Below, piece after piece: positions 1 through 64,000 of a stretch of 64,000 nucleotides of DNA. The notes below the pieces were generated by a model. That model was not told the DNA's origin, did not search any database, and worked only from the letters and a program-made list of their open reading frames with translations. The translations under genes were made by a program, and so were the position numbers. Origin of the DNA: an uncultured Lachnospiraceae bacterium (GTDB taxonomy: Bacteria; Bacillota; Clostridia; Lachnospirales; Lachnospiraceae); NCBI GenBank assembly GCA_944383265.1, contig CALWOX010000004.1:124001-188000 (forward strand). The letters are read 5' to 3'. Position 1 is the first letter of the stretch. Every line of letters starts with the position of its first letter.

Positions 1-2
1 AG

Positions 3-458
3 GTTTTTGAATACGAAAAAAATGAGACTGATAAGGCTCCTTTAATTCCGAGTTTTCCTGAGAATTATGATTGGAAAAAATATGCTGATGCAGAGTATCT
101 TATGGTGTATCCTCTTGTTACTGTAAAATCTCAGGTTACAGGTGAAACATATCAATTTGAGGCGATAATCAGCGAGGTCACAAACCTGTATAAAGACACG
201 CCCGACTGCTATTCCCTGAGACCTACAGATATAGGGACATATACCGTAAAGCCCGGAGACAGCCTCAGAAAAATAGCTTTGGAGCAGTATGGAAATGAGG
301 AGGATTGGATATTTATCTTGTACAGAAACATGGAATATATAAATGATGCGGATATTATAAATCCTGAGCTGCTTCTCGTACTGCCTAATCCGGAATCCTA
401 CAGTATAGATAAAGAGAGAGTAATAGGAATCCTTGAGGGGAAGGGGTATTTTAAATAA
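3..458 (+). CDS. C-terminal part of a LysM-domain protein (5' end outside window)
   Basis: The frame is open from base 3, so the real start lies upstream of the window; the first in-frame ATG (102) is probably internal. The visible 151 residues end in a LysM-like module, starting at YTVKPGDSLRKIALEQYGN and finishing near the C-terminus with a typical NPELLLVLP turn. LysM modules bind peptidoglycan or other GlcNAc polymers, or occur in phage-tail and spore proteins. The part before it is not recognised. No downstream partner is visible, since the next gene starts 182 bases later. The LysM call is fairly firm; the overall role cannot be judged from a fragment. Confidence 0.7.
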   Translation, partial: VFEYEKNETDKAPLIPSFPENYDWKKYADAEYLMVYPLVTVKSQVTGETYQFEAIISEVTNLYKDTPDCYSLRPTDIGTYTVKPGDSLRKIALEQYGNEEDWIFILYRNMEYINDADIINPELLLVLPNPESYSIDKERVIGILEGKGYFK

Positions 459-640
459 ATGACGTTTGTATATCGGATCTATGTAAAAAGAAAGTATAAT
501 GCAGGGACTGAAAATTACTTTATCAACATTTAACCTTGCCTTAATCAGAAGCTGATGTCTAAAGGTACAAATTATGATAAAAATAAGTTGTAAGCTTATA
601 TATTGCAGGAAAGGAGAGTACCCGGTACAAGATAAGCTAT

Positions 641-2008
641 ATGGTTAAGATCTATGTTTTGGATACTAATGTCCTCCTACAGTCTCCTGAGGCACTTTTT
701 TCATTTGAGGATAATATAGTAGTGATTCCCGTTGTAGTCCTTGAAGAGTTGGATAATATGAAAAAGGCCGAGGGAGAGACAGGAGCAAATGCAAGAAGCA
801 GCATAAGAAATATTGAAAGGCTGAGACTTGAGGGAGATCTGCTTAAAGGAGTGACTGTAAACGGAAAAGGCAAGGTGATAGTTGAAAAAAATTTTGTTGA
901 TGTTGAGCTTCCCTCCGATCTTCCGGAAGCAAAGTCGGACAACAGGATATTAAAGGTCTGTAAAGGACTTTCAGAGAAAAAAAGAAACAGGGTCATACTT
1001 GTAACCAAGGATATTCTCTTAAGGATAAAGGCTCAGATAATTGGAATAAAGGCTGAGGACTTTGAGAAGGAGCAGGCGGCGGATGAAGAGTATTTGGGAA
1101 GAAGGGCCGTATACACCTCTGATGAGAATCTTAAAGAGTTGAAAAAAGGCGGCATATCTGCAGACTCTGTGTACGAGGCTGAAGAGAATGGAGAAAAAAG
1201 GATCCCTGAGTTGTATGAAAATGAGTTTATTTTGCTGAAATCCGAGCTGTCTGAGAAAAAAACAAGACTTGGAAGAGTGGAAAACGGTATAATCAAAAAG
1301 CTTGAATATCAGAAATGCACTCCATATGGAGTTACACCCGGAAATCTCGGACTTACATACCTGCAGGAAGCATTGATGCAGCCCGCAGACAAGGCTCCGC
1401 TTGTAATCGTAAAAGGTATGGCGGGAACAGGAAAGACCTTTTATACACTTGCGGTAGGACTGGAAAAAATATTGAATCATCCCACCGGAGAGTACAGACG
1501 TATACTCATATGCAGACCGAATTCTCAATTTGACGATGATATAGGATTCCTTCCGGGAGATGAGGAGGAGAAAATAGCTCCTCTGATGCGACCTATAATT
1601 GACAACCTTGAGCAGCTTATAGATTCAAATGAAAAACACAGATATGATAATGAAGCGGAGCTGAGTGACAAGGTCTCCGAGATATTTGACAGGGGTATAA
1701 TAAAGACTGAGGCTCTGAATTTTATAAGAGGTCGGTCGATAGTAAATACATACCTTATTATTGATGAAGCGCAAAATATGACTCCCGGTCAGGTCAAGGG
1801 TATAATTACGAGAGCGGGTATGGGAACAAAAATAATCCTTCTGGGTGATCCCAATCAGATAGACAGGCCGTTTCTTGACGAGAGAACAAACGGGCTGTCC
1901 TATGCATGCGAGCATATGAAGGGAAGCCCTCTGTGTTGGCAAATAAGTCTTTTGGCGGATGAATGTGTAAGATCACCACTGGCGGTTGATGCAATAAAGA
2001 GACTTTAA
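641..2008 (+). CDS. PIN domain-PhoH family ATPase (YlaK/PhoH2 type)
   Basis: Residues 1-145 form a PIN-type nuclease domain (VLDTNVLL at the N-terminus, later acidic residues in PEAKSDNRIL). Residues 230-455 form a PhoH-type P-loop ATPase with Walker A GMAGTGKT (about 259-266) and Walker B LIIDEAQN (Asp near 375). Family members with this PIN+PhoH order are RNA helicase/RNase proteins; 455 residues is a normal length. The start fits the family N-terminus, but the only good Shine-Dalgarno, AAGGAG at 611-616, lies 24 bases upstream of the ATG, so translation initiation is atypical. The gene appears monocistronic, convergent with the phosphoesterase gene five bases downstream. RNA target unknown. 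Confidence 0.9.
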   Translation: MVKIYVLDTNVLLQSPEALFSFEDNIVVIPVVVLEELDNMKKAEGETGANARSSIRNIERLRLEGDLLKGVTVNGKGKVIVEKNFVDVELPSDLPEAKSDNRILKVCKGLSEKKRNRVILVTKDILLRIKAQIIGIKAEDFEKEQAADEEYLGRRAVYTSDENLKELKKGGISADSVYEAEENGEKRIPELYENEFILLKSELSEKKTRLGRVENGIIKKLEYQKCTPYGVTPGNLGLTYLQEALMQPADKAPLVIVKGMAGTGKTFYTLAVGLEKILNHPTGEYRRILICRPNSQFDDDIGFLPGDEEEKIAPLMRPIIDNLEQLIDSNEKHRYDNEAELSDKVSEIFDRGIIKTEALNFIRGRSIVNTYLIIDEAQNMTPGQVKGIITRAGMGTKIILLGDPNQIDRPFLDERTNGLSYACEHMKGSPLCWQISLLADECVRSPLAVDAIKRL

Positions 2009-2013
2009 TACTT

Positions 2014-2604
2014 TTACACCTCAAATACATACCTTTCATACGCATTTATTACCGTTGTATCTCCATACTTTCTCACGCGCTTACACATGGGATCGTAGCT
2101 TAAGTGTACATGCCCGTGGACAAATACCTTAGGGGAGAATTTATCCATAAGCTTAAGAAATACCTTGAATCCTGTGTGGGTAAGGCTTTTTCCGTCACCG
2201 AGGCCATAGGCGGGGGAATGGGAGACCAGCACATCGAAGCCCCCTGCGCGCTTTATCTTAAAGAACATTTTGAGAGCCCTTACCTCCATTTCCCTCTGGG
2301 TATACTGGTGAGGGCCTTCCTTATATCGCATGGAGCCGCCGAGACCCATGAAACGTACTCCCTTGTATTCGTATATGGTATCCTCTATGCATATGCAGCC
2401 TTCAGGCGGGCAGCTTTTGTAGCCTGAGTCGTGGTTTCCGTGTACATAGAGTACCGGACCCTTAAAAAAGGTAGCAAGAAATGAGAGGTATCTCGGATCA
2501 AGATCCCCGCAGGAAACTATCACGTCTATACCCTCAAGTCTTTTTTTATCAAAATAATCCCAGAGCGCTTTGGACTCCACATCTGAAACAGCAAGTATCC
2601 TCAC
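2014..2604 (-). CDS. Metallophosphoesterase
   Basis: A 196-residue calcineurin-like phosphoesterase. Metal-binding motifs appear in order: SDVES near the N-terminus, GDLDPRYL, GNHD, VSHSP and GHVH. The first motif is normally D-x-H; here it reads D-V-E, so one metal-ligand histidine is replaced by Glu. The substrate is unknown; relatives hydrolyse phosphomonoesters or phosphodiesters. The ATG overlaps the stop of the upstream ParB-like/BMP gene (ATGA, 2601-2604), so the two are translationally coupled and form a minus-strand operon with the AraC gene. Confidence 0.85.
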   Translation of the reverse strand: MRILAVSDVESKALWDYFDKKRLEGIDVIVSCGDLDPRYLSFLATFFKGPVLYVHGNHDSGYKSCPPEGCICIEDTIYEYKGVRFMGLGGSMRYKEGPHQYTQREMEVRALKMFFKIKRAGGFDVLVSHSPAYGLGDGKSLTHTGFKVFLKLMDKFSPKVFVHGHVHLSYDPMCKRVRKYGDTTVINAYERYVFEV

Positions 2605-4559
2605 AGCTGAAAGACCTCTCTGTCCGAATATATTCCCTGTATCCTTACCATAGGTATGGCCTCATCATAGAGATCGGTTATATGGGGGATATGACCCTCT
2701 ATATTGTCGCAGAGCCTGTCCATCTCCACTATCTGCTTGGGGCTTAAGCTCTCGTTGCCCCTGGTGATGATGTTTCCGGCCTGATCTCTTATGTCTCCCG
2801 AAAAGATATTGAATTCTCCTGAGATTATCTGCTTTTTTACAAGCTCAATAAGGCTCATGGTCCTTTTAGGAACAGAGCTTGAGGCTATCATGTCTATCAT
2901 ACCCGATGAGATCCCCCACCAATAATTTACCGACTCGGATTGTCCGTCGCTTAATGTGCGCTTCCAGTTTCCGTTCAGTATGGTTTGTATTATCCTGTGG
3001 TAAAACTTTCCCCAATGCCATATGCAGGTGGCTATGCTTCCGCTCTCAGGGCGGCTCAGGTCATAAAGCCCGTATTTCCTTGTGGAGTGGAGGGGGGCCA
3101 CCATGTCTCTTCCTGATATGTGGCTTACATTTGCCTCCGAGAATATCTTATTAATATCCGTATCCTTTTCCGTGGACCACACAAGATGCACAGTGGCCCC
3201 CGGGTTTACCATCTTTACTCCGAGGGCAAAGGCGTTTATGGATGCTGTGGAGCCGAAGATTGGAAAATCAGAAATATATCCTATGTGATCCGTGGAGCTA
3301 AGTATTCCCGCCAGCATTCCCACAAGGAACTTCGCCTCGTAAAGCCTGCCGTAGTAGGTCCTTAAGTGGCCGCTGTATGCATTTAAGGAGCAGTTAAGTA
3401 TCTTTATATCGGGATATTTGATGCCCGCCTTTATGCTTGAGCCCAAAAATCTCGGTGAGGCTGTAAAAAGTACAGTGCAGCCGTCAGCTATTGCTTTGTC
3501 CATAAGTTCAAGGCTGTCCTCCTCTGTGACGGCTCCGTCGTATACCCTTATATCAAGCTGAGAGCCCATAGTGTCCTCAAGATAAAGCCTTCCCAGGTCA
3601 TGACCGTAGGTCCAGTCCGAGCTCTCCGCGGTCTTGTAGTATATAAAGCCCACTTTGAGCTTTTTTTCCGAGGGGAAAATGAGCCTTGTCAGGAAATTTT
3701 TCTCTATGAGATTCTTTTCCACAAAGTTCTTTTCAGGCTCCTTTTCGGGCTGCATTACGAGATTTACATCTCCGTCTTCAAAATAAGCCTCAAACTCCGG
3801 CCACATGGAGGAGAGCTCTTTTTGTATATCGGAGGGAGTCTTATCTGCAAGGCTTTTGTAGCTGTAGAGCTCTAGATACAGGAGAAGCGCATCCCCCGAG
3901 GTTATGGCAAGCTGGCTTCCGCCTTCGTCTGTAAAGGCCTTCTCAAATCTGAAAAAGCAGGAGGAAAAAAGCTTTCTTTCGTCCTCGCTCCATCTGTCCG
4001 AGGGATCCTTTCCCACAAGGGAGCAGAGCTTTTTAAAGCCTCCGGGCTTTGAGAAGTATATATTGTTTATACCCGATACGCGATTGAAATCCATGAATTC
4101 ATAATAGATAACGGATTCCTTTGAATCATCCGCCTCAGGTATTATCCTTGTGACGTAGCCTGAGATGCTGACCGCGCCCGAATATTTAAGGACGCTGACA
4201 CGCTTGTTACCCTCAATAATATAGTAGGAATTCATAAATTCGCAGGCAATGACAGGCTCCCGTATCCCTTCCTCTATGTGGGAGCGGTAGAGAGACGACC
4301 ACTTGTCCGCAAATTCTGTGGACTCGTCAAGAAGGGGCATAAAGTTATCGGCAAAGGCCTTGGTCCTTCCGGCGGTCTTTGTTCCCGCTATGAGCTTTAT
4401 GGGTATCTCCACAAGGCCCAGGTCAGCCTCGCCCACCACCTTTACAAAGGGCAGGAATTCATCCAACACCTTGAGATAGGGATATTTTCCCTCCTCGATG
4501 TCCTTCTTATAGGCTTTCTTTGCAAGCTTTCTTGCTTTTATATATTCAGCTGATGCCAT
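2601..4559 (-). CDS. Cytoplasmic fusion: ParB-like N-domain + BMP/Med-type ligand-binding domain
   Basis: This 652-residue protein has no signal peptide (starts MASAEYIKARKLAKKAYKKD). About residues 15-150 resemble a ParB/sulfiredoxin-like domain, with the hallmark YYIIEGNKRVSVLKYSGA. Residues 290-600 resemble the basic membrane protein (BMP/Med) periplasmic-binding fold (LKVGFIYYKTAESSDWTYGHD, later HIGYISDFPIFGSTASINAFALGVK), which in secreted relatives binds nucleosides. Such proteins are often annotated as BMP-family ABC transporter substrate-binding proteins, but without an export signal it should act in the cytoplasm, plausibly as a ligand sensor. It lies 36 bases after the AraC gene and overlaps the phosphoesterase gene. 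It has an unusually complete Shine-Dalgarno. Ligand and effector are inference. Confidence 0.75.
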   Translation of the reverse strand: MASAEYIKARKLAKKAYKKDIEEGKYPYLKVLDEFLPFVKVVGEADLGLVEIPIKLIAGTKTAGRTKAFADNFMPLLDESTEFADKWSSLYRSHIEEGIREPVIACEFMNSYYIIEGNKRVSVLKYSGAVSISGYVTRIIPEADDSKESVIYYEFMDFNRVSGINNIYFSKPGGFKKLCSLVGKDPSDRWSEDERKLFSSCFFRFEKAFTDEGGSQLAITSGDALLLYLELYSYKSLADKTPSDIQKELSSMWPEFEAYFEDGDVNLVMQPEKEPEKNFVEKNLIEKNFLTRLIFPSEKKLKVGFIYYKTAESSDWTYGHDLGRLYLEDTMGSQLDIRVYDGAVTEEDSLELMDKAIADGCTVLFTASPRFLGSSIKAGIKYPDIKILNCSLNAYSGHLRTYYGRLYEAKFLVGMLAGILSSTDHIGYISDFPIFGSTASINAFALGVKMVNPGATVHLVWSTEKDTDINKIFSEANVSHISGRDMVAPLHSTRKYGLYDLSRPESGSIATCIWHWGKFYHRIIQTILNGNWKRTLSDGQSESVNYWWGISSGMIDMIASSSVPKRTMSLIELVKKQIISGEFNIFSGDIRDQAGNIITRGNESLSPKQIVEMDRLCDNIEGHIPHITDLYDEAIPMVRIQGIYSDREVFQL

Positions 4560-4562
4560 TTC

Positions 4563-4573
4563 GGATCACCTCC
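4563..4573 (-). promoter_or_regulatory. Full-length Shine-Dalgarno (GGAGGTGATCC)
   Basis: On the minus strand the 11 bases GGAGGTGATCC match the entire anti-Shine-Dalgarno tail of 16S rRNA. The GGAGG core is nine bases from the ATG at 4559, so it fixes the start of the ParB-like/BMP gene and predicts strong initiation. Confidence 0.85.
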
Positions 4574-4595
4574 CGTTTTTTCTCAGGCAGCCTTA

Positions 4596-5453
4596 TCAGC
4601 TGTCTCCGTTTTTGTTCTCGTCCCTCCATTTGTTGGGTGAGACCTCAAATATAGTTTTAAAGGCTCTGGAAAAATGAAGCTGATTTTGATAACCGCACAT
4701 CTTCCCGATCTCATTTATAGTCATATCTGAGTATTTGAGGAGTTCAGAGGCTCTGCTCATCCTGTAATACATAAGAAAATGCTGCAGGGTCTGATTCATA
4801 TTTTCCTTAAATATACGTCCCAGATAATTTCGGTTGAGATTACAGAAGTCCGCGATATCCTCTACAGTTATAGAACTGCTGTAGTTCTGCTCTATAAAGG
4901 AGATGGCCTCTTTTATATAGTAATCCTTCATGCGAACATGGCTTATGACGTTCTTGTAAGCCGAGCCCCGTATCAGGCAGTCGAAAAAGAGATAGAGATG
5001 ACCTATCTGGTTTATGGGGGAGCCCATGGGATTGTCCACGATGTACATAAGCTCATCCCTTATAGAGTCATAAAACTCTGAAGACTTCATCCTGTATACA
5101 GGCTTATCATAGCCGATGCCCACCATATTTAAAAACTCTACAGCCTTAACTCCGTCAAACTCGACCCAGGAGTATTCCCAAGGGTCCTTTTCGTCCGCAT
5201 AGTAGGTGTTTACCTGCCCCGGGCATATGAGAAAGCCCTGTCCCTTTTCAAGCTTGTAGAGCTTTGTCTCTCCTGAGGAGTCGTTTGAGCTGAGGTACCC
5301 TTTTCCTGAAAATATATAGTGGAAGAGATAATGGTTCCTCTTTGCGGGGCCGAAGGAGTGCATGGGGGCGCAAGCCTCCCAGCCGTACTGAAACATTGTA
5401 AGGTCTATATTTTTGTCATTTTGAAAAACATTGAATTTAAAGTTCTTCTTCAT
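4596..5453 (-). CDS. AraC family transcriptional regulator
   Basis: A 285-residue AraC/XylS regulator. Residues 1-150 form the sugar-sensing cupin half (HYIFSGKGYLSS, GFLICPGQVNTYYAD), and residues 185-280 the double helix-turn-helix (ITVEDIADFCNLNRNYLGR and MTINEIGKMCGYQNQLHFSR). It is divergent from the sugar-transport/alpha-galactosidase operon, the standard arrangement for an activator of raffinose or melibiose use. Its SD (AGGAGG, 5468-5473 minus strand) lies inside a long inverted repeat that probably contains its operators, suggesting autoregulation. The inducer is not shown by the sequence. Confidence 0.92.
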   Translation of the reverse strand: MKKNFKFNVFQNDKNIDLTMFQYGWEACAPMHSFGPAKRNHYLFHYIFSGKGYLSSNDSSGETKLYKLEKGQGFLICPGQVNTYYADEKDPWEYSWVEFDGVKAVEFLNMVGIGYDKPVYRMKSSEFYDSIRDELMYIVDNPMGSPINQIGHLYLFFDCLIRGSAYKNVISHVRMKDYYIKEAISFIEQNYSSSITVEDIADFCNLNRNYLGRIFKENMNQTLQHFLMYYRMSRASELLKYSDMTINEIGKMCGYQNQLHFSRAFKTIFEVSPNKWRDENKNGDS

Positions 5454-5468
5454 AGCTGTAAAATATGC

Positions 5469-5537
5469 CTCCTATATACCAAAATGATACCACATATTAC
5501 CAAAAAAATATATATATTTCATATTGGTATATAGGAG
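5469..5537. promoter_or_regulatory. Divergent control region with 14-bp inverted repeat and three phased TACCA sites
   Basis: A perfect 14-bp inverted repeat, CTCCTATATACCAA (5469-5482) and TTGGTATATAGGAG (5524-5537), is separated by 41 bases. Between the arms TACCA recurs at 5477, 5488 and 5498, spaced 11 and 10 bases, about one helical turn; the opposite-strand copy is at 5525. These features suit operator half-sites for the adjacent AraC protein. A TATAAT (5574-5579) lies downstream toward the transport operon without a well-spaced TTGACA, as expected for an activator-dependent promoter. The regulator assignment is inference. Confidence 0.6.
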
Positions 5538-5628
5538 CAGATTTTATTTATATAATTAATTTGACGAAATTAGTATAATTCAAGTACAAAATATTGTGAA
5601 ATATTTAATAAACAAAGGAGGAAAATCG

Positions 5629-6921
5629 GTGAAAAGACTGAAAAAGCTTCTGCTTCCTGCGGCGGCGGGCGCTTTGGCGCTTCTTATGGCAGGATGTTCG
5701 GGACAAAACTCCGACGGCAAGACGCATCTTACCTTCCAGATCTGGGATATTGCTCAGAGAGACGGAATGCAGGCCATATGCGATGCCTACACGGAGAAGA
5801 ATCCCGACGTGGAGATAGAAGTACAGGTAACAAGCTGGAACGAGTATTGGACCAAGCTTGAGGCTGCGGCTATCTCCAACCAAATGCCGGACATCTTCTG
5901 GATGCACACAAACGAGATCCTGAAGTATGCTGACTACGGCAAGATAGCGGATTTCACGGATCTCTATGACGAGGAGGATCCCGAGTACTTTCAAAAGCAT
6001 TTCTCTGAGGTATCCTTAAAGAACATTCAGGGAAGTGACGGCAGATACTACGGAGTCCCCAAGGACAAGGACACGGTAGGCCTTGTCTACAACAAGGAGA
6101 TGTTTGATGCGGCGGGAGTTGAGTACCCCAATGAGGAATGGACCTGGGACGACCTCTGCGATGCATCTCAGAAGATCTATGACGCGACAGGAAAATACGG
6201 CTACATGGCCTACGGGGATGACCAGCTCGGTTACTGGAACTTCGTATATCAGAACGGAGGTCAGATCCTTGCTGACGACGGTATCCACGGTGCATTCGAC
6301 AATCCGGCTACCATAGACGCCATGAGGTTCTATATCGACCTTCAGAAAAATGATTGGTGCCCCGATCAGAACTACTTTGCGGAGACCTCTCCGGGAACCG
6401 CATTCTTCTCGGAGCAGGGAGCTATGTTCCTTGAGGGTAACTGGAACATACTTTCCGAGATGAACAACTATCCCGACATGCAGGGAAAATGGGATGTGGC
6501 GGTACTTCCCAAGTGCCCTGATCCCGCATCGGGAGACGGCAGAGCCACCATATCAAACGGACTTTGCTATGCAACCTCTCCGACAGGAGAAAACCTTGAG
6601 ATAGTAAAGGATGTGCTTCGTTTCTTCGGCTCCGAGGAGGGCCAGAGGATACAGGGAGAGTCCGGTGCGGCGATACCCGCATACGAGGGACTTGAGGATA
6701 CATGGGTAAATGTATTCGATCAGTTTGACTACAGACTTAATGTAGAGTGCTTCGTAGATATGTTCGACTACAGCGTACAGTCTGTAAACAACAAGTATCG
6801 CTCTGTATGGAAACCCATGGTTACAGAGGCGCTTCTCAAGATTTATTCGGGTCAGATAAGCTTTGACGAGGGCATGTCAGAGATTCAGAATGCCATAAAT
6901 GAAGCTGCTGAAGATGATTAA
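5629..6921 (+). CDS. Sugar ABC transporter substrate-binding lipoprotein (MsmE-like)
   Basis: GTG at 5629 is chosen because AAAGGAGG (5614-5621) stands seven bases before it and because it gives a clean lipoprotein signal: MKRLKKLLLP, a hydrophobic stretch, then LMAGC with the lipidated Cys. The mature protein is a family 1 extracellular solute-binding protein (FQIWD, NPDVEIEVQ, AAAISNQMPDIFWMH, AMFLEGNW). It should sit on the outer face of the membrane and deliver an oligosaccharide to the two permeases encoded next. The alpha-galactosidase downstream makes raffinose, melibiose or stachyose the likely ligands. 430 residues is normal. Confidence 0.92.
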   Translation: MKRLKKLLLPAAAGALALLMAGCSGQNSDGKTHLTFQIWDIAQRDGMQAICDAYTEKNPDVEIEVQVTSWNEYWTKLEAAAISNQMPDIFWMHTNEILKYADYGKIADFTDLYDEEDPEYFQKHFSEVSLKNIQGSDGRYYGVPKDKDTVGLVYNKEMFDAAGVEYPNEEWTWDDLCDASQKIYDATGKYGYMAYGDDQLGYWNFVYQNGGQILADDGIHGAFDNPATIDAMRFYIDLQKNDWCPDQNYFAETSPGTAFFSEQGAMFLEGNWNILSEMNNYPDMQGKWDVAVLPKCPDPASGDGRATISNGLCYATSPTGENLEIVKDVLRFFGSEEGQRIQGESGAAIPAYEGLEDTWVNVFDQFDYRLNVECFVDMFDYSVQSVNNKYRSVWKPMVTEALLKIYSGQISFDEGMSEIQNAINEAAEDD

Positions 6922-6936
6922 AAAGGGGGTGTAATA

Positions 6937-7833
6937 ATGGGAGCCGGAAAAGTAAAACTCGGCAAGCGTGCAAGATCCGAGAGCATGTGGGGCTACCTCA
7001 TGGTCGCTCCGACGGTAATAGGTCTTTTGGTCCTTAATATATACCCGTTCTTGGACACTATAAAGCTCAGCTTTTCAAAGACTCTTCCCTTCGGACTCTA
7101 TGAGCTGAGGGGGCTTGACAACTATATCGAGATGTTCACAAGCGCGGAGTTCTGGCGCGCAAACTTAAATACCATTTGGTTCTGTGTTCTGACGGTGCCT
7201 ATAGGAATATTCCTCGCACTTGTTGTAGCCGTAATGCTCAACACAAAGATAAAGGGACGTACGGCCTTCAGAGCGATATTCTTCCTTCCCATGGTAGTGG
7301 CTCCTGCCGCTGTGGCAATGGTGTGGAAGTGGATGTTCAACACAGAGTACGGAATCATAAACACTATCTTGATGCACAAGATAAACTGGATAACGGATCC
7401 GAATATCGTAATGATTACCTGCGCTATAGTAGCTGTTTGGTCGGCTATAGGTTATGACGCGGTGCTCCTTCTCTCCGGACTTCAGAATATTTCAAAGTCC
7501 TACTATGAGGCGGCAAGCCTTGACGGAGCCACAAAGCTGCAGCAGTTCTTCAACATAACGCTGCCTATGGTTTCTCCCACATTGTTCGTAGTACTTATAA
7601 TGAGACTTATGTCATCTATAAAGGTATACGACCTTATATACATGCTTATAGAGGAGTCGAACCCCGCCATAACCAGCGCCCAATCCCTGATGTACCTCTT
7701 CTACCGAGAGTCCTTCGTGCAAGGTAACAGAGGCCTCGGTTCCTCAGTCGTAATATGGACTGTGGCTCTCATAGGACTTGTCACAGCTGTACAGTTCTGG
7801 GGCCAGAAGAAGTGGGTCAACTATGAGGTTTAG
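6937..7833 (+). CDS. Sugar ABC transporter permease (MsmF/MalF-like)
   Basis: A 298-residue inner-membrane permease with about six membrane segments, beginning MWGYLMVAPTVIGLLVLNIYPF. The cytoplasmic EAA loop, which docks the ATPase, reads YYEAASLDGATKLQQFFNI. It follows the binding protein by 15 bases with its own AAGGGGG ribosome site, and pairs with the next gene as the transmembrane heterodimer of a carbohydrate uptake (CUT1) importer. Confidence 0.92.
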   Translation: MGAGKVKLGKRARSESMWGYLMVAPTVIGLLVLNIYPFLDTIKLSFSKTLPFGLYELRGLDNYIEMFTSAEFWRANLNTIWFCVLTVPIGIFLALVVAVMLNTKIKGRTAFRAIFFLPMVVAPAAVAMVWKWMFNTEYGIINTILMHKINWITDPNIVMITCAIVAVWSAIGYDAVLLLSGLQNISKSYYEAASLDGATKLQQFFNITLPMVSPTLFVVLIMRLMSSIKVYDLIYMLIEESNPAITSAQSLMYLFYRESFVQGNRGLGSSVVIWTVALIGLVTAVQFWGQKKWVNYEV

Positions 7834-7847
7834 GAAAGGAGCGGAGT

Positions 7848-8684
7848 ATGAATTCATCATTGAAAAGAGCGGGAAGGATAAGGACCGCAGGAGTATATAT
7901 CTTCTTTATCTTAGGCTCCGTGCTCATGATCTTTCCCTTTGTATGGATGTTTTTGACAAGCTTCAAAACGGTGCAGGAGAGTATGATAATACCTCCCACT
8001 ATACTTCCCGAGGCTTGGCAGACAAAGAACTACAGCGACGCAATGGCTTCGCTTCCGTTCCTCTCACTTTATAAGAACACAGCCCTCATGATATTCTGGA
8101 GAGTAGTGTGTGCGGTGCTGTTTTCTTCAATGGCGGGCTACGCCTTTGCAAAGCTTAAGTTCAAGGGAAAAAATATACTGTTCTCTCTGGTACTGATACA
8201 GATGATGCTGCCCTCGCAGATATTCATAACACCTCAGTATCAGATGCTTGCAAAGCTCGGACTTACAAATACTGTATTTGCCCTTGTATTCCCGGGAATA
8301 GTCAGCGCCTTCGGAACCTTCTTCTTAAGGCAGGCATACCTCGGAATACCTGACGAGATAGCGGAGGCCGCATATCTTGACGGCTGCAATCAATGGCAGA
8401 CTTTTATAAAGGTAATGGCGCCCCTTACAAAGGCATCGATGGCTGCCCTTGCTGTATTCACAGCGGTATTTGCTTACGGTGACCTTATGTGGCCCCTTAT
8501 TGTAAACACAGATATAAACATGATGACACTTTCCTCAGGCCTTGCCACTCTGAGAGGTCAGTTCAGCACAAACTTCCCTGTTATGATGGCGGGTTCACTT
8601 CTTGCCATGATACCTATGGTAGTGCTTTACCTTATCTTCCAGAAGCAGTTCATCGAAGGCGTGGCAATGACAGGAGGAAAATAA
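7848..8684 (+). CDS. Sugar ABC transporter permease (MsmG/MalG-like)
   Basis: The second CUT1 permease, 278 residues. The start follows AAGGAG closely. It shows the MalG-type N-terminus (FFILGSVLMIFPFVWMFLTS), further membrane segments, and the EAA loop EIAEAAYLDGCNQWQTFIKV. It completes the channel with the preceding gene. The energising ATPase is the MsmK-like protein at the end of the same gene run. Confidence 0.92.
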   Translation: MNSSLKRAGRIRTAGVYIFFILGSVLMIFPFVWMFLTSFKTVQESMIIPPTILPEAWQTKNYSDAMASLPFLSLYKNTALMIFWRVVCAVLFSSMAGYAFAKLKFKGKNILFSLVLIQMMLPSQIFITPQYQMLAKLGLTNTVFALVFPGIVSAFGTFFLRQAYLGIPDEIAEAAYLDGCNQWQTFIKVMAPLTKASMAALAVFTAVFAYGDLMWPLIVNTDINMMTLSSGLATLRGQFSTNFPVMMAGSLLAMIPMVVLYLIFQKQFIEGVAMTGGK

Positions 8685-8717
8685 ACTCGGCTTAAAAAAA
8701 TTACAGGATGGTAAAAT

Positions 8718-10922
8718 ATGTCAATTAAATATAATGCGGACACAAAGACATTTATATTGCAAACTGATAACAGCTCCTATCTGATGAAGATAAGCAGGTA
8801 CAAAAATCTGCTGCATTTATATTACGGAAGAAGGATAAAGGATGAGGATCTCGATTATCTCATAAGGCTTCAGGACAGAGGCTTTTCCCCGAATCCCAAT
8901 GAGGCGGGAAATGACAGGACCTTTTCTCTGGATTTTCTGCAGCAGGAATTCTCCACTTCAGGCAAGGGAGATTACAGGAGTCCCGGCATAGAACTTGTAA
9001 ACAGCGACGGCAGCAGGATCTTTTCGGGAAAGGTCTCGAGCTACAAGATATACAAAGGCAAGTACTGCGTAAAGGGAATGCCTTCTCTGCGAGCTGTCTC
9101 AAAGGACAAGGTCGACACCCTTGAGATACATCTCAAGGACAAGGTAACAGGCGTTGAGGTTATATTGGGCTACAGCGTTTTTGAAGAGAAGGACATAATC
9201 ACAAGGACAGCCCGTCTTGTGAATAACGGAAAAGCTCCTGTAAGGCTTGAGAGGCTGATGTCTGCAACAGTTGATTACAGAGACAGCGACTATGACCTTA
9301 TATACTTCTCCGGAAGACATATGATGGAGAGAGGCTTCAACAGAGTGGCCGTTGAAAACGGAATACATTCCATAGGAAGCACAAGGGGAACTTCATCGCA
9401 TCAGTACAATCCCTTTGCCATAATATGCGGGAAAAATACTGATGAGGACAGAGGCGACTGCTATGGATATTCGCTTGTGTACAGCGGTAACTTTATCTTT
9501 GAGGCCGAGAAGGATCAATACGGCCAGCTGAGGGTAAATATGGGCATAAATCCCGCAGGCTTCTCCTTTGTTATAGACGAGGAAGAGGAGTTTCAGGCTC
9601 CGGAGCTTGTGCTCGCCTTCAGCGATAAGGGACTCACAGGCCTTAGCCATATATATCATGACGCATTCAGAGAAAACCTCTGCAGGTCTCCCTACTCGAA
9701 AAAGCAGAGGCCTGTTCTCATAAACAGCTGGGAGGCAGCCTACTTCGACTTTGATGAGGAGAGGATACTTAATATAGCAAAAAGCTCTGTGGACATGGGA
9801 GTTGAGCTGTTTGTGCTTGACGACGGATGGTTCGGAAAGAGGGACAGCGATGACTGCAGCCTCGGAGATTGGACTGTAAACAGAGAGAAGCTTCCCGACG
9901 GTATATCGGGGCTTTCGGAAAAGATCCATGCCATGGGCCTTGAATTCGGGCTTTGGATAGAGCCCGAGATGGTATCAGAAAACAGCGAGCTTTTCAGAGC
10001 TCATCCCGAGTGGTGTTTGAGGGCTCCGGGAAGGCCTGTGACGAGGGGAAGAGCACAGCTTGTGCTGGATCTTTCGAGAGAGGACGTCTGTGAGTACCTT
10101 ATAGAGACTATAAACTCCATAGTCGAGGATGCAAGGATAGAGTATGTGAAGTGGGATATGAACAGGAGCATATCGGATGTGTGGTCAGGGCTCTTTGACA
10201 AGGAAAATCAGGGAGAGACACTTCACAGATATGTGCTTGGACTCTATCACATAATGGACGAGGTAATACTTAAGCACCCTGAGATCATATTCTGCGGATG
10301 CAGCGGAGGCGGTGGAAGATACGATCCCGCAATGCTCTATTATCAGCCTCAGATATGGTGCAGCGACAATACTGACGCTATAAACAGACTGAAGATACAG
10401 TACGGTACCTCCTTTGCATATCCTGTAAATACCATGGAGTCCCATGTGTCTGTATGCCCCAACCACCAGACAGGGCGGACGGTGCCCTTAAATACCAGAG
10501 GTATCGTGGCCATGGACGGGATACTCGGATATGAGCTTGACGCGACAAAGCTCAATGACGAGGAAAAGGAAGAGTGCAGAAAACAGGTGGAGTTTTTCAA
10601 AAAGCACTACAGCCTTATCTCTGAAGGAGATTATTACAGGCTTACCGATCCCTACAGTGACAGATACGTATGCGCATGGCAGCATGTGTCAAAGGATAAA
10701 AAGAAGGCGCTTGTGTCCCTGGTGATAACTGACAAGGAGGGAAATGACTGTCAGAGATATTTGAAGCTTAAGGGTCTCAGATCGGATACTATGTACAAGG
10801 TAAGCGGCATTAAGGGAAAATACTCCGGAGCGCTCCTTATGAGCGCCGGTATCCCCGTAAGCTGCGAGCTCAGGGAGTATGAGTCACAGAGCATTGTTTT
10901 GAAGGCGGTGCGTGAGAAATAA
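8718..10922 (+). CDS. Alpha-galactosidase, GH36
   Basis: A 734-residue intracellular GH36 alpha-galactosidase (no signal peptide), hydrolysing terminal alpha-1,6-galactose from raffinose, melibiose or stachyose. The N-terminal beta-supersandwich is followed by the TIM barrel carrying FVLDDGWFGKR, the nucleophile Asp480 in YVKWDMNR and the acid/base Asp550 in WCSDNTDA, at the positions expected for Bacillus-type enzymes of this length. CSGGGGR before the acid/base is also typical. It lies in the transporter operon, 33 bases after the permease. With the amylosucrase-like enzyme two genes on it implies complete intracellular breakdown of raffinose. Confidence 0.95.
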   Translation: MSIKYNADTKTFILQTDNSSYLMKISRYKNLLHLYYGRRIKDEDLDYLIRLQDRGFSPNPNEAGNDRTFSLDFLQQEFSTSGKGDYRSPGIELVNSDGSRIFSGKVSSYKIYKGKYCVKGMPSLRAVSKDKVDTLEIHLKDKVTGVEVILGYSVFEEKDIITRTARLVNNGKAPVRLERLMSATVDYRDSDYDLIYFSGRHMMERGFNRVAVENGIHSIGSTRGTSSHQYNPFAIICGKNTDEDRGDCYGYSLVYSGNFIFEAEKDQYGQLRVNMGINPAGFSFVIDEEEEFQAPELVLAFSDKGLTGLSHIYHDAFRENLCRSPYSKKQRPVLINSWEAAYFDFDEERILNIAKSSVDMGVELFVLDDGWFGKRDSDDCSLGDWTVNREKLPDGISGLSEKIHAMGLEFGLWIEPEMVSENSELFRAHPEWCLRAPGRPVTRGRAQLVLDLSREDVCEYLIETINSIVEDARIEYVKWDMNRSISDVWSGLFDKENQGETLHRYVLGLYHIMDEVILKHPEIIFCGCSGGGGRYDPAMLYYQPQIWCSDNTDAINRLKIQYGTSFAYPVNTMESHVSVCPNHQTGRTVPLNTRGIVAMDGILGYELDATKLNDEEKEECRKQVEFFKKHYSLISEGDYYRLTDPYSDRYVCAWQHVSKDKKKALVSLVITDKEGNDCQRYLKLKGLRSDTMYKVSGIKGKYSGALLMSAGIPVSCELREYESQSIVLKAVREK

Positions 10923-11419
10923 TGAATGACATTGTAATGGAATGGTATGTTCCGAGATATCCTGATAAAAAGCAGCTCCTTATAAAGGCGCTTTCACTGT
11001 CGGCTGCGGTGGTTTTCTTCATAGACGCTGTGTTTTTTGCGGCAGCTATGCTATTACCGGCAATCATTTTGGGAGTATTCTTCGTAATTTGGTCGAGGAG
11101 CCTTAAATACGAATTCGAATATGTTTATGTAAACGGGGATTTCACCATCTCAAAGATAATCAGAAAATCCAAGAGAAAGGATGTTTTCCACACAGACAGA
11201 GTAAATATAGAAGAGTTCGTAAAGGGAAGAAAAACAGGCGGAGGCACCTTTTCGGGAGCGGGAGCGGGAAGTGCCGCAAGACTTAAGGATTTTACCTCGG
11301 GAGCGAGGGAGGAAAGAGTATATTCCATGAGAGTAGGGGGCTCGTGGATATACATAGAACCCTCGGAGGAATTCCTATCCGAGATGGGAAAATACTATAA
11401 TATACGGGCAGGTGTGTGA
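10922..11419 (+). CDS. DUF6106-like small membrane protein
   Basis: A 165-residue protein with two close membrane segments around residues 22-58, then a soluble part rich in basic residues (SKIIRKSKRKDVF) and a Gly/Ala-rich loop. It resembles the uncharacterised DUF6106 family. Its ATG overlaps the alpha-galactosidase stop (TAATG) and its stop is one base before the amylosucrase ATG, so it is translated as part of the sugar operon. Nothing in it suggests catalysis. Whether it serves sugar metabolism or is a passenger cannot be said. Confidence 0.65.
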   Translation: MNDIVMEWYVPRYPDKKQLLIKALSLSAAVVFFIDAVFFAAAMLLPAIILGVFFVIWSRSLKYEFEYVYVNGDFTISKIIRKSKRKDVFHTDRVNIEEFVKGRKTGGGTFSGAGAGSAARLKDFTSGAREERVYSMRVGGSWIYIEPSEEFLSEMGKYYNIRAGV

Positions 11420-11420
11420 T

Positions 11421-13271
11421 ATGTCTTCTAAAACAACATTTGAAGAGAGGCTTTCAAGGCATATTGATGAGCTCAAGTGGCTGTACTTTGAGCTCTACAG
11501 CGGAAGAGACGACAGGGAGAAGTCCTTTTCGGAGCTTTTGGAAAAAATGTCCTTTCGATTTAATGAGAGAGAGGATGAGCTTAAGAAGCTTGACGAGGAG
11601 AGACTTTGTAATAAGGACTGGTATAAGGGCAACAGCATCGTAGGGATGATGCTCTACACTGAGGCCTTTGCGGGAAATCTCAAGGGAGTAAGGAAAAAGC
11701 TTGATTACATAGAGGAATGCAAAGTGAATTATATCCACCTTATGCCGCTCCTTGACACTCCGAAAACGAAAAATGACGGCGGATATGCTGTATCGGACTT
11801 CAGGAAGGTAAGGGAGGACCTCGGGACCATGGAGGACCTTTCGGAGCTTTCAAGGGAGTGCAGGAGAAGGGGGATAAGCCTTTGCCTCGACTTTGTCATG
11901 AACCACACCTCAAACGAGCATGAGTGGGCCAAGAGGGCCCTTAGAGGTGAGAAGGAGTATAAGGACAGATACTTTTTCTTTGAGGATTACTCGATACCCG
12001 CTCGCTTCGAGGAGACCTGCCCTCAGGTATTTCCCCAAACAGCACCCGGAAATTTCACAAGGATAGAGGAGACCGGAGAGTATGTCATGACAACCTTCTA
12101 TCCCTACCAGTGGGACTTGAACTACGGAAATCCCGCAGTGCTCACCGAGATGACGGACTGCCTTTTAAACCTTACAAACAAGGGTGTTGACGTTATAAGA
12201 ATAGACGCGGTACCATATATATGGAAGGAAATAGGGACCAACTGCAGAAACTTAAAGCAGGTCCACAGCATAGTCAGGATGATAAGGATGATATGCGAGG
12301 TCGTTTGTCCGGGAGTACTGCTTTTAGGAGAAGTGGTAATGGAGCCTGACAAGGTAGCACCCTATTTCGGAACAGTGGAAAAGCCTGAATGCCATATGCT
12401 TTACAATGTCACTACTATGGCAAGCACCTGGCACAGCTTGGCTGTAAAGGACGTTTCCCTTATAAGAAAGCAGCTTGACACGGTAAATTCTCTCCCCAAG
12501 GAATATACCTTCCTTAATTATCTCAGATGCCACGATGATATAGGCTGGGGACTCGACTATGAGTTCCTTAAGTCTCAGGGCATGGAGGAGATACCTCATA
12601 AGAAATTTTTGAATGATTTCTTCACAGGAAGGTACGAGGGGTCGTTTTCCAGAGGAGAGCTTTACAACGATGATCCGGTGCTTATGGATGCAAGGCTCTG
12701 CGGAACCACCGCATCTCTTTGCGGCATAGAGGCTGCAAAGGAATCGGGAGACAAGGAGCAGCTTTCAGAGGCTGTAGACAGGGATCTGATGCTTCACGGA
12801 TTTATGCTTTTCCAGTCGGGGATACCTGTGATATACAGCGGAGATGAGGTTGCCGAGCTCAATGATTACAGCTACAAGGATGACCCGAAAAAGGCGGACG
12901 ATTCGAGATATGTCCACAGGGGAGCCTTTAATTGGAGGCGAGCCGCTCAGCGAAAGAGAAAGGGCACTGTGGAAAACAGGATATTTGAGGGGATCTCGAG
13001 GATGCTTGATATACGAAGAGAGCATAAGGCCTTCCTTAATGAAGCTGATGTAAGGACCCTTGATTCGGGAGATGCTTCAGTGCTTTGCATAGAGAGAAGC
13101 TTCGGGGATGAAAGCATTACAGCGCTTTTTAATTTCTCCCCGGAGGAAAAAATAATAAAGACGCATGAAGACGCAAAATTTTATGATCTTATTTCGGGCG
13201 AGAGCATAGAGTCTGAAAATATAGTTATGCCGCCCTTAAAGCTCAGATGGATGTTGAAGATAAATCAGTAA
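11421..13271 (+). CDS. Amylosucrase-like GH13 enzyme
   Basis: ATG at 11421 is preferred over GTG at 11412. The 616-residue product matches the amylosucrase (GH13_4) layout: an N-terminal helical domain, then a barrel with DFVMNHTSNEHEWA, YPYQWDLNYGNP, nucleophile Asp262 (VIRIDAV), acid/base Glu304 (LLLGEVV) and the NYLRCHDDIGW motif with the transition-state Asp. Amylosucrase converts sucrose to alpha-glucan and fructose; close relatives may hydrolyse sucrose instead. In this operon sucrose would come from raffinose cleaved by the alpha-galactosidase. No signal peptide. Activity on sucrose is inferred from family and context; sucrose phosphorylase is less likely on these motifs. Confidence 0.85.
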   Translation: MSSKTTFEERLSRHIDELKWLYFELYSGRDDREKSFSELLEKMSFRFNEREDELKKLDEERLCNKDWYKGNSIVGMMLYTEAFAGNLKGVRKKLDYIEECKVNYIHLMPLLDTPKTKNDGGYAVSDFRKVREDLGTMEDLSELSRECRRRGISLCLDFVMNHTSNEHEWAKRALRGEKEYKDRYFFFEDYSIPARFEETCPQVFPQTAPGNFTRIEETGEYVMTTFYPYQWDLNYGNPAVLTEMTDCLLNLTNKGVDVIRIDAVPYIWKEIGTNCRNLKQVHSIVRMIRMICEVVCPGVLLLGEVVMEPDKVAPYFGTVEKPECHMLYNVTTMASTWHSLAVKDVSLIRKQLDTVNSLPKEYTFLNYLRCHDDIGWGLDYEFLKSQGMEEIPHKKFLNDFFTGRYEGSFSRGELYNDDPVLMDARLCGTTASLCGIEAAKESGDKEQLSEAVDRDLMLHGFMLFQSGIPVIYSGDEVAELNDYSYKDDPKKADDSRYVHRGAFNWRRAAQRKRKGTVENRIFEGISRMLDIRREHKAFLNEADVRTLDSGDASVLCIERSFGDESITALFNFSPEEKIIKTHEDAKFYDLISGESIESENIVMPPLKLRWMLKINQ

Positions 13272-13294
13272 AGAAAGGAACAGGAATAAAAATT

Positions 13295-14407
13295 ATGGCT
13301 GGTGTTCAATTAAAAAATGTATGCAAAAAGTATCCTAACGGATACGAGGCGGTAAAAGACTTTAACCTCGATATCGCGGATAAGGAATTCATAATATTTG
13401 TAGGCCCTTCAGGCTGCGGAAAATCTACCACCTTAAGAATGATAGCAGGTCTTGAGGATATTTCATCAGGCGAGCTTCTTATAGACGGAAAGCTTATGAA
13501 TGATGTGGAGCCCAAGGACAGAGATATAGCCATGGTATTCCAGAGCTACGCTCTCTACCCTCATATGAGCGTTTACGACAATATGGCCTTCTCCTTAAAG
13601 CTTAAGAAAAGACCCAAGGATGAGATCGACAAGGCTGTCAGAGAGGCCGCAAGGATACTTGATCTTGAGCCCCTTCTTGACAGAAAGCCCAGAGCTCTCT
13701 CGGGAGGTCAGAGACAGAGAGTTGCCATGGGAAGAGCTATAGTCAGAAATCCCAAGGTCTTCCTTATGGACGAGCCCCTCTCAAACCTTGACGCAAAGCT
13801 CAGAGGCCAGATGAGAGTTGAGATATCAAAGCTTCACCAGAGACTTGGAGCTACTATTATTTATGTTACCCATGACCAGACTGAGGCCATGACTCTCGGA
13901 ACAAGGATAGTAGTAATGAAGGACGGCGTTGTTCAACAGATAGATACACCTCAGAATCTTTATGATCATCCCTGCAACAAGTTCGTGGCGGGCTTCATCG
14001 GTTCACCTCAGATGAACATGATCGCAGCTGATGCTGTTGAAGAGAACGGAGAGGTAAAGCTTAATTTCGAGGGCCACAGCATCACTCTCAACAAGGAGAG
14101 GAGCGAGGCCTTAAAGAAGGGCGGATACATAGGTCAGAAGGTTATACTCGGCATAAGGCCCGAGGACGTTCACGGAGATGAGGAGTCCATAAAGAAATTC
14201 TCAAAGACAACACTTGATGCGGAGGTCAAGGTCTTTGAGATGCTCGGAGCAAGCGCGCTCATATACTTCAATATAGGCGAGACAGGCTGGGTGGCATCCG
14301 TTGATTCCGCAACAAAGGCAAGGACAGGAGATATGGTAAAGCTTGCGATGGATACAGCGAAGATACATATCTTTGACTATAACACCGAGAAAACTATAGT
14401 CGATTAA
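13295..14407 (+). CDS. msmK: Sugar ABC transporter ATPase (MsmK/UgpC-like)
   Basis: ATG at 13295 gives the family start MAGVQLKNVCKKYPNGYEAV; a longer frame from 13247 would overlap the preceding gene. It carries Walker A GPSGCGKST, the Q-loop MVFQSYALYPH, signature LSGGQRQR, Walker B VFLMDEPLSNLD, the H-loop VTHDQTEA and a C-terminal TOBE/MalK-like regulatory domain. At 370 residues it has the length of the CUT1 ATPases that energise one or more sugar importers. Being the last gene of the operon, it probably powers the raffinose-type importer and perhaps others. Confidence 0.93.
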   Translation: MAGVQLKNVCKKYPNGYEAVKDFNLDIADKEFIIFVGPSGCGKSTTLRMIAGLEDISSGELLIDGKLMNDVEPKDRDIAMVFQSYALYPHMSVYDNMAFSLKLKKRPKDEIDKAVREAARILDLEPLLDRKPRALSGGQRQRVAMGRAIVRNPKVFLMDEPLSNLDAKLRGQMRVEISKLHQRLGATIIYVTHDQTEAMTLGTRIVVMKDGVVQQIDTPQNLYDHPCNKFVAGFIGSPQMNMIAADAVEENGEVKLNFEGHSITLNKERSEALKKGGYIGQKVILGIRPEDVHGDEESIKKFSKTTLDAEVKVFEMLGASALIYFNIGETGWVASVDSATKARTGDMVKLAMDTAKIHIFDYNTEKTIVD

Positions 14408-14428
14408 AAATTGAATAACCTCCCGCAG

Positions 14429-14607
14429 GCTGCTTGAGGGATCGGCATATTGATTGTTTTATCAATATATCAGACTGTACACATGTTCAGCGACAGCGCT
14501 CAGACACGAGACGGACATGTTGTCCGAAGCGTGCTGACGCTGTCAGATGAACGAAGCGTACAGGCGATATATGATAAAACATATATGCGGTCTCAAGCAG
14601 CTTTTTT
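14429..14607. repeat. Long imperfect hairpin (173 bp) ending in a T-run
   Basis: Arms of roughly 75-80 bases form a long imperfect inverted repeat: GCTGCTTGAG (14429-14438) pairs with CTCAAGCAGC (14592-14601), GTTTTATCA with TGATAAAAC, CTGTAC with GTACAG, and ACAGCG with CGCTGT. The centre, CGGACATGTTGTCCG, is itself a hairpin. TTTTTT follows at once (14602-14607), so it can act as terminator of the sugar operon, but the stem is far longer than needed. No protein is encoded. It could be a mobile miniature repeat, a structured RNA or both. Confidence 0.75.
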
Positions 14608-14646
14608 GATTTGAGCAGTACTTTTTGATAAGATAATTTTCAGTCT

Positions 14647-14663
14647 TGATTTTATTCAAATCA
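14647..14663. promoter_or_regulatory. Possible MarR operator (TGATTT-N5-AAATCA)
   Basis: A 6-bp inverted repeat with a 5-base spacer, TGATTT (14647-14652) and AAATCA (14658-14663), stands directly before an AT-rich TATATAATA stretch upstream of the MarR gene. Size and place suit an autorepressor site. The short arms make chance possible. Confidence 0.35.
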
Positions 14664-14692
14664 GAATATATAATAATTAAAAATATTCAAAT

Positions 14693-15172
14693 TTGGACAA
14701 TTCAAAAATGAAAAAAGAAGGATCTTCCGATACAAGAATTAAAAATCTGATGATGTTTTTTAATCTTTTGCATTCCTATGAGACTGTATGCAGGCCTGTA
14801 TGTCACAGGCTGAATATATCTCAGACAGCTCTTGATATACTTATGTTTCTTTGTGAGAATCCCGAGTATGCCACAGCAAAGGATGTGAGCCGCTTCAGAG
14901 CCATGAAGCCAAATATCGTCTCATTTAATGTCGAGAGGCTTGTGGAGGAGGGCTACCTCGAAAGGAGCGAGGTGCCGGGGGACAGGAGAAAGATAAGGCT
15001 GTCCTGCACTGATAAGGCAAGGGAAGCTGTGAGAGAGGGCAGAGAGATATCCGAAAGATTTTATAAAGACATAACGGAGGGAATAAAAAAAGAGGAACTT
15101 GAGATGTTTGAGAACTGCCTCAAGAGGATAGAGGACAACGCGGAGCACATAAGAAACAGAAATCAGCCGTGA
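14693..15172 (+). CDS. MarR family transcriptional regulator
   Basis: A winged-helix regulator of about 159 residues. The recognition helix and wing are visible: ATAKDVSRFRAMKPNIVSFN and YLERSEVPGDRRKIRLSCTD, followed by the dimerisation helix. The start is uncertain: TTG at 14693 or ATG at 14708, neither with a good ribosome site. It lies just ahead of the DUF1538/PII pair (six bases from a possible ATG), so it probably controls them and itself. The ligand is unknown. Confidence 0.88.
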   Translation: MDNSKMKKEGSSDTRIKNLMMFFNLLHSYETVCRPVCHRLNISQTALDILMFLCENPEYATAKDVSRFRAMKPNIVSFNVERLVEEGYLERSEVPGDRRKIRLSCTDKAREAVREGREISERFYKDITEGIKKEELEMFENCLKRIEDNAEHIRNRNQP

Positions 15173-15178
15173 GATCAT

Positions 15179-16753
15179 ATGCATACATTGAAAGACACAA
15201 GGAGGAATATGGATCTTCAGAAGACTAAGCTCAAAGAGAAATTTTTGGAAAAGACAGAGGAGACTTTGCGTGCTGTCATACCGATAGTCATAATAGTTAT
15301 GGCACTGTGCTTTACTGTGGCTCCTATAGAGCCGGGAATACTTCTCGCCTTTATTTTGGGGGCGGTATTTCTTGTGGTGGGCATGGTGTTTTTTACTTTC
15401 GGAGCAGAGCTCTCAATGACTCCCATGGGAGAAAACGTGGGTACCTGCATGACCCGAACGAAAAAGCTTTCCACCATGCTTTTATTAAGTTTTCTTTTGG
15501 GATTTACGGTCACGATTTCCGAGCCTGACCTTCAAGTCCTTGCGGAGCAGGTCCCTTCTGTGCCGAATATGATAATAGTCCTTTCAGTGGCTTTCGGAGT
15601 AGGGATCTTTCTTGTGGCTGCTGTAATAAGGATGCTTTTTAATATTAAGCTTTCCCACATGCTTGTTTTTTTCTATATCATTGTTTTTATCTTGACCTGC
15701 TTTGTGCCGGACGATTTTAAGGCTGTGGCCTTCGACTCGGGCGGAGTGACTACAGGACCCATGACGGTTCCCTTTATTATGGCCCTCGGAATAGGTATAT
15801 CCTCGGTCAGAGGAGATAAAAGGGCTGAGGACGACAGCTTCGGCCTTGTTGCCCTTTCTTCCGTAGGTCCTGTACTTTCCGTGCTTGTTCTGGGTATGGT
15901 CTATCATCCGGAGAGCACAGACTATGTTGCGGAGGTGTTTCCCGAGCTTAATGATTCTGTGGAGCTCTTCGGGATATTTGCCCACGGACTTCCGGATTAC
16001 ATAAAAGAGGTTTTCATATCCCTGCTTCCCATAATAGTATTCTTCACTATATTTCAGCTTGTCTTTAAGAGCATGAACAAACGTATGCTCATAAAGACAG
16101 CCGTAGGAATGGGATACACCTATCTTGGGTTGGTTTTATTTTTGACAGGAGTAAACGTAGGCTTTATGCCTGCGGGAAATTATCTGGGGCAGGTACTTGC
16201 GGGAGGGGACTTTAAGTGGCTGACAGTTCCCATAGGAATGCTCATAGGATATTTTATAGTTCTTGCGGAGCCTGCCGTAATAGTCCTTACTCATCAAGTG
16301 GAGGAGATAACCTCAGGCTCCATAGCCGCAGGGCCTATGAGACTTGCGCTCTCCGTGGGAGTAAGTGTCTCGCTGGGACTTGCGATGATAAGGGTGCTTA
16401 CGGGTATATCCATACTGTGGTTTTTGGTGCCGGGATATGCAATAGCCCTGATCCTTTCATTTAAAGTTCCGAAGATATTTACGGCCATAGCCTTTGACTC
16501 GGGAGGCGTGGCGTCGGGACCCATGACCGCGACCTTTCTCCTCTCCTTTGCAATAGGAGCCTGCGTAAGCGTGGGAGGAAATATCGTTGCCGACGCCTTC
16601 GGGGTCGTAGCCATGGTAGCTATGACTCCCCTTATAACTATACAGATATTAGGCCTTATATATAAGCTTGACCATGACAGGAGAGCGGAGAGAGCACGCA
16701 GAGAGGAGCTTGCGCTTTCCATGCTTGCGGATAATGAGATAGTTGAGCTTTAG
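15179..16753 (+). CDS. DUF1538 integral membrane protein (two repeats)
   Basis: A membrane protein of about 524 residues with ten or more hydrophobic segments and an internal duplication: the signature FDSGGVTTGPMTVPF in the first half recurs as FDSGGVASGPMTATF in the second, the hallmark of DUF1538. The family is thought to be a transporter, but its substrate is unknown. ATG at 15179 gives an extra ten residues; a second ATG at 15209 stands just after AAGGAGG (15199-15205), rather close. The PII-like gene follows 19 bases on, a pairing that suggests the PII-like protein gates this putative transporter. Confidence 0.85.
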   Translation: MHTLKDTRRNMDLQKTKLKEKFLEKTEETLRAVIPIVIIVMALCFTVAPIEPGILLAFILGAVFLVVGMVFFTFGAELSMTPMGENVGTCMTRTKKLSTMLLLSFLLGFTVTISEPDLQVLAEQVPSVPNMIIVLSVAFGVGIFLVAAVIRMLFNIKLSHMLVFFYIIVFILTCFVPDDFKAVAFDSGGVTTGPMTVPFIMALGIGISSVRGDKRAEDDSFGLVALSSVGPVLSVLVLGMVYHPESTDYVAEVFPELNDSVELFGIFAHGLPDYIKEVFISLLPIIVFFTIFQLVFKSMNKRMLIKTAVGMGYTYLGLVLFLTGVNVGFMPAGNYLGQVLAGGDFKWLTVPIGMLIGYFIVLAEPAVIVLTHQVEEITSGSIAAGPMRLALSVGVSVSLGLAMIRVLTGISILWFLVPGYAIALILSFKVPKIFTAIAFDSGGVASGPMTATFLLSFAIGACVSVGGNIVADAFGVVAMVAMTPLITIQILGLIYKLDHDRRAERARREELALSMLADNEIVEL

Positions 16754-16772
16754 GATTGAGAAGGAGACTTAT

Positions 16773-17459
16773 ATGAGCAAGGTTTACATGCTTGTCACAG
16801 TGACAAAGAGGCCCATGAAAAAACGTATGCTGGAGCTGTATGAGAAAAATGATCTTAAGATTTCCTTCGGCATTCCCGCAAACGGCACGGCAAGCAGCGA
16901 TATGCTTGACTATTTCGGCCTTGAGGATACGGAAAAGCTTATGATCGTTTCCATTGCGACAGACAGTGTTTGGAAAAAGATAAAGGATTCAATGGAAAAC
17001 GAATTCAGGATAGATGCTCCCGGAAGAGGAATAGCCTTCATAGTGCCTGTTTCGTCCGTGGGAGGAAAGAAGACGCTGGAGTTTTTTACAGAGGGACAGG
17101 ATTTCAGAAAGGAAGAGGAGAGTACTATGAAGAATACTCTATATGAACTCATCGTTGCCATAGCAAACCACGGACACAGCGAGGAAGTCATGGATGCGGC
17201 GCGGAAAAAGGGAGCCGGAGGCGGTACAGTGATACATGCAAAGGGCACAGGCCTTGAACAGGCGGAAAAGTTCCTTGGATTTTCGATAGTGGATGAAAAA
17301 GACCTTATATTTATAGTTGCAAAGACAGAAAAAAAGAACGACATAATGAAATCCGTAATGGAGGATGCAGGACCCGGAAGTGAGACGGGGGCTATAGTAT
17401 TCTCACTTCCTGTTACCGACACGGCGGGAATGCGCTTTCCGGAGTCTGAGATGCTCTGA
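16773..17459 (+). CDS. Tandem PII-like (GlnB-fold) regulatory protein
   Basis: ATG at 16773 follows AAGGAG (16761-16766). The 228 residues hold two PII-like units: residues 1-105 (VYMLVTVTKRPMKKRMLELY, GRGIAFIVPVSSVGG) and 120-228 (LYELIVAIANHGHSEEVMDAA, GAIVFSLPVTDTAGM). Classic PII proteins trimerise and sense ATP/ADP and 2-oxoglutarate; the T-loop uridylylation Tyr is not evident here. Fusion of two units in one chain is unlike GlnB/GlnK. The gene follows DUF1538 and likely encodes its regulator. Confidence 0.8.
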   Translation: MSKVYMLVTVTKRPMKKRMLELYEKNDLKISFGIPANGTASSDMLDYFGLEDTEKLMIVSIATDSVWKKIKDSMENEFRIDAPGRGIAFIVPVSSVGGKKTLEFFTEGQDFRKEEESTMKNTLYELIVAIANHGHSEEVMDAARKKGAGGGTVIHAKGTGLEQAEKFLGFSIVDEKDLIFIVAKTEKKNDIMKSVMEDAGPGSETGAIVFSLPVTDTAGMRFPESEML

Positions 17460-17490
17460 GTTCTAATCAAAATGTAAGAAAAAAGTCAGG

Positions 17491-17520
17491 AACAAGGTGC
17501 TGCTCGCACCTTGTTTTTTT
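17491..17520 (+). terminator. Rho-independent terminator
   Basis: A perfect 10-bp stem AACAAGGTGC/GCACCTTGTT with a five-base loop, followed by a T-run. It ends the MarR-DUF1538-PII unit. Confidence 0.95.
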
Positions 17521-17581
17521 GTCTGATGTGGTATACTATATTTTAGAATAGCCAATCGGATATGACAGGGAAGGGATCACT

Positions 17582-17986
17582 ATGCTTAATACCGAAAAGA
17601 TAAGGCTTATGGCGGATCTCGCCATATATGAAAAGAAAAATGACGATACCGTTTTTAAAATAAATGATTATTACAAGGGCGACTATATATCCGGACATAT
17701 GATATCAGCCTTTCTGAGATACAGCCTCTGCTTTGCTGTTATTTTGGCAGCCCTCTTCTTTATGGATTTTGCCGGTTTTTTCCGGCTTCTGAATGAGGAG
17801 GGGACAGGAACTGTCATAGAGAAGGTGGCAATGATATATGGGGCAGGGCTCGTGTTATATCTCATTATCGCCTACAGAGTATCCGCTTCGAGATACAAAA
17901 AAGCAAAGAGAGGAGTCCTTTTATACGCTACAAAGCTTAAGAGGCTCGGAAGAAAATACAGCACCGGAGGAAAGAGAAGACCGTGA
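17582..17986 (+). CDS. Conserved small membrane protein, first gene of the cdaA operon
   Basis: A 134-residue protein with an acidic/amphipathic N-terminus and two membrane segments (about 45-65 and 85-105), ending in a strongly basic tail. It is not recognised as a named family. The start follows AAGGGA, after the terminator at 17491-17520, so it begins a new transcript; TATACT at 17532-17537 is a possible -10. Its stop overlaps the next start (GTGA), indicating coupling to the second membrane protein and through it to cdaA. Confidence 0.7.
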   Translation: MLNTEKIRLMADLAIYEKKNDDTVFKINDYYKGDYISGHMISAFLRYSLCFAVILAALFFMDFAGFFRLLNEEGTGTVIEKVAMIYGAGLVLYLIIAYRVSASRYKKAKRGVLLYATKLKRLGRKYSTGGKRRP

Positions 17987-18897
17987 TTTTTTTATCGGAA
18001 TTGAGAAACAGACTTAAGGAGATATATGCCTCCTATGATATCGTCATAAGACCTGTCATAAAATTTATATTCGCGTTTTTGGTATTTTGGTTCATAGGCA
18101 GCTACATCGGATACATGGAGAGGATATCTTCACTCCCTGTGATGCTTGTGGCGGCGCTTTTTTGTTGCGTGCTTCCGTGGGGCGCACCGGCTTTATTCGG
18201 AGCAGGCTTTGTACTCCTTGATATGATGGAGGTATCCATAGTATTTGCGGGCATCAGCTTTATGCTTTTTCTTATAATAGCTGTTCTTTATTACGGCTTC
18301 AGGCCCGGAAACGGATTCCTTATGGCATTCATACCGCTGATGTTTTTTATAAAGATACCCTTTGCGGTACCTCTTATCCTGGGACTTTGTGCGGGAGCGG
18401 CTTCTGCTGTTCCTGCCGCCTGCGGAGTGTTCATCTGGTTCCTCATAAAGTATTTCCATAACAATGCGGCTGATATGGGCACGGTTTTAAGCCTTGACAA
18501 TCTTACGGGAAATATCACGGGAGTCCTTACCGGGACTCTTGCGGACAGATATATGCTCCTTATGATAGTTGCCTTTGCTCTGGCTATTGTTACAGTGAGC
18601 ATAATAAAGGGCTTAAGCATAAACCATGCGTGGACCGTGGCCGTGGTATCGGGAGCGGCTGTACTGCTTATTGTAGCCGTAGGAGGCTCCGTTTACCTTG
18701 GAATATCGGATAATCTTTTATCGGATATTTTGGGCATAGTCATCTCCACAGCTGCGGCTTTTATATATGAGTGCATGTTCTTTGCCGTGGATTACAGAGG
18801 TACGGAGCATGTAAGCTTCGAGGATGACGATTACTATTATTATGTTAAGGCTGTTCCCAAGCTTAAATACAGCGAGGATGAGGAGAGAATGGAATAA
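17983..18897 (+). CDS. Polytopic membrane protein upstream of cdaA
   Basis: A 304-residue, highly hydrophobic protein with seven or more predicted membrane segments and an acidic, Tyr-rich C-terminal tail (EDDDYYYYVKAVPKLKYSED). The GTG start overlaps the preceding stop by four bases (GTGA). I do not recognise a named domain. Its constant company with the c-di-AMP synthase gene suggests a membrane role connected to c-di-AMP or the envelope, but this rests on position only. Confidence 0.72.
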   Translation: MIFLSELRNRLKEIYASYDIVIRPVIKFIFAFLVFWFIGSYIGYMERISSLPVMLVAALFCCVLPWGAPALFGAGFVLLDMMEVSIVFAGISFMLFLIIAVLYYGFRPGNGFLMAFIPLMFFIKIPFAVPLILGLCAGAASAVPAACGVFIWFLIKYFHNNAADMGTVLSLDNLTGNITGVLTGTLADRYMLLMIVAFALAIVTVSIIKGLSINHAWTVAVVSGAAVLLIVAVGGSVYLGISDNLLSDILGIVISTAAAFIYECMFFAVDYRGTEHVSFEDDDYYYYVKAVPKLKYSEDEERME

Positions 18898-18936
18898 AAG
18901 CCTTATCCGGGAGTATGCTGAGATCAAGGAAGATAT

Positions 18937-19809
18937 ATGAGTGAGATAATTACCAATTTGCAGAGCTGGGTATCCCTTCTGCCGACATTTTCTGTGACAA
19001 ACCTTTTGGAGGTCGTAATAATCGCCTTCTTGGTGTATGAGGTGCTTTTGTGGATCATGAACACCAAGGCGTGGACTCTCCTTAAAGGTATTATTGTCAT
19101 ACTTATTTTTACGCTTATGTCGGCCATATTAAGGCTCACCACTATACTTTGGATACTTGAAAGAATATCCACTATTGCGGTAATTACCCTTATAGTCATC
19201 TTTCAGCCGGAGCTAAGGAAAGCTCTTGAACAGTTGGGAAGCAGAAACTTTGTCACAGGCATACTGAACCTTGATGATGACAAGACGAGAACCTCACTTT
19301 CCCGCAATGATATAGAGCAGATAATAAAGGCTACCATGGAGATGGCAAAGCAAAAGACAGGGGCTCTCATGGTGATAGAGCGCAATGTTCTTTTGAAGGA
19401 GATAGAAAATACCGGAATAGAGATAAACGGCCTCATAAGCTCAGGCCTTATAATAAATATCTTTGAGAAAAACACTCCGCTCCATGACGGAGCCGTAATG
19501 ATAAGAGGAAACCGCATAATAGCGGCCACCTGCTATCTGCCCCTTTCTGAAAATATGAATATCAGTAAGGATCTCGGAACAAGACACAGAGCTGCATTGG
19601 GTATATCCGAGGTATCGGACAGCATCACGATAGTTGTTTCCGAGGAGACCGGAAGGATAACCATAGCTCAGGACGGACAGCTTAAGAGGATGCCTGATGC
19701 GGAGGCTCTGAGAAACGCTCTCATGACGATTATAGCTGATGAAGAGGAGAAGACCTTCAGCAGATGGTGGAGAGGAAAGATTAAGAATGAAAGAAAAGCG
19801 GACAAATAA
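18937..19809 (+). CDS. cdaA: Diadenylate cyclase CdaA
   Basis: It makes c-di-AMP from two ATP. Three N-terminal membrane segments (residues 10-80) precede a DAC domain with the conserved catalytic motifs: DGA at 184-186 (LHDGAVMI) and RHR at 216-218 (GTRHRAALGISE). 290 residues is standard. AAGGAAG precedes the ATG. The cdaR gene overlaps its end, as in other Bacillota, where CdaR modulates CdaA at the membrane. c-di-AMP controls potassium uptake, osmotic state and wall integrity, which fits the envelope genes that follow. The usual third partner glmM is not in this window. Confidence 0.96.
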   Translation: MSEIITNLQSWVSLLPTFSVTNLLEVVIIAFLVYEVLLWIMNTKAWTLLKGIIVILIFTLMSAILRLTTILWILERISTIAVITLIVIFQPELRKALEQLGSRNFVTGILNLDDDKTRTSLSRNDIEQIIKATMEMAKQKTGALMVIERNVLLKEIENTGIEINGLISSGLIINIFEKNTPLHDGAVMIRGNRIIAATCYLPLSENMNISKDLGTRHRAALGISEVSDSITIVVSEETGRITIAQDGQLKRMPDAEALRNALMTIIADEEEKTFSRWWRGKIKNERKADK

Positions 19810-20977
19810 TTTTACACTGAAGCTTGTCAGCGTGGCACTGGCCTTTTTGATATGGCTTATCGTTGTAAATGTCTCAAACCCGGACGTGGAGATGTCTGTG
19901 ACTGTGCCTATTGAAGTCAGAAACGCGGATGTGCTCACATCTGCGGATAAGACCTACAGCCTTGATGAAAAGAATGTAAGGATCACTTATAAAATAAGAA
20001 CGCAGTTCCGAAGCAGAGTAAGCGCAAGCGATTTCAGCGCCTATGTGAACCTTGAGGATTACAGCATCACAGGAGCTGTGCCTGTATACACAAGCGTTTT
20101 GAACGGAAAGTCCAACATAGTGGGATCTGTTTCCGCAAGCCCTATGGTGGTACATGTGGATACGGAGGATATACAGAGAAAGCGATTTGACAAGGAAAGC
20201 GGAACCTTTGTGGCAAGCACAACAGGGGCTGTGGCGGACGGATATGCTCCCGGAGAGCTTGAGACAGAGGCAGATTATATTTATGTTCAGGGACCTGTAT
20301 CAGAGATAGGAAGGATAAGCTATGTCGGAATAGAGGCCAACATAACAGAGGCGACAGCAGATGTATCGGGAGAAGCTGTGCCTGTATTCTACGATGCAAA
20401 CGGAAATGTGATCTCAGACCCTGATCCGAGAATAACCATGAGCAGGGAGACTATAGCGTACCGTGTACCTGTATACAAGATAAAATCTATGAGCATAACT
20501 GCAGCAGTTTCAGGTGAGCCTGCAGAAGGATATGAGTTTAACGAGGTTGAATGCAGTCCTTCATTTATAAATGTGTACGGACCCGATGAGATACTTGACT
20601 CACATAATACGATAAATATCCCTGCCGAGGAGCTTGATCTTACAGGCGCTACAGGAAATATGACAAAATCTATAGATATAAGTGAATATATACCGGAAGG
20701 ATTAAGCATTGCAGAGCCTGACAGCGAGATAACCGTAGTGGCAAGGATAAGGCGTATCCCTACCATAAATGTGACTACCGAGGCGGATGATAACGAGAAT
20801 GCGAATGAGACGGATCCCTCAGGTGAGGACTCCGATCAGACCGGTGAGAGCGAAACGAATGCTTCGCAGCTGCATGAGCAGCACAGCACACAGGCCTCCT
20901 CGGAAACCGATGAGCAGGTGCCTGAGGCTTCTGATACGGACGGAAGGAATGCCGAGCAGGAAAGCGGGAGTCATTAA
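19787..20977 (+). CDS. cdaR: CdaA regulator CdaR (YbbR-repeat protein)
   Basis: ATG at 19787 (MKEKRTNNFTLKL) is chosen; it overlaps the last 23 bases of cdaA. The 396-residue protein has one N-terminal membrane anchor (LVSVALAFLIWLIVVNVSNP) and then about three to four extracytoplasmic YbbR repeats, ending in an acidic Thr/Ser/Glu-rich tail (from about 340) that looks disordered. CdaR binds and tunes CdaA across the membrane. The long polar tail is an addition beyond the core repeats. Confidence 0.92.
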   Translation: MKEKRTNNFTLKLVSVALAFLIWLIVVNVSNPDVEMSVTVPIEVRNADVLTSADKTYSLDEKNVRITYKIRTQFRSRVSASDFSAYVNLEDYSITGAVPVYTSVLNGKSNIVGSVSASPMVVHVDTEDIQRKRFDKESGTFVASTTGAVADGYAPGELETEADYIYVQGPVSEIGRISYVGIEANITEATADVSGEAVPVFYDANGNVISDPDPRITMSRETIAYRVPVYKIKSMSITAAVSGEPAEGYEFNEVECSPSFINVYGPDEILDSHNTINIPAEELDLTGATGNMTKSIDISEYIPEGLSIAEPDSEITVVARIRRIPTINVTTEADDNENANETDPSGEDSDQTGESETNASQLHEQHSTQASSETDEQVPEASDTDGRNAEQESGSH

Positions 20978-20982
20978 TAATT

Positions 20983-22338
20983 ATGGGTATATGCTTTACA
21001 GTTTCATGGGCTGCGGCGTTTCTGATCTCACTTTTGGCTAAGACTTCGGACACTTCAGCCAAGCCGTGGCTTTACCTGCTTTCGGGAGTGGTACTGCTCC
21101 TTGCGGCTGTATACAATTACATAGAGGGAGTAAAAAAGAGCAAGAGCCCTGTGGACCTTCTGGCTCTTTTTTCCCTATCATATATAGGCGGGATGGGCGT
21201 ATCCTGTTTTAAACTCTCAAGACTGCAGACGGATTGGGAGCTTATGACTTGGATATGCCTGTTTTTGGCGTATATATGCTTTTATATCTTTTATACAAGG
21301 ATAGCCGGGCTTACGAAAAAAAATATATGCAGGGCTTCGTCTGAAGTAAATCACGCCTCTATGGAAAAAAGACTTGCCTTAAGCATATATGTTCTCACAG
21401 CAGTTTCACTTCTAGCCTTCTGCATCGAGGCCCTGATATTGGGATATATCCCGTTGTTTACAGTGGGAGTGCCCCATGCATATTCGTATTTTCATATATC
21501 GGGGGTACATTATTTTACCGTAAGCTGCGTCCTTGTGCCGGCTCTTTCGGCCGCATGTGTTTTTGAGGCCCGAAAAAAAGGAATGGGGCTAAGGAGGAAG
21601 AGAGCGGCAGCAGTAGGAATATGCACGTTTACGGCGTTTATGATACCGATACTCTGCGTATCAAGATTCCAGCTTATATTTGCGGTTATGCTGCTCCTTA
21701 TTACTATGATCTCGGTAACAGGGCTGAACCTTAAAAAGACGATGCTCGTTGCGGGAGGAGCACTGATAGTACTTTTGCCGTTTTATATCTTCCTTACGGT
21801 AGAGAGGGCCCACAGCATAAGCTATCTTAACGGAATATTTGAGATGAAGGATCCTGAAACTCCTATCTTCATCTCTCAGCCGTATATCTACATTGCAAAC
21901 AATTACGACAATTTTAACTGCATGGTGAGGGACCTTAGTGAGCATACCATGGGAATGCGCATGCTTTTTCCCTTTTGGGCGCTCACGGGACTTAAATTTA
22001 TCATACCTGATGTCATAAGCTCGCCCCTTTTTGTGACAAAAACGGAGCTTACGACTCTAACGCTTTTCTACGATGCGTACTATGATTTCGGAGCCTTCGG
22101 TGTGGCGGGGCTTTCAGCACTTCTGGGCTATGTGTGCAGAAGAGCCTTTGACAGGATAAGGGCTGATTCAAATCCTGCATTGCACCTTATATATGCTCAG
22201 CTTGCCGCATACATGGGCCTTTCATTTTTTACCACCTGGTTTTCAAACCCGACCACTTGGTTTTACCTTGCTTTAAGCGTAATAATATACTTATATTCAG
22301 GAGGATGCTTTGAAAAGATTCTTAAGATGCGTTCTTAA
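20983..22338 (+). CDS. Wzy-like oligosaccharide repeat-unit polymerase
   Basis: A 451-residue membrane protein with about ten to twelve hydrophobic segments and a periplasmic-side loop near 290-360, matching the general layout of O-antigen/capsule polymerases (Wzy type). Such enzymes join lipid-linked repeat units on the outer face of the membrane. No other polysaccharide gene is adjacent, which is unusual because wzy genes normally lie in glycan clusters. It follows cdaR by five bases and overlaps the AI-2E gene, so it belongs to the cdaA operon. The assignment rests on topology and overall resemblance. Confidence 0.65.
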   Translation: MGICFTVSWAAAFLISLLAKTSDTSAKPWLYLLSGVVLLLAAVYNYIEGVKKSKSPVDLLALFSLSYIGGMGVSCFKLSRLQTDWELMTWICLFLAYICFYIFYTRIAGLTKKNICRASSEVNHASMEKRLALSIYVLTAVSLLAFCIEALILGYIPLFTVGVPHAYSYFHISGVHYFTVSCVLVPALSAACVFEARKKGMGLRRKRAAAVGICTFTAFMIPILCVSRFQLIFAVMLLLITMISVTGLNLKKTMLVAGGALIVLLPFYIFLTVERAHSISYLNGIFEMKDPETPIFISQPYIYIANNYDNFNCMVRDLSEHTMGMRMLFPFWALTGLKFIIPDVISSPLFVTKTELTTLTLFYDAYYDFGAFGVAGLSALLGYVCRRAFDRIRADSNPALHLIYAQLAAYMGLSFFTTWFSNPTTWFYLALSVIIYLYSGGCFEKILKMRS

Positions 22339-23440
22339 TATGACTCTCCCCGTTTTGGGACTTGTACTTTTAGCTACAGTCGGCTTGCGCTTGGTTGTGT
22401 TTTTCCTGCCCTTTGTGGCGGGATATCTCCTTGCCGCTATGGCAAACCCCATATCCGTATACCTTCAGAAAAAGATAAAGATAAAGAGAAAGCATTCTTC
22501 TGTGCTTATCATGGTGGCAGTGCTTGTTCTCGTTATACTTCTGCTTTATCTTGCGGGAACATGGTCCTTTGACCTTCTTATGTCATTTATAAACTCGATA
22601 CCTGAGCTTATAGGATCCTTCATGGCAAGCTTAAACGACCTTTTTGTTTCCCACTCGGACGCTATAGAGAGTCTGCCCGAGAACATAAGAGATACCATTT
22701 TTTCTCTCAAGGAAAACTTCAACAGCTACATTACAGGGCTCATGGGAAGTGTTGTGTCGCCTACTGCGGCTATTGCGGGAAATGCGGTAAAATCGATCCC
22801 CTCTGTGTTCATATACGGTCTTATAACCGTGCTTTCGGCCTTTGCCTTCATGATAGAATGGGAGAGTGTGCAGTCATTCTTAAGGAGGACTCTTCCGAGG
22901 CAGCTTCAGGATTACATGAACTTCCTAAAAAACGACATGAAGGATATAATCCTCGGATGGCTTGCGGCACAGTTTAAGATAATGTTTGTTGTATTTGCCG
23001 TGCTTTTTGTAGGCTTCCTCCTCCTGAAGGTAAAGTACGGTATCTGGCTTGCCATGCTTACAGCCTTTCTTGACTTTTTGCCGGCCCTCGGAGTCGGATT
23101 CATAATGTGGCCCTGGATAGCTTTGGAGATACTTTCGGGCAATTTCCTCACGGCGCTTTGGCTTTCAGTCATATACATAGGCACTCAGGTGGTAAGACAG
23201 GTGCTTCAGCCTAAGATAATGGGAGATACCATGGGACTTCCGCCCCTTTGGACCTTGTTTTTCCTTTTTATGGGATTCAAGCTTTACGGTATTGCGGGAA
23301 TGATATTCTCGGTTCCTGTAGGAATGCTGTTTTTAAGCATATACAGGTACGGATTTTTCAACAGGGTCTTCTCTTCGGCGGGAGAACTCATAGAGATGAT
23401 CTCGGAATTTATGAACGGCAAGGACGAGGGTGGAAAATAA
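22310..23440 (+). CDS. AI-2E family transporter (PerM/YtvI-like)
   Basis: The TTG start at 22310 has AGGAGG (22299-22304) five bases upstream and overlaps the previous gene by 29 bases. The 376-residue protein has the family pattern: N-terminal membrane pair, a long soluble segment, then a cluster of membrane helices with LGVGFIMWPWIALEIL and LQPKIMGDTMGLPPLWTLF. Members have been linked to autoinducer-2 export, Na+/H+ exchange or sporulation; none is decided here. The operon position suggests an envelope or ion-homeostasis role. Confidence 0.88.
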   Translation: MKRFLRCVLNMTLPVLGLVLLATVGLRLVVFFLPFVAGYLLAAMANPISVYLQKKIKIKRKHSSVLIMVAVLVLVILLLYLAGTWSFDLLMSFINSIPELIGSFMASLNDLFVSHSDAIESLPENIRDTIFSLKENFNSYITGLMGSVVSPTAAIAGNAVKSIPSVFIYGLITVLSAFAFMIEWESVQSFLRRTLPRQLQDYMNFLKNDMKDIILGWLAAQFKIMFVVFAVLFVGFLLLKVKYGIWLAMLTAFLDFLPALGVGFIMWPWIALEILSGNFLTALWLSVIYIGTQVVRQVLQPKIMGDTMGLPPLWTLFFLFMGFKLYGIAGMIFSVPVGMLFLSIYRYGFFNRVFSSAGELIEMISEFMNGKDEGGK

Positions 23441-23491
23441 ACCGGCGAGGTATCGTCAGGAATATTTGAAGGTGTATCAGCAGGTGTATAT

Positions 23492-25009
23492 ATGGGAGAT
23501 ATTTGCGAATCCGGAAAAGGAAAAAGGAAGTATTTAAAGCCTGTCTTTATGGTGCTGCTCTTTGCTGTAGTCATGGCGGTTTTTGCCTTTATGCTTCTCT
23601 TCACAAAGAAGTCCGAATATTATAAAACTCATTTTCAGGAAAATGTCTTTGTAAACGGTATCCCTGTGGGCGACCTTACCGCAGAGGAGGCGGATGAGCT
23701 GATATCGGAAAACATAGAGGACTACAGTCTGAAGCTCGTATTAAGATATATGCCGAGAGAGGAGATACTTGGCAGCGACATAGGTCTTAAGACAGAGTAC
23801 GAAAGGAAGGCTGAGGATATACTTAAGGAGGAGGAAAGCTTTATCCGACTCTTTAACACGGATGAGCGCAGAGATTACAGTATCGCAAGGAGCGTAAGCT
23901 TTGACGAGGATAAGCTCTTAAGCCTTACGGATGAGCTTGAGTGTCTTAAGGCTCAAAACGTCACGGAACCACGAAATGCGTACATAGCTCTCGCTGAGGA
24001 CAAAAAAAGCTTTACCATAGTAAGTGAGGTGGAGGGAAATCTCATAAATAAGGAAAGGCTAAAATCGGCCTTGAGGGATGCTGTAAGCGAGCTTTCACAG
24101 GAGCTTGACTTGGATAAAAGCGGAGTATACGAGGAGCCTGATATAAGGGAGACAGACCCTGAGCTTAATAAAAGGCTTTCCGAGCTTAACAGGTATATGA
24201 GGGCTTCCATAAAACTTGATATGGGGCAGGGAAGGACAGAGGTATGCGACAGTGACGATATATCAGAGATGATAATCACGGACAGTGAGAGCGGCATGGC
24301 GGCTTTTTCCGATGAAAAGCTCCGAGAATATGTTGAGGAGACAGCAGCAAAATATGATACTGTGGGGAAAATCAGAAGGTTTGAAACGGTATATGGCTCG
24401 ATAGTCGAGGTAACAGGTGACTATGGGCGGGAAACAGATATAGAGGCTGAGACAGAGCGCCTTAAGGCCGACATATTTTCGGGAGACTCCATAGAAAGGG
24501 AGCCTGTATACAAGAAAAAGCCTCAGTCATCGGAAAATGATTGGGGAGACAGCTACATAGAAGTAAATCTCACCGCTCAAAAGCTTTTTGTGATAAAGGA
24601 CGGAAAAGAGATAATGAGCTCGGACATAGTTTCGGGATGCGAAGCCGATGGGTGCGGGACTGCCTCGGGGATATACGAGGTGACGGGGATGGAGACAAAT
24701 GTCACCGTGGAAGATAAGGCTTATCCTGTAAATTACTGTGTGATATTCGGCGATGACCTGAGCTTTTATGACGCATCATGGAGATCCGCCTTTGGAGGAA
24801 ATATATACAAAACTTCAGGCACAGGCGGAAGCATAAGCCTGCCCTATTCAAAGGCAAAGGAGCTCTACCGAAACAGCTGTAAGGGAATGCCTGTGATATG
24901 CTACAGGACGGCTGATGAGGCAAGGCAGGATATACCTGCAGGTCCAACCGGAGAGCTTCCCTGTGCCACCTCATCTGATGCTTTGCATTTTCAGAAAAAA
25001 GATATATAA
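23492..25009 (+). CDS. L,D-transpeptidase-like protein lacking catalytic residues
   Basis: A 505-residue protein with one N-terminal membrane anchor (residues 27-47), PG-binding-4-type repeats (50-350) and a C-terminal YkuD fold. The fold is clear: IEVNLTAQKLFVIKDGKEIM, then DASWRSAFGGNIYKT and LPYSKAKELY. Active relatives have IHDASWR with a catalytic His and SHGCVN with the catalytic Cys. Here the His position is Tyr426 and SHGC is replaced by Thr444-Gly-Gly-Ser447, so both key residues are gone while the scaffold is kept. It probably binds peptidoglycan or regulates rather than cross-links. It is the last gene of the cdaA operon. Confidence 0.88.
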   Translation: MGDICESGKGKRKYLKPVFMVLLFAVVMAVFAFMLLFTKKSEYYKTHFQENVFVNGIPVGDLTAEEADELISENIEDYSLKLVLRYMPREEILGSDIGLKTEYERKAEDILKEEESFIRLFNTDERRDYSIARSVSFDEDKLLSLTDELECLKAQNVTEPRNAYIALAEDKKSFTIVSEVEGNLINKERLKSALRDAVSELSQELDLDKSGVYEEPDIRETDPELNKRLSELNRYMRASIKLDMGQGRTEVCDSDDISEMIITDSESGMAAFSDEKLREYVEETAAKYDTVGKIRRFETVYGSIVEVTGDYGRETDIEAETERLKADIFSGDSIEREPVYKKKPQSSENDWGDSYIEVNLTAQKLFVIKDGKEIMSSDIVSGCEADGCGTASGIYEVTGMETNVTVEDKAYPVNYCVIFGDDLSFYDASWRSAFGGNIYKTSGTGGSISLPYSKAKELYRNSCKGMPVICYRTADEARQDIPAGPTGELPCATSSDALHFQKKDI

Positions 25010-25095
25010 TATTAATGACTTTTTATGACAGCATGCGGACATGATATATATTCAGCGGTATTTTAAAGCTATCAGTATTTTAGGAGGAAAAAAAA

Positions 25096-25569
25096 ATGGG
25101 AAAGTATAGAAATGCTTCCGAAAATCTTCGTGCCACATTTGAGGAGAGCACCGGGAATATAAAGAAGGCCGCAAAGGAGGCCGGAAGCATTGCTGCAAAG
25201 ACAGTTGAGGACGTAAAGGATAAGGTAAACGAGCTGACAGAGTCGACAGAAAAGAAGGTCAGCGCTGTTAAAAAGACTGTAAAGGATGCCTCTGAGAAGA
25301 AGAGCACAGCCTCAAAAACAGGAAGAAAGCCTGCAGCAAAGAAGGAAAAGGCCGCACTTGCAAAGAATGTAAAGGAAAAGCTTACATTTGAGTTTAACGG
25401 AGCAAAGGCAGAGTCTTCGGATATCATGAAGCGTGTGGAGAAGGACGCCATATCAAAATGCGCAGGCATGACTATAAAGAAGCTTGAGGTATACTTTAAC
25501 GCAAATGAGAACACTGTATACTATGTAGTCAATGATGAGGCAAGACCTGAATACAAGATCGTATTATAA
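25096..25569 (+). CDS. DUF6465 family protein with histone-H1-like Lys/Ala-rich half
   Basis: A 157-residue protein. Residues 10-95 are Lys/Ala/Glu-rich and largely low-complexity (for example KTGRKPAAKKEKAALAKN), likely helical or disordered. Residues 97-157 form the conserved DUF6465 module (KLTFEFNGAKAESSDIM, YFNANENTVYYVVND). The start follows AGGAGGAAAAAAA, a strong site. It is its own unit, with a terminator 24 bases after the stop. The basic half would suit nucleic-acid binding, but that is inference; function unknown. Confidence 0.75.
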   Translation: MGKYRNASENLRATFEESTGNIKKAAKEAGSIAAKTVEDVKDKVNELTESTEKKVSAVKKTVKDASEKKSTASKTGRKPAAKKEKAALAKNVKEKLTFEFNGAKAESSDIMKRVEKDAISKCAGMTIKKLEVYFNANENTVYYVVNDEARPEYKIVL

Positions 25570-25592
25570 ATACCGGTATTTTTTGAATCGCC

Positions 25593-25634
25593 GGCAGGCA
25601 TGACTCGGGAAATACTCGAGCGGCCTGCCTTTTT
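25593..25634 (+). terminator. Rho-independent terminator
   Basis: GGCAGGC (25593-25599) pairs with GCCTGCC (25623-25629), an inner CTCG/CGAG stem extends it, and a T-run follows. It ends the DUF6465 gene. Confidence 0.85.
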
Positions 25635-25730
25635 CTTTGCATATAATTAATCGTTTTATTATGTCTGCAGTCCGGACAGTATGGGGACGAGACTTAAAAT
25701 ATCATAGCGGAGAGGGAAAACAGGAGGCAT

Positions 25731-27056
25731 ATGAAAACTGAAATAATGAAAGAAGCACCATCAGACTCAAAGGGAAAAATATCAGAACTGCCTGAGGAAT
25801 ATCTCGCAAGGATGAAGCAGCTCTTCGGAGACCGCTATGAGGATTTTATATCCTCCTATAAGGAGTCTGCCGTAAAGGGATTAAGGTTTAACATGCTTAA
25901 GGCTCGTCCCGAGACTATTGAAAAGCTTGTGAGAGAGTGGGAGCTCTATCCTGTACCATGGTGCGAGTCAGGGTATATTTACAAGGAGGAGCAGGACGGC
26001 AAGGCCATAAGGCCCGGAAAATCTCCATACCACGCCGCAGGAGTATTTTACATACAGGAGCCCTCCGCCATGATAACCGCCGAGGAGGCGGACATAAAGC
26101 CGTGGGAGACGGTACTTGATCTCTGCGCGGCCCCGGGAGGAAAAACAACTCAGGCCGCTCAGAAAGCAAAATTCCTTCTTTCAAATGAAATAATGAAAGA
26201 CAGAGCAAGGATACTCGGCTCAAATGTGGAGAGGATGGGTCTCTCAAACGTGACAGTATGCTCCTCCGAAAGCGGAAGGCTTTCCGAGATATTTACCGAG
26301 TATTTTGATAAGATAATAGTGGACGCCCCCTGTTCGGGAGAGGGAATGATGAGGCGGGATGATACAGCTGTAAAGGAGTGGAGCCCTGAAAATGTCAAGC
26401 TTTGTGTTAAAAGGCAGCGGGAGATACTTGAAAACGCTGTAAAGATGCTGAAGCCCGGGGGAAGACTGATATACTCCACCTGCACCTTTGAGCCCGAGGA
26501 AAATATCCTTCAGGCGGAAAGGCTTTGCGGAGATCACGATATGCTTAAGCTCATAGAGGCAAGAAGCCTTTATCCCCATGAAGTTTGCGGAGAGGGGCAT
26601 TTCTGTGCAGTGATCGAAAAGCAGGGAGGCACTGAAAATTCAGGAAGCGGAGCTGAAAAAAATATGTCCCAAAAGGAGATAATGGCCGACATTTCCGCAA
26701 GGCTTAAAAGAGGCAGGATACATGTTCTCAGAGAGGGTGTGCTTAAGGGAGAATTCATTACGGGAAAGCATAAGGGAGATGTGAGATATGTGCCCTCCCA
26801 TGCTGAGATACTTGCAAGGAGCAAAGAGGAGCTTTTAAAAGACAGCGTTAATTTAAAAAATGAGGAGACCGCTTTAAAGTATTTAAGGGGAGAGAGCATA
26901 AGGCTTTCGGAACTTAACGAGGACGATTACGAGCTCAGACCTACGGAAAACGGAAGCTTTATCGCGGTCTGCTATGACGGATATGCCATGGGCCTCGGAA
27001 AGTATGTAGGAGGAGTGATAAAAAATCATTATCCGAAGGGGCTAAGGCAGGTGTGA
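25731..27056 (+). CDS. RsmF-like 16S rRNA cytosine-C5 methyltransferase
   Basis: A 441-residue SAM-dependent RNA m5C methyltransferase of the RsmB/NOP2 class. Visible: the N-terminal NOL1 part (GLRFNMLK), SAM-binding VLDLCAAPGGKTTQAA, the release Cys in VDAPCSGEGMMRR, and the nucleophile Cys in STCTFEPEENI. A C-terminal extension (about 310-441) with GVLKGEF and GMGLGKYVGGVIKNHYPKGLR matches the RsmF/YebU type, which also carries a PUA-like tail. It should modify a 16S rRNA cytosine; the exact position is not determinable here. Monocistronic. Confidence 0.9.
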   Translation: MKTEIMKEAPSDSKGKISELPEEYLARMKQLFGDRYEDFISSYKESAVKGLRFNMLKARPETIEKLVREWELYPVPWCESGYIYKEEQDGKAIRPGKSPYHAAGVFYIQEPSAMITAEEADIKPWETVLDLCAAPGGKTTQAAQKAKFLLSNEIMKDRARILGSNVERMGLSNVTVCSSESGRLSEIFTEYFDKIIVDAPCSGEGMMRRDDTAVKEWSPENVKLCVKRQREILENAVKMLKPGGRLIYSTCTFEPEENILQAERLCGDHDMLKLIEARSLYPHEVCGEGHFCAVIEKQGGTENSGSGAEKNMSQKEIMADISARLKRGRIHVLREGVLKGEFITGKHKGDVRYVPSHAEILARSKEELLKDSVNLKNEETALKYLRGESIRLSELNEDDYELRPTENGSFIAVCYDGYAMGLGKYVGGVIKNHYPKGLRQV

Positions 27057-27122
27057 TAAAGAAAAATGAGATTTACGATGATTTACGGAATAAGAAATTC
27101 AAACAATCATCGGTAGTATTTC

Positions 27123-27181
27123 AGCCCTTATTTATGCGACTTTTACAAACTAATTGTAAACACGGGTAAATTAGGGCTTTT
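27123..27181. terminator. Nested hairpin with T-rich end between rRNA methylase and carboxylase genes
   Basis: The outer stem AGCCCTTATTTA (27123-27134) pairs with TAAATTAGGGCT (27167-27178) with one mismatch, followed by TTT. Inside lies a perfect TTTACAA-N5-TTGTAAA palindrome (27142-27160). The outer stem suits a terminator of the methyltransferase gene; the inner palindrome could be an operator for the promoter just downstream. Confidence 0.6.
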
Positions 27182-27185
27182 CTAC

Positions 27186-27214
27186 TTCAATAAAAATACA
27201 AAAAGTGTTATAAT
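27186..27214 (+). promoter_or_regulatory. Promoter of the carboxyltransferase operon
   Basis: A perfect -10 TATAAT (27209-27214) with a weak -35 TTCAAT (27186-27191) at 17 bases, 35 bases before the coding start and downstream of the nested hairpin. Confidence 0.6.
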
Positions 27215-27248
27215 ATTAACGATATTTTGTGAAAGCGGAGGTTTTGAC

Positions 27249-28649
27249 ATGACTGATTCATCACAGGCACTTAAAAGGATCAATACTCTTCTTGACGAAG
27301 GAAGCTTTGTAGAGATCGGAGCTGCTGTGACGAGCCGTAAGGCGGACACATCGGCTGCTTATGACAAGCCCGGAGACGGGGTAATAACAGGATACGGAAC
27401 TATAGGAGGATGTCTCGTATATGTTTATGCTCAGGAGCCGTCTGTATTCGGAGGCTCTATAGGCGAGATGCACTCTGTTAAGATAATGCGTATCTATGAT
27501 ATGGCCGTAAAGATGGGAGCTCCTGTAATTTCTCTTGTTGACTGCGCGGGAGTCAGGCTCTCTGAGGGTACAGACTCACTCTACGGTTTCGGACAGATGT
27601 TTTTAAATCAGACAAAGGCCAGCGGGGTCATCCCTCAGATCACGGCGGTATTCGGTACCTGCGGAGGAGGAATGGCGGTCAGCGCCTCTATGTCTGATTT
27701 TGTTTTTATGGAAAAGGATAAGGCAAGGCTGTTCCTTAATTCACCGGATGCTGTGCTTGGAAACTATACTGAAAAGTGTGATACAGCCTCAGCGGATTAC
27801 CAGTCGAAGGAGACAGGACTTGCGGACTTTACAGGCAGCGAGGAGGAGATACTTGCAGGTATAAGAGAGCTTGTATCCGTGCTCCCTTCAAACAATGAAT
27901 CAGATCTTTCATATGATACCTGTGATGATGATCTCAACAGACAGACAGAGGGTATCGAGAGCTTGAGTTCAAAGGCGGATATGCTGAGAGCCATCTCCGA
28001 TAACGGGTTATTTATCGAGGTCAAGAAGGAGCACGCTCCCTGCATAACCACAGGCTTTATAAGGCTTAACGGACAGACTGTCGGAGCGGTTGCCGACAAT
28101 GAGCCGAGGCTTACACACTTCGGCTGCAAGAAGGCTATACATTTTATAAACTTCTGCGATGCATTCGGAATACCTGTGCTTACACTGTGTGATACAGAGG
28201 GCTTTGCAACCGACATGTGCAACGAGAAAAATCTTGCGAGGGCGCTCGGAAAGCTGACCTTTACCTATGCGAAGGCCACAGTGCCTATGGTAACTCTCAT
28301 AACAGGACACGCATACGGCACGGCGGGAGTCGTTATGGGCTCAAAATCAATAGGAGCAGACATAGTCTACGCATGGGAGAATGCGGACATGGGACTGATG
28401 GATCCCAAGGAAGCCGCAAAGCTCGTATACGAGAAGGAGATAGATGAGGCTGATGATAAGCCTGCAAGGATAAATGAGCTTACAGCCGAGTACAGAGACA
28501 AGGTCTCAAGTGCTCATGCAAATGCAAGGCGCGGCTATATAGACGACATAATTGATCCCGCAGAGACAAGACAGAGGCTTGTTGCGGCCTTTGAGATGCT
28601 CTTTACAAAGAGCGTTTACCCTGTCTCAAGAAAGCACGGAACAATATAA
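27249..28649 (+). CDS. Acyl-CoA-type carboxyltransferase (MmdA / transcarboxylase 12S-like)
   Basis: A 466-residue carboxyltransferase of the crotonase-like fold: VYAQEPSVFGGSIGEMH, PVISLVDCAGVRLSEG, FGTCGGGMAVSASMSDF and in the second half VLTLCDTEGFATD and GHAYGTAGVVMGSK. The family moves CO2 between biotin and an acyl-CoA such as methylmalonyl- or propionyl-CoA. It is somewhat shorter than usual MmdA proteins (about 510). Strong GGAGG upstream. The OadG-like, biotin-carrier and pyruvate-type carboxyltransferase genes follow in the same direction, so it is one catalytic half of a multi-subunit biotin enzyme. The acyl-CoA substrate is inferred. Confidence 0.87.
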   Translation: MTDSSQALKRINTLLDEGSFVEIGAAVTSRKADTSAAYDKPGDGVITGYGTIGGCLVYVYAQEPSVFGGSIGEMHSVKIMRIYDMAVKMGAPVISLVDCAGVRLSEGTDSLYGFGQMFLNQTKASGVIPQITAVFGTCGGGMAVSASMSDFVFMEKDKARLFLNSPDAVLGNYTEKCDTASADYQSKETGLADFTGSEEEILAGIRELVSVLPSNNESDLSYDTCDDDLNRQTEGIESLSSKADMLRAISDNGLFIEVKKEHAPCITTGFIRLNGQTVGAVADNEPRLTHFGCKKAIHFINFCDAFGIPVLTLCDTEGFATDMCNEKNLARALGKLTFTYAKATVPMVTLITGHAYGTAGVVMGSKSIGADIVYAWENADMGLMDPKEAAKLVYEKEIDEADDKPARINELTAEYRDKVSSAHANARRGYIDDIIDPAETRQRLVAAFEMLFTKSVYPVSRKHGTI

Positions 28650-28671
28650 GAGAGCTTAAGAGGTGGATTGA

Positions 28672-29514
28672 ATGAAGGACAAGATAAAAAAGCTGCTTTT
28701 GCTTAGCCTCGCTCTTATGCCTGTCATTGCGGCTGCAGGCTGCGCAAATCAGACAAAGCCTGAAGAGACCGAGCTTTCAGAGACGGATATGGGAATCATG
28801 CGGAATATGGAGGACATATCCGAACAGCTTGTCACAGCACTTGACGGGCTCAGCGATGAAGAGCTTGACGAATATATAGTTCAGGCTGAGGATGCGGGAG
28901 ACAGCGCACAGGCATCGGGCTATGAGGCTTGGAAGGAAGTTAAGGATGAACTCGGATTCTTTGTGGGTATAGACGAGGTAAAGTCTGAAAAGATCGACGA
29001 TGACACATACCGCGTTACCGTAGACGCCGAGTATGACGAGAGAGATTGCGAAATAACACTTGAAATAAGTACTTCTGAGGAAAACGGACAGATATATCTT
29101 TCACTTGACGATATGTCGTTTTCTCCGGAATACACCCGTGAGGAGCTGAGCGCTCAAGCTGCTGAGGAGATGGCTGTGGGCGCAGGAAAGATAGCCGCCG
29201 CATTAGTCGGAATAGTTCTCATAATAGTTGTATTCAGATATATATCTAATCCCGAGAGAAATTCAGAGAAAAAGGCTTCGGAAAAACCGGGTAATGAGCC
29301 GGCGGAAATAACCGAGAGCGGGGCGGCGGTGACTGATACTGCGAATAAGACCTTAACGGCTTCCGGTGATGAATTGAATGATGAAGAGATATGCGCCGTG
29401 ATAGCGGCTGCCATCGCGGCATATGAGGCGGAAAACGGAGGCAAAAAGCCTTCAAACGGACTTATAGTAAGGAGCATAAAGCGTGTTCCCAATGTGATAA
29501 AAAAGCGCTCGTAA
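28672..29514 (+). CDS. Lipoprotein with OadG-like C-terminus
   Basis: A 280-residue composite protein. The N-terminus has a lipoprotein signal (hydrophobic stretch then AAAGC, Cys near residue 24). An acidic extracytoplasmic domain covers about 30-165, a single membrane helix about 170-190 (AALVGIVLIIVVFRYIS), and the cytoplasmic tail ends with the OadG-type segment LNDEEICAVIAAAIAAYEAE and GLIVRSIKRV. Normal OadG is a small (about 90-120 residue) anchor of the decarboxylase pump. Here a lipidated outside domain is fused to it, so the protein would have both a lipid anchor and a membrane helix. It likely tethers the complex. Confidence 0.75.
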   Translation: MKDKIKKLLLLSLALMPVIAAAGCANQTKPEETELSETDMGIMRNMEDISEQLVTALDGLSDEELDEYIVQAEDAGDSAQASGYEAWKEVKDELGFFVGIDEVKSEKIDDDTYRVTVDAEYDERDCEITLEISTSEENGQIYLSLDDMSFSPEYTREELSAQAAEEMAVGAGKIAAALVGIVLIIVVFRYISNPERNSEKKASEKPGNEPAEITESGAAVTDTANKTLTASGDELNDEEICAVIAAAIAAYEAENGGKKPSNGLIVRSIKRVPNVIKKRS

Positions 29515-29532
29515 TTTTAGGAGGACCTACAA

Positions 29533-29937
29533 ATGAAAAATTATACTATAACAGTTAACGGAAATGTATACAATGTTACAGTAGAGGAGGGAACTGCTTC
29601 GGCTGCAGCTGTTAAGCCCGCAACTCCCACACCTGTGGCAGCGCCTGCTCCTTCTGCAAAGCCTGAGGCGGAACCTGCCGAAGCACCCGCACCCGCTCCT
29701 GCAAAGAGTACAGGAGCTGAGGGCTCCGTAAAGGTGGAGGCGCCCATGTCAGGAAAGATACTGGCTGTAAAGGCGTCAGCAGGTCAGGCTGTAAAGAAGG
29801 GAGATGTAGTAGTCGTTCTTGAGGCAATGAAGATGGAAAATGATATAGTAGCCCCCGCTGACGGTACAATAGCTTCCGTTAATTGCTCTGTGGGAGACCA
29901 TGTTGACTCCGGAGCTGTTCTCGTTACCCTCAACTAA
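29533..29937 (+). CDS. Biotin carboxyl carrier protein (MmdC/1.3S-like)
   Basis: A 134-residue biotinyl protein. After about 25 residues comes an Ala/Pro-rich flexible linker (30-65), then the biotinyl domain with EAMKMEN; Lys100 is the biotin site. It swings between the two carboxyltransferases encoded on either side. Good GGAGG site. Its frame has the strong linker typical of decarboxylase and transcarboxylase carriers. Confidence 0.93.
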   Translation: MKNYTITVNGNVYNVTVEEGTASAAAVKPATPTPVAAPAPSAKPEAEPAEAPAPAPAKSTGAEGSVKVEAPMSGKILAVKASAGQAVKKGDVVVVLEAMKMENDIVAPADGTIASVNCSVGDHVDSGAVLVTLN

Positions 29938-29990
29938 GCTATCCGAATTATAAAACGACGAAAAGACAATTATTTAACCGGAGGTACAAA

Positions 29991-31397
29991 ATGGCTGAAA
30001 CAGAAAAAAGGCAGGTAAAGATAGTTGAGACAGTGCTGAGGGATGCACATCAGTCTCTCATAGCCACCCGTATGCCCACCGAGGAGATGCTTCCCATTGT
30101 GGACAAGATGGACAAGATCGGATATTATGCTGTAGAGTGCTGGGGAGGAGCTACCTTTGACGCTTCCCTGAGATTTTTGAAGGAGGATCCTTGGAAGAGA
30201 CTGAGGCTCCTTCGCGACGGCTTTAAAAACACAAAGCTCCAGATGCTTTTCAGAGGTCAAAATATCCTCGGCTATAATCATTATGCGGATGACGTGGTTG
30301 AGTATTTCGTTCAGAAGACCGTAGCAAACGGAATGGATATCATCCGTATCTTTGACTGCTTAAACGATATAAGAAACCTTAAAACCGCTGTAAAGGCTAC
30401 AAAGAAGGAGGGCGGACATGCTCAGATAGCTCTCTGCTATACTCTCGGAGATGCCTATACAATGGAATACTGGAAAAATCTCGCAAGAGATGTTGAGGAG
30501 ATGGGTGCCGACTCTCTCTGTATAAAGGATATGGCGGGACTCCTTCTTCCCTATGAGGCGGAGAAGCTTGTGAGAGCACTGAAGGAGGGAACGACTCTTC
30601 CCATAGACATCCATACCCATTATACTTCGGGTATGGCGGCTATGACCTACATGAAGGCTGTTGAGGCGGGCGCCGACATTATAGACACTGCATGCTCACC
30701 CTTTGCATTAGGCACATCTCAGCCCTCATCGGAGGTAATGGTAAAGGCCTTCCAGGGAACTCCCTACGATACAGGCCTTGACGTTGACAAGATGACGGAG
30801 ATATGCGATTACTTTGAACCCTATAAGGAAGAGTGCCTTAAGTCGGGTCTTCTTAATCCCAAGGTAATGGGCGTAAATGTAAACACACTTAAGTATCAGG
30901 TTCCCGGAGGTATGCTTTCAAACCTTGTAAAGCAGCTTCACGATGCAGGAAAGGATGACAAGCTTCAGGCTGTTTTGGAGGAGATACCGAGAGTAAGAAA
31001 GGACTTCGGAGAGCCACCTCTCGTAACACCGTCATCCCAGATAGTAGGAACCCAGGCCGTTATGAATGTGCTTTCAGGTGAGAGATACAAGATGGTTCCC
31101 AAGGAGTCAAAGAAGCTTGCAAAGGGAGAATTCGGACAGTCCGTAAAGCCCATGGATCCCGAGGTTCAAAAGAAGATACTCGGGGACGAGGAGCCTATTA
31201 CTTGCAGGCCTGCAGACCTTATAGAGCCCGAGCTTCCAAAGTTCGAGAAGGAATGCGCTCAGTGGAAGAGACAGCCCGAGGACGTGCTTTCCTATGCACT
31301 CTTCCCCGCTGTAGCTAAGGAATTCTTTGAGTACAGAGACGCTCAGGATACGGGAATTGATAAGAAGGCCGCAAAGGACGGGGCATATCCGGTATAA
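29991..31397 (+). CDS. Oxaloacetate/pyruvate-type carboxyltransferase (OadA / transcarboxylase 5S-like)
   Basis: A 468-residue carboxyltransferase: ETVLRDAHQSLIATRM, the metal-binding HTHYTSGMA, and the conserved domain (MGVNVNTLKYQVPGGMLSN) after the TIM barrel. It transfers CO2 between biotin and pyruvate/oxaloacetate. The biotin domain present at the end of many OadA proteins is absent; the separate carrier gene supplies it. Last gene of the unit, with a strong terminator. No OadB/MmdB beta subunit (the Na+ pump) is in this window. Confidence 0.92.
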   Translation: MAETEKRQVKIVETVLRDAHQSLIATRMPTEEMLPIVDKMDKIGYYAVECWGGATFDASLRFLKEDPWKRLRLLRDGFKNTKLQMLFRGQNILGYNHYADDVVEYFVQKTVANGMDIIRIFDCLNDIRNLKTAVKATKKEGGHAQIALCYTLGDAYTMEYWKNLARDVEEMGADSLCIKDMAGLLLPYEAEKLVRALKEGTTLPIDIHTHYTSGMAAMTYMKAVEAGADIIDTACSPFALGTSQPSSEVMVKAFQGTPYDTGLDVDKMTEICDYFEPYKEECLKSGLLNPKVMGVNVNTLKYQVPGGMLSNLVKQLHDAGKDDKLQAVLEEIPRVRKDFGEPPLVTPSSQIVGTQAVMNVLSGERYKMVPKESKKLAKGEFGQSVKPMDPEVQKKILGDEEPITCRPADLIEPELPKFEKECAQWKRQPEDVLSYALFPAVAKEFFEYRDAQDTGIDKKAAKDGAYPV

Positions 31398-31422
31398 AGA
31401 AAGTTGAATATATATATATCAG

Positions 31423-31497
31423 AAAGCGGAAATCATGCTCAGCCTCAGTGAGGACGTAGGCTTAATTCCTTCGGCTGAGCATGATAGTCCGCTTTTT
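31423..31497 (+). terminator. Strong, very long terminator hairpin
   Basis: AAAGCGGA then ATCATGCTCAGCC pair with GGCTGAGCATGAT and TCCGCTTT, a stem of about 21 bp with one internal bulge, closing a 28-base loop and followed by TTTTT. It ends the biotin enzyme operon. Confidence 0.92.
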
Positions 31498-31606
31498 AGA
31501 TGTTGAAGTGATAATTTCGCTTTTGTTTTATAACATAAAGAATCTTCTTTACACGAATGACTGAAACACTTGGTTTGATGTCGTTTACGGTAAAGGAGAT
31601 TTTTTG

Positions 31607-31639
31607 TTGACAAAAGGTGTGTGTGGGGGGGGGTAGTAT
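31607..31639 (+). promoter_or_regulatory. Promoter-like element with nine-G tract in the spacer
   Basis: A perfect TTGACA (31607-31612) is separated from a -10-like TAGTAT (31634-31639) by 21 bases that include an uninterrupted run of nine G (31625-31633). It precedes the unknown membrane protein gene by 75 bases. The stretch 31398-31714 otherwise holds only the terminator and AT-rich sequence without genes. A 21-base spacer would be poor for sigma-A; loss of about four G would bring it to 17. Confidence 0.5.
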
Positions 31640-31714
31640 TATATACAAGAAACAAAAGGGAAAACTCATAAATGTCAATTAGTATACTTTTTGTATTACT
31701 TATCTTGGAGATAA

Positions 31715-32995
31715 ATGGATATGATGATAACGATAATAATTTATTTTCTCATCTTGTTTGTTATATTTTTTTTATTGATAAAACCAGGCAGACTTAAAAA
31801 GTCTAAAAAAGCAAATGCCTACAGTGCTTCCGTAGGCAATATAAATAATGGTATACTTATTACTATAGCATTAATGATAGGTATGGCCATTTTCTATTTT
31901 ATTTCATCTTCTGCATGCATATTATTTATTATTATCACAGGTCCTGCTTTGTTTCTGTATTCGTTAAAATCAGAAAAAAAGCAGAAATCAGAACGGGATT
32001 TCAATAATTTCTATAAAGACTGCACTGCACAGGGAATACATAGCGTTTCAGATCTTAAATCTGAGGCCAAAAAACAACGAGCACTGCTTATAGCCAAATC
32101 AAACAATCTTTCGGTAAATTCTGACGAAGACCTAATAAATTATATTAAGAGATTTGATAAACTACGCGATAAAGAATCATCAACAAGGCTTGAAGTATTA
32201 AGCAATGATGAACAGAAAGAGTATGATGAGCTCACATTGTACGCATCTCTTCATGGCATTGATAAGCCTCTTGCGATGATTGATGATTTGATAAAAGGAT
32301 TTACTGCTGAGGCTAATGGAACTTCATATATGCAAAAAAAGAGAAGCTCTGACGGTGCTTTGCTCGCGGGCATGGCATCAGGTATAGGTGGAAGTATACC
32401 TGCGCTGATGTCATTGTCAGAAACAGCCAAAAGGAATGAAGCTATAAGCCAATACAATAATATCGCCGGCGAAATTAACCGAGTCCGTGCTCGATATGCT
32501 CTTGATTGTCAATGTAAAGCAGATGAATATAGAGCTATCAGAAAAAAATTTGAAATAATGCTTACTAAAGAGCTTCCCGTAGAAGAAATATTTAATTACC
32601 TGCAGTTTAAAAATACAGCTGTCAAGGTTTCTGAAACAGGCACTATAACTGTAGATGTTGAAGTCAGCCTGAAAAAATATATTTCAATTTTTGATAATGT
32701 AAATGCCGTAGCAGATGGCTCGGTAATTGCCGAGATATATAACAAAGGTAAAAAGATTGGAGATGCAGTACTTATTTTTGATCTTTACGGTTGTCAACCT
32801 GAAAATATCAATATTCCGGTGAATCGGCCATTGTCGGACGGTAAATTCGTTGATCATTTCCCTCATGGTGCTCATCTAAGAGGTATGTGTTTATTTGTGG
32901 GCATACTTGGCACTACGGCTGATGATTATACTGTAAAGTTTATCCCGGGAGATCTTTGGGCAATAGAAAAACCGCTAAGCGGCGTGAATTATTGA
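31715..32995 (+). CDS. Unknown membrane-anchored protein (accessory)
   Basis: A 426-residue protein of no recognised family. Two to three hydrophobic segments lie in residues 4-24 and 46-90, followed by a long charged, partly coiled region (95-190), a Gly-rich hydrophobic patch (about 208-232, LLAGMASGIGGSIPALM) and a C-terminal region with alternating hydrophobic strands (300-426), probably beta-rich. Ribosome site TGGAG is weak. It is AT-richer and uses fewer AGG/CTT codons than its neighbours, and it abuts a pseudogene, both signs of acquired DNA. The adjoining pseudogene starts in the same frame right after its TGA stop. Confidence 0.6.
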   Translation: MDMMITIIIYFLILFVIFFLLIKPGRLKKSKKANAYSASVGNINNGILITIALMIGMAIFYFISSSACILFIIITGPALFLYSLKSEKKQKSERDFNNFYKDCTAQGIHSVSDLKSEAKKQRALLIAKSNNLSVNSDEDLINYIKRFDKLRDKESSTRLEVLSNDEQKEYDELTLYASLHGIDKPLAMIDDLIKGFTAEANGTSYMQKKRSSDGALLAGMASGIGGSIPALMSLSETAKRNEAISQYNNIAGEINRVRARYALDCQCKADEYRAIRKKFEIMLTKELPVEEIFNYLQFKNTAVKVSETGTITVDVEVSLKKYISIFDNVNAVADGSVIAEIYNKGKKIGDAVLIFDLYGCQPENINIPVNRPLSDGKFVDHFPHGAHLRGMCLFVGILGTTADDYTVKFIPGDLWAIEKPLSGVNY

Positions 32996-33579
32996 TTAAT
33001 AATTGTTCAGTCTGTAGTTATGGTACATCGCAGCTATCCGGACCATGGAACAATACAGATTGCTATATATGATAACAGATTGGAAATTACTTCTCCGGGA
33101 AAATTGCCAATGGGACAAACGCTGGAGCGTATGAAGGAAGGTTATTCAAAAATCAGAAATGAAGCTCTTGCCCATGCGTTTTCCTATATGAATTTAATCG
33201 AGCATTGGGGAAGCGGTATTCCGAGAATTATTGGAAAGATAAAAGCCGCCGGTCTGCGGGAACCGGAGTTTATTGGCGGTGAAGTGGATCTACGTATCAA
33301 TATCTATCGGGGGCAAGTTAATGGCACTGCAGAAAGTAATAATGCCGTCAAACTGCCGTTAAACCGCCAATAAATGAACAGAAACAGGAGATTTATAAGT
33401 ATGTGCTGGAAAATGCCGGTATAACGACAGCACAAGTAATGAATCTTCTTGGAATAAAACAGCGTAGAGCCAGAGAGATTTTAGGTAAGATGGTTGAAAA
33501 CGGATATCTGAGAAAAGAAGGTGCTTCACGAAGCACAATTTATGTTAATAATATAGATCTTAAGGAAGATAATCAATAA
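32996..33579 (+). pseudogene. Remnant of AlbA_2/HATPase_c_4 DNA-binding regulator, truncated and frameshifted
   Basis: The first part reads VMVHRSYPDHGTIQIAIYD, RLEITSPGKLPMGQT and LIEHWGSGIPRI, the conserved ATPase-like (GHKL) half of proteins usually annotated as ATP-binding or RecG-like regulators. The N-terminal AlbA_2 half is missing. The frame then stops at 33371-33373, while the downstream frame continues with a winged-helix end (KQEIYKYVLENAGITTAQ, KMVENGYLRKEGASRSTIY) to 33579. The break coincides with an 11-bp tandem duplication at 33343-33364; removing one copy restores one frame. So the gene is broken at both ends and cannot give a full product. Confidence 0.85.
33343..33364 (+). 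repeat. 11-bp tandem duplication that breaks the reading frame
   Basis: TGCCGTCAAAC is followed directly by TGCCGTTAAAC, two 11-bp copies with one mismatch. Eleven is not a multiple of three; with one copy the GHKL part reads on into the winged-helix part (AVKPPINEQKQ). Confidence 0.85.
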
Positions 33580-33659
33580 GTCGCATACGATTTATAAAAT
33601 CAAAACTTTAACTTTCCCCTCCTATTTCTTACTATTATTTGTCTATTTGGTTAAGTTTA

Positions 33660-33688
33660 TTGACGGCATAAATTTGTAAAATTATAAT
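33660..33688 (+). promoter_or_regulatory. Promoter of the SH3/glucosaminidase gene
   Basis: TTGACG (33660-33665), 17-base spacer, TATAAT (33683-33688), 29 bases before the coding start. A near-consensus housekeeping promoter. Confidence 0.85.
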
Positions 33689-33717
33689 GGCTGTATCATA
33701 ATGGGAAAGGTATATAT

Positions 33718-35802
33718 ATGACAAAAGGACTAATCAGAAGAGCGACCACGGCTTTGCTTGCCCTTGGCATTGCCTTTGCGCCGCCTATGGCATCATTATC
33801 AGATACAGGAACAGCCTACGCCGCCGAATGGACAGGAAGGGTCAATGCGACCTCTCTTAATGTCAGGAGCGGCCCGGGCACAAGCTACAGCTCGGTGGCC
33901 AGGCTTTCAAATAATGCTCAGGTAACTGTAGTCTCTCAGGAGACGGGAAGCGACGGATATGTATGGTACAAGATCCGTTTTTCCGGAGGAGAGGGCTATG
34001 CAAGGAGCGATTACATAAGGGAGCCTGTGGCTTATACCACAGATGCGAATTTTGAAAACTATCTCAATCAGCAGGGATTTCCCGAGAGCTACAAGGACGG
34101 CCTGAGAGAGCTGCATGCCCAATATCCCAACTGGATATTTACAGCGCAGCACACAGGTCTCAGCTGGAACGAGGTCATCCCCGAGGAGAGCAAGATAGGA
34201 CGAAACCTTGTACATAAGGATTCCATTTCTTCATGGAAATCCATAGAGGAGGGCGCTTACGACTGGAATACATCCACATGGGCACCTCTTGACGGAAATG
34301 CTTGGAATCCCGCATCAAGGGAGATAATAATGTATTACATGGATCCCAGGAATTTCCTTACGGATCCCTACATATTCCAATTTGAGCTTCAGAGCTACAA
34401 TGAATCCACACAGACAAGGGACGGAGTTGTGAAGCTGGTGGAGGGGACCTTCCTTGCAGGGGATGCGATAGTTCCTATCGAGGGCTCCCTGGTAAGCGGA
34501 GGAACACCTGTTGCCGTTACGGACAATACACAAAATCAGGACAATAACTCTGCGACAGCGCCTTCTTCACCCGGGAATACTCAGACCTCTCCTGACGGAG
34601 CGGTGGTAGTGGGAAGCGGGCCTTCATCAAACTCGGGATATGTAAATTCAGGGCCCGGAGCTGTGGGCAATCAGACTTCGGAGACAACTTCTCCCGGAGT
34701 CATCATAAGCCCTCAAGCGGGCGGAAGCCCTACAGCTTCCTCGGAGACTCAGGCTGATGCTTCGGCTCAGGGGACCTCAACAGATCCGTCGGCTACAAAT
34801 GCAGCCGGCGGAACTGAGAACGCACAGCCTACAATGAAGGCGGTTCCCTATGTTGACATTATTATGGAGGCCGCAAGGCGTTCGGGTGTAAGTCCTTATG
34901 TTCTGGCGTCAATGATAATCCAGGAGCAGGGAAAGGACGGAGGCTCGGATCTCATATCAGGCTCAAGCACATCCTATCCGGGAATATACAATTACTTCAA
35001 TATAGGAGCCTATGCCCATGACGGAATGGGAGTGGTTGAGGCGGGCCTTAATTATGCCTCACAGTCATCACAGACAGGAACTGATCTGAGGCCTTGGAAC
35101 AATATCGAGAAGGCGATAATAGGGGGCGCTGTAGCTTATGGTGCCAATTATGTAAATCAAGGACAGGATACCTTCTACCTGAAGAAATTCAACGTGCAGG
35201 GCGACAACAAATATCAGCATCAGTACATGACAAATGTTCCTGCGGCAGCTTCCGAGGGAGAAAAGATCGCAGCGGCATATAATTCGGACATCAAGTCGAC
35301 GGCTCTGGTATTTAAGATACCTGTATATACAGATATGCCTGAAACCGCTTGTGCGGCTCCCACTATTGACGGAAGCCCCAACAACAAGCTCTTGAATCTT
35401 ACTATAGACGGATACACCTTGACCCCCACTTTCAACAAGGATACGACAGAGTACAGCCTTATAGTTGACGGCTCGGTATCAAGCGTCAATATCATAGCTC
35501 AGGCTATAGATTCGGAGGCTACGGTAAGCGGATCGGGAACGGTGGATCTTGTTACGGGAGTAAATACAATAAAGATAACTGTGACGGCAGGAAACGGCTC
35601 TACGAGAGATTACACAATTAATATCAGTAAGAGCGGTGACAGCACGGGTACCGTGGCCGGGACACCTTCAGGGAATACGCCTTCCGAAAATACCGGAGCA
35701 GGCCCCGGAGTGACCTCCCCTACAGGAGAGTCTCCGGTCTCACCCGCAGGACCCGACTCGCAAACTCAGGCCTCACAGCCTTCCATTATAATTATCGGAT
35801 AA
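33718..35802 (+). CDS. Secreted SH3b-glucosaminidase with cadherin-like domain
   Basis: A 694-residue exported protein. Signal peptide: TKGLIRRATTALLALGIAFAP with cleavage near AYAAEW. Then an SH3b domain (40-105; VNATSLNVRSGPGTSYSSV), a first catalytic-domain segment (about 115-250; YPNWIFTAQHTGLSWNEV), a disordered Ser/Thr/Pro/Gln-rich insert (260-375), the second segment of a glucosaminidase-type domain (380-520; YVLASMIIQEQGKDG, YFNIGAYAHDGM), a cadherin-like beta-sandwich (560-640) and a polar tail. It likely cuts peptidoglycan during wall remodelling. The split of the enzymatic region by a long linker is notable. The next gene starts 12 bases on. Confidence 0.82.
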   Translation: MTKGLIRRATTALLALGIAFAPPMASLSDTGTAYAAEWTGRVNATSLNVRSGPGTSYSSVARLSNNAQVTVVSQETGSDGYVWYKIRFSGGEGYARSDYIREPVAYTTDANFENYLNQQGFPESYKDGLRELHAQYPNWIFTAQHTGLSWNEVIPEESKIGRNLVHKDSISSWKSIEEGAYDWNTSTWAPLDGNAWNPASREIIMYYMDPRNFLTDPYIFQFELQSYNESTQTRDGVVKLVEGTFLAGDAIVPIEGSLVSGGTPVAVTDNTQNQDNNSATAPSSPGNTQTSPDGAVVVGSGPSSNSGYVNSGPGAVGNQTSETTSPGVIISPQAGGSPTASSETQADASAQGTSTDPSATNAAGGTENAQPTMKAVPYVDIIMEAARRSGVSPYVLASMIIQEQGKDGGSDLISGSSTSYPGIYNYFNIGAYAHDGMGVVEAGLNYASQSSQTGTDLRPWNNIEKAIIGGAVAYGANYVNQGQDTFYLKKFNVQGDNKYQHQYMTNVPAAASEGEKIAAAYNSDIKSTALVFKIPVYTDMPETACAAPTIDGSPNNKLLNLTIDGYTLTPTFNKDTTEYSLIVDGSVSSVNIIAQAIDSEATVSGSGTVDLVTGVNTIKITVTAGNGSTRDYTINISKSGDSTGTVAGTPSGNTPSENTGAGPGVTSPTGESPVSPAGPDSQTQASQPSIIIIG

Positions 35803-35814
35803 GCAGGGAGCATT

Positions 35815-37419
35815 ATGAAGAGTATTAAAAGCTACATTACGGAAAATATTAAAAAGACAACTGCGGGAGCGGTGCTGACGCTTGCCCTTATGGCATGTAT
35901 GATGCTGCAGGTATTTGCGGCGACCGGTCAGATAAGCTTCAGCGACCCCACAGCTCAGACGGGATCCGAGGTAAATGTCACCATGAAGATCTCCGCTGAC
36001 GATGACGCAAAGCTTGCAAACGCCAATGTGGTGCTCAGCTACGATGCAGATAAGCTTGAGTTTGTGGCGGGCACAGATGCGGACGGAGGAGCGGGAACCA
36101 TAAGAGTCCACGGCGCTTCAAACGGAGCCGGGACCTCGACTCTTGAGTACAACCTTAAATTCAACGCCTCAGCAGCAGGCACAGCAGCTATAACCATAAG
36201 CACTCAGGAGGTTTATGATGACGCCGATCAGTTGGTTCAGATGAGCCATCTTGGAAGCTCGGCGGTAAGCATAGCCGCTGAGGAGGCCGCTTCCTCAAAT
36301 GCGGATCTCGCTTCACTTAATGTGAGCCCGGGAAGCCTTTCGGAGGCCTTCAGCGCAGATGTGACCTCATACAGTGTTGTGGTAGGTCCCTCTGTTGACA
36401 GCCTCATTATAGATGCGCCTGCGGCTGACGGAGGAGCAAATGTCATAATCTCAGGCAACGAAGGCCTGCAGATGGGCGAGAATACTGTGACCGTGAGAGT
36501 TACAGCCGCTGACGGAGTCACAACAAAGGACTACACGATAAATGTTACAAAGCAGGAGGGCGGAGCCGAGGCCACAGACGGAGAGAGTCAGGGCGAGACC
36601 ATGGCTGAGCCCACCACAGAGGGAGTTAAGCTCTCATCTACGGGAAAGACGATAACAATTATGTCTCCCGGCGATGATGTTCAGATACCTGAAGGCTTCA
36701 AATCAGGAACAATATCTGTTGACGGCCACAGAGTACAGGGCTGGGTATGGGGAGCAGACACCGATCCCGAATATTGCGTGGTATACGGAATGAATGAGAA
36801 CGGTGAGCTCAACTTCTACAGATACGACATGGCGGAAAAGACCATACAGAGATACTTTGAGGATCCTCTTGCAGTGGGCTCTGTAAGCGGAGCTCAGTAC
36901 ACAGAGCTTCAGCAGACCTATGACAGCCTTGTAAGGGATTACGACCTCAGATTCCTTCTCATATGTATACTTGGCATGTTGGTGCTTATACTGTTTGTAC
37001 TGGTGGTATACCTTATCATAAAGCTCAGAAACGCATCAGATGACGGCGATTCCTCGACCGGAAGGACGAGAAGCTATCAGCAGGGAAAGAGCAGAGGAAG
37101 ATCCTCGGACAGGAGAAGGACTGCGGCACCTCAGGCAATGTCCTACGATTATGACAATGAGTACGGCGATGAATACGCTGACGAATATGCAGATGATTAT
37201 GAAGGAGATTATGATGATGAGGCGGATCTCAGCCATGACTACAGCTACAAGGATGAGACGCCTGCGGACGATGAGCCTGTTCCCGATGAGACCCAGGTAT
37301 TAGAGCCTGTAAAGAGCCCCCGGAGAAAGCAGGAGGCATCGGAGAAAAAGGAGAAGCCTTCAAAGCAGGAAAATTCATCGGATATATTTGACGACGAGTT
37401 TGACACCTTTGATATTTAA
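35815..37419 (+). CDS. Surface protein: cohesin-like + cadherin-like domains, membrane anchor, cytoplasmic acidic tail
   Basis: A 534-residue protein. A signal/anchor sequence (15-37, ending VFAATG) is followed by a cohesin-like beta domain (38-155; GSEVNVTMKISADDD, VVLSYDADKLEFVAG), a cadherin-like beta-sandwich (160-245; LASLNVSPGSLSEAFS, TTKDYTINVTK), a further globular stretch, one membrane helix (about 383-405, FLLICILGMLVLILFVLVVY) and an intracellular tail that is first basic, then strongly acidic and Tyr-rich. Cohesins bind dockerins in cellulosomes, but no dockerin is seen here and the neighbour shares the cadherin-like domain, so a wall-associated partner of the glucosaminidase is the simpler reading. 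Confidence 0.75.
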   Translation: MKSIKSYITENIKKTTAGAVLTLALMACMMLQVFAATGQISFSDPTAQTGSEVNVTMKISADDDAKLANANVVLSYDADKLEFVAGTDADGGAGTIRVHGASNGAGTSTLEYNLKFNASAAGTAAITISTQEVYDDADQLVQMSHLGSSAVSIAAEEAASSNADLASLNVSPGSLSEAFSADVTSYSVVVGPSVDSLIIDAPAADGGANVIISGNEGLQMGENTVTVRVTAADGVTTKDYTINVTKQEGGAEATDGESQGETMAEPTTEGVKLSSTGKTITIMSPGDDVQIPEGFKSGTISVDGHRVQGWVWGADTDPEYCVVYGMNENGELNFYRYDMAEKTIQRYFEDPLAVGSVSGAQYTELQQTYDSLVRDYDLRFLLICILGMLVLILFVLVVYLIIKLRNASDDGDSSTGRTRSYQQGKSRGRSSDRRRTAAPQAMSYDYDNEYGDEYADEYADDYEGDYDDEADLSHDYSYKDETPADDEPVPDETQVLEPVKSPRRKQEASEKKEKPSKQENSSDIFDDEFDTFDI

Positions 37420-37441
37420 TTTCAAAGCCAAAAAGATGATT

Positions 37442-37469
37442 CGGGGTTCGGACAAGAGTCCGGGCCCCG
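37442..37469 (+). terminator. Hairpin after the surface-protein pair
   Basis: CGGGG (37442-37446) pairs with CCCCG, with inner GGAC/GTCC, followed by TATTTAAT rather than a pure T-run. Weak terminator. Confidence 0.55.
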
Positions 37470-37523
37470 TATTTAATAAAGAAAATTTTATAAACAATTT
37501 AGAGATATATAATTCCTATCTAT

Positions 37524-37552
37524 TTGCAATTGAATTCATCTGATAGTATAAT
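37524..37552 (+). promoter_or_regulatory. clpC promoter
   Basis: TTGCAA (37524-37529), 17-base spacer, TATAAT (37547-37552). No CtsR-type heptad repeats (GGTCAAA) are visible around it. Confidence 0.75.
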
Positions 37553-37587
37553 TAGAATGTTTTTTAAGCGGTGCAACAGGAGGTTTT

Positions 37588-40176
37588 ATGAATCAATTCA
37601 CTGAAAAAGCAAGGATCGCTCTCGAACTCGCATATGATGCGACGGAGGAGCTGGGAAATAATTATATAGGGTCCGAGCATATACTCCTCGGGCTAATAAG
37701 AGAGGGCAGCGGCCTTGCGGCAAATGTCCTCAGGAGAAACAATATAGATGATGCGGGAGTTTTGAAGCTTGTAAGTGGATATGTGTCCTCGGAGGAGGCC
37801 CCGTCAGGTTCAAAGGCAGGCTATACTCCCAGCGCAAAGAGGATACTTGAGGTGAGCTACAGGGAGGCTATGAGGTTCAACTCGGAGCTCATAGGAACCG
37901 AGCATCTCCTCATAGCAATGCTCAGGGATCCCGAATGCGTCGCATCAAAGATAATAAGCACTATAGGCGTGAGCATACAGAAGATATACGCTGATATACT
38001 CAAGGCCATAGGTGAGGATCTTCCCGAATACAGGGAGGAGATGAGAAAGAGAGAGGGAAAGGATAAGGAGGAGCTGACTCCTACCCTGAATCGTTACTCC
38101 AGAGACCTTACAGAGCTTGCCGCAATGGGCGAGCTGGATCCTGTTATAGGAAGAGAGAATGAGATAATGAGAGTAATAAGAATACTCTCGAGACGCACAA
38201 AGAATAACCCCTGCCTTATAGGAGAGCCGGGAGTTGGTAAGACAGCCGTTGTGGAGGGCCTTGCACAGCTCATAGTATCGGGAGATGTTCCTGACACCAT
38301 ATCGGGAAAGAGGCTCCTTTCTCTCGATATCAGCGGAATGGTGGCAGGCTCAAAGTACAGGGGAGAGTTTGAGGAGAGGATAAAAAAGGTAATAGCCGAG
38401 GCAAAAAATGACGGCGATGTTCTTCTCTTTATAGATGAGCTTCATACCATAATAGGTGCAGGAGGAGCCGAGGGGGCTCTTGATGCGGCAAATATATTGA
38501 AGCCCGCCCTCGCAAGAGGTGAGCTGCAGATAATCGGAGCTACAACAGTAGAAGAGTACAGAAAGCATATAGAAAAGGACAGCGCTCTTGAGAGAAGGTT
38601 TCAGCCTGTTGAGGTGGCGGAGCCCGATACTGATGAGAGCATAGCCATCCTTATGGGAATAAGAGAAAAATATGAGCAGCACCACAAGGTCATCATAAGC
38701 GATGAGGCTGTCAAAGCTGCCGTAAAGCTTTCGCAGAGATATATAAATGACAGGTTCCTTCCTGATAAGGCTATCGACCTTATAGACGAGGCTGCATCAA
38801 AGATAAGGATAGGGACCCATAAGGAGCCTGAGGAGATAAAGAAGCTGAAGGAGGAGGTCGCAGACCTTGAGCTTCAGAAGGAAAATGCCATAAGGCAGGA
38901 GGATTACACAAAGGCGGGAGCCGTAAAGAAGAGTCAGGAGAGGAAAAAGAAGAAGCTTGATAAGCTCATGAATATGTGGGAGGCTGAGAAGGAGAGCTTT
39001 GACCTTACCGTGACGGAGGAGGATATAGCAGAGGTCGTTTCAGGTTGGACAAAGATACCGGTAAAGAGGCTTTCTCAGGAGGAAAGTGAAAGGATAATGC
39101 ACCTTGAGAGCATACTTCATGAGAGAGTTGTCGGACAGGACGAGGCCGTCACCGCAGTGGCAAAGGCCATAAGGAGAGGCCGTGTCGGAATAAAGGATCC
39201 CAAGAGGCCTATAGGCTCCTTCATGTTCCTTGGGCCTACCGGTGTGGGAAAGACAGAGCTTTCAAAGGCACTTTCGGAGGCTGTATTCGGATCTGAAAAT
39301 GCTCTCATACGAGTTGACATGTCCGAGTACATGGAAAAGCACAGCGTATCCAAAATGATAGGCTCACCGCCCGGATATGTGGGATTTGACGAGGGCGGAC
39401 AGCTTTCCGAGAAGGTAAGGAGGAATCCTTATTCTGTAATACTTTTTGATGAGATAGAGAAGGCTCACCCTGATGTATTCAATATCCTTCTTCAGGTGCT
39501 TGACGACGGACATATATCCGATGCTCAGGGAAGAAAGATAGATTTTAAGAACACCATAATAATAATGACATCAAATGCCGGAGCCATGAACATTATCGAG
39601 CCCAAGAGATTGGGCTTTGCCTCGGGCGATGACGAGGGCAAGAATTACGGGGACATGAAGAACAAGGTCATGGACGAGGTAAAGCATATGTTCAAGCCCG
39701 AGTTCTTAAACCGTATAGATGAGATAATTGTATTCCACCAGCTCAACAAGGAGCATATGTCAAAGATAGTGGATATAATGCTCGGAGATATAGTAAAGCG
39801 AGTTAAAAACCAGATGGACATAAAGCTTAAAATATCTGACGATGCAAAGCAGCTCCTTATTGACAAGGGATACGACGAAAAGTACGGGGCAAGGCCCTTA
39901 AGGAGGACTATCCAGACACTTGTTGAGGATGAGCTTGCGGAAAAGATACTTGAGGGAGCGGTAAAAGAGGGAGATACCGTAAATATAAAGCTTTCTCCCA
40001 AGGATAAGGACAAGCTTCAGATAAAGGCAACAGCTCACAGAAAACCTAAATTTGAAGAGGGCAGGGTACTTGACCCCTCGGAGGATATGTCGGGAATCGA
40101 GATCACCGAGATAATAGCCCCCATTGATTATGAGGAACCCCCTAAAAAGCCAAGGAGGAAGTCAGTCAAGAAATAA
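37588..40176 (+). CDS. clpC: ClpC-type AAA+ unfoldase
   Basis: An 862-residue Hsp100 protein that unfolds substrates for ClpP. Order: Clp_N repeats (1-145; [16 protein letters not shown]), first AAA+ module with Walker A GEPGVGKT, a UVR-type middle segment (about 430-460; [20 protein letters not shown]), second AAA+ with Walker A GPTGVGKT and [20 protein letters not shown], and the C-terminal ClpB_D2 domain. The middle region and length identify ClpC rather than ClpB or ClpA. The C-terminal tail is extended and basic. CtsR, McsA and McsB genes, usual neighbours upstream, are absent here. radA starts two bases after. Confidence 0.95.
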
Positions 40177-40178
40177 TT

Positions 40179-41549
40179 ATGAAGACTGCGAAGACACAGA
40201 CAGTATTTTTTTGCAAGAACTGCGGGTACGAATCCGCAAAGTGGATGGGACAGTGCCCATCCTGTCATGAATGGAATACATTTACCGAGGAGCCTGTCGT
40301 AAAGACAGGCTCCGACAGTCGTGTAAAGGACAGTAAGCTTCCGAAGCAGGAGAAGCCACTATATATAAATGAGATAGATTCGAAGGATTCAAACAGGCTT
40401 TCAACGGGCTTCGGGGAGCTTGACAGAGTTTTGGGAGGAGGTATAGTGGAGGGCTCCCTTGTACTTGTAGGAGGCGAGCCCGGTATAGGAAAATCCACTA
40501 TACTTTTGCAGCTTGCGGGAAACCTGGCAGCCTCAGGGAAAAAGGTCATATATATTTCCGGAGAGGAGTCCTTAAGACAGATAAAGCTGAGAGCCGACAG
40601 GATAGGAAGGATAGAAGGAGAGCTTACATTTCTTTCAGAGACCAATACAGACAGGATAGTAAATACACTTGAAAGGCTGCGTCCGGATGTGGCGGTGATA
40701 GATTCCATACAGACAATGTATACAGAGGAGGCGGGAACGGCTCCGGGGAGCATCACACAGGTCAGAGAGTCGGCTTCAAGGCTTATGGTAAGCGCAAAGA
40801 GCTGCGGAATAGCCACCTTCCTTGTGGGACATGTGACAAAGGAAGGGACAGTGGCCGGGCCCAGAGTCCTTGAGCATATGGTGGACACTGTCCTCTACTT
40901 TGAAGGCAGCGGAGCAAACGGCTACAGGATAATAAGGAGCGCAAAGAACAGGTTCGGCTCCACAAATGAGATAGGAGTCTTTGAGATGGGGCAGGGAGGC
41001 CTTTCGGAAGTGCTTAATCCCTCGGAGCTCATGCTTGAGGGAAGGCCCGAGGATGCAAGCGGTGCTGTTGTCGCCTGCCTTATGGAGGGCACACGTCCGA
41101 TACTTATGGAGGTACAGGCCCTTGTAACAGAGACCGGCTTCGGAATGCCCAGAAGGCAGTCCTCGGGAATAGATTACAACAGGTTGAATCTCCTTCTTGC
41201 TGTGTTGGAAAAGCGGGTGGGATATGCCATGAACAGATTTGACGCATACGTCAATATAACAGGCGGAATGAGAGTGAATGAACCCGCTACAGACCTTGCG
41301 GTCATCATGGCAGTGATATCAAGCTTTAAAAACAAAGTCATACCGGCTGATACCATAATATTCGGCGAGGTGGGGCTGTCGGGCGAGGTAAGAGCCGTGG
41401 CCCACGCGGACATAAGAGTAAACGAGGCAAAAAAACTCGGATTTAAGCGTGTGATACTTCCTAAGGCGAACATGTCAAAGCTCGGCAAGATAGAAAATAT
41501 AGAGCTTATACCTGTAAGAAGCATATCCGAGGCGGCATCCTTCCTGTAG
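40179..41549 (+). CDS. radA: DNA repair protein RadA (Sms)
   Basis: A 456-residue branch-migration helicase-like protein of homologous recombination. Zinc finger CKNCGYESAKWMGQCPSC near the N-terminus, RecA-like domain with Walker A GGEPGIGKST, the RadA-specific KNRFGS, and a Lon-protease-like C-terminal domain without the protease dyad (SGIDYNRLNLLLAVLEKR). It follows clpC directly, as in Bacillus, so is co-transcribed. Confidence 0.96.
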   Translation: MKTAKTQTVFFCKNCGYESAKWMGQCPSCHEWNTFTEEPVVKTGSDSRVKDSKLPKQEKPLYINEIDSKDSNRLSTGFGELDRVLGGGIVEGSLVLVGGEPGIGKSTILLQLAGNLAASGKKVIYISGEESLRQIKLRADRIGRIEGELTFLSETNTDRIVNTLERLRPDVAVIDSIQTMYTEEAGTAPGSITQVRESASRLMVSAKSCGIATFLVGHVTKEGTVAGPRVLEHMVDTVLYFEGSGANGYRIIRSAKNRFGSTNEIGVFEMGQGGLSEVLNPSELMLEGRPEDASGAVVACLMEGTRPILMEVQALVTETGFGMPRRQSSGIDYNRLNLLLAVLEKRVGYAMNRFDAYVNITGGMRVNEPATDLAVIMAVISSFKNKVIPADTIIFGEVGLSGEVRAVAHADIRVNEAKKLGFKRVILPKANMSKLGKIENIELIPVRSISEAASFL

Positions 41550-41581
41550 ACGAAAGCCGGAATTTTTTACATAAATTCGGG

Positions 41582-41610
41582 TTGCTCCCTTCGCACTCAG
41601 GTATTATAAT
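41582..41610 (+). promoter_or_regulatory. Promoter of the transaldolase-like gene
   Basis: TATAAT (41605-41610) with a partial -35 TTGCTC (41582-41587) at 17 bases; the coding start follows AAAGGAGG. Confidence 0.55.
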
Positions 41611-41663
41611 ATGAACAGGTTATCACCGAAAAACACAGAATTCCAAAGGAGGTACTTTCGGAA

Positions 41664-42320
41664 ATGAAATTTTTTATTGACACAGCCAATGTTGAGGAGA
41701 TAAGAGAAGCCAATGATATGGGCATTATCTGCGGAGTTACCACAAACCCCTCCCTCATAGCAAAAGAGGGAAGAGACTTCAACGAGGTAATAAAGGAGAT
41801 CACATCCATAGTTGACGGCCCCATAAGCGGAGAGGTAAAGGCTACTACCACAAAGGCTGAGGACATGATCGCAGAGGGAAGAGAGATTGCAAAGATCCAC
41901 AAGAACATGGTAGTAAAGATCCCTATGACAAAGGAAGGATTAAAGGCTGTAAAGGTACTTAATGCCGAGGGAATAAAGACCAATGTAACACTTATATTCA
42001 CAGCAGCTCAGGCTCTTCTTGCGGCAAAGGCGGGAGCTACATATGTATCACCCTTCCTCGGAAGACTTGACGATATATCCACCTGCGGAACAGATCTTAT
42101 ATATGACATAGTTCAGATATTTGACAATTATCCCGACATTGACACTCAGATCATATGTGCCTCCACAAGGAATCCTATGCATATAATAGAGTGTGCAAAG
42201 GCAGGGGCTGACATAGCTACAGTTCCTTATAAGGTACTTATGCAGATGTTCAATCATCCCCTTACAGATGCGGGAATCGAGAAATTCAAGGCTGACTACG
42301 AAGCTGTCTTCGGAAAATAA
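41664..42320 (+). CDS. fsa: Fructose-6-phosphate aldolase / short transaldolase
   Basis: A 218-residue class I aldolase of the TalC/FSA group: [34 protein letters not shown], the Schiff-base Lys in [15 protein letters not shown], and [13 protein letters not shown]. Short transaldolases act on fructose 6-phosphate, cleaving to dihydroxyacetone and glyceraldehyde 3-phosphate, or transfer the dihydroxyacetone unit in the pentose phosphate pathway. The two activities are not separable by eye. Monocistronic. Confidence 0.9.
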
Positions 42321-42344
42321 TTTTGTGAATTTTCAGGTCTGCTA

Positions 42345-42373
42345 TTGACATTTCATCAGCTTTAAAGTATATT
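42345..42373 (+). promoter_or_regulatory. tRNA-Trp promoter
   Basis: Perfect TTGACA (42345-42350), 17-base spacer, TATATT (42368-42373), 37 bases before the tRNA. Confidence 0.9.
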
Positions 42374-42374
42374 A

Positions 42375-42405
42375 TTCAAGGTCACTTCATTCGAGTGACC
42401 TTGAA
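42375..42405 (+). repeat. Perfect inverted repeat in the tRNA-Trp leader
   Basis: TTCAAGGTCACT (42375-42386) and AGTGACCTTGAA (42394-42405) form a perfect 12-bp stem with a 7-base loop, starting right after the -10, so it lies at the 5' end of the tRNA precursor. It may also be a terminator-like element of the previous gene or a processing signal. Confidence 0.75.
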
Positions 42406-42410
42406 AATTT

Positions 42411-42481
42411 AGGGGCATCATCCAATGGTAGGATACCGGTCTCCAAAACCGTCAATGAGGGTTCGAATCCTTCTGCCCCTG
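42411..42481 (+). tRNA. tRNA-Trp (anticodon CCA)
   Basis: 71 bases. Acceptor AGGGGCA/TGCCCCT, anticodon loop CTCCAAA with CCA, T-arm GAGGG-TTCGAAT-CCTTC, discriminator G as in other tRNA-Trp. The base of the anticodon stem has one C-T mismatch. CCA is not encoded. Confidence 0.95.
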
Positions 42482-42494
42482 TAAATTTGAAAAG

Positions 42495-42534
42495 AGCTCT
42501 AAAGCCTAAGATAAATGGTTTTTAGAGCTTTTTT
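42495..42534 (+). terminator. Terminator after tRNA-Trp
   Basis: AGCTCTAAA (42495-42503) pairs with TTTAGAGCT (42521-42529), followed by a T-run. Confidence 0.9.
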
Positions 42535-42612
42535 GGTATTTTAAGCTTTATGAAGACAATATAGCTTTTGAATATAAGAAAGCTTTTTGTAAAAAAAACG
42601 GGAGAGAGTATA

Positions 42613-43500
42613 GTGGAACTTCGTACACTTCGTTATTTTTTGGCGGCTGCACAGGAGAAAAACATTACAAAGGCGGCGGATATCCTTCATGTGACTCAGC
42701 CCACCCTGAGCAGACAGCTCACGGATCTGGAGAGGGAGCTTGGCGTGACGCTTACGTTGCGCGGTAAAAACGGATTAAAGCTTACAGAAGACGGTATATT
42801 TTTCAGACAGCGGGCTCAGGAGATAGTTGAGCTTGCTGACAGGCTTGAGAAAAATTTTGCCAAGCGTAAGGGAGACATCAGCGGCATGGTGGTCATAGGT
42901 GCGTCTGAAGCGGTGGGAGGGCAGATACTTGCAAAGCTTATCAAAGAATTTTACGGAAAATATCCCGCTGTGCAGTTCACTCTTTACAACGAAACCGTTG
43001 ACAATATTAAAGACCGCTTGGATAAGGGGCTTGTAGATATCGGACTGCTTCTGGAGCCTGTTGATGTGACCAAATATGATTATGTAAGATTATCCCGTCA
43101 GGATACATGGGGGCTTCTGGTACGGGAAGATCATCCTCTGGTTGAAAAATCATCCCTTAAGGCGGATGACGTTGCTCCGTATCCTCTTATTATGCCTCTT
43201 AGGGAGAATATCCGTGCGGAGATCATGCACTGGCTCGGAAGAGAGGAAAAGGAGCTTTCTGTCCCTTTATTTTACACCTTACTTTCAAATGCGGCTCTTA
43301 TGGTAGCGGAAGGGCTCGGATGCGCCTTTTGCATGGATGGGGCATTGGCTATAAAAAGCGACCCGCGCCTCAGATTTATCCCTCTTGAGCCACGTCGAAT
43401 GACAAACAGCGTATTGGTATGGAAGAAGAACAATCTGTTTTCTCCCGCCGCCTCTCTTTTCATTCAGGAGATAAATATGCTCAGGGCTAAAATAGAGTAA
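42613..43500 (+). CDS. LysR family transcriptional regulator
   Basis: GTG at 42613 is preferred because it gives the family N-terminus VELRTLRYFLAAAQEKNITK after GGGAGAGAG; an ATG 45 bases upstream would add an atypical extension. The 295-residue protein has the winged helix (AADILHVTQPTLSRQLTDLE) and a LysR substrate-binding domain. It stands just before a flavodoxin/aldo-keto reductase group in the same direction, which it probably activates. Inducer unknown. Confidence 0.93.
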   Translation: MELRTLRYFLAAAQEKNITKAADILHVTQPTLSRQLTDLERELGVTLTLRGKNGLKLTEDGIFFRQRAQEIVELADRLEKNFAKRKGDISGMVVIGASEAVGGQILAKLIKEFYGKYPAVQFTLYNETVDNIKDRLDKGLVDIGLLLEPVDVTKYDYVRLSRQDTWGLLVREDHPLVEKSSLKADDVAPYPLIMPLRENIRAEIMHWLGREEKELSVPLFYTLLSNAALMVAEGLGCAFCMDGALAIKSDPRLRFIPLEPRRMTNSVLVWKKNNLFSPAASLFIQEINMLRAKIE

Positions 43501-43544
43501 ACCTAAAACAGAATAAATGTCAGGCATGCTTTCGATAAATATTT

Positions 43545-43573
43545 CTCTCGGGTTCATTCCCGGGAGTTTTTTT
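43545..43573 (+). terminator. Terminator after the LysR gene
   Basis: CTCTCGGG (43545-43552) pairs with CCCGGGAG (43559-43566) with one mismatch, followed by seven T. Confidence 0.85.
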
Positions 43574-43621
43574 ATCATGATAAATAGAAAAAAGGCATTA
43601 ATAAAGATAATATATAAGCAT

Positions 43622-43650
43622 TAGACATAAAAAATGCGCTCACCTATAAT
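43622..43650 (+). promoter_or_regulatory. Promoter of the flavodoxin-like gene
   Basis: TAGACA (43622-43627), 17-base spacer, TATAAT (43645-43650); the coding start at 43714 follows AAGGAGG. Confidence 0.7.
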
Positions 43651-43713
43651 GCAATCGAAAGGTGAAAGGGTAAAGCTTCTTAACTGAAGAGGGTAAAAAA
43701 GGAGGCAGGGTCA

Positions 43714-44766
43714 ATGAGAAGAATAATTTCTTTTTTGTCAGCAGCTATAACAGCTTTTTCGCTCGCAGCCAGCAGTCAGGTTGATATGCAGCATGAGGAG
43801 GAACTCCCGATAAGTGAAGGCTCAGTGAGTGACAATATTCTTATAGCTTATTTTTCTTGGGCTGAAAATGCAGTACTTCCTGAGGGAGACGGAGAGGCGG
43901 ATGCAGTCTCATCACCAAGTGTCCGTGTGCCGGGTAATGTTCAGCAGCCGGCAGGTTGGATTCAAGAGGAAACAGGAGGTGATCTGTTTTCTATCCGTGT
44001 AACAGAGCCTTACCCGTCCGATTGGGATGCGTGTCTTGAACGGGCTAACGAGGAGAGAGGCAGCAATGCACGGCCTGAGCTTCAGGAGAACATACGTGAT
44101 CCGGAACGATATGACACGGTTTTTCTCGGCTATCCTAACTGGTGGTATGGCGTACCGATGCCATTACTCAGCTTTCTGGATCAAAACGATTTTTCAGGGA
44201 AAAATGTATACTTATTCTGCTCCCATGGTACCGGAGGACTTGCAAACAGTGTAGACCTGATTACAGAGGCTGTGCCTGATGCAATCATTTCAGATAATAT
44301 TTTTGATTGCTGTGAGGAAGACGCCCCTTCATCGGAAGATGATGTGAAATCATGGGTAAATGAACTTGGATTTTTTATTGCTTCAGCAAATCAAAACGAG
44401 CAGGAGGAGGTTTCTATGAGAATATCTGTGACTGACGGAGAAAACAAGGTAGAGTATGAATTAAATAACAGCGGGGCGGCAAGGACCCTTTATGAAATGC
44501 TGCCGCTTACTGTGGGGGTAGAGGATTTCAGCACAAATGAAAAGACTTTTTATCCTCCGAAGGAGCTTCCCTGTGAAGATACACCGCTTGCCGGGACGGA
44601 TGCAGAAGGAGGGACCTTGGCTTATTATGAGCCTTGGGGAGATGTGGTAATGTTTTACGCAGGATATAACGGAAATTCTTCCTTATACGAATTAGGGCAC
44701 GCAGTTTCAGGCACAGACAGTATAAGCAGCCTGTCAGGGACGATCACTATAGAAGCGGTTGAATAA
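43714..44766 (+). CDS. Exported flavodoxin-like + cyclophilin-like fusion protein
   Basis: A 350-residue protein with a short N-terminal hydrophobic signal (MRRIISFLSAAITAFSLAAS). Residues 42-228 form a flavodoxin_4-type domain (DNILIAYFSWAENA, PYPSDWDACLERANEE, DTVFLGYPNWWYGVPMPLLS). Residues 235-350 form a cyclophilin-like beta-barrel (MRISVTDGENKVEYELNNSG, ENTLYEMLP-type, GDVVMFYAGYN). It probably binds FMN at the outside face of the membrane. First structural gene of a redox cassette after LysR; the genes that follow are damaged, but this one is intact. Confidence 0.8.
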   Translation: MRRIISFLSAAITAFSLAASSQVDMQHEEELPISEGSVSDNILIAYFSWAENAVLPEGDGEADAVSSPSVRVPGNVQQPAGWIQEETGGDLFSIRVTEPYPSDWDACLERANEERGSNARPELQENIRDPERYDTVFLGYPNWWYGVPMPLLSFLDQNDFSGKNVYLFCSHGTGGLANSVDLITEAVPDAIISDNIFDCCEEDAPSSEDDVKSWVNELGFFIASANQNEQEEVSMRISVTDGENKVEYELNNSGAARTLYEMLPLTVGVEDFSTNEKTFYPPKELPCEDTPLAGTDAEGGTLAYYEPWGDVVMFYAGYNGNSSLYELGHAVSGTDSISSLSGTITIEAVE

Positions 44767-44818
44767 TATAGCTTTTTCGGTATTTGAATATAATTTTTTA
44801 AATTTGGAGGAACATAGC

Positions 44819-45757
44819 ATGGAACTTAAAAAATTACCTGTGATAGCCATGGGTGCATGGGCATGGGGAAATGACGGAACTTTTGGAGAAAAGCTGACCG
44901 CAGAGGATCTGCGTCCTGTGTTTGACGCTGCTATGAGGGCAGGGCTTAACTTATGGGATACTGCTTATGCATATGGCATGGGTAATTCTGAAAAAATACT
45001 CGGGGAGTTTTTGAAAGACTATCCCCGGGAGAGTGTTATTATTTCTGATAAATTTACACCTCAATGCGCTGAAAGTGATGCGGAAAATGCGGTTATAGAA
45101 CTTTATGAGAAAAGCGCCAAGTTGCTTGGCACAGATGAAACAGACATTTATTGGATACATAATCCTGTAGGAGCACCTGAGTGGACCCGTAAGCTTATCC
45201 CTCTTGCAAAGTCGGGAAAGATAGGATGAATCGGGCTTTCCAACCACAACATGGCCGAGATAAAGGAGGCTTCCGACATATTGGAGGCGGAGGGACTTAA
45301 GATATCCGTCATACAGAACCATTACAGCCTTCTTAATCGTTCCTCGGAGACATCAGGTATCCTTGACTACTGTAAGGAGAATGACATCACCTTCTTTTCC
45401 TATATGGTTTTGGAGCAGGGGGCATTATCGGGAAAATACGATACAAGTCATCCGTTCCCTGCAGATTCCGACAGAGGGGAGGTATATAATCCGATGCTGC
45501 CCGAATTGGAAAAGTTGAACGCTTGCTTAAAGGAGATAGCCGACACTCATGACGTAGCGGCGGCGCAGATACCGATAGCCTGGGCTATTGCAAAGGGAAC
45601 ACTGCCTATTATCGGCGTTACAAAGGTATATCAGGTGGAGGATGCGATAAAAGCTGCCTCATTGAAACTTTCTGAGGAGGAAATTACTCGTATGGAGAAG
45701 CTTTCCGGAGAGATGCAGCTGAATGTGATTCGTTATTGGGAAAAGGAAATGAAATAA
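44819..45757 (+). pseudogene. Aldo/keto reductase gene with an in-frame TGA
   Basis: ATG at 44819 follows GGAGG. Both halves are aldo/keto reductase in one frame: LWDTAYAYG (catalytic Asp/Tyr), VIISDKFTP (Lys), YWIHNPVG (His) before, and IGLSNHNMAEIKEA, HYSLLNRS and PIIGVTKVYQ after. TGA at 45227-45229 (codon 137) replaces the residue between KIG and IGLSNHN, where relatives often have a basic residue; a CGA-to-TGA change would explain it. The whole would be 312 residues, the usual length. Without readthrough only the first third is made. No convincing SECIS hairpin follows the TGA, so selenocysteine is not favoured. Confidence 0.85.
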
Positions 45758-45758
45758 G

Positions 45759-45995
45759 TGGAGCGATGCTCCGATGGCAGTCTATACATTCCTTGAGAGC
45801 TATGATTGGACCGGAAAGACATTGATCCCGTTTAATACCGGTGCCTCCGGTGGTTTCGGAAGGAGCCTCTCTGGAATAGAGAAGAGTGCTTCAGGGGCAG
45901 AGACGGCAGAAGGCTTGGAGCTTACTGAAGGTGAGCTGTCCGACGCGGTGAATCGTATCACCGAATGGCTTACAGGCCTTGGTCTGATCGGCTAA
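45759..45995 (+). pseudogene. 3' fragment of a flavodoxin gene
   Basis: Directly after the aldo/keto reductase stop the frame reads WSDAPMAVYTFLESYDWTGK and on to LTGLGLIG, the second half of a flavodoxin_4 protein (relatives: PNWW-x3-PMA). The first half with the FMN phosphate loop is missing. An ATG at 45774 could start a 73-residue peptide but without a fold. It looks like the product of a deletion that joined two neighbouring genes. Confidence 0.8.
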
Positions 45996-46016
45996 TGCGG
46001 GAAAGGGGGAGGCGGT

Positions 46017-46390
46017 TTGAAGCCGAAGGCAAAAATTAAAATAGGTATTGCGACCATGTCAGGCCTTATGATAAGCGGAATAATGCTCTCTGAACATGTT
46101 TTTTCTTTTTTAAACATTCATGGGGCATGTCCTTTGCAAGGCTTCTTCACATGTCCTCCTCATATTGGGGATTTGTGCTTATGTCTTTTCATATCGGGCT
46201 TCATTGGAGTATGCTCCTCAATATGGCAAGGAAGGCAGGAGATGGAGGACATGGAACTCAGGGGAAACGGAAAATACTATTTCGCATACTTGGTGCTTCT
46301 ATAGCTGTCTACGGCTTTGCTGTATTTATCCGTAACAGGCAAGGCAAAATAAACGCTTTGCCCGAAGGCGGATGTCAGAAAGGCTCTTGA
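46017..46390 (+). pseudogene. DUF4405 membrane protein gene, frameshifted
   Basis: The TTG at 46017 after GGGGGAGG reads IGIATMSGLMISGIMLSEHV then FSFLNIHG and then loses the frame. Another frame picks up at once with MSFARLLHMSSSYWGFVLMS and FHIGLHWSMLLNMARKAG, the conserved His-bearing rest of a DUF4405 (small heme- or quinone-linked membrane) protein. The switch lies in a run of four G (46122-46125); five G would restore IHGGMSFARLLHM. So a one-base loss in a G-run broke it. Confidence 0.82.
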
Positions 46391-46472
46391 GGTGCAGGAA
46401 GACGGGGGAGAGCAGCTTAAGGAGAACGTTGAGCAATGGATTCAAAGAAACATAGCTTATCACAGGTTATAA
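46391..46472 (+). other. Short coding remnant after the DUF4405 pseudogene
   Basis: A third frame, open from about 46353, reads PKADVRKALEVQEDGGEQLK and ends IQRNIAYHRL at 46472. It looks like a protein C-terminus with amphipathic helices but lacks its start, so it is probably another decayed end. Source family not recognised. Confidence 0.4.
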
Positions 46473-46532
46473 ATAAAATTTAAAATATAAGTTTTTTATA
46501 TAAATACCTCTCTTAAATGTCATTTCAGATAA

Positions 46533-46558
46533 TTTTGATATAATCTTAAATATCAAAA
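46533..46558. promoter_or_regulatory. Inverted repeat over the -10 of the oxidoreductase operon
   Basis: TTTTGATAT (46533-46541) and ATATCAAAA (46550-46558) are a perfect 9-bp repeat with an 8-base spacer. It includes a TATAAT (46539-46544) and ends 17 bases before the ATG. This is a good position for a repressor; the regulator is not identified. Confidence 0.55.
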
Positions 46559-46575
46559 AGAGGAGTAATATCGAG

Positions 46576-48657
46576 ATGACTGAAATAAGGCAAACATTTT
46601 GCAGCATATGTTCCTCGGATTGTCCCATGAAATGCCTCATAGAGGACGGAAGGATAGTCGGAGTGGAGCCCGCAGGAGGCGGACTTTGCTCAAAGGGAGC
46701 TGCGGCTCTGCAGTATGTATATAACAAGGACAGGATAAAGACAGCTCTGAAGCGGGTCGGTGAAAAGGGCAGTGGAAAATTTGAAGCTGTTTCCATGGAC
46801 GAGGCCCTCTCAATAACAGCCAAGAGGCTTTTGGAGCTCAGAGAAAAATACGGGCCCGAATCCGTGGTATTCTATGCGGGATACCCCAAATGGTTCAGGC
46901 CCGCTCTTTTGCGTTTTTCAAACGCTTTCGGCTCTCCGAATTTCTGTACCGAATCAAGCACCTGCTTTCAGGCCTATGCCCTGTCTTGGGCTTTGACCTT
47001 TGGAGGAAAGCCTGCGGGACCCGACCTTAAAAATTGCAGGACTCTTGTTCTCTGGAGCAGGAATATATTTCACTCGGACATAAAAATGGGGCCCGTCCTT
47101 CGGGACCTCAAAAAAAGAGGAGTGAAGATAATAGATGTGGATCCGAGAAATACAGTTACAGCGAGAGAAGCCGACATCCGGCTTGATCCTATTCCGGGAA
47201 CAGACGGAGCTCTTGCACTTGCCATGGGAAATGTGATTATAAAAGAGGGTCTTTATGACAAGGCTTTTACGGAGAAATATGTGTATGGCTTTAAGGAGTA
47301 CTGTGATTATGCAAGGGGATTTACTCCGGAGAAAGCGCAGGAAATAACAGGAGTAGGAGCCGCTAAAATTATTGAGGCGGCAAGACTTTATGCAAAGAAC
47401 AGCCCTTCGGCAATTATGTTTTCAGCTTCACCTGTAGTACACAATATAAACGGAGTTCAGAATTACAGGGCGGTGGAAGCTCTTATTGCCATAACGGGAA
47501 ATTATGACATAGAGGGAGGAAACAGGGTCAGGGCAGCGGCAGCAGCGCCCCTTAACGAGTTCGGGAAGGTCATAAGAAAGAAGGAGTCGGAGGCTATAGG
47601 ACAGAGAGAATTCCCCGCTTGGTTTGACTGCTCCTGTGAGGAGGCACAATGCATACATCTCGGAAGACAGATATTGACCGGCGAACCATATCCTTTGAAG
47701 GGGCTTTTTGCTATGGGTATGAATCACAGGATGTGGCCGAAGCCCTCAAAGCTTAACGAAGCTCTTTCTCGTCTTGAATTTTATGTCGATACAGATATAT
47801 TTATGTCGGAATCTGCAAAGTACGCGGACATCATACTTCCCGCTCAGAGCTTTTTTGAGCATGATGAGATACTTCCACAAAGAGGAGAGGCTGTTCGTAT
47901 GAGGCCTGCCATTATACCTCCCTATGGGGATGCGGAGAATGATATAGTAATAATTCAAAGGCTCATGAAGCTCATGGGTCTTTCGGACGATGTGCTTTCC
48001 GGAAGCTATGACGAATACATGGAATATATCCTTTCGCCCTCAGGTGTAAGTCTTAAGGAACTGAGAAATAAACCGGAGGGAGTGCCCGGAAAAAATCTCA
48101 TAAAGCCTGTGGTAAAAAGCTATGAGACAAAGCGGTTTTCCACTCCATCGGGAAAGGTCGAGCTTTACTCGCTTGTCCTTGAAAAATACAGAGAAAGCCA
48201 AGGCTATGAACCGCTTCCTCATTATACTGATTTCAGAGAAAAGACAGCAAGGAAGCTTGGAAGCCGGGAAAAAGCCGAGGAATTTAAAAAGAGCTATCCG
48301 CTCATATTGAATACAGGCTCAAGAAGGCCTCAGTTTTTCCATTCGAGAACCTACAGAATGTCATGGCTTAAAAATCTTGAGGAGGCTTCACTTGTTGAAA
48401 TGCATCCTGACGATGCGAATGAAAGGGGACTTCGGGACGGAGACCGGGTTAATATAAGCTCTCCTGTGGGGAGCATAGAGGCTTTTTTGTCAGTAAATCT
48501 TTCCTGCCATCCCAGGGTCGTAAATATATATCACGGGAACGAGTCGGCCGATGCAAATGAGCTTATACCTGAGGATTATCTTGATCCTGTTTCAGGCTTT
48601 CCGGGATTTAAATCTTATTTTTGCGAGGTAAGGAAAACAGATGAAGGTTCAAATTAA
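46576..48657 (+). CDS. Molybdopterin (bis-MGD) oxidoreductase catalytic subunit
   Basis: A 693-residue member of the DMSO reductase superfamily. The N-terminal [4Fe-4S] ligands are Cys9, Cys12, Cys16 and Cys38 (CSICSSDC, then LCSKG). Cofactor-binding regions: GPESVVFYAGYPKWFRPALL, TLVLWSRNIFHSD, IIDVDPRNTVTAREAD, and the C-terminal domain NTGSRRPQFFHSRTYRMSW with GDRVNISSPVG. CTESSTC probably contains the metal ligand. No Tat signal, so cytoplasmic. It overlaps a four-cluster ferredoxin gene, which will be the electron-transfer subunit. No membrane anchor or cofactor genes adjoin. Substrate unknown; relatives include thiosulfate/polysulfide reductases and hydratases. Confidence 0.88.
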   Translation: MTEIRQTFCSICSSDCPMKCLIEDGRIVGVEPAGGGLCSKGAAALQYVYNKDRIKTALKRVGEKGSGKFEAVSMDEALSITAKRLLELREKYGPESVVFYAGYPKWFRPALLRFSNAFGSPNFCTESSTCFQAYALSWALTFGGKPAGPDLKNCRTLVLWSRNIFHSDIKMGPVLRDLKKRGVKIIDVDPRNTVTAREADIRLDPIPGTDGALALAMGNVIIKEGLYDKAFTEKYVYGFKEYCDYARGFTPEKAQEITGVGAAKIIEAARLYAKNSPSAIMFSASPVVHNINGVQNYRAVEALIAITGNYDIEGGNRVRAAAAAPLNEFGKVIRKKESEAIGQREFPAWFDCSCEEAQCIHLGRQILTGEPYPLKGLFAMGMNHRMWPKPSKLNEALSRLEFYVDTDIFMSESAKYADIILPAQSFFEHDEILPQRGEAVRMRPAIIPPYGDAENDIVIIQRLMKLMGLSDDVLSGSYDEYMEYILSPSGVSLKELRNKPEGVPGKNLIKPVVKSYETKRFSTPSGKVELYSLVLEKYRESQGYEPLPHYTDFREKTARKLGSREKAEEFKKSYPLILNTGSRRPQFFHSRTYRMSWLKNLEEASLVEMHPDDANERGLRDGDRVNISSPVGSIEAFLSVNLSCHPRVVNIYHGNESADANELIPEDYLDPVSGFPGFKSYFCEVRKTDEGSN

Positions 48658-49066
48658 GACAGATACCGATAAATGCGTTGGATGCCTTGCCTGTATGACA
48701 GCCTGCATAGCAGCGCACTATTCCTTTGAAGATGAAGATGCGGAGAGCTTCAGGAGCATAAGAAGGCTAAAGGATGAAAAGGCGGGATTTCAGAAAAATA
48801 TATGTATTTCATGTACTCATTGCGGAGGCTGTATAAATGTATGCAAGAGTGGAGCAATCTTCAGAGACGAAGAAACAGGACTTGTGCTATTCGATAAGGC
48901 TCTCTGTACAGGCTGCAAAAGCTGTGCTGAAGTATGCCCTGTTTCAGCTATAAGCTACGATAAAGAAGGGAAAATAAAAAAGTGCGACGGGTGTGTGGAC
49001 AGAGTAAGAGCGGGAAAAGCTCCCGCCTGCGTATCGGTATGCTATATGAAGGCTATAAGCATTTAA
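48641..49066 (+). CDS. 4Fe-4S electron-transfer subunit (DmsB/HycB-like)
   Basis: A 141-residue ferredoxin with four Cys groups: CVGCLACMTAC, CISCTHCGGCINVC, CTGCKSCAEVC and CDGCVDRVRAGKAPACVSVC, enough for four [4Fe-4S] clusters. It overlaps the end of the molybdopterin subunit by 17 bases, so the two are coupled and form a soluble dimer. It would pass electrons between the molybdenum or tungsten site and an outside carrier. Confidence 0.93.
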   Translation: MKVQIKTDTDKCVGCLACMTACIAAHYSFEDEDAESFRSIRRLKDEKAGFQKNICISCTHCGGCINVCKSGAIFRDEETGLVLFDKALCTGCKSCAEVCPVSAISYDKEGKIKKCDGCVDRVRAGKAPACVSVCYMKAISI

Positions 49067-49247
49067 GGTAATATTTCCGGACAATTTTGCATCATAAGTC
49101 CATTAACGGGAAATGCTGTTGACAGCAAATTAAATTCATAGTAAGTTGATAGACAAATAATGCAAATATCTCCTGACGAGTATCCGGCCGGTGCCTGCTC
49201 AGCTTGATTTTGACTTATTTTATAAAGGCATTTTGGAGGGAACGATT

Positions 49248-52200
49248 ATGAGGCCAAAGATGGCAAGGCGCTTTTTAGCTCTTGCTTTATCTGCAGTGAT
49301 GATACTTGAATCAGGAGTTACTTCATTAGCCGCCGAAAGCAGTGCGGCTTTTGAGAATGCTTCAGATCAGTCAGGATCGGAGGCAGAAGCTGTTGACAGT
49401 TTACCTGAGGCTGCGGAAAAGGAAGAAGCAAGTAGTGAGAAAGAAAGCCTGAAAGATGAGAATGTACTAAAAGAAAGCGATGAAAATCAAAAAAACGAAA
49501 ATGTAGTTAATGAAAATAATGAAAACCGAAAAGACGAGAATGAAACAGGTGAGGATGCTACAGATACAGATATTAAAGAAAATCCCGAAAGTGTAGAAAA
49601 AGAGAGCACTGATGTGAGAGATAATAAAAGCTCTTCAGAAGATGAAAGCTCTGTCGAAGATGATAAGCTAAAAGATGATAAGTTAAAAGATGATAAGACA
49701 GAAAAGGATATAAGCTTAGAATATCCGGCACAGAGATTCGTAAAGAAGGTAGGGAATGTAAAGATAACTGTGGAAGCTCCTGCCGGAGCGTTTCCCAAGG
49801 GAACACGCCTTAAGGTAAAAAAAATAAGATCCTCAGCGGTCATTGAGGAGATAAAGGAAGCATCAGGCAAAAAGCATATCACACGCTCTGATATAAAGGC
49901 ATATGATTTTAATTTTTATACTGATGAAGAGGAAAATATAGAGCCCTTAAAGGAGATATCCGTTCGCTTCACAAATCTTAATATTAAGGAAAACAGAGAG
50001 ATATCTGTATTCCACATGGAAGATGAAAAATCCATAGCCGATCCTATAGATGCGGATTATACCGAGGATGAGTCAGGCGCTGTAGAACTCAGCGTTTCTG
50101 ACTTTTCTATATATGCAATACTTGAGACACCTGAGGAAGATGAAGAATCGCCTGCCGCATCTCCGTCGGAGGCTGCGGAGGAGGAACCTGAATTCGGCAA
50201 TACGGCAAATTATGATTCATCTTTAAACCTTGCTGACGGAAATGATTCGTTTTTCGGAGGGGAGTTAATATACCTTTACAATGAGCTTTCGATATCGGGA
50301 AACGAGGCCGCGGTACCTGCAGGCAGCTATACTGTCATAAGGCTTTCAAAGGACAAATTTACAGCCCCGAAGAGGACTGACATATCTGCTACCTTTGAGA
50401 GGATAGACAACATAGAGATAACGGAAAATGATTCTGAATATATAATAAAAACCATATATAAGGAGCTTTACGGAGGCTTTACAGGCGCAACTCCTTTAAA
50501 GGTAAGCCTTAAAGCGGGAAAGACCGAGAACCTGACAAAAGCTGTAATAAATCAGGAATATTACAGTCCGAAGGGCAAAAAGCTTTCAGAGAGCGAGGTT
50601 GAGGTAAACGGTAAAGCGGCGATAGAAACCGTTTATGGAGCAAACTACTCGGCTGAGGCTCTTAAGCTTGAACAGGCTGATGACAAATACGTTATAAAGC
50701 AAGGTGTATACATCTCTTTCAGGCCTAACAGTATCTCCAGACCTAATGCAAATATGGTAGATCCCAGAGAAAGGCGTATATATGTCCGGATACCGAAGGG
50801 AACGAAGATAAAGGAAAACACAGGATGGAGCTATGAGGAAAGCAGCGGAAGATATTTTAAGGACATCAACAGAGTCATAGAGCTCGACGATTTCACTGTG
50901 GCGCTGGATATTTCAGGCAATGATTACACCTTATATGATACTGCTCAAAGGCCAATGAGATATGATGTAAAATATTCCATGAGCCCTATAAAGGACGGAT
51001 TGGTGAAAAATGACCTCGGACCTGCAGAGGCTACTGTGACAAAGTACTATTACCTTCCGAAAAAGGCTATCATAAAGGATGCATACCACAGCATATTTAC
51101 TGCCAGATATCGTATGTATATAGGCAAAGACAATAATGCTCTCAAAGGAAGATCATGGGACGGGGAAAGCGGTGTAAATCTTCCCTATGACAGCTCACAG
51201 CTTTCGGAGGTCAGAGCAGCCTTTGAGCACAGAGTCATATCAAATATTTCCATTTATAACCCGAAGGATGATACCGAGCTGTGGAAGTTTGTGATAAAGT
51301 CAAGCGTTACAGATGTCCCCGGATATACATATCCGAGCGAAATACGTCTTAACATAAGAGGACTTGGGGAAGACAGCGATTTCCTTAAGGAGAAGCTTGA
51401 AGGTACCAAGGCTTACGGAATAAAATATGACGGAACGAAGGAGCTCATTTCTGATAATGTCCCCATAATAACGAGCGAAAATCGTACGACATCTCTCGGA
51501 GAAGAGGACCTTGCCAAATTTGACGGCAGGGAGTATAAGTCTGTAGAGTTTGTCTATCCGGGGGACGGAATAGTACTTACCGGAAAGGATGAGATCTATA
51601 AATACAGTACAGCTTTTTACACCCTTGTGATCGCGGACATAAGGCCTGATATCCTTGTTGATCTGAAAAAGCTTATAAGTGAAAATAAGATCCCTCAGAT
51701 AAACGGTATTCAAAGAAATGCTCCGGGATACTCCGTATATGATGATTTTTCTCGAGTTTTTTACGAGATCACATACAAGGTAAAGGATGACGATACGAGT
51801 CAGACTACCCAAAAGGGTTCTCAACTTTCCGATACCGACAGCGTTTTCAGGCTTCAATATGATTATATATCAAGAGCTAATGATATAGGAATCACGAATG
51901 GATCAAGCTTTTATGTGGATGATATAGTGACCTCAAGGACCGCATATACCCACACAAGATACGGAAGCTTTGCGGATGCTACCGAGCCGGAAAATCTTAA
52001 CCTGTATTATCTGGTACCTGACGGATTGGAGCCTATAGATGACCCTGAAATGTTCAAGGAGCTTGAGGTAATAAGAGGCTATCTTCCCGGAAAGAATCTT
52101 GTGGTGGCAAAGCCTGAAACCATGCATGTGCCATATATCACAGATTTAAACAGGAATTCCTCTTCCGCGTCAGAGACCAATTACTACGCTCTGAGTTTTA

Positions 52201-54470
52201 AGGTGACAGAAAGGCTTGACATAGGAAGCTACAATATAAGCGCCGCAGTTGCCTTTGACAATAACCGAATAGACGTAAAAAATGGCAGACAGTATGGAAT
52301 ACTGAATAATGACACGCCTTCCGGTGATTGGGCCGATTTAAATAAAAATGCCCGAAACAGACCTGAGGACGACTCCAAATTCACAGGCTTACGTTCAGCC
52401 GCCTTTTCCGTATATCCTCCCAAGGTGCTTGTGCCTATGAAATCTGTAAAACTTTCATCAGAGCCTGATACCGCTTATGCATCATCGGTTGGTAAAAAGG
52501 CTACTATAGGAACTGAGATAGATTACAGATGGAGGCTTCAGAATAACAGCACACAGGCTATAAAGAACCTTACAATAATAGACATATTGCCCTACGCAGG
52601 GGACAAAGCCATAGTTGAAAATGCGGCAAAGGAATATCCTCAGAGAGGCTCGAAATTTAAGACTCCTCTCATAGGTATGGAGCCGCAGGATAAATTTGAT
52701 ATATATTATTCAACGGATGCGGTAAAGAGCACAACGGCGGAAAACAGGGACGCAAACTGGTCGGATACTGTGGAGGATATGTCAAAGGTGACAATGATAA
52801 AGGCTGTCCTGAAGGACGGGCAGACCTTGGGCGTAAATGAAAAGTATGACATAGTAACCCATAATCGTATAGAAAACAGTAATACCATAAATGACGGGGA
52901 TAAGGCTTACAATTCCTTTGCCATAAGTACAAATAACGGTGCTGTGTTTATTGAGGGACTTAAGACCGAGGTGGCTGTGACCTACCCCAAGAAGGATGTT
53001 TCCGTAATAAAAACTGATGAGGATGACAGCTCCGTAAGGCTTGAGGGAGTTACCTTTGACCTTTATGAGGCAGGAAGCGACAAGCCTGTAAAGGAGGAGC
53101 TGAAGACAGACAGAAACGGACATTTTGTGATTCCGAATCTCCTTGTAGGCAAGGACTATTATCTCATAGAGACCTCCACACTTGAGGGTTACGAGCTCTC
53201 GGATGAGAAGATCCCCTTTACTGTGACTGCAGGAGAAACTCCTGTAGAGGTCATGATAAATAATAAAAAGGAGAGGACCGAGGTCACTGTAAAGAAGGAA
53301 TGGATAGGCAAAGAATCCGACTATGCAGGAGTGATACTGCTTGCTGACGGTGTTGAGAAGGAGAGGGCAAAACTTACAAGGGCTGATGATTGGAGCCATA
53401 CCTTCACAGATCTAAGAAAGACTGATCCCGCAACAGGAAAGGAGATAAGCTACACTGTAGAGGAGGCGGGAGCGGATTCTGAAGGAAAAGTAAGACTATC
53501 CGATGGAGTTTACAGCTTCAGTGTTTCAGGAAATGCCGAGGACGGTTATATTATTACCAACAAAAGACTTCCGGAAACCAAGCCTGATCCCGAGCCCGAT
53601 CCAAATCCGGATCCTGATCCCGAAAAACCTTCCAAAGGCGGAAGAAGCGGAGGTGGCGGTGGAGACGGCACAGGCGGAGGTAAAAATATAAACCCCACAC
53701 CTTCCATGACGCCTGAACCCATACCTGTACCGGAAAATGATACACCTGTGACAGAGGTGCCGGGAGATGTTCCTCCCGCTCCTTGGTATAAGCTTCCCGT
53801 TATGGGAGATACTCAATTCGGTCCGGGCTTTGTCCATGAGGAAAAGGACGAGGTGAATGTTGCGGAATCAGAGAAGGAGAGACCTGTAATAGATCAGCTT
53901 AAGGGCTTATACGAGCAAAACAACGACCTTTCGGGTTGGCTGACTGTTCCCGGAACAGGCTTCGGATATCCTGTAATGAACAGCCCCTATGCCCCGTATT
54001 ATTATCAGCATCATACCTTTATGAAAAATGCGGATGAGGTGGGAATACCCTTTACAGGCCCCTACTCAAACGCTCAGAGCATGAATGTACTGATACACGG
54101 CCACAATATGAAGGATGTATCTCAATTCGGATATATCTGGAATTATCAGTACAAGAGCTTCAGGGACAAAAATCCCGTCATAGATTTTAAGACTCTCTAT
54201 GATGATAAGGGAAGCTATGAGGTCATGGCTGTATTCTTTGCTCCTGAATACCCGGAGGGTACAAAGGATGTATTCTGGTGGTACAGATACATAGGAGATA
54301 TGAACAAGGAACAGTTTGAGTACTTTGTCAGAAACGCAAAGGCGGCGTCACTCTATGATACCGGAGTGAATGCCGAATTCGGAGACAAGCTCATAACCCT
54401 TGAGACCTGCGCATCATCCACAGACAGTACAAGACTTGTGGTAGTGGCAAAAAAGCTGAACAAAGAATAA
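49248..54470 (+). CDS. Giant secreted CnaB adhesin fused to a C-terminal class B sortase
   Basis: ATG at 49248 follows GGAGGG. The product has 1740 residues. Order: signal peptide (1-29, ending SLAAES); acidic repeat-rich stalk (30-165); a ZU5-like domain (170-290; VEAPAGAFPKGTRLKVKK); a long beta-rich middle (320-1240); two CnaB domains (about 1245-1343 with VRLEGVTFDLYEAG, and 1344-1440 with TVKKEWIG); a Pro/Asp and Gly linker; LPVMGD at 1516-1521; and a class B sortase domain (1545-1740). The sortase keeps catalytic His1619 (HGHNM), Cys1721 (TLETC) and Arg1729 (STRLVV). No C-terminal membrane helix or basic tail follows. An adhesin that carries its own sortase is unusual; anchoring itself or others is inference. 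Confidence 0.88.
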   Translation: MRPKMARRFLALALSAVMILESGVTSLAAESSAAFENASDQSGSEAEAVDSLPEAAEKEEASSEKESLKDENVLKESDENQKNENVVNENNENRKDENETGEDATDTDIKENPESVEKESTDVRDNKSSSEDESSVEDDKLKDDKLKDDKTEKDISLEYPAQRFVKKVGNVKITVEAPAGAFPKGTRLKVKKIRSSAVIEEIKEASGKKHITRSDIKAYDFNFYTDEEENIEPLKEISVRFTNLNIKENREISVFHMEDEKSIADPIDADYTEDESGAVELSVSDFSIYAILETPEEDEESPAASPSEAAEEEPEFGNTANYDSSLNLADGNDSFFGGELIYLYNELSISGNEAAVPAGSYTVIRLSKDKFTAPKRTDISATFERIDNIEITENDSEYIIKTIYKELYGGFTGATPLKVSLKAGKTENLTKAVINQEYYSPKGKKLSESEVEVNGKAAIETVYGANYSAEALKLEQADDKYVIKQGVYISFRPNSISRPNANMVDPRERRIYVRIPKGTKIKENTGWSYEESSGRYFKDINRVIELDDFTVALDISGNDYTLYDTAQRPMRYDVKYSMSPIKDGLVKNDLGPAEATVTKYYYLPKKAIIKDAYHSIFTARYRMYIGKDNNALKGRSWDGESGVNLPYDSSQLSEVRAAFEHRVISNISIYNPKDDTELWKFVIKSSVTDVPGYTYPSEIRLNIRGLGEDSDFLKEKLEGTKAYGIKYDGTKELISDNVPIITSENRTTSLGEEDLAKFDGREYKSVEFVYPGDGIVLTGKDEIYKYSTAFYTLVIADIRPDILVDLKKLISENKIPQINGIQRNAPGYSVYDDFSRVFYEITYKVKDDDTSQTTQKGSQLSDTDSVFRLQYDYISRANDIGITNGSSFYVDDIVTSRTAYTHTRYGSFADATEPENLNLYYLVPDGLEPIDDPEMFKELEVIRGYLPGKNLVVAKPETMHVPYITDLNRNSSSASETNYYALSFKVTERLDIGSYNISAAVAFDNNRIDVKNGRQYGILNNDTPSGDWADLNKNARNRPEDDSKFTGLRSAAFSVYPPKVLVPMKSVKLSSEPDTAYASSVGKKATIGTEIDYRWRLQNNSTQAIKNLTIIDILPYAGDKAIVENAAKEYPQRGSKFKTPLIGMEPQDKFDIYYSTDAVKSTTAENRDANWSDTVEDMSKVTMIKAVLKDGQTLGVNEKYDIVTHNRIENSNTINDGDKAYNSFAISTNNGAVFIEGLKTEVAVTYPKKDVSVIKTDEDDSSVRLEGVTFDLYEAGSDKPVKEELKTDRNGHFVIPNLLVGKDYYLIETSTLEGYELSDEKIPFTVTAGETPVEVMINNKKERTEVTVKKEWIGKESDYAGVILLADGVEKERAKLTRADDWSHTFTDLRKTDPATGKEISYTVEEAGADSEGKVRLSDGVYSFSVSGNAEDGYIITNKRLPETKPDPEPDPNPDPDPEKPSKGGRSGGGGGDGTGGGKNINPTPSMTPEPIPVPENDTPVTEVPGDVPPAPWYKLPVMGDTQFGPGFVHEEKDEVNVAESEKERPVIDQLKGLYEQNNDLSGWLTVPGTGFGYPVMNSPYAPYYYQHHTFMKNADEVGIPFTGPYSNAQSMNVLIHGHNMKDVSQFGYIWNYQYKSFRDKNPVIDFKTLYDDKGSYEVMAVFFAPEYPEGTKDVFWWYRYIGDMNKEQFEYFVRNAKAASLYDTGVNAEFGDKLITLETCASSTDSTRLVVVAKKLNKE
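49659..49697 (+). repeat. 15-bp tandem repeat in the adhesin stalk
   Basis: Units of GATGATAAGCTAAAA occur about 2.6 times, coding for DDKLK repeats in the acidic stalk. They could vary in number between strains. Confidence 0.85.
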
Positions 54471-54494
54471 GTAAAGAATATATAAAGAATAATT

Positions 54495-54558
54495 AAAAAA
54501 GGCACACTGATTTTTCTTATCCTGTAAACAGGATGGAAAATGACAGTGCGTCTTTTTT
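54495..54558. terminator. Bidirectional terminator between convergent genes
   Basis: A long hairpin with stems ATCCTGT/ACAGGAT (54519-54534) and CACTG/CAGTG, with A-run on one side and T-run on the other, so it serves both the adhesin gene and the flavodiiron gene. Confidence 0.88.
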
Positions 54559-54572
54559 ATAAATTTTATCCT

Positions 54573-56363
54573 TTAGCCTATGGGCTCAAAGTCGGCAACG
54601 CCATGCTTGCAGAGAGGGCATATAAAATCGGGAGGCAGTTCATCGCCCTCGTATATGTATCCGCAGACCTTGCATACAAAGCCCTTCTTTCCCTTTGCCT
54701 CAGGCTTGGGCTTTACATTGCTCTGGTAGTAATTGTAGGTCATTGTCTCAACATCGCTTATGACTCTTGACTCGGTGACCTTGCATATAAACATTCCGTG
54801 GGTCCCGAGATCCACATATTGCTCCACTTCAAGGCTTATTACCGAATTTATATATTCGGGGAGGTATGCAAGACCGTTTTCGGTCCTTAAGGCTCTGATA
54901 TTCTTAAATTTGTCGGCATCCCTTCCGCTTTGGAATCCGAAATTTTGAAATACGGAGAACGGAGCCTCGGTGGAGAGGCAGTTAAGGTTCATTTTACCGG
55001 TATTCTTTATTACCTCGTGAGAGTAGTTTGCCTTGTTTATGGTTACGGATACTCTGCAGGGAGTGTCGGTAAGCTGATTTACAGCGTTTACTATGAGACC
55101 ATTATCCTTATTTCCGTCATTTGAGGTCACAACATAAAGTCCGTAGCCTATCTTAAAGAGAGCCTTTACATCATGCTTATCCGCAAGCTCGTCCGAATGG
55201 GCTATATAATCCATGCAGAGGGCCTTTGCAAGCTTCTCGATATCCTCTATGTCCTTAGCCTTTACAGATGAGCGGATATGTACGGTAGGCTGTGCAAATC
55301 TCAGACCCTCCGATGAGGAGAAAAGGCCTGTCATAACTCCCGCAGCAGTGGGAGCCCAGCTTCCGTTTTCCATGAGAGCCACAGTACGCTTTTTAAAATT
55401 CCTCTCGGTAAGATGTTCAATGAAGGACCTCATGAAGGGGAATATATCGGAATTGTAGGTTGTTGTGGCAAGCACAAGCTTTCTGTATCGGAAGGCGTCT
55501 GATACAGCGTAGCTCACATCAGTCCTTGCAAGGTCATATACTATTACCTCGGGACAGCCGTTTTCCTTGAGCTTTCCGGAAAGAAGCTCAACCGCCTCAC
55601 GGGTATGTCCGTAGACAGAGGTGTAGGCTATGACTATTCCGTCCTTTTCGGCTCTGTAGGAGGACCAGGTGTCATAAAGGTTTATATAATGTCCGAGATC
55701 CTCTTTTAAGACAGGGCCGTGAAGGGGACAGATCTTTTCTATATCAAGTGACGCTGCTTTCTTTAAAAGTGCCTGAACCTGCTCTCCGTACTTTCCGACT
55801 ATGCCTATATAATACCTTGCTGCTTCATCATCCCAAGGCTCGTTTACGGAAGGGGCTCCGAACTTTCCGAAGCCGTCCGCTGAAAAAAGTACCTTGTCAG
55901 TGCTGTCATAGGTGACCATGACCTCGGGCCAATGTACCATGGGCGCAAATACAAAGGTAAGCTCGTGACTTCCGAGGCTTAAGACATCGCCGTCCTTTAC
56001 CACAAGCCTGTTTTTTATGTATTCGGGCTCAAAGAAGGCGTCCATCATTTCAAAGGTCTTTTCATTTCCGACTACTACCGCATCGGGGTATACCTTCAAA
56101 AACTCGACTATATTTGCGGAGTGGTCAGGCTCCATGTGCTGAATTATAAGATAATCAGGCTTTTTTTCCGAAAGCACGGAAGCTATATTTTTAAGCCATT
56201 CCTCAGTATAGTTTTTATCCACAGTATCCATTACAGCTGTTTTTTTATCTGAAATTATGTAGGAATTGTATGATATGCCGTTGGGAACAGGATACTGTCC
56301 CTCAAAAAGGTCTATATTCATATCCTCGACTCCGACATATTTGATATCCTTGGTTATCTCCAC
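54573..56363 (-). CDS. Flavodiiron protein with flavin-reductase and rubredoxin domains
   Basis: GTG at 56363 is chosen because AAAGGAGAG stands just before it; an ATG 66 bases further upstream gives a non-homologous extension. The 596-residue protein has a metallo-beta-lactamase diiron domain (1-245; QHMEPDHSANIV), a flavodoxin domain (250-395; IVIAYTSVYGHTREAVELL), a flavin-reductase-like barrel (about 405-555) and a C-terminal rubredoxin (CKVCGYIYEGDELPPDFICP, two CxxC). The family reduces O2 or NO to water or N2O, protecting anaerobes. Having rubredoxin and reductase in the same chain lets it take electrons with few partners. Divergent from the TPR gene. Confidence 0.93.
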   Translation of the reverse strand: MEITKDIKYVGVEDMNIDLFEGQYPVPNGISYNSYIISDKKTAVMDTVDKNYTEEWLKNIASVLSEKKPDYLIIQHMEPDHSANIVEFLKVYPDAVVVGNEKTFEMMDAFFEPEYIKNRLVVKDGDVLSLGSHELTFVFAPMVHWPEVMVTYDSTDKVLFSADGFGKFGAPSVNEPWDDEAARYYIGIVGKYGEQVQALLKKAASLDIEKICPLHGPVLKEDLGHYINLYDTWSSYRAEKDGIVIAYTSVYGHTREAVELLSGKLKENGCPEVIVYDLARTDVSYAVSDAFRYRKLVLATTTYNSDIFPFMRSFIEHLTERNFKKRTVALMENGSWAPTAAGVMTGLFSSSEGLRFAQPTVHIRSSVKAKDIEDIEKLAKALCMDYIAHSDELADKHDVKALFKIGYGLYVVTSNDGNKDNGLIVNAVNQLTDTPCRVSVTINKANYSHEVIKNTGKMNLNCLSTEAPFSVFQNFGFQSGRDADKFKNIRALRTENGLAYLPEYINSVISLEVEQYVDLGTHGMFICKVTESRVISDVETMTYNYYQSNVKPKPEAKGKKGFVCKVCGYIYEGDELPPDFICPLCKHGVADFEPIG

Positions 56364-56519
56364 TTTAAAAGCTCTCCTTTCCTTTGGATGCGGCAATTTA
56401 TAAGCGCAAAATTGATAAATATTTGTCATTACAGATTAAAACTATCACATTATGAGGCTTTCGGCAACATAAAAAGTTTGGTATAGTTAAATAATATTGA
56501 ATAAGAAAGGGCTTAACAA

Positions 56520-57275
56520 ATGGACATCAGAGCTTTTATTGACGAGCTTGACAGACTCCTGGGAAAGGATATGGCTAATGAGGCCCGGGAACTCCTTGAA
56601 GAAGGCCTTTCCGAGGCTGAGACTGAGGGAGACAGGGAAGCCATGCTGACTGTATTAAACGAGATGTCAGGCTTTTACAGAATAAACGGGGATAAAGTAA
56701 AGGGCATTGACGCCGCAGAGAGGGCGCTTTTGCTCCTTAAGGATTTGAGGCTTACGGAGTCCGTTACAGGAGCAACGACGCTTCTTAATTCGGCAACGAC
56801 ATTTAAGGCTTTCGGCATGGCTGCAAAGAGCCTTCTTTATTATCGTGAGGCGGAAAGGATATATGAAAGATTTCTCCAAAAAGGGGATTATCGCTTTGCG
56901 GGACTCTATAACAACATGGCAATGGCCCTTATGGATGAGGGATTTTATGAGGACTCCGAGATCTGTTTTAAAAATGCTCTTTCTGTTCTTGACGGGCTAT
57001 CAGGAGCATTTGCGGAGAAGGCCATGACATATGTCAACATGGCTATGCTAAAGGACGCCGCAAGTATGGGAGAAATGGAGATAACAGCATGCCTGATGAG
57101 AGCAATGGAGCTTTTTAATGATGAGAGAGCGGAAAGGAATGCTTATTATGCTTTTTGCTGCAGAAAATCCGCGCCGACCTTCGGATATTACGGTTTTTTC
57201 GAGGCAAAGGCCGAGCTTACGGAGAGAGCCGATCGCATCTATAGTGACATGAAAGGCATTGAGATCGATAAATAA
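56520..57275 (+). CDS. Tetratricopeptide-repeat protein
   Basis: A 251-residue all-helical cytoplasmic protein with TPR-like repeats from about residue 40 to 180 (ATTLLNSATTFKAFGMAAKS, AGLYNNMAMALMDEGFYEDS, AMTYVNMAMLKDA). It should act as a protein-interaction scaffold. It lies 23 bases ahead of the DUF4037 gene, and a TPR/DUF4037 pair is probably a functional unit. No catalytic motif. Confidence 0.75.
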   Translation: MDIRAFIDELDRLLGKDMANEARELLEEGLSEAETEGDREAMLTVLNEMSGFYRINGDKVKGIDAAERALLLLKDLRLTESVTGATTLLNSATTFKAFGMAAKSLLYYREAERIYERFLQKGDYRFAGLYNNMAMALMDEGFYEDSEICFKNALSVLDGLSGAFAEKAMTYVNMAMLKDAASMGEMEITACLMRAMELFNDERAERNAYYAFCCRKSAPTFGYYGFFEAKAELTERADRIYSDMKGIEIDK

Positions 57276-57298
57276 GCATAGGAGACAGGAACCTGAAA

Positions 57299-58282
57299 AT
57301 GAAAAAGGATATAGCTGAAAAAGCTGAAAAGGAAGAGATAAAGGGGCTTGAGCTTTCTCGAGTCTTTTATGAGGAGTACGGAAGAGCTGCTTTGATGAAC
57401 TTGTCCGAGGACAGGGGAGTGCTGTTTGCTGTGGGACTCTGCGGTCACGGATCGGAATGCTCGGGATATGATGACAGTATTTCAAAGGATCACGATTTTG
57501 ATCCCGGCTTTTGTATTTGGCTCGGGGAAAAGGATTATGAGAGCAGCGGCTTTGCTTTTTACAGAGCCTATGAGAAGCTGCCTGAAGAATACAGAGGCTT
57601 CAAACGAAGGAGATCAGACTTTTTCGGCAGGGGAAGAAGAGGAGTTTTCTCCATACCTGAATTCTATCGCGGACTGACAGGGATAAAAGGAGCGCCGGAA
57701 TGCATTACGGATTGGTTCAGGATCCCCGAGTATGCTCTTTGCGAGGCTGTAAACGGAGAGGTCTTTGAGGACCTCTCAGGGGAATTTTCCGAAATAAGAG
57801 AGAAGCTTCAGGCAGGCTATCCGCTGGACGTGCGCCTTAAAAAGATAGCGGCGGAGGCCGCACTCATGGCCCAGTCCGGGCAGTATAATTACGAAAGATG
57901 CTTAAAACACGGAGAAAAGGAGGCGGCAAGACTTGCAATAAATGAATTTGTAAATCATGCTGCCGCCATGGTATTTCTTCTTAATAAAAGGTACATGCCT
58001 TATTATAAGTGGCGCTTCAGAGCCTTAAGAGAGCTTCCGCTTATGGGGACTGAGACAGCGGAGAAGCTCTCTGAGCTCCTCATTCCCGGAAAGGGAGAGC
58101 AGGGGCCTGAACAGATCGAAAATATCATAGAGTATATATGCAGCCTTGTGGCAAATGAACTGAGGGCACAGGGGCTCAGCGACTCAAGGGATGATTATCT
58201 TGAGCCCCATGCCTTTTCAGTGATGGAACATATAGATGATGAAAATATAAGGGCTATGCATGTAATGGCGGGAGTGATGTAA
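57299..58282 (+). CDS. DUF4037-type nucleotidyltransferase-like protein
   Basis: A 327-residue protein. Residues 46-72 hold a nucleotidyltransferase-like motif, GLCGHGSECSGYDDSISKDH followed by DFDP, with the G-S and paired acidic residues that bind metal in such folds; the rest is helical (AINEFVNHAAAMVFLLNKRY). It resembles DUF4037 proteins, which lack a known substrate. Co-transcribed with the TPR gene; the ribosome site AGGAGA is about 13 bases off. Activity on nucleotides, RNA or an antibiotic is inferred from the fold only. Confidence 0.75.
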   Translation: MKKDIAEKAEKEEIKGLELSRVFYEEYGRAALMNLSEDRGVLFAVGLCGHGSECSGYDDSISKDHDFDPGFCIWLGEKDYESSGFAFYRAYEKLPEEYRGFKRRRSDFFGRGRRGVFSIPEFYRGLTGIKGAPECITDWFRIPEYALCEAVNGEVFEDLSGEFSEIREKLQAGYPLDVRLKKIAAEAALMAQSGQYNYERCLKHGEKEAARLAINEFVNHAAAMVFLLNKRYMPYYKWRFRALRELPLMGTETAEKLSELLIPGKGEQGPEQIENIIEYICSLVANELRAQGLSDSRDDYLEPHAFSVMEHIDDENIRAMHVMAGVM

Positions 58283-58323
58283 ATAAGCATACTTCACATA
58301 TTTACAAAGAACACAACGCGGTA

Positions 58324-60060
58324 TCATACCCTTAAAAAGGCTGCAAACAGCTCCTGCCTTCTCGGCATTGCAAGGCCTGCTGCGGTATAGCCTCCCTTAA
58401 ACAGGAAATCAAAGCCTTCATCTTCAAGTCTTTTTTCTATGAGATCTATAAGGCCCTTTCTGCTCATGCGGCTGTCCTTATAATTTTCTGTTACAAAGCG
58501 CAGGAGAAATGCTATTGCCGCTGTCTGCTCGGAGTCTGTAAGCTGCTCAAGATATCTGAGATCCATATCCGTGCTTCCGAGCCTGAAGCCTGTTTCTCCC
58601 TGCATTTTCAGCTTCATGCGCTCAGGCGCACCGTGCCTTGAGGGACCTCTTTTATTTATTCCGCGGGTATCTCCGCTTTCTTCCTTAAGTCCGTTTAAGA
58701 ACCCGAAGCTTCTCTTAAAAGAGGGAAGCCTGAAATCCGGGGCATAAAGCTCGGGGGCCGACTCTGAGGCTATAACGGATTTTACCCGGTCTGTAATATC
58801 TACAGGTCTGTACTCGTCCATCTGAATTATGCAGTCGGCAGGGTAGAAGTATGCGCCGCTGCTTCCTACTACTATGACTGAGGATATACCCGCCTCCTCA
58901 AAAAGCTGTCTTGCCCTCTCGATAAAGGGAGTGATAGGCTCCTTATCCCTTGATATTATTTTTTGCATAAGCTCGTCTCTTATCATGAAATTGGTGGCGG
59001 AGGTGTCCTCGTCTATCAAAAGAAGCTTGCAATCCGCTTCTATAGCCTCGGAGATATTTGCCGCCTGAGACGTGCTTCCGCTTGCATCCAAGGTGGAAAA
59101 ATGAGAAGTATCGGTCTTGTTGGGCAGATCATGGATAAACATGGAAATATCCGTGTCGCTTATCTTTCTTCCGTCCTCAGCCCTCAGCTTTACAGCGCTG
59201 TCATCTGTAATGACATATTCGCGTCCGTCGCCGCGTATATGGTTGTAAACACCTCTTTCAAGGGCTTTAAGTACAGTCGATTTTCCGTGATATCCGCCTC
59301 CTGCTATGAGAGTTATTCCTTTTTTTATGCCCATGCCCCTTATTTCTTTACCTGAGGGAAGCATGATCTTAACTGCGGTACTTTCAGGCGAAACAAAGGG
59401 CAGTGCTCCCTTCATAGGCCTGTCGGAGACTCCACTTTCTCTGGGAAGCACGGAGCCGTCTGCAATGAAGGCCGCAAGCCCCATTTTTCTTATTTCATTT
59501 CTGAGAAATTCCTGATCATCCGCGAGAGCTATGACATCCCTTACCTCTTCCGAGGGAATATTTTTATATATGAAGGACTTCTCTATGCAGGGAGGAAGGA
59601 TGTTAAAAAGTATCTTTTCAAGCTCCGAAGAAAGGATGGTCCTTCCTGCGGCCGGAAAGCCTACAAAAAATCTTACGGCTATCTCCCTACCCGTGATCTC
59701 ACAGGCAGTCCTGCTGAGTATCTCCTGTCCGGGAGAGCTTACGCTTAAAAGCCCGCTTTTTCCGGAGCCCTTAGCGCTGAATGGCTGCTTCCTTAAAAAT
59801 GTACGAAATCTGCGAAGCAGATAATCGGAAAGGGCCGTCTTTCGACTTCTTTCGGAGAGGTATTCATCAGGAAATCCTGCTGTCCTGAGAGATATATGGG
59901 CGGTGAGATGAGAGGGAGAAGCGAAGGGGTCTCCCTGAACGTGATCTACGGACAATATATATGACTTGAAGTTCCAGCTTCCTGTGAGAGATTTATAAGC
60001 GGGGTAGGAGCGTCTGTCAATGGAAAGAAGCGCCCTTTTAAGTTCAATATCAGTTTTCAT
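58324..60060 (-). CDS. Predicted P-loop ATPase (ABC_ATPase, PF09818 type)
   Basis: A 578-residue soluble protein of the PF09818 ABC-class ATPase family: the N-terminal domain (KSLTGSWNFKSYILSVDHVQ, GDPFASPSHL), Walker A AGGGYHGKSTVL, signature-like STLDASGSTSQAANI, Walker B CKLLLIDEDTSATNFM, and VIVVGSSGAYF. No transmembrane partner, so not a transporter. Function in the family is unknown. It is a single-gene unit, facing the DUF4037 gene (41 bases between ends). Confidence 0.88.
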   Translation of the reverse strand: MKTDIELKRALLSIDRRSYPAYKSLTGSWNFKSYILSVDHVQGDPFASPSHLTAHISLRTAGFPDEYLSERSRKTALSDYLLRRFRTFLRKQPFSAKGSGKSGLLSVSSPGQEILSRTACEITGREIAVRFFVGFPAAGRTILSSELEKILFNILPPCIEKSFIYKNIPSEEVRDVIALADDQEFLRNEIRKMGLAAFIADGSVLPRESGVSDRPMKGALPFVSPESTAVKIMLPSGKEIRGMGIKKGITLIAGGGYHGKSTVLKALERGVYNHIRGDGREYVITDDSAVKLRAEDGRKISDTDISMFIHDLPNKTDTSHFSTLDASGSTSQAANISEAIEADCKLLLIDEDTSATNFMIRDELMQKIISRDKEPITPFIERARQLFEEAGISSVIVVGSSGAYFYPADCIIQMDEYRPVDITDRVKSVIASESAPELYAPDFRLPSFKRSFGFLNGLKEESGDTRGINKRGPSRHGAPERMKLKMQGETGFRLGSTDMDLRYLEQLTDSEQTAAIAFLLRFVTENYKDSRMSRKGLIDLIEKRLEDEGFDFLFKGGYTAAGLAMPRRQELFAAFLRV

Positions 60061-60185
60061 TATTTTTTTTCTCCTTTATCGCAGGTATATCTTATAAAAC
60101 CGGCATTATTAATTTAGCATTGAAGCCCCCACAGGTCAATAAATGTGCCTCGGTGAAAAAAATATTAAAAAGAAGAAAAAAGTGC

Positions 60186-60217
60186 TTGCAAAAATGTAAA
60201 AAGTATTGTAATATAAT
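60186..60217 (+). promoter_or_regulatory. tRNA-Leu promoter
   Basis: TATAAT at 60212-60217 lies seven bases before the tRNA. The best -35, TTGCAA (60186-60191), is 20 bases upstream of it, longer than ideal. Confidence 0.55.
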
Positions 60218-60224
60218 CTGCGTT

Positions 60225-60309
60225 GCGGAAGTGTCGGAATTGGCAGACGAGCAAGACTAAGGATCTTGTGCCCGTTTAGGGCGTGTGAGTTCAAGTCTCA
60301 TCTTCCGCA
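60225..60309 (+). tRNA. tRNA-Leu (anticodon AAG)
   Basis: An 85-base class II tRNA. Acceptor GCGGAAG/CTTCCGC, discriminator A, anticodon stem CAAGA/TCTTG with loop CTAAGGA, giving AAG, plus a long variable arm (TGCCCGTTTAGGGCG). It reads CUU, the Leu codon much used in this window. CCA not encoded. Confidence 0.92.
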
Positions 60310-60321
60310 TTTTTTTTTGTT

Positions 60322-60364
60322 AAAATCGGGTCGGTCCTTTTGAAGGAATATGTCCGATTTTTTT
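60322..60364 (+). terminator. Terminator after tRNA-Leu
   Basis: AAAATCGG (60322-60329) pairs with CCGATTTT (60354-60361), with an inner CTT/AAG, followed by T. The ten-T stretch directly after the tRNA (60310-60318) may add to it. Confidence 0.8.
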
Positions 60365-60613
60365 AATTGTCAGGTAGTTTTGCATGGAACCCCCATATTT
60401 TTTGACCGAATTTTCGAGGAAAATAAAAGGATATAAGGGGAAAATATGTAAAATATACCTAAAAGTTATGCTAATTAATGGTTAAAATTGTACCTTTGGT
60501 AAATAGACTAAGCCGAAAATTTATGATATAAAATTAAAAACGTTCAAACTACGTCAAAAACTTGAAGAAAAGCTTTTGGAAAGGGCTCTATTCATGGACA
60601 AAGGAGGGATAAT
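60365..60613. other. AT-rich intergenic region before the HPr-like gene
   Basis: Together with the terminator this is about 300 bases without a gene. Only the promoter at 60504-60532 and the AAAGGAGGG ribosome site just before the ATG are recognisable. Confidence 0.6.
60504..60532 (+). promoter_or_regulatory. Promoter of the HPr-like gene
   Basis: TAGACT (60504-60509), 17-base spacer, TATAAA (60527-60532) with TG two bases upstream. It leaves an 80-base 5' leader. Confidence 0.6.
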
Positions 60614-60856
60614 ATGTATAGCATAACAGTTAAGCTTTCCGGTATTGATGAAGCTAAAGAGTTTGTGAAGAGAGCTTCAGAGTGCAATTTCGACGTTGAC
60701 CTGTGCTACAACAAGGTCGTTATTGATGCAAAGTCTATACTTGGCGTTATGAGTCTTGATTTACGTAAGATCCTCACAGTAAAGATGAACGGCAGAGACG
60801 AGACTTTTGAGAATTGGCTGGAGGAGCTTCATAAGGCTGCGCTTGAAGCGGCATAA
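60614..60856 (+). CDS. HPr-family protein without the phosphorylatable His
   Basis: An 80-residue protein with the size and fold pattern of HPr (KEFVKRASECNFDVDL, SILGVMSLDLRKILTV). The active-site motif GLHARPA of PTS HPr is replaced by GIDEAKE, so the His15 equivalent is Asp12 and Arg17 is also lost. The Ser46-type region is kept (Ser41 in KSILGVMSL). It therefore cannot carry PTS phosphate, but might be a regulator like Crh. A single-gene unit. Confidence 0.82.
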   Translation: MYSITVKLSGIDEAKEFVKRASECNFDVDLCYNKVVIDAKSILGVMSLDLRKILTVKMNGRDETFENWLEELHKAALEAA

Positions 60857-60904
60857 ATAATTTTGACAAACCTGCCTGAAAGAATTTATATTTATTAAAA
60901 CAAC

Positions 60905-60943
60905 AGGAGCCCTGTTGAGCATTAAGCTCACGGGGCTCCTTCT
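60905..60943. terminator. Terminator hairpin between convergent genes
   Basis: AGGAGCCC (60905-60912) pairs with GGGCTCCT (60933-60940), with an inner TGAGC/GCTCA stem, followed by TTC. The T-tail is weak on both strands. Confidence 0.75.
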
Positions 60944-60989
60944 TGCATACCTGAAAAAGGATATTATATTTGTCAAATCAGGGTTTCAA

Positions 60990-62096
60990 TTAAACGGTAA
61001 TAAGCTCGTATTCTCTTTTTCCTATTCCTATCTTTTCAGCATGCTCAAGACATACCTTCCAGTTGGTGTCGGGATGAGTGTCCGTAAAGTGGTCGTGATG
61101 CTCGTGGGGCATCTTTGAAAGTATGGAGCCGTCAACGATGCACTGCTTGTTTACCGCATCGGCGCATGCCTGATCAAGGGCAACAGGATCAAAGGATGCG
61201 AACATTCCTATATTAGGAACTATAGGTATATCGTTTTCACTGTGGCAGTCACAGTTGGGAGATACATCCACCACAAGGCTGATGTGGAAGCAGGGTCTGT
61301 CCTTAAGGACAGCAAGAGAGTACTCGGCGATCTTCTTGTTAAGGATATCATTTGCCTCGTCAAGATCTGTGACCACAGCATCTACGGGACAGACTCCTAT
61401 ACAGCGTCCGCAGCCTACGCATTTATCATGATTTATATACGACTTGCGGTTTTCTATGGTTATCGCATCATGAGCACACTGTTTCTTGCACTGTCCGCAG
61501 CCTATGCAGGTCTCCTCCTCCACATGGGGCTTTCCGGCATTATGCTGCTCCATTTTTCCTGCTCTTGAACCGCAGCCCATTCCTATATTTTTGAGGGCGC
61601 CGCCGAAGCCTGTGGACTCATGACCCTTAAAGTGGGTGAGAGATATGAATATATCCGCATCCATCACGGCTCTTCCTATTTTAGCTTCCTTTATGTACTC
61701 GCCGTCTATAGGAACTATTGCCTCGTCTGTTCCCTTAAGGCCGTCTGCGATTATGACGTGGCAGCCTGTGGAAAAGGGTGAGAATCCGTTGAGGTAAGCT
61801 GTATCCAGATGGTCGAGGGCATTTTTTCTGCTGCCCACATAGAGGGTGTTGCAGTCTGTAAGGAAGGCCTTTCCTCCTGCCTCCTTAACGAGATCGACAA
61901 CTACCTTTGCATAGTTGGGGCGAAGGAAAGCGAGATTTCCCGCCTCTCCGAAGTGGATCTTTATTGCAGCATACTTGTTCTTAAAATCTATCTCATCGAG
62001 CATTCCCGCTTTTCTTATGAGTCTCTCAAGCTTTTGAGGGAGATTTATCGAGCTTGTAGTGTGCATGTCGGTAAAATATACCTTTGATGCTGACAT
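60990..62096 (-). CDS. DUF362 protein with two 4Fe-4S clusters
   Basis: A 368-residue protein. The DUF362 domain covers residues 30-190 (YAAIKIHFGEAGNLAFLRPN, TDCNTLYVGSRKNA, HFKGHESTGFGGALKNIGMG). It is followed by two ferredoxin motifs, CIGCGQCKKQC and CVGCGRCIGVC, and a C-terminal part with SPNCDCH and an HEHHDH cluster. The function of the family is not known; members are thought to be redox or metal proteins. Cytoplasmic. The start follows AAGGAGGAAC on the minus strand. Monocistronic. Confidence 0.9.
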   Translation of the reverse strand: MSASKVYFTDMHTTSSINLPQKLERLIRKAGMLDEIDFKNKYAAIKIHFGEAGNLAFLRPNYAKVVVDLVKEAGGKAFLTDCNTLYVGSRKNALDHLDTAYLNGFSPFSTGCHVIIADGLKGTDEAIVPIDGEYIKEAKIGRAVMDADIFISLTHFKGHESTGFGGALKNIGMGCGSRAGKMEQHNAGKPHVEEETCIGCGQCKKQCAHDAITIENRKSYINHDKCVGCGRCIGVCPVDAVVTDLDEANDILNKKIAEYSLAVLKDRPCFHISLVVDVSPNCDCHSENDIPIVPNIGMFASFDPVALDQACADAVNKQCIVDGSILSKMPHEHHDHFTDTHPDTNWKVCLEHAEKIGIGKREYELITV

Positions 62097-62293
62097 GAGA
62101 TGTTCCTCCTTAAATAAAAAATTCTATATTATTTTAAACTATCGACACGAGGGTTTCAATAAAATAAAGCTGATTTGTCGCTGATTTGTCAAAAGTTTAC
62201 TTAAGATATTAAATTTGAAAAGCATTTGAAAAGTTATGTAAAGAAAATTAATTGATATCGCCTAAACCATACTTATGTGATAGAATAAAGACT

Positions 62294-63967
62294 ATGGTAA
62301 ATGTAAAGGAAGAATTCAAAGAAGAATATGACAGCCTCATAAAGGCCTATCCGAAGAACAGGGAGGCGGAGCCGGAGAACATAATCTCAAGACTTAAAAA
62401 GGCGGATGCCCATAAAAAGTCTTGGCCTATTCTGCGCGCCCTGTTTTCAAGATCGGCTATGCTCATACTCTTTACCCTTATACAGCTCATAATACTTATT
62501 GCCTTCTTCAGATGGATGGATGAAAAATTCGCATTTTACATATTCATCATCCTTTCGGCACTGGAGATAATATTTATCCTCAATCAGGAGGGAAGCTCTG
62601 TATTTAAAATATCATGGATAGTACCCATAATGCTTTTCCCTGTTTTCGGAGCCCTGTTTTATCTCTTCCTCAAATTTCAGAATACTCCTCATAAAATAAA
62701 GAAAAGGCTGGAGGAATCCTCGGAGAGGACGGCTCCTTACCTTAAGAGCGATGAAGGTGTATTGAAGTCCGCCGAGAGAGAGGACGCTTACTTCAGAAAT
62801 ACAGTGCATTACATAGATAAGGTATGCGGATTCCCTCCCTACAAAAACACAAGCACCGTGTATTTCCCTATCGGAGAGGAGATGTTTCCCATCCTTGAGT
62901 CGGAGCTTAAGAAGGCAAAGCGCTTTATATTCATGGAGTATTTTATCATAAAGCCCGGCGTTGTCTGGGACAGAGTGCTTGAGATACTTAAGGCAAAGGC
63001 CGCTGAGGGCGTGGAGATAAGGCTCATGTATGACGGCATGAACTGTATCAAAAACCTCAGGTTCAGCTATCCGGATGAGCTCATATGCTACGGCATAAAG
63101 GCAAAAATGTTTTCGCCCATAAAGCCCGCTCTTGAGACCTACCAGAACAACAGGGACCACAGAAAGATATGTGTTATAGACGGAAATACAGCTTTTACGG
63201 GAGGACTTAACCTTGCCAACGAATATGCGAACATAGATTCCCCCTACGGAGTATGGAAGGATACGGGAATGATGTTTAAGGGGGAGGCTGTAAACTCCTT
63301 TACCATGCTATTTCTTCAAATGTGGAATATAACCGAGTATATGCCCGACAGTATCGAGGACATAGGGAAATATTCCTTTAAGCATTCCGAGGACTGCAGT
63401 GACGATGTCACTGACAGGGAGGGCTATATAATACCATACGGAGACAGTCCCTTTGACAAGGAAAACATTGCGGAAAACGTATATTTGAATCTCCTTAATA
63501 CAGCAACGGAATATGTGCATATAAGGACTCCATATCTCATACTTGACGATCAGATGATAAATGCCATGTGCTATGCCTCAAAGAGGGGAGTGGATGTAAA
63601 GATAATGTTTCCGCATATTCCCGACAAGCCCTACGCCTTTTGGCTTGCACACTCATACTATCCGGTGCTTATTAAAAGCGGGGTAAAGATATATGAGTAC
63701 AGGCCGGGCTTCGTTCATGCCAAGGAGTTCGTGGCTGATGGGACAAAGGCCGTCATAGGAACGGTAAATCTGGACTTCAGAAGCCTTTATCTGCATTTTG
63801 AAAATGCGGTCTATCTCTATAAAAATCCTTCTATAGCTGATATGGAGGAGGATTTTCAGGAGGACCTAAAGAAATGTATATGCATGGATATGGAAAAGTA
63901 CAGAAGGCTTCCTAAGCTCAAGCTTTTCTGCGGAAGGCTTTTAAAGCTTTTGGCACCGATGTTTTAA
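62294..63967 (+). CDS. cls: Cardiolipin synthase (phospholipase D type)
   Basis: ATG at 62294 (MVNVKEEFKEEYDSL) is chosen over an upstream TTG. The 557-residue protein joins two phosphatidylglycerols to cardiolipin plus glycerol. Two to three membrane segments (about 50-130; LILFTLIQLIILIAFF, WIVPIMLFPVFGALFYLFL) are followed by two PLD domains, each with H-x-K-x4-D: HRKICVID in the first and HAKEFVAD in the second. No clear Shine-Dalgarno precedes the ATG. The N-terminus is longer than in Bacillus ClsA. 33 bases of non-coding DNA follow to the window end. Confidence 0.93.
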   Translation: MVNVKEEFKEEYDSLIKAYPKNREAEPENIISRLKKADAHKKSWPILRALFSRSAMLILFTLIQLIILIAFFRWMDEKFAFYIFIILSALEIIFILNQEGSSVFKISWIVPIMLFPVFGALFYLFLKFQNTPHKIKKRLEESSERTAPYLKSDEGVLKSAEREDAYFRNTVHYIDKVCGFPPYKNTSTVYFPIGEEMFPILESELKKAKRFIFMEYFIIKPGVVWDRVLEILKAKAAEGVEIRLMYDGMNCIKNLRFSYPDELICYGIKAKMFSPIKPALETYQNNRDHRKICVIDGNTAFTGGLNLANEYANIDSPYGVWKDTGMMFKGEAVNSFTMLFLQMWNITEYMPDSIEDIGKYSFKHSEDCSDDVTDREGYIIPYGDSPFDKENIAENVYLNLLNTATEYVHIRTPYLILDDQMINAMCYASKRGVDVKIMFPHIPDKPYAFWLAHSYYPVLIKSGVKIYEYRPGFVHAKEFVADGTKAVIGTVNLDFRSLYLHFENAVYLYKNPSIADMEEDFQEDLKKCICMDMEKYRRLPKLKLFCGRLLKLLAPMF

Positions 63968-64000
63968 GTTTCCTTAAATTATCCTTACTATTTACACAAT

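Follow-up and report, generated by a model that had tools for sequence, protein, structure and literature searches.

The 1740-residue surface protein described here is an adhesin in which a built-in class B sortase occupies the position of the anchor tail, and it is read as a self-processing adhesin, a reading to which we give a probability of about 0.5, the reaction being inferred in the absence of activity data. Its gene lies in the window, by which the whole analysed stretch of 64,000 nucleotides from an uncultured Lachnospiraceae bacterium is meant. The architecture, its recurrence, the conserved LPxMG, the conserved catalytic residues, the class B fold and the purifying selection are matters of observation. 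Sequence comparison supports the view that adhesins with a class B sortase of their own where the anchor tail would be constitute a recurrent protein family, and among self-attachment, cross-linking of copies and release as an enzyme, which a sequence-only reading of this DNA had listed side by side, it favours self-processing, although data on the reaction are lacking.

The fusion gene, of which relatives are known, is one open frame on the + strand, as are all features given below, running from the ATG at 49248 to the stop codon ending at 54470. A ribosome-binding site, GGAGGG, is read directly at 49235..49240, 7 nt ahead of the ATG, and the gene end is marked by a strong terminator-like hairpin with a T run directly past the stop (54494..54559; -29 kcal/mol, z -8). 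The N-terminal signal peptide expected of wall-anchored proteins is recognized by hydropathy at residues 1-28 (49248..49331), with a likely cut at SLA|AE that was inferred by inspection. It is followed by an acidic low-complexity stretch and then by about 900 residues without an assigned domain (residues 321-1245, 50208..52982), which are homologous to proteins of two related genomes, G415 and G413, at 56-58% identity and contain only a weak match to a DUF11-type repeat at residues 1084-1115; an AlphaFold2 model of residues 321-1249 from three sequences reached a pLDDT of 39 and was discarded. The tripeptide YPK (residues 1246-1248, 52983..52991), a possible acceptor lysine, stands just ahead of a SpaA domain (residues 1250-1341, 52995..53270; Pfam, E 1.2e-16), to which a Cna_B domain (residues 1346-1439, 53283..53564; Pfam, E 2.4e-11) and a Pro/Gly-rich linker ending in PGDVPPAPWYK (residues 1440-1515, 53565..53792) are joined. 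The linker leads into the sorting-signal-like motif LPVMG (residues 1516-1520, 53793..53807), after which a flexible connector of about 27 residues beginning DTQFGPGF (53808..53888; pLDDT <50 in the predicted structure) reaches the class B sortase domain, which was delimited by profile, fold comparison and predicted structure and takes up the last part of the protein (residues 1548-1740, 53889..54467).

No membrane helix besides the signal peptide was found by hydropathy over the full length, the sole hydrophobic segment being N-terminal; the membrane helix and basic tail that would follow a sorting motif are absent after LPVMG, and no PF00746 match is listed for the protein. The sequence-only reading, which had described a single polypeptide uniting a CnaB stalk with a class B sortase, a signal peptide as its only membrane link, and LPVMGD at residues 1516-1521 in the anchor position ahead of a sortase with His1619, Cys1721 and Arg1729, is thus borne out by the uninterrupted 1740-residue frame, the SpaA, Cna_B and Sortase profiles, the hydropathy and the positions themselves. 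The neighbours are metabolic genes unrelated to the fusion, which is preceded by a molybdopterin oxidoreductase and a ferredoxin and followed, on the opposite strand, by a flavodiiron-type protein; PADLOC returned no match. Elsewhere in the window, an aldo/keto reductase at 44759-45757 is distributed over two frames (profile positions 2-113, then 143-289), which probably reflects a disrupted gene or an error in sequencing.

By sequence and predicted fold, the C-terminal domain is a class B sortase. The Sortase profile of Pfam covers residues 1565-1736, and the NCBIfam class B model TIGR03064 matches at E 1e-23 with 83.8 bits, below its equivalog cut-off of 153.75 bits, so that the enzyme is to be regarded as a divergent class B member. 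The best 19 Foldseek matches of the predicted sortase core are all SrtB enzymes, with S. aureus SrtB 1qwz at E 1.3e-17, and the nearest solved structures found by sequence are likewise all SrtB. The triad of His1619 (54102..54104), Cys1721 (54408..54410) and Arg1729 (54432..54434) is invariant across 62 aligned sortase domains, of which 51 belong to free-standing relatives. Judged from the pairs with unsaturated dS, the only ones used, the sortase core has a dN/dS of 0.056-0.092, which indicates purifying selection on the fused domains; the N-termini visibly diverge more. The own N-terminal membrane anchor and the free-standing state that are typical of SrtB are both missing. Four changes in the His and Cys motifs run through the whole clade of fused domains and are absent from free-standing relatives, namely Ser/Thr to Glu1719, Tyr to His1617, Met to Gln1626 and Tyr to Ser1723. 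Glu1719 (54402..54404), two residues ahead of the cysteine, is Ser or Thr in 51/51 free-standing relatives and occupies the site matching Ser207 of C. difficile SrtB (6kyc is a deposited structure of the S207A mutant), so that the sortase activity could be altered.

The motif in front of the enzyme had been taken for a sorting-like remnant, and this part of the earlier description was not upheld: LPxMG is retained right ahead of the sortase in 11/11 fused proteins, including two in which the linker has otherwise diverged, and LPVMG is therefore a conserved element. Methionine stands at P1 throughout and threonine never, and only seven linker positions are invariant, of which four are the L, P, M and G of the motif. 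The two proteins of genome G407 share just 12/52 and 9/51 linker residues with the window protein while matching the motif at 4/4 (chance 0.0018 and 0.0005), and a chance occurrence of LPVMG was dropped from consideration. LP.[MT]G in frame was found in none of the 69 other sortase loci of a scan over about 85,000 species. Ordinary sorting signals of the genus read SIPKTGD (genome G000), DIPKTGD (G415) and VPKTGD (G413), and all three continue into a membrane helix and a basic tail; those of the own genome were sought by the PF00746 profile only. Since P-x-x-G-D is common to LPVMGD and the PKTGD signals, the former is best read as an altered yet conserved sorting site. We know of no sortase substrate with methionine at the cleaved position.

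A search of genomes for this order of domains, which had been proposed as a check, revealed a recurrent family: the linker-motif-sortase module forms the C-terminus of at least 11 proteins from 6 genomes, with up to four per genome. Within a genus sample of 25 genomes, G413 has four members (1683, 1394, 1567 and 488 aa), G415 two (1847 and 682 aa) and G407 two (1482 and 1724 aa), while the own genome has only one. The wide scan, which covered about 85,000 species at one genome per species and used two short peptide patterns for selection, yielded two more members, from contigs bearing the names uncultured Blautia and Candidatus Enterocloster faecavium; past these, identity falls from 55% to 44%, the complete relatives are all short frames of about 260-530 aa, and in the complete non-member sortases the motif is always missing and an N-terminal hydrophobic segment of their own is nearly always present. 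Further clade members were not detected in samples of 397 family, 295 order and 398 phylum genomes; viral contigs yielded no relative, plasmids no sortase at 60% identity or more (best 40%), and horizontal transfer by phage was dropped for want of evidence. In a tree of 68 sortase domains, the clade of 12 forms a single group on a long stem with support 100/99. Most members come from metagenome assemblies. Two further clade members look decayed and show a sortase part without LPxMG in frame, one a frame of 235 aa (L067:3386-4090, genome G412) and the other a fragment (L068:6338-7300, genome G397).

The N-termini of the 11 members belong to four or five types, comprising a CnaB adhesin type (window, G415, G413), an LRR-vWA-DUF7601 type (G413, G407, locus L082), an LRR and/or CnaB-DUF7601 type with a repeat region (G413, G407), a short DUF7601 type (G415, locus L081) and a short form of 488 aa (G413). 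BLASTP between the types gave no match or matches only in common domains, and with such different N-termini on the same module, linker, motif and sortase together behave as an anchor cassette. In both G413 and G415, the short member (488 and 682 aa, respectively) is preceded by the same pair of genes (L062:1446-5094 and L064:534-4730), one for a membrane protein that resembles O-antigen ligases (Wzy_C) and one for an exported Amidase_2; a functional unit involving wall polymers is possible. Another genome of the genus, G400, presents four classical Gram_pos_anchor proteins (frames of 555-2129 aa) and a sortase on one contig (C7, 21906-62777), unlike the fusion-bearing genomes, which have few or no Gram_pos_anchor proteins above the cut-off.

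Other arrangements of the same parts were encountered. On contig C10 of G415 (L190:681-5915), a PKTGD adhesin gene, whose N-terminal end seems to be divided between two frames, overlaps a free-standing srtB gene, which is likely a precursor arrangement. A 4349-aa frame of G413 (C1, 265434-278480, L194:435-13481, - strand) joins a SpaA adhesin, an intact VPKTGD, a helix, a basic tail, more hydrophobic segments and a divergent sortase domain, and is a second, separate adhesin-sortase fusion in a genome that also holds clade members. In G756, from another family, a 1670-aa frame (C6, L201:2229-7238, - strand) combines a SpaA adhesin, VPQTGD, a helix, a basic tail, a second helix and a class B sortase; a junction search of 150 genomes of that family found this single case of the type. 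On inspection, frames of 663 aa (G264), 646 aa (G344) and 533 aa (L154) proved not to be adhesin fusions. The G413 and G756 fusions stand apart from the window clade and exemplify the first step to be expected, and we infer that the order of events may have led from neighbour genes, through a fusion with both helices, to the loss of the helices in the LPxMG type.

According to the proposed mechanism, the protein would be exported via its signal peptide, which is presumed to be cleaved, and the C-terminal class B sortase domain would fold outside the membrane. Cys1721 would then attack the adjoining LPVM|GD, of the same chain or of a twin, to form an adhesin-enzyme thioester, the cut after Met1519 and the action in cis being inferred. 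The adhesin would be passed to an amine of a cell-wall precursor, or of another copy, and the enzyme part of about 220 residues, from Gly1520 onward, would be let go; the built-in enzyme would hence substitute for the membrane helix, the basic tail and a separate sortase. Most class B sortases anchor proteins to peptidoglycan, which is for this reason the likeliest acceptor, although only by inference. Possible sortase nucleophiles are listed in PMC11987632, where the P2' Asp of NPKTGD is also reported as required by B. anthracis SrtB and modelled against Tyr39 of its N-terminal helix. The chain after the window motif leads via the flexible connector to that same N-terminal helix, so that a cis geometry is plausible. 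The replacement of Thr by Met at P1 goes together with the clade-wide changes near the catalytic His and Cys, a pattern that would be expected of an adapted enzyme-substrate pair. That each fused adhesin cuts and attaches itself is considered probable. Against this stand the P1 methionine without known precedent, the Glu at the Ser207 site, the motif left unplaced in the predicted structure, and the fact that nothing visible would hold the protein at the membrane after the signal peptide has been cut. The AlphaFold model of the C-terminus, run to see whether LPVMG reaches Cys1721, has a core pLDDT mostly >85 and linker residues at about 50 or lower; LPVMG was not placed, so that the model speaks neither for nor against cis docking.

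The main rival to self-anchoring is polymerization, in which the sortase would join Met1519 to a lysine of the next copy, such as Lys1248 of YPK, so that copies or paralogues form a pilus-like fibre, each with its own polymerase. There is a precedent in the class B sortase Spy0129, which polymerizes group A streptococcal pili (PMC3019223), and YPK directly precedes SpaA and is invariant in the three CnaB-type members, although the full WxxxVxVYPK pilin motif is not seen. The CnaB, LRR-vWA and LRR/CnaB/DUF7601 members of G413 also lie near each other (C1, 351-366 kb), in the manner of a backbone and tip-adhesin set, yet they do not make one operon-like block, the first being about 4 kb from the rest; YPK is missing from the eight other members, which have the same module, and the own genome has no second member, which leaves a fibre unlikely. 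It is rather improbable that the C-terminal enzyme, released or tethered, instead anchors other proteins (paralogues or PKTG proteins), LPxMG being merely a release site. Soluble sortase domains are able to work in trans under in vitro conditions, and candidate substrates exist in the four members of G413 and in a separate IPKTGD protein of G000; but G000 and G415 retain separate membrane-bound SrtB-type genes, in G415 adjoining the PKTGD adhesin, and the clade-specific changes near the active site argue against a common PKTGD substrate.

That the sortase domain is catalytically idle, serving as a wall-binding or structural cap, would agree with the Glu at -2 before Cys in every member and with the two decayed-looking relatives of G412 and G397. 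This proposal is quite doubtful in view of His, Cys and Arg in 12/12 clade members compared, the G412 copy included, of a dN/dS of 0.06-0.09, and of an LPxMG kept independently of the linker. An assembly join, or a stop codon lost between two neighbour genes, could be suspected from the use of metagenome-assembled genomes and from relatives in which adhesin and srtB adjoin, as in the overlap of G415. It is scarcely credible against eleven independent copies in several assemblies, which share 52-82% identity in the C-terminal module, fall into one clade with a long stem and all lack the membrane helices expected if a stop had merely been lost; the join that would have refuted the fusion is thereby contradicted. 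Self-processing remains the preferred account.

Compared with known SrtB enzymes (TIGR03064; S. aureus 1ng5/4lfd; C. difficile; Spy0129), the window enzyme has the same fold, His-Cys-Arg triad, TLxTC pattern and P-x-[T/M]-G(-D) type of motif, whereas those enzymes stand alone and each possess an N-terminal membrane helix and this one is the C-terminus of a secreted adhesin, scores below the equivalog cut-off, has Glu for Ser/Thr before Cys and expects Met rather than Thr at P1. With LPxTG/PKTG wall-anchored adhesins (CnaB, SpaA, LRR, vWA), the fused proteins share N-terminal domain types, signal peptide, Gly/Pro stalk and motif position, but the enzyme stands where the membrane helix and basic tail should follow. 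Sortase-assembled pilins (SpaA, Spy0128/FctA) have the same CnaB domains, with YPK in the CnaB-type members and DUF7601/FctA-like domains in others, and a class B polymerase is not without precedent; here, however, the gene cluster lacks a separate pilin sortase, and substrate and polymerase are one chain. The direct fusions of G413 (4349 aa) and G756 (1670 aa) equally unite adhesin and sortase in one open frame but keep an intact sorting signal (VPKTGD or VPQTGD) with its helix and tail as well as the sortase's own helix, and each was seen once. A further likeness is to an engineered construct, STEPL (Warden-Rothman 2013, as cited in PMC11561820), in which target, LPETG motif, linker and sortase follow in the same order in one chain that releases and ligates its own target; STEPL is man-made with a class A sortase, while the fused adhesins are natural, class B and LPxMG, and by analogy look like a natural version of the engineers' trick. 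No description of a natural adhesin-sortase fusion of this kind was found in the open-access literature, most subscription journals being outside the scope, which agrees with the earlier statement that no system with this order had been described.

In sortase biology, a separate membrane enzyme serves many substrates, whereas here each adhesin brings its own. The grades from neighbour genes through a fusion with helices to the loss of helices suggest how such a machine may arise. At about even odds, these proteins represent a natural class of self-anchoring surface proteins, in which a single-turnover class B sortase behind its own LPxMG replaces the whole wall-sorting tail and whose cassette has moved onto several adhesin types in one Lachnospiraceae lineage of gut bacteria. 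If this is true, anchoring would be possible without a membrane-held sortase and without a hydrophobic sorting tail, it would become testable whether class B sortases act in cis or in trans, and a natural self-ligating tag with the new motif LPxM|G would be available beside LPETG.
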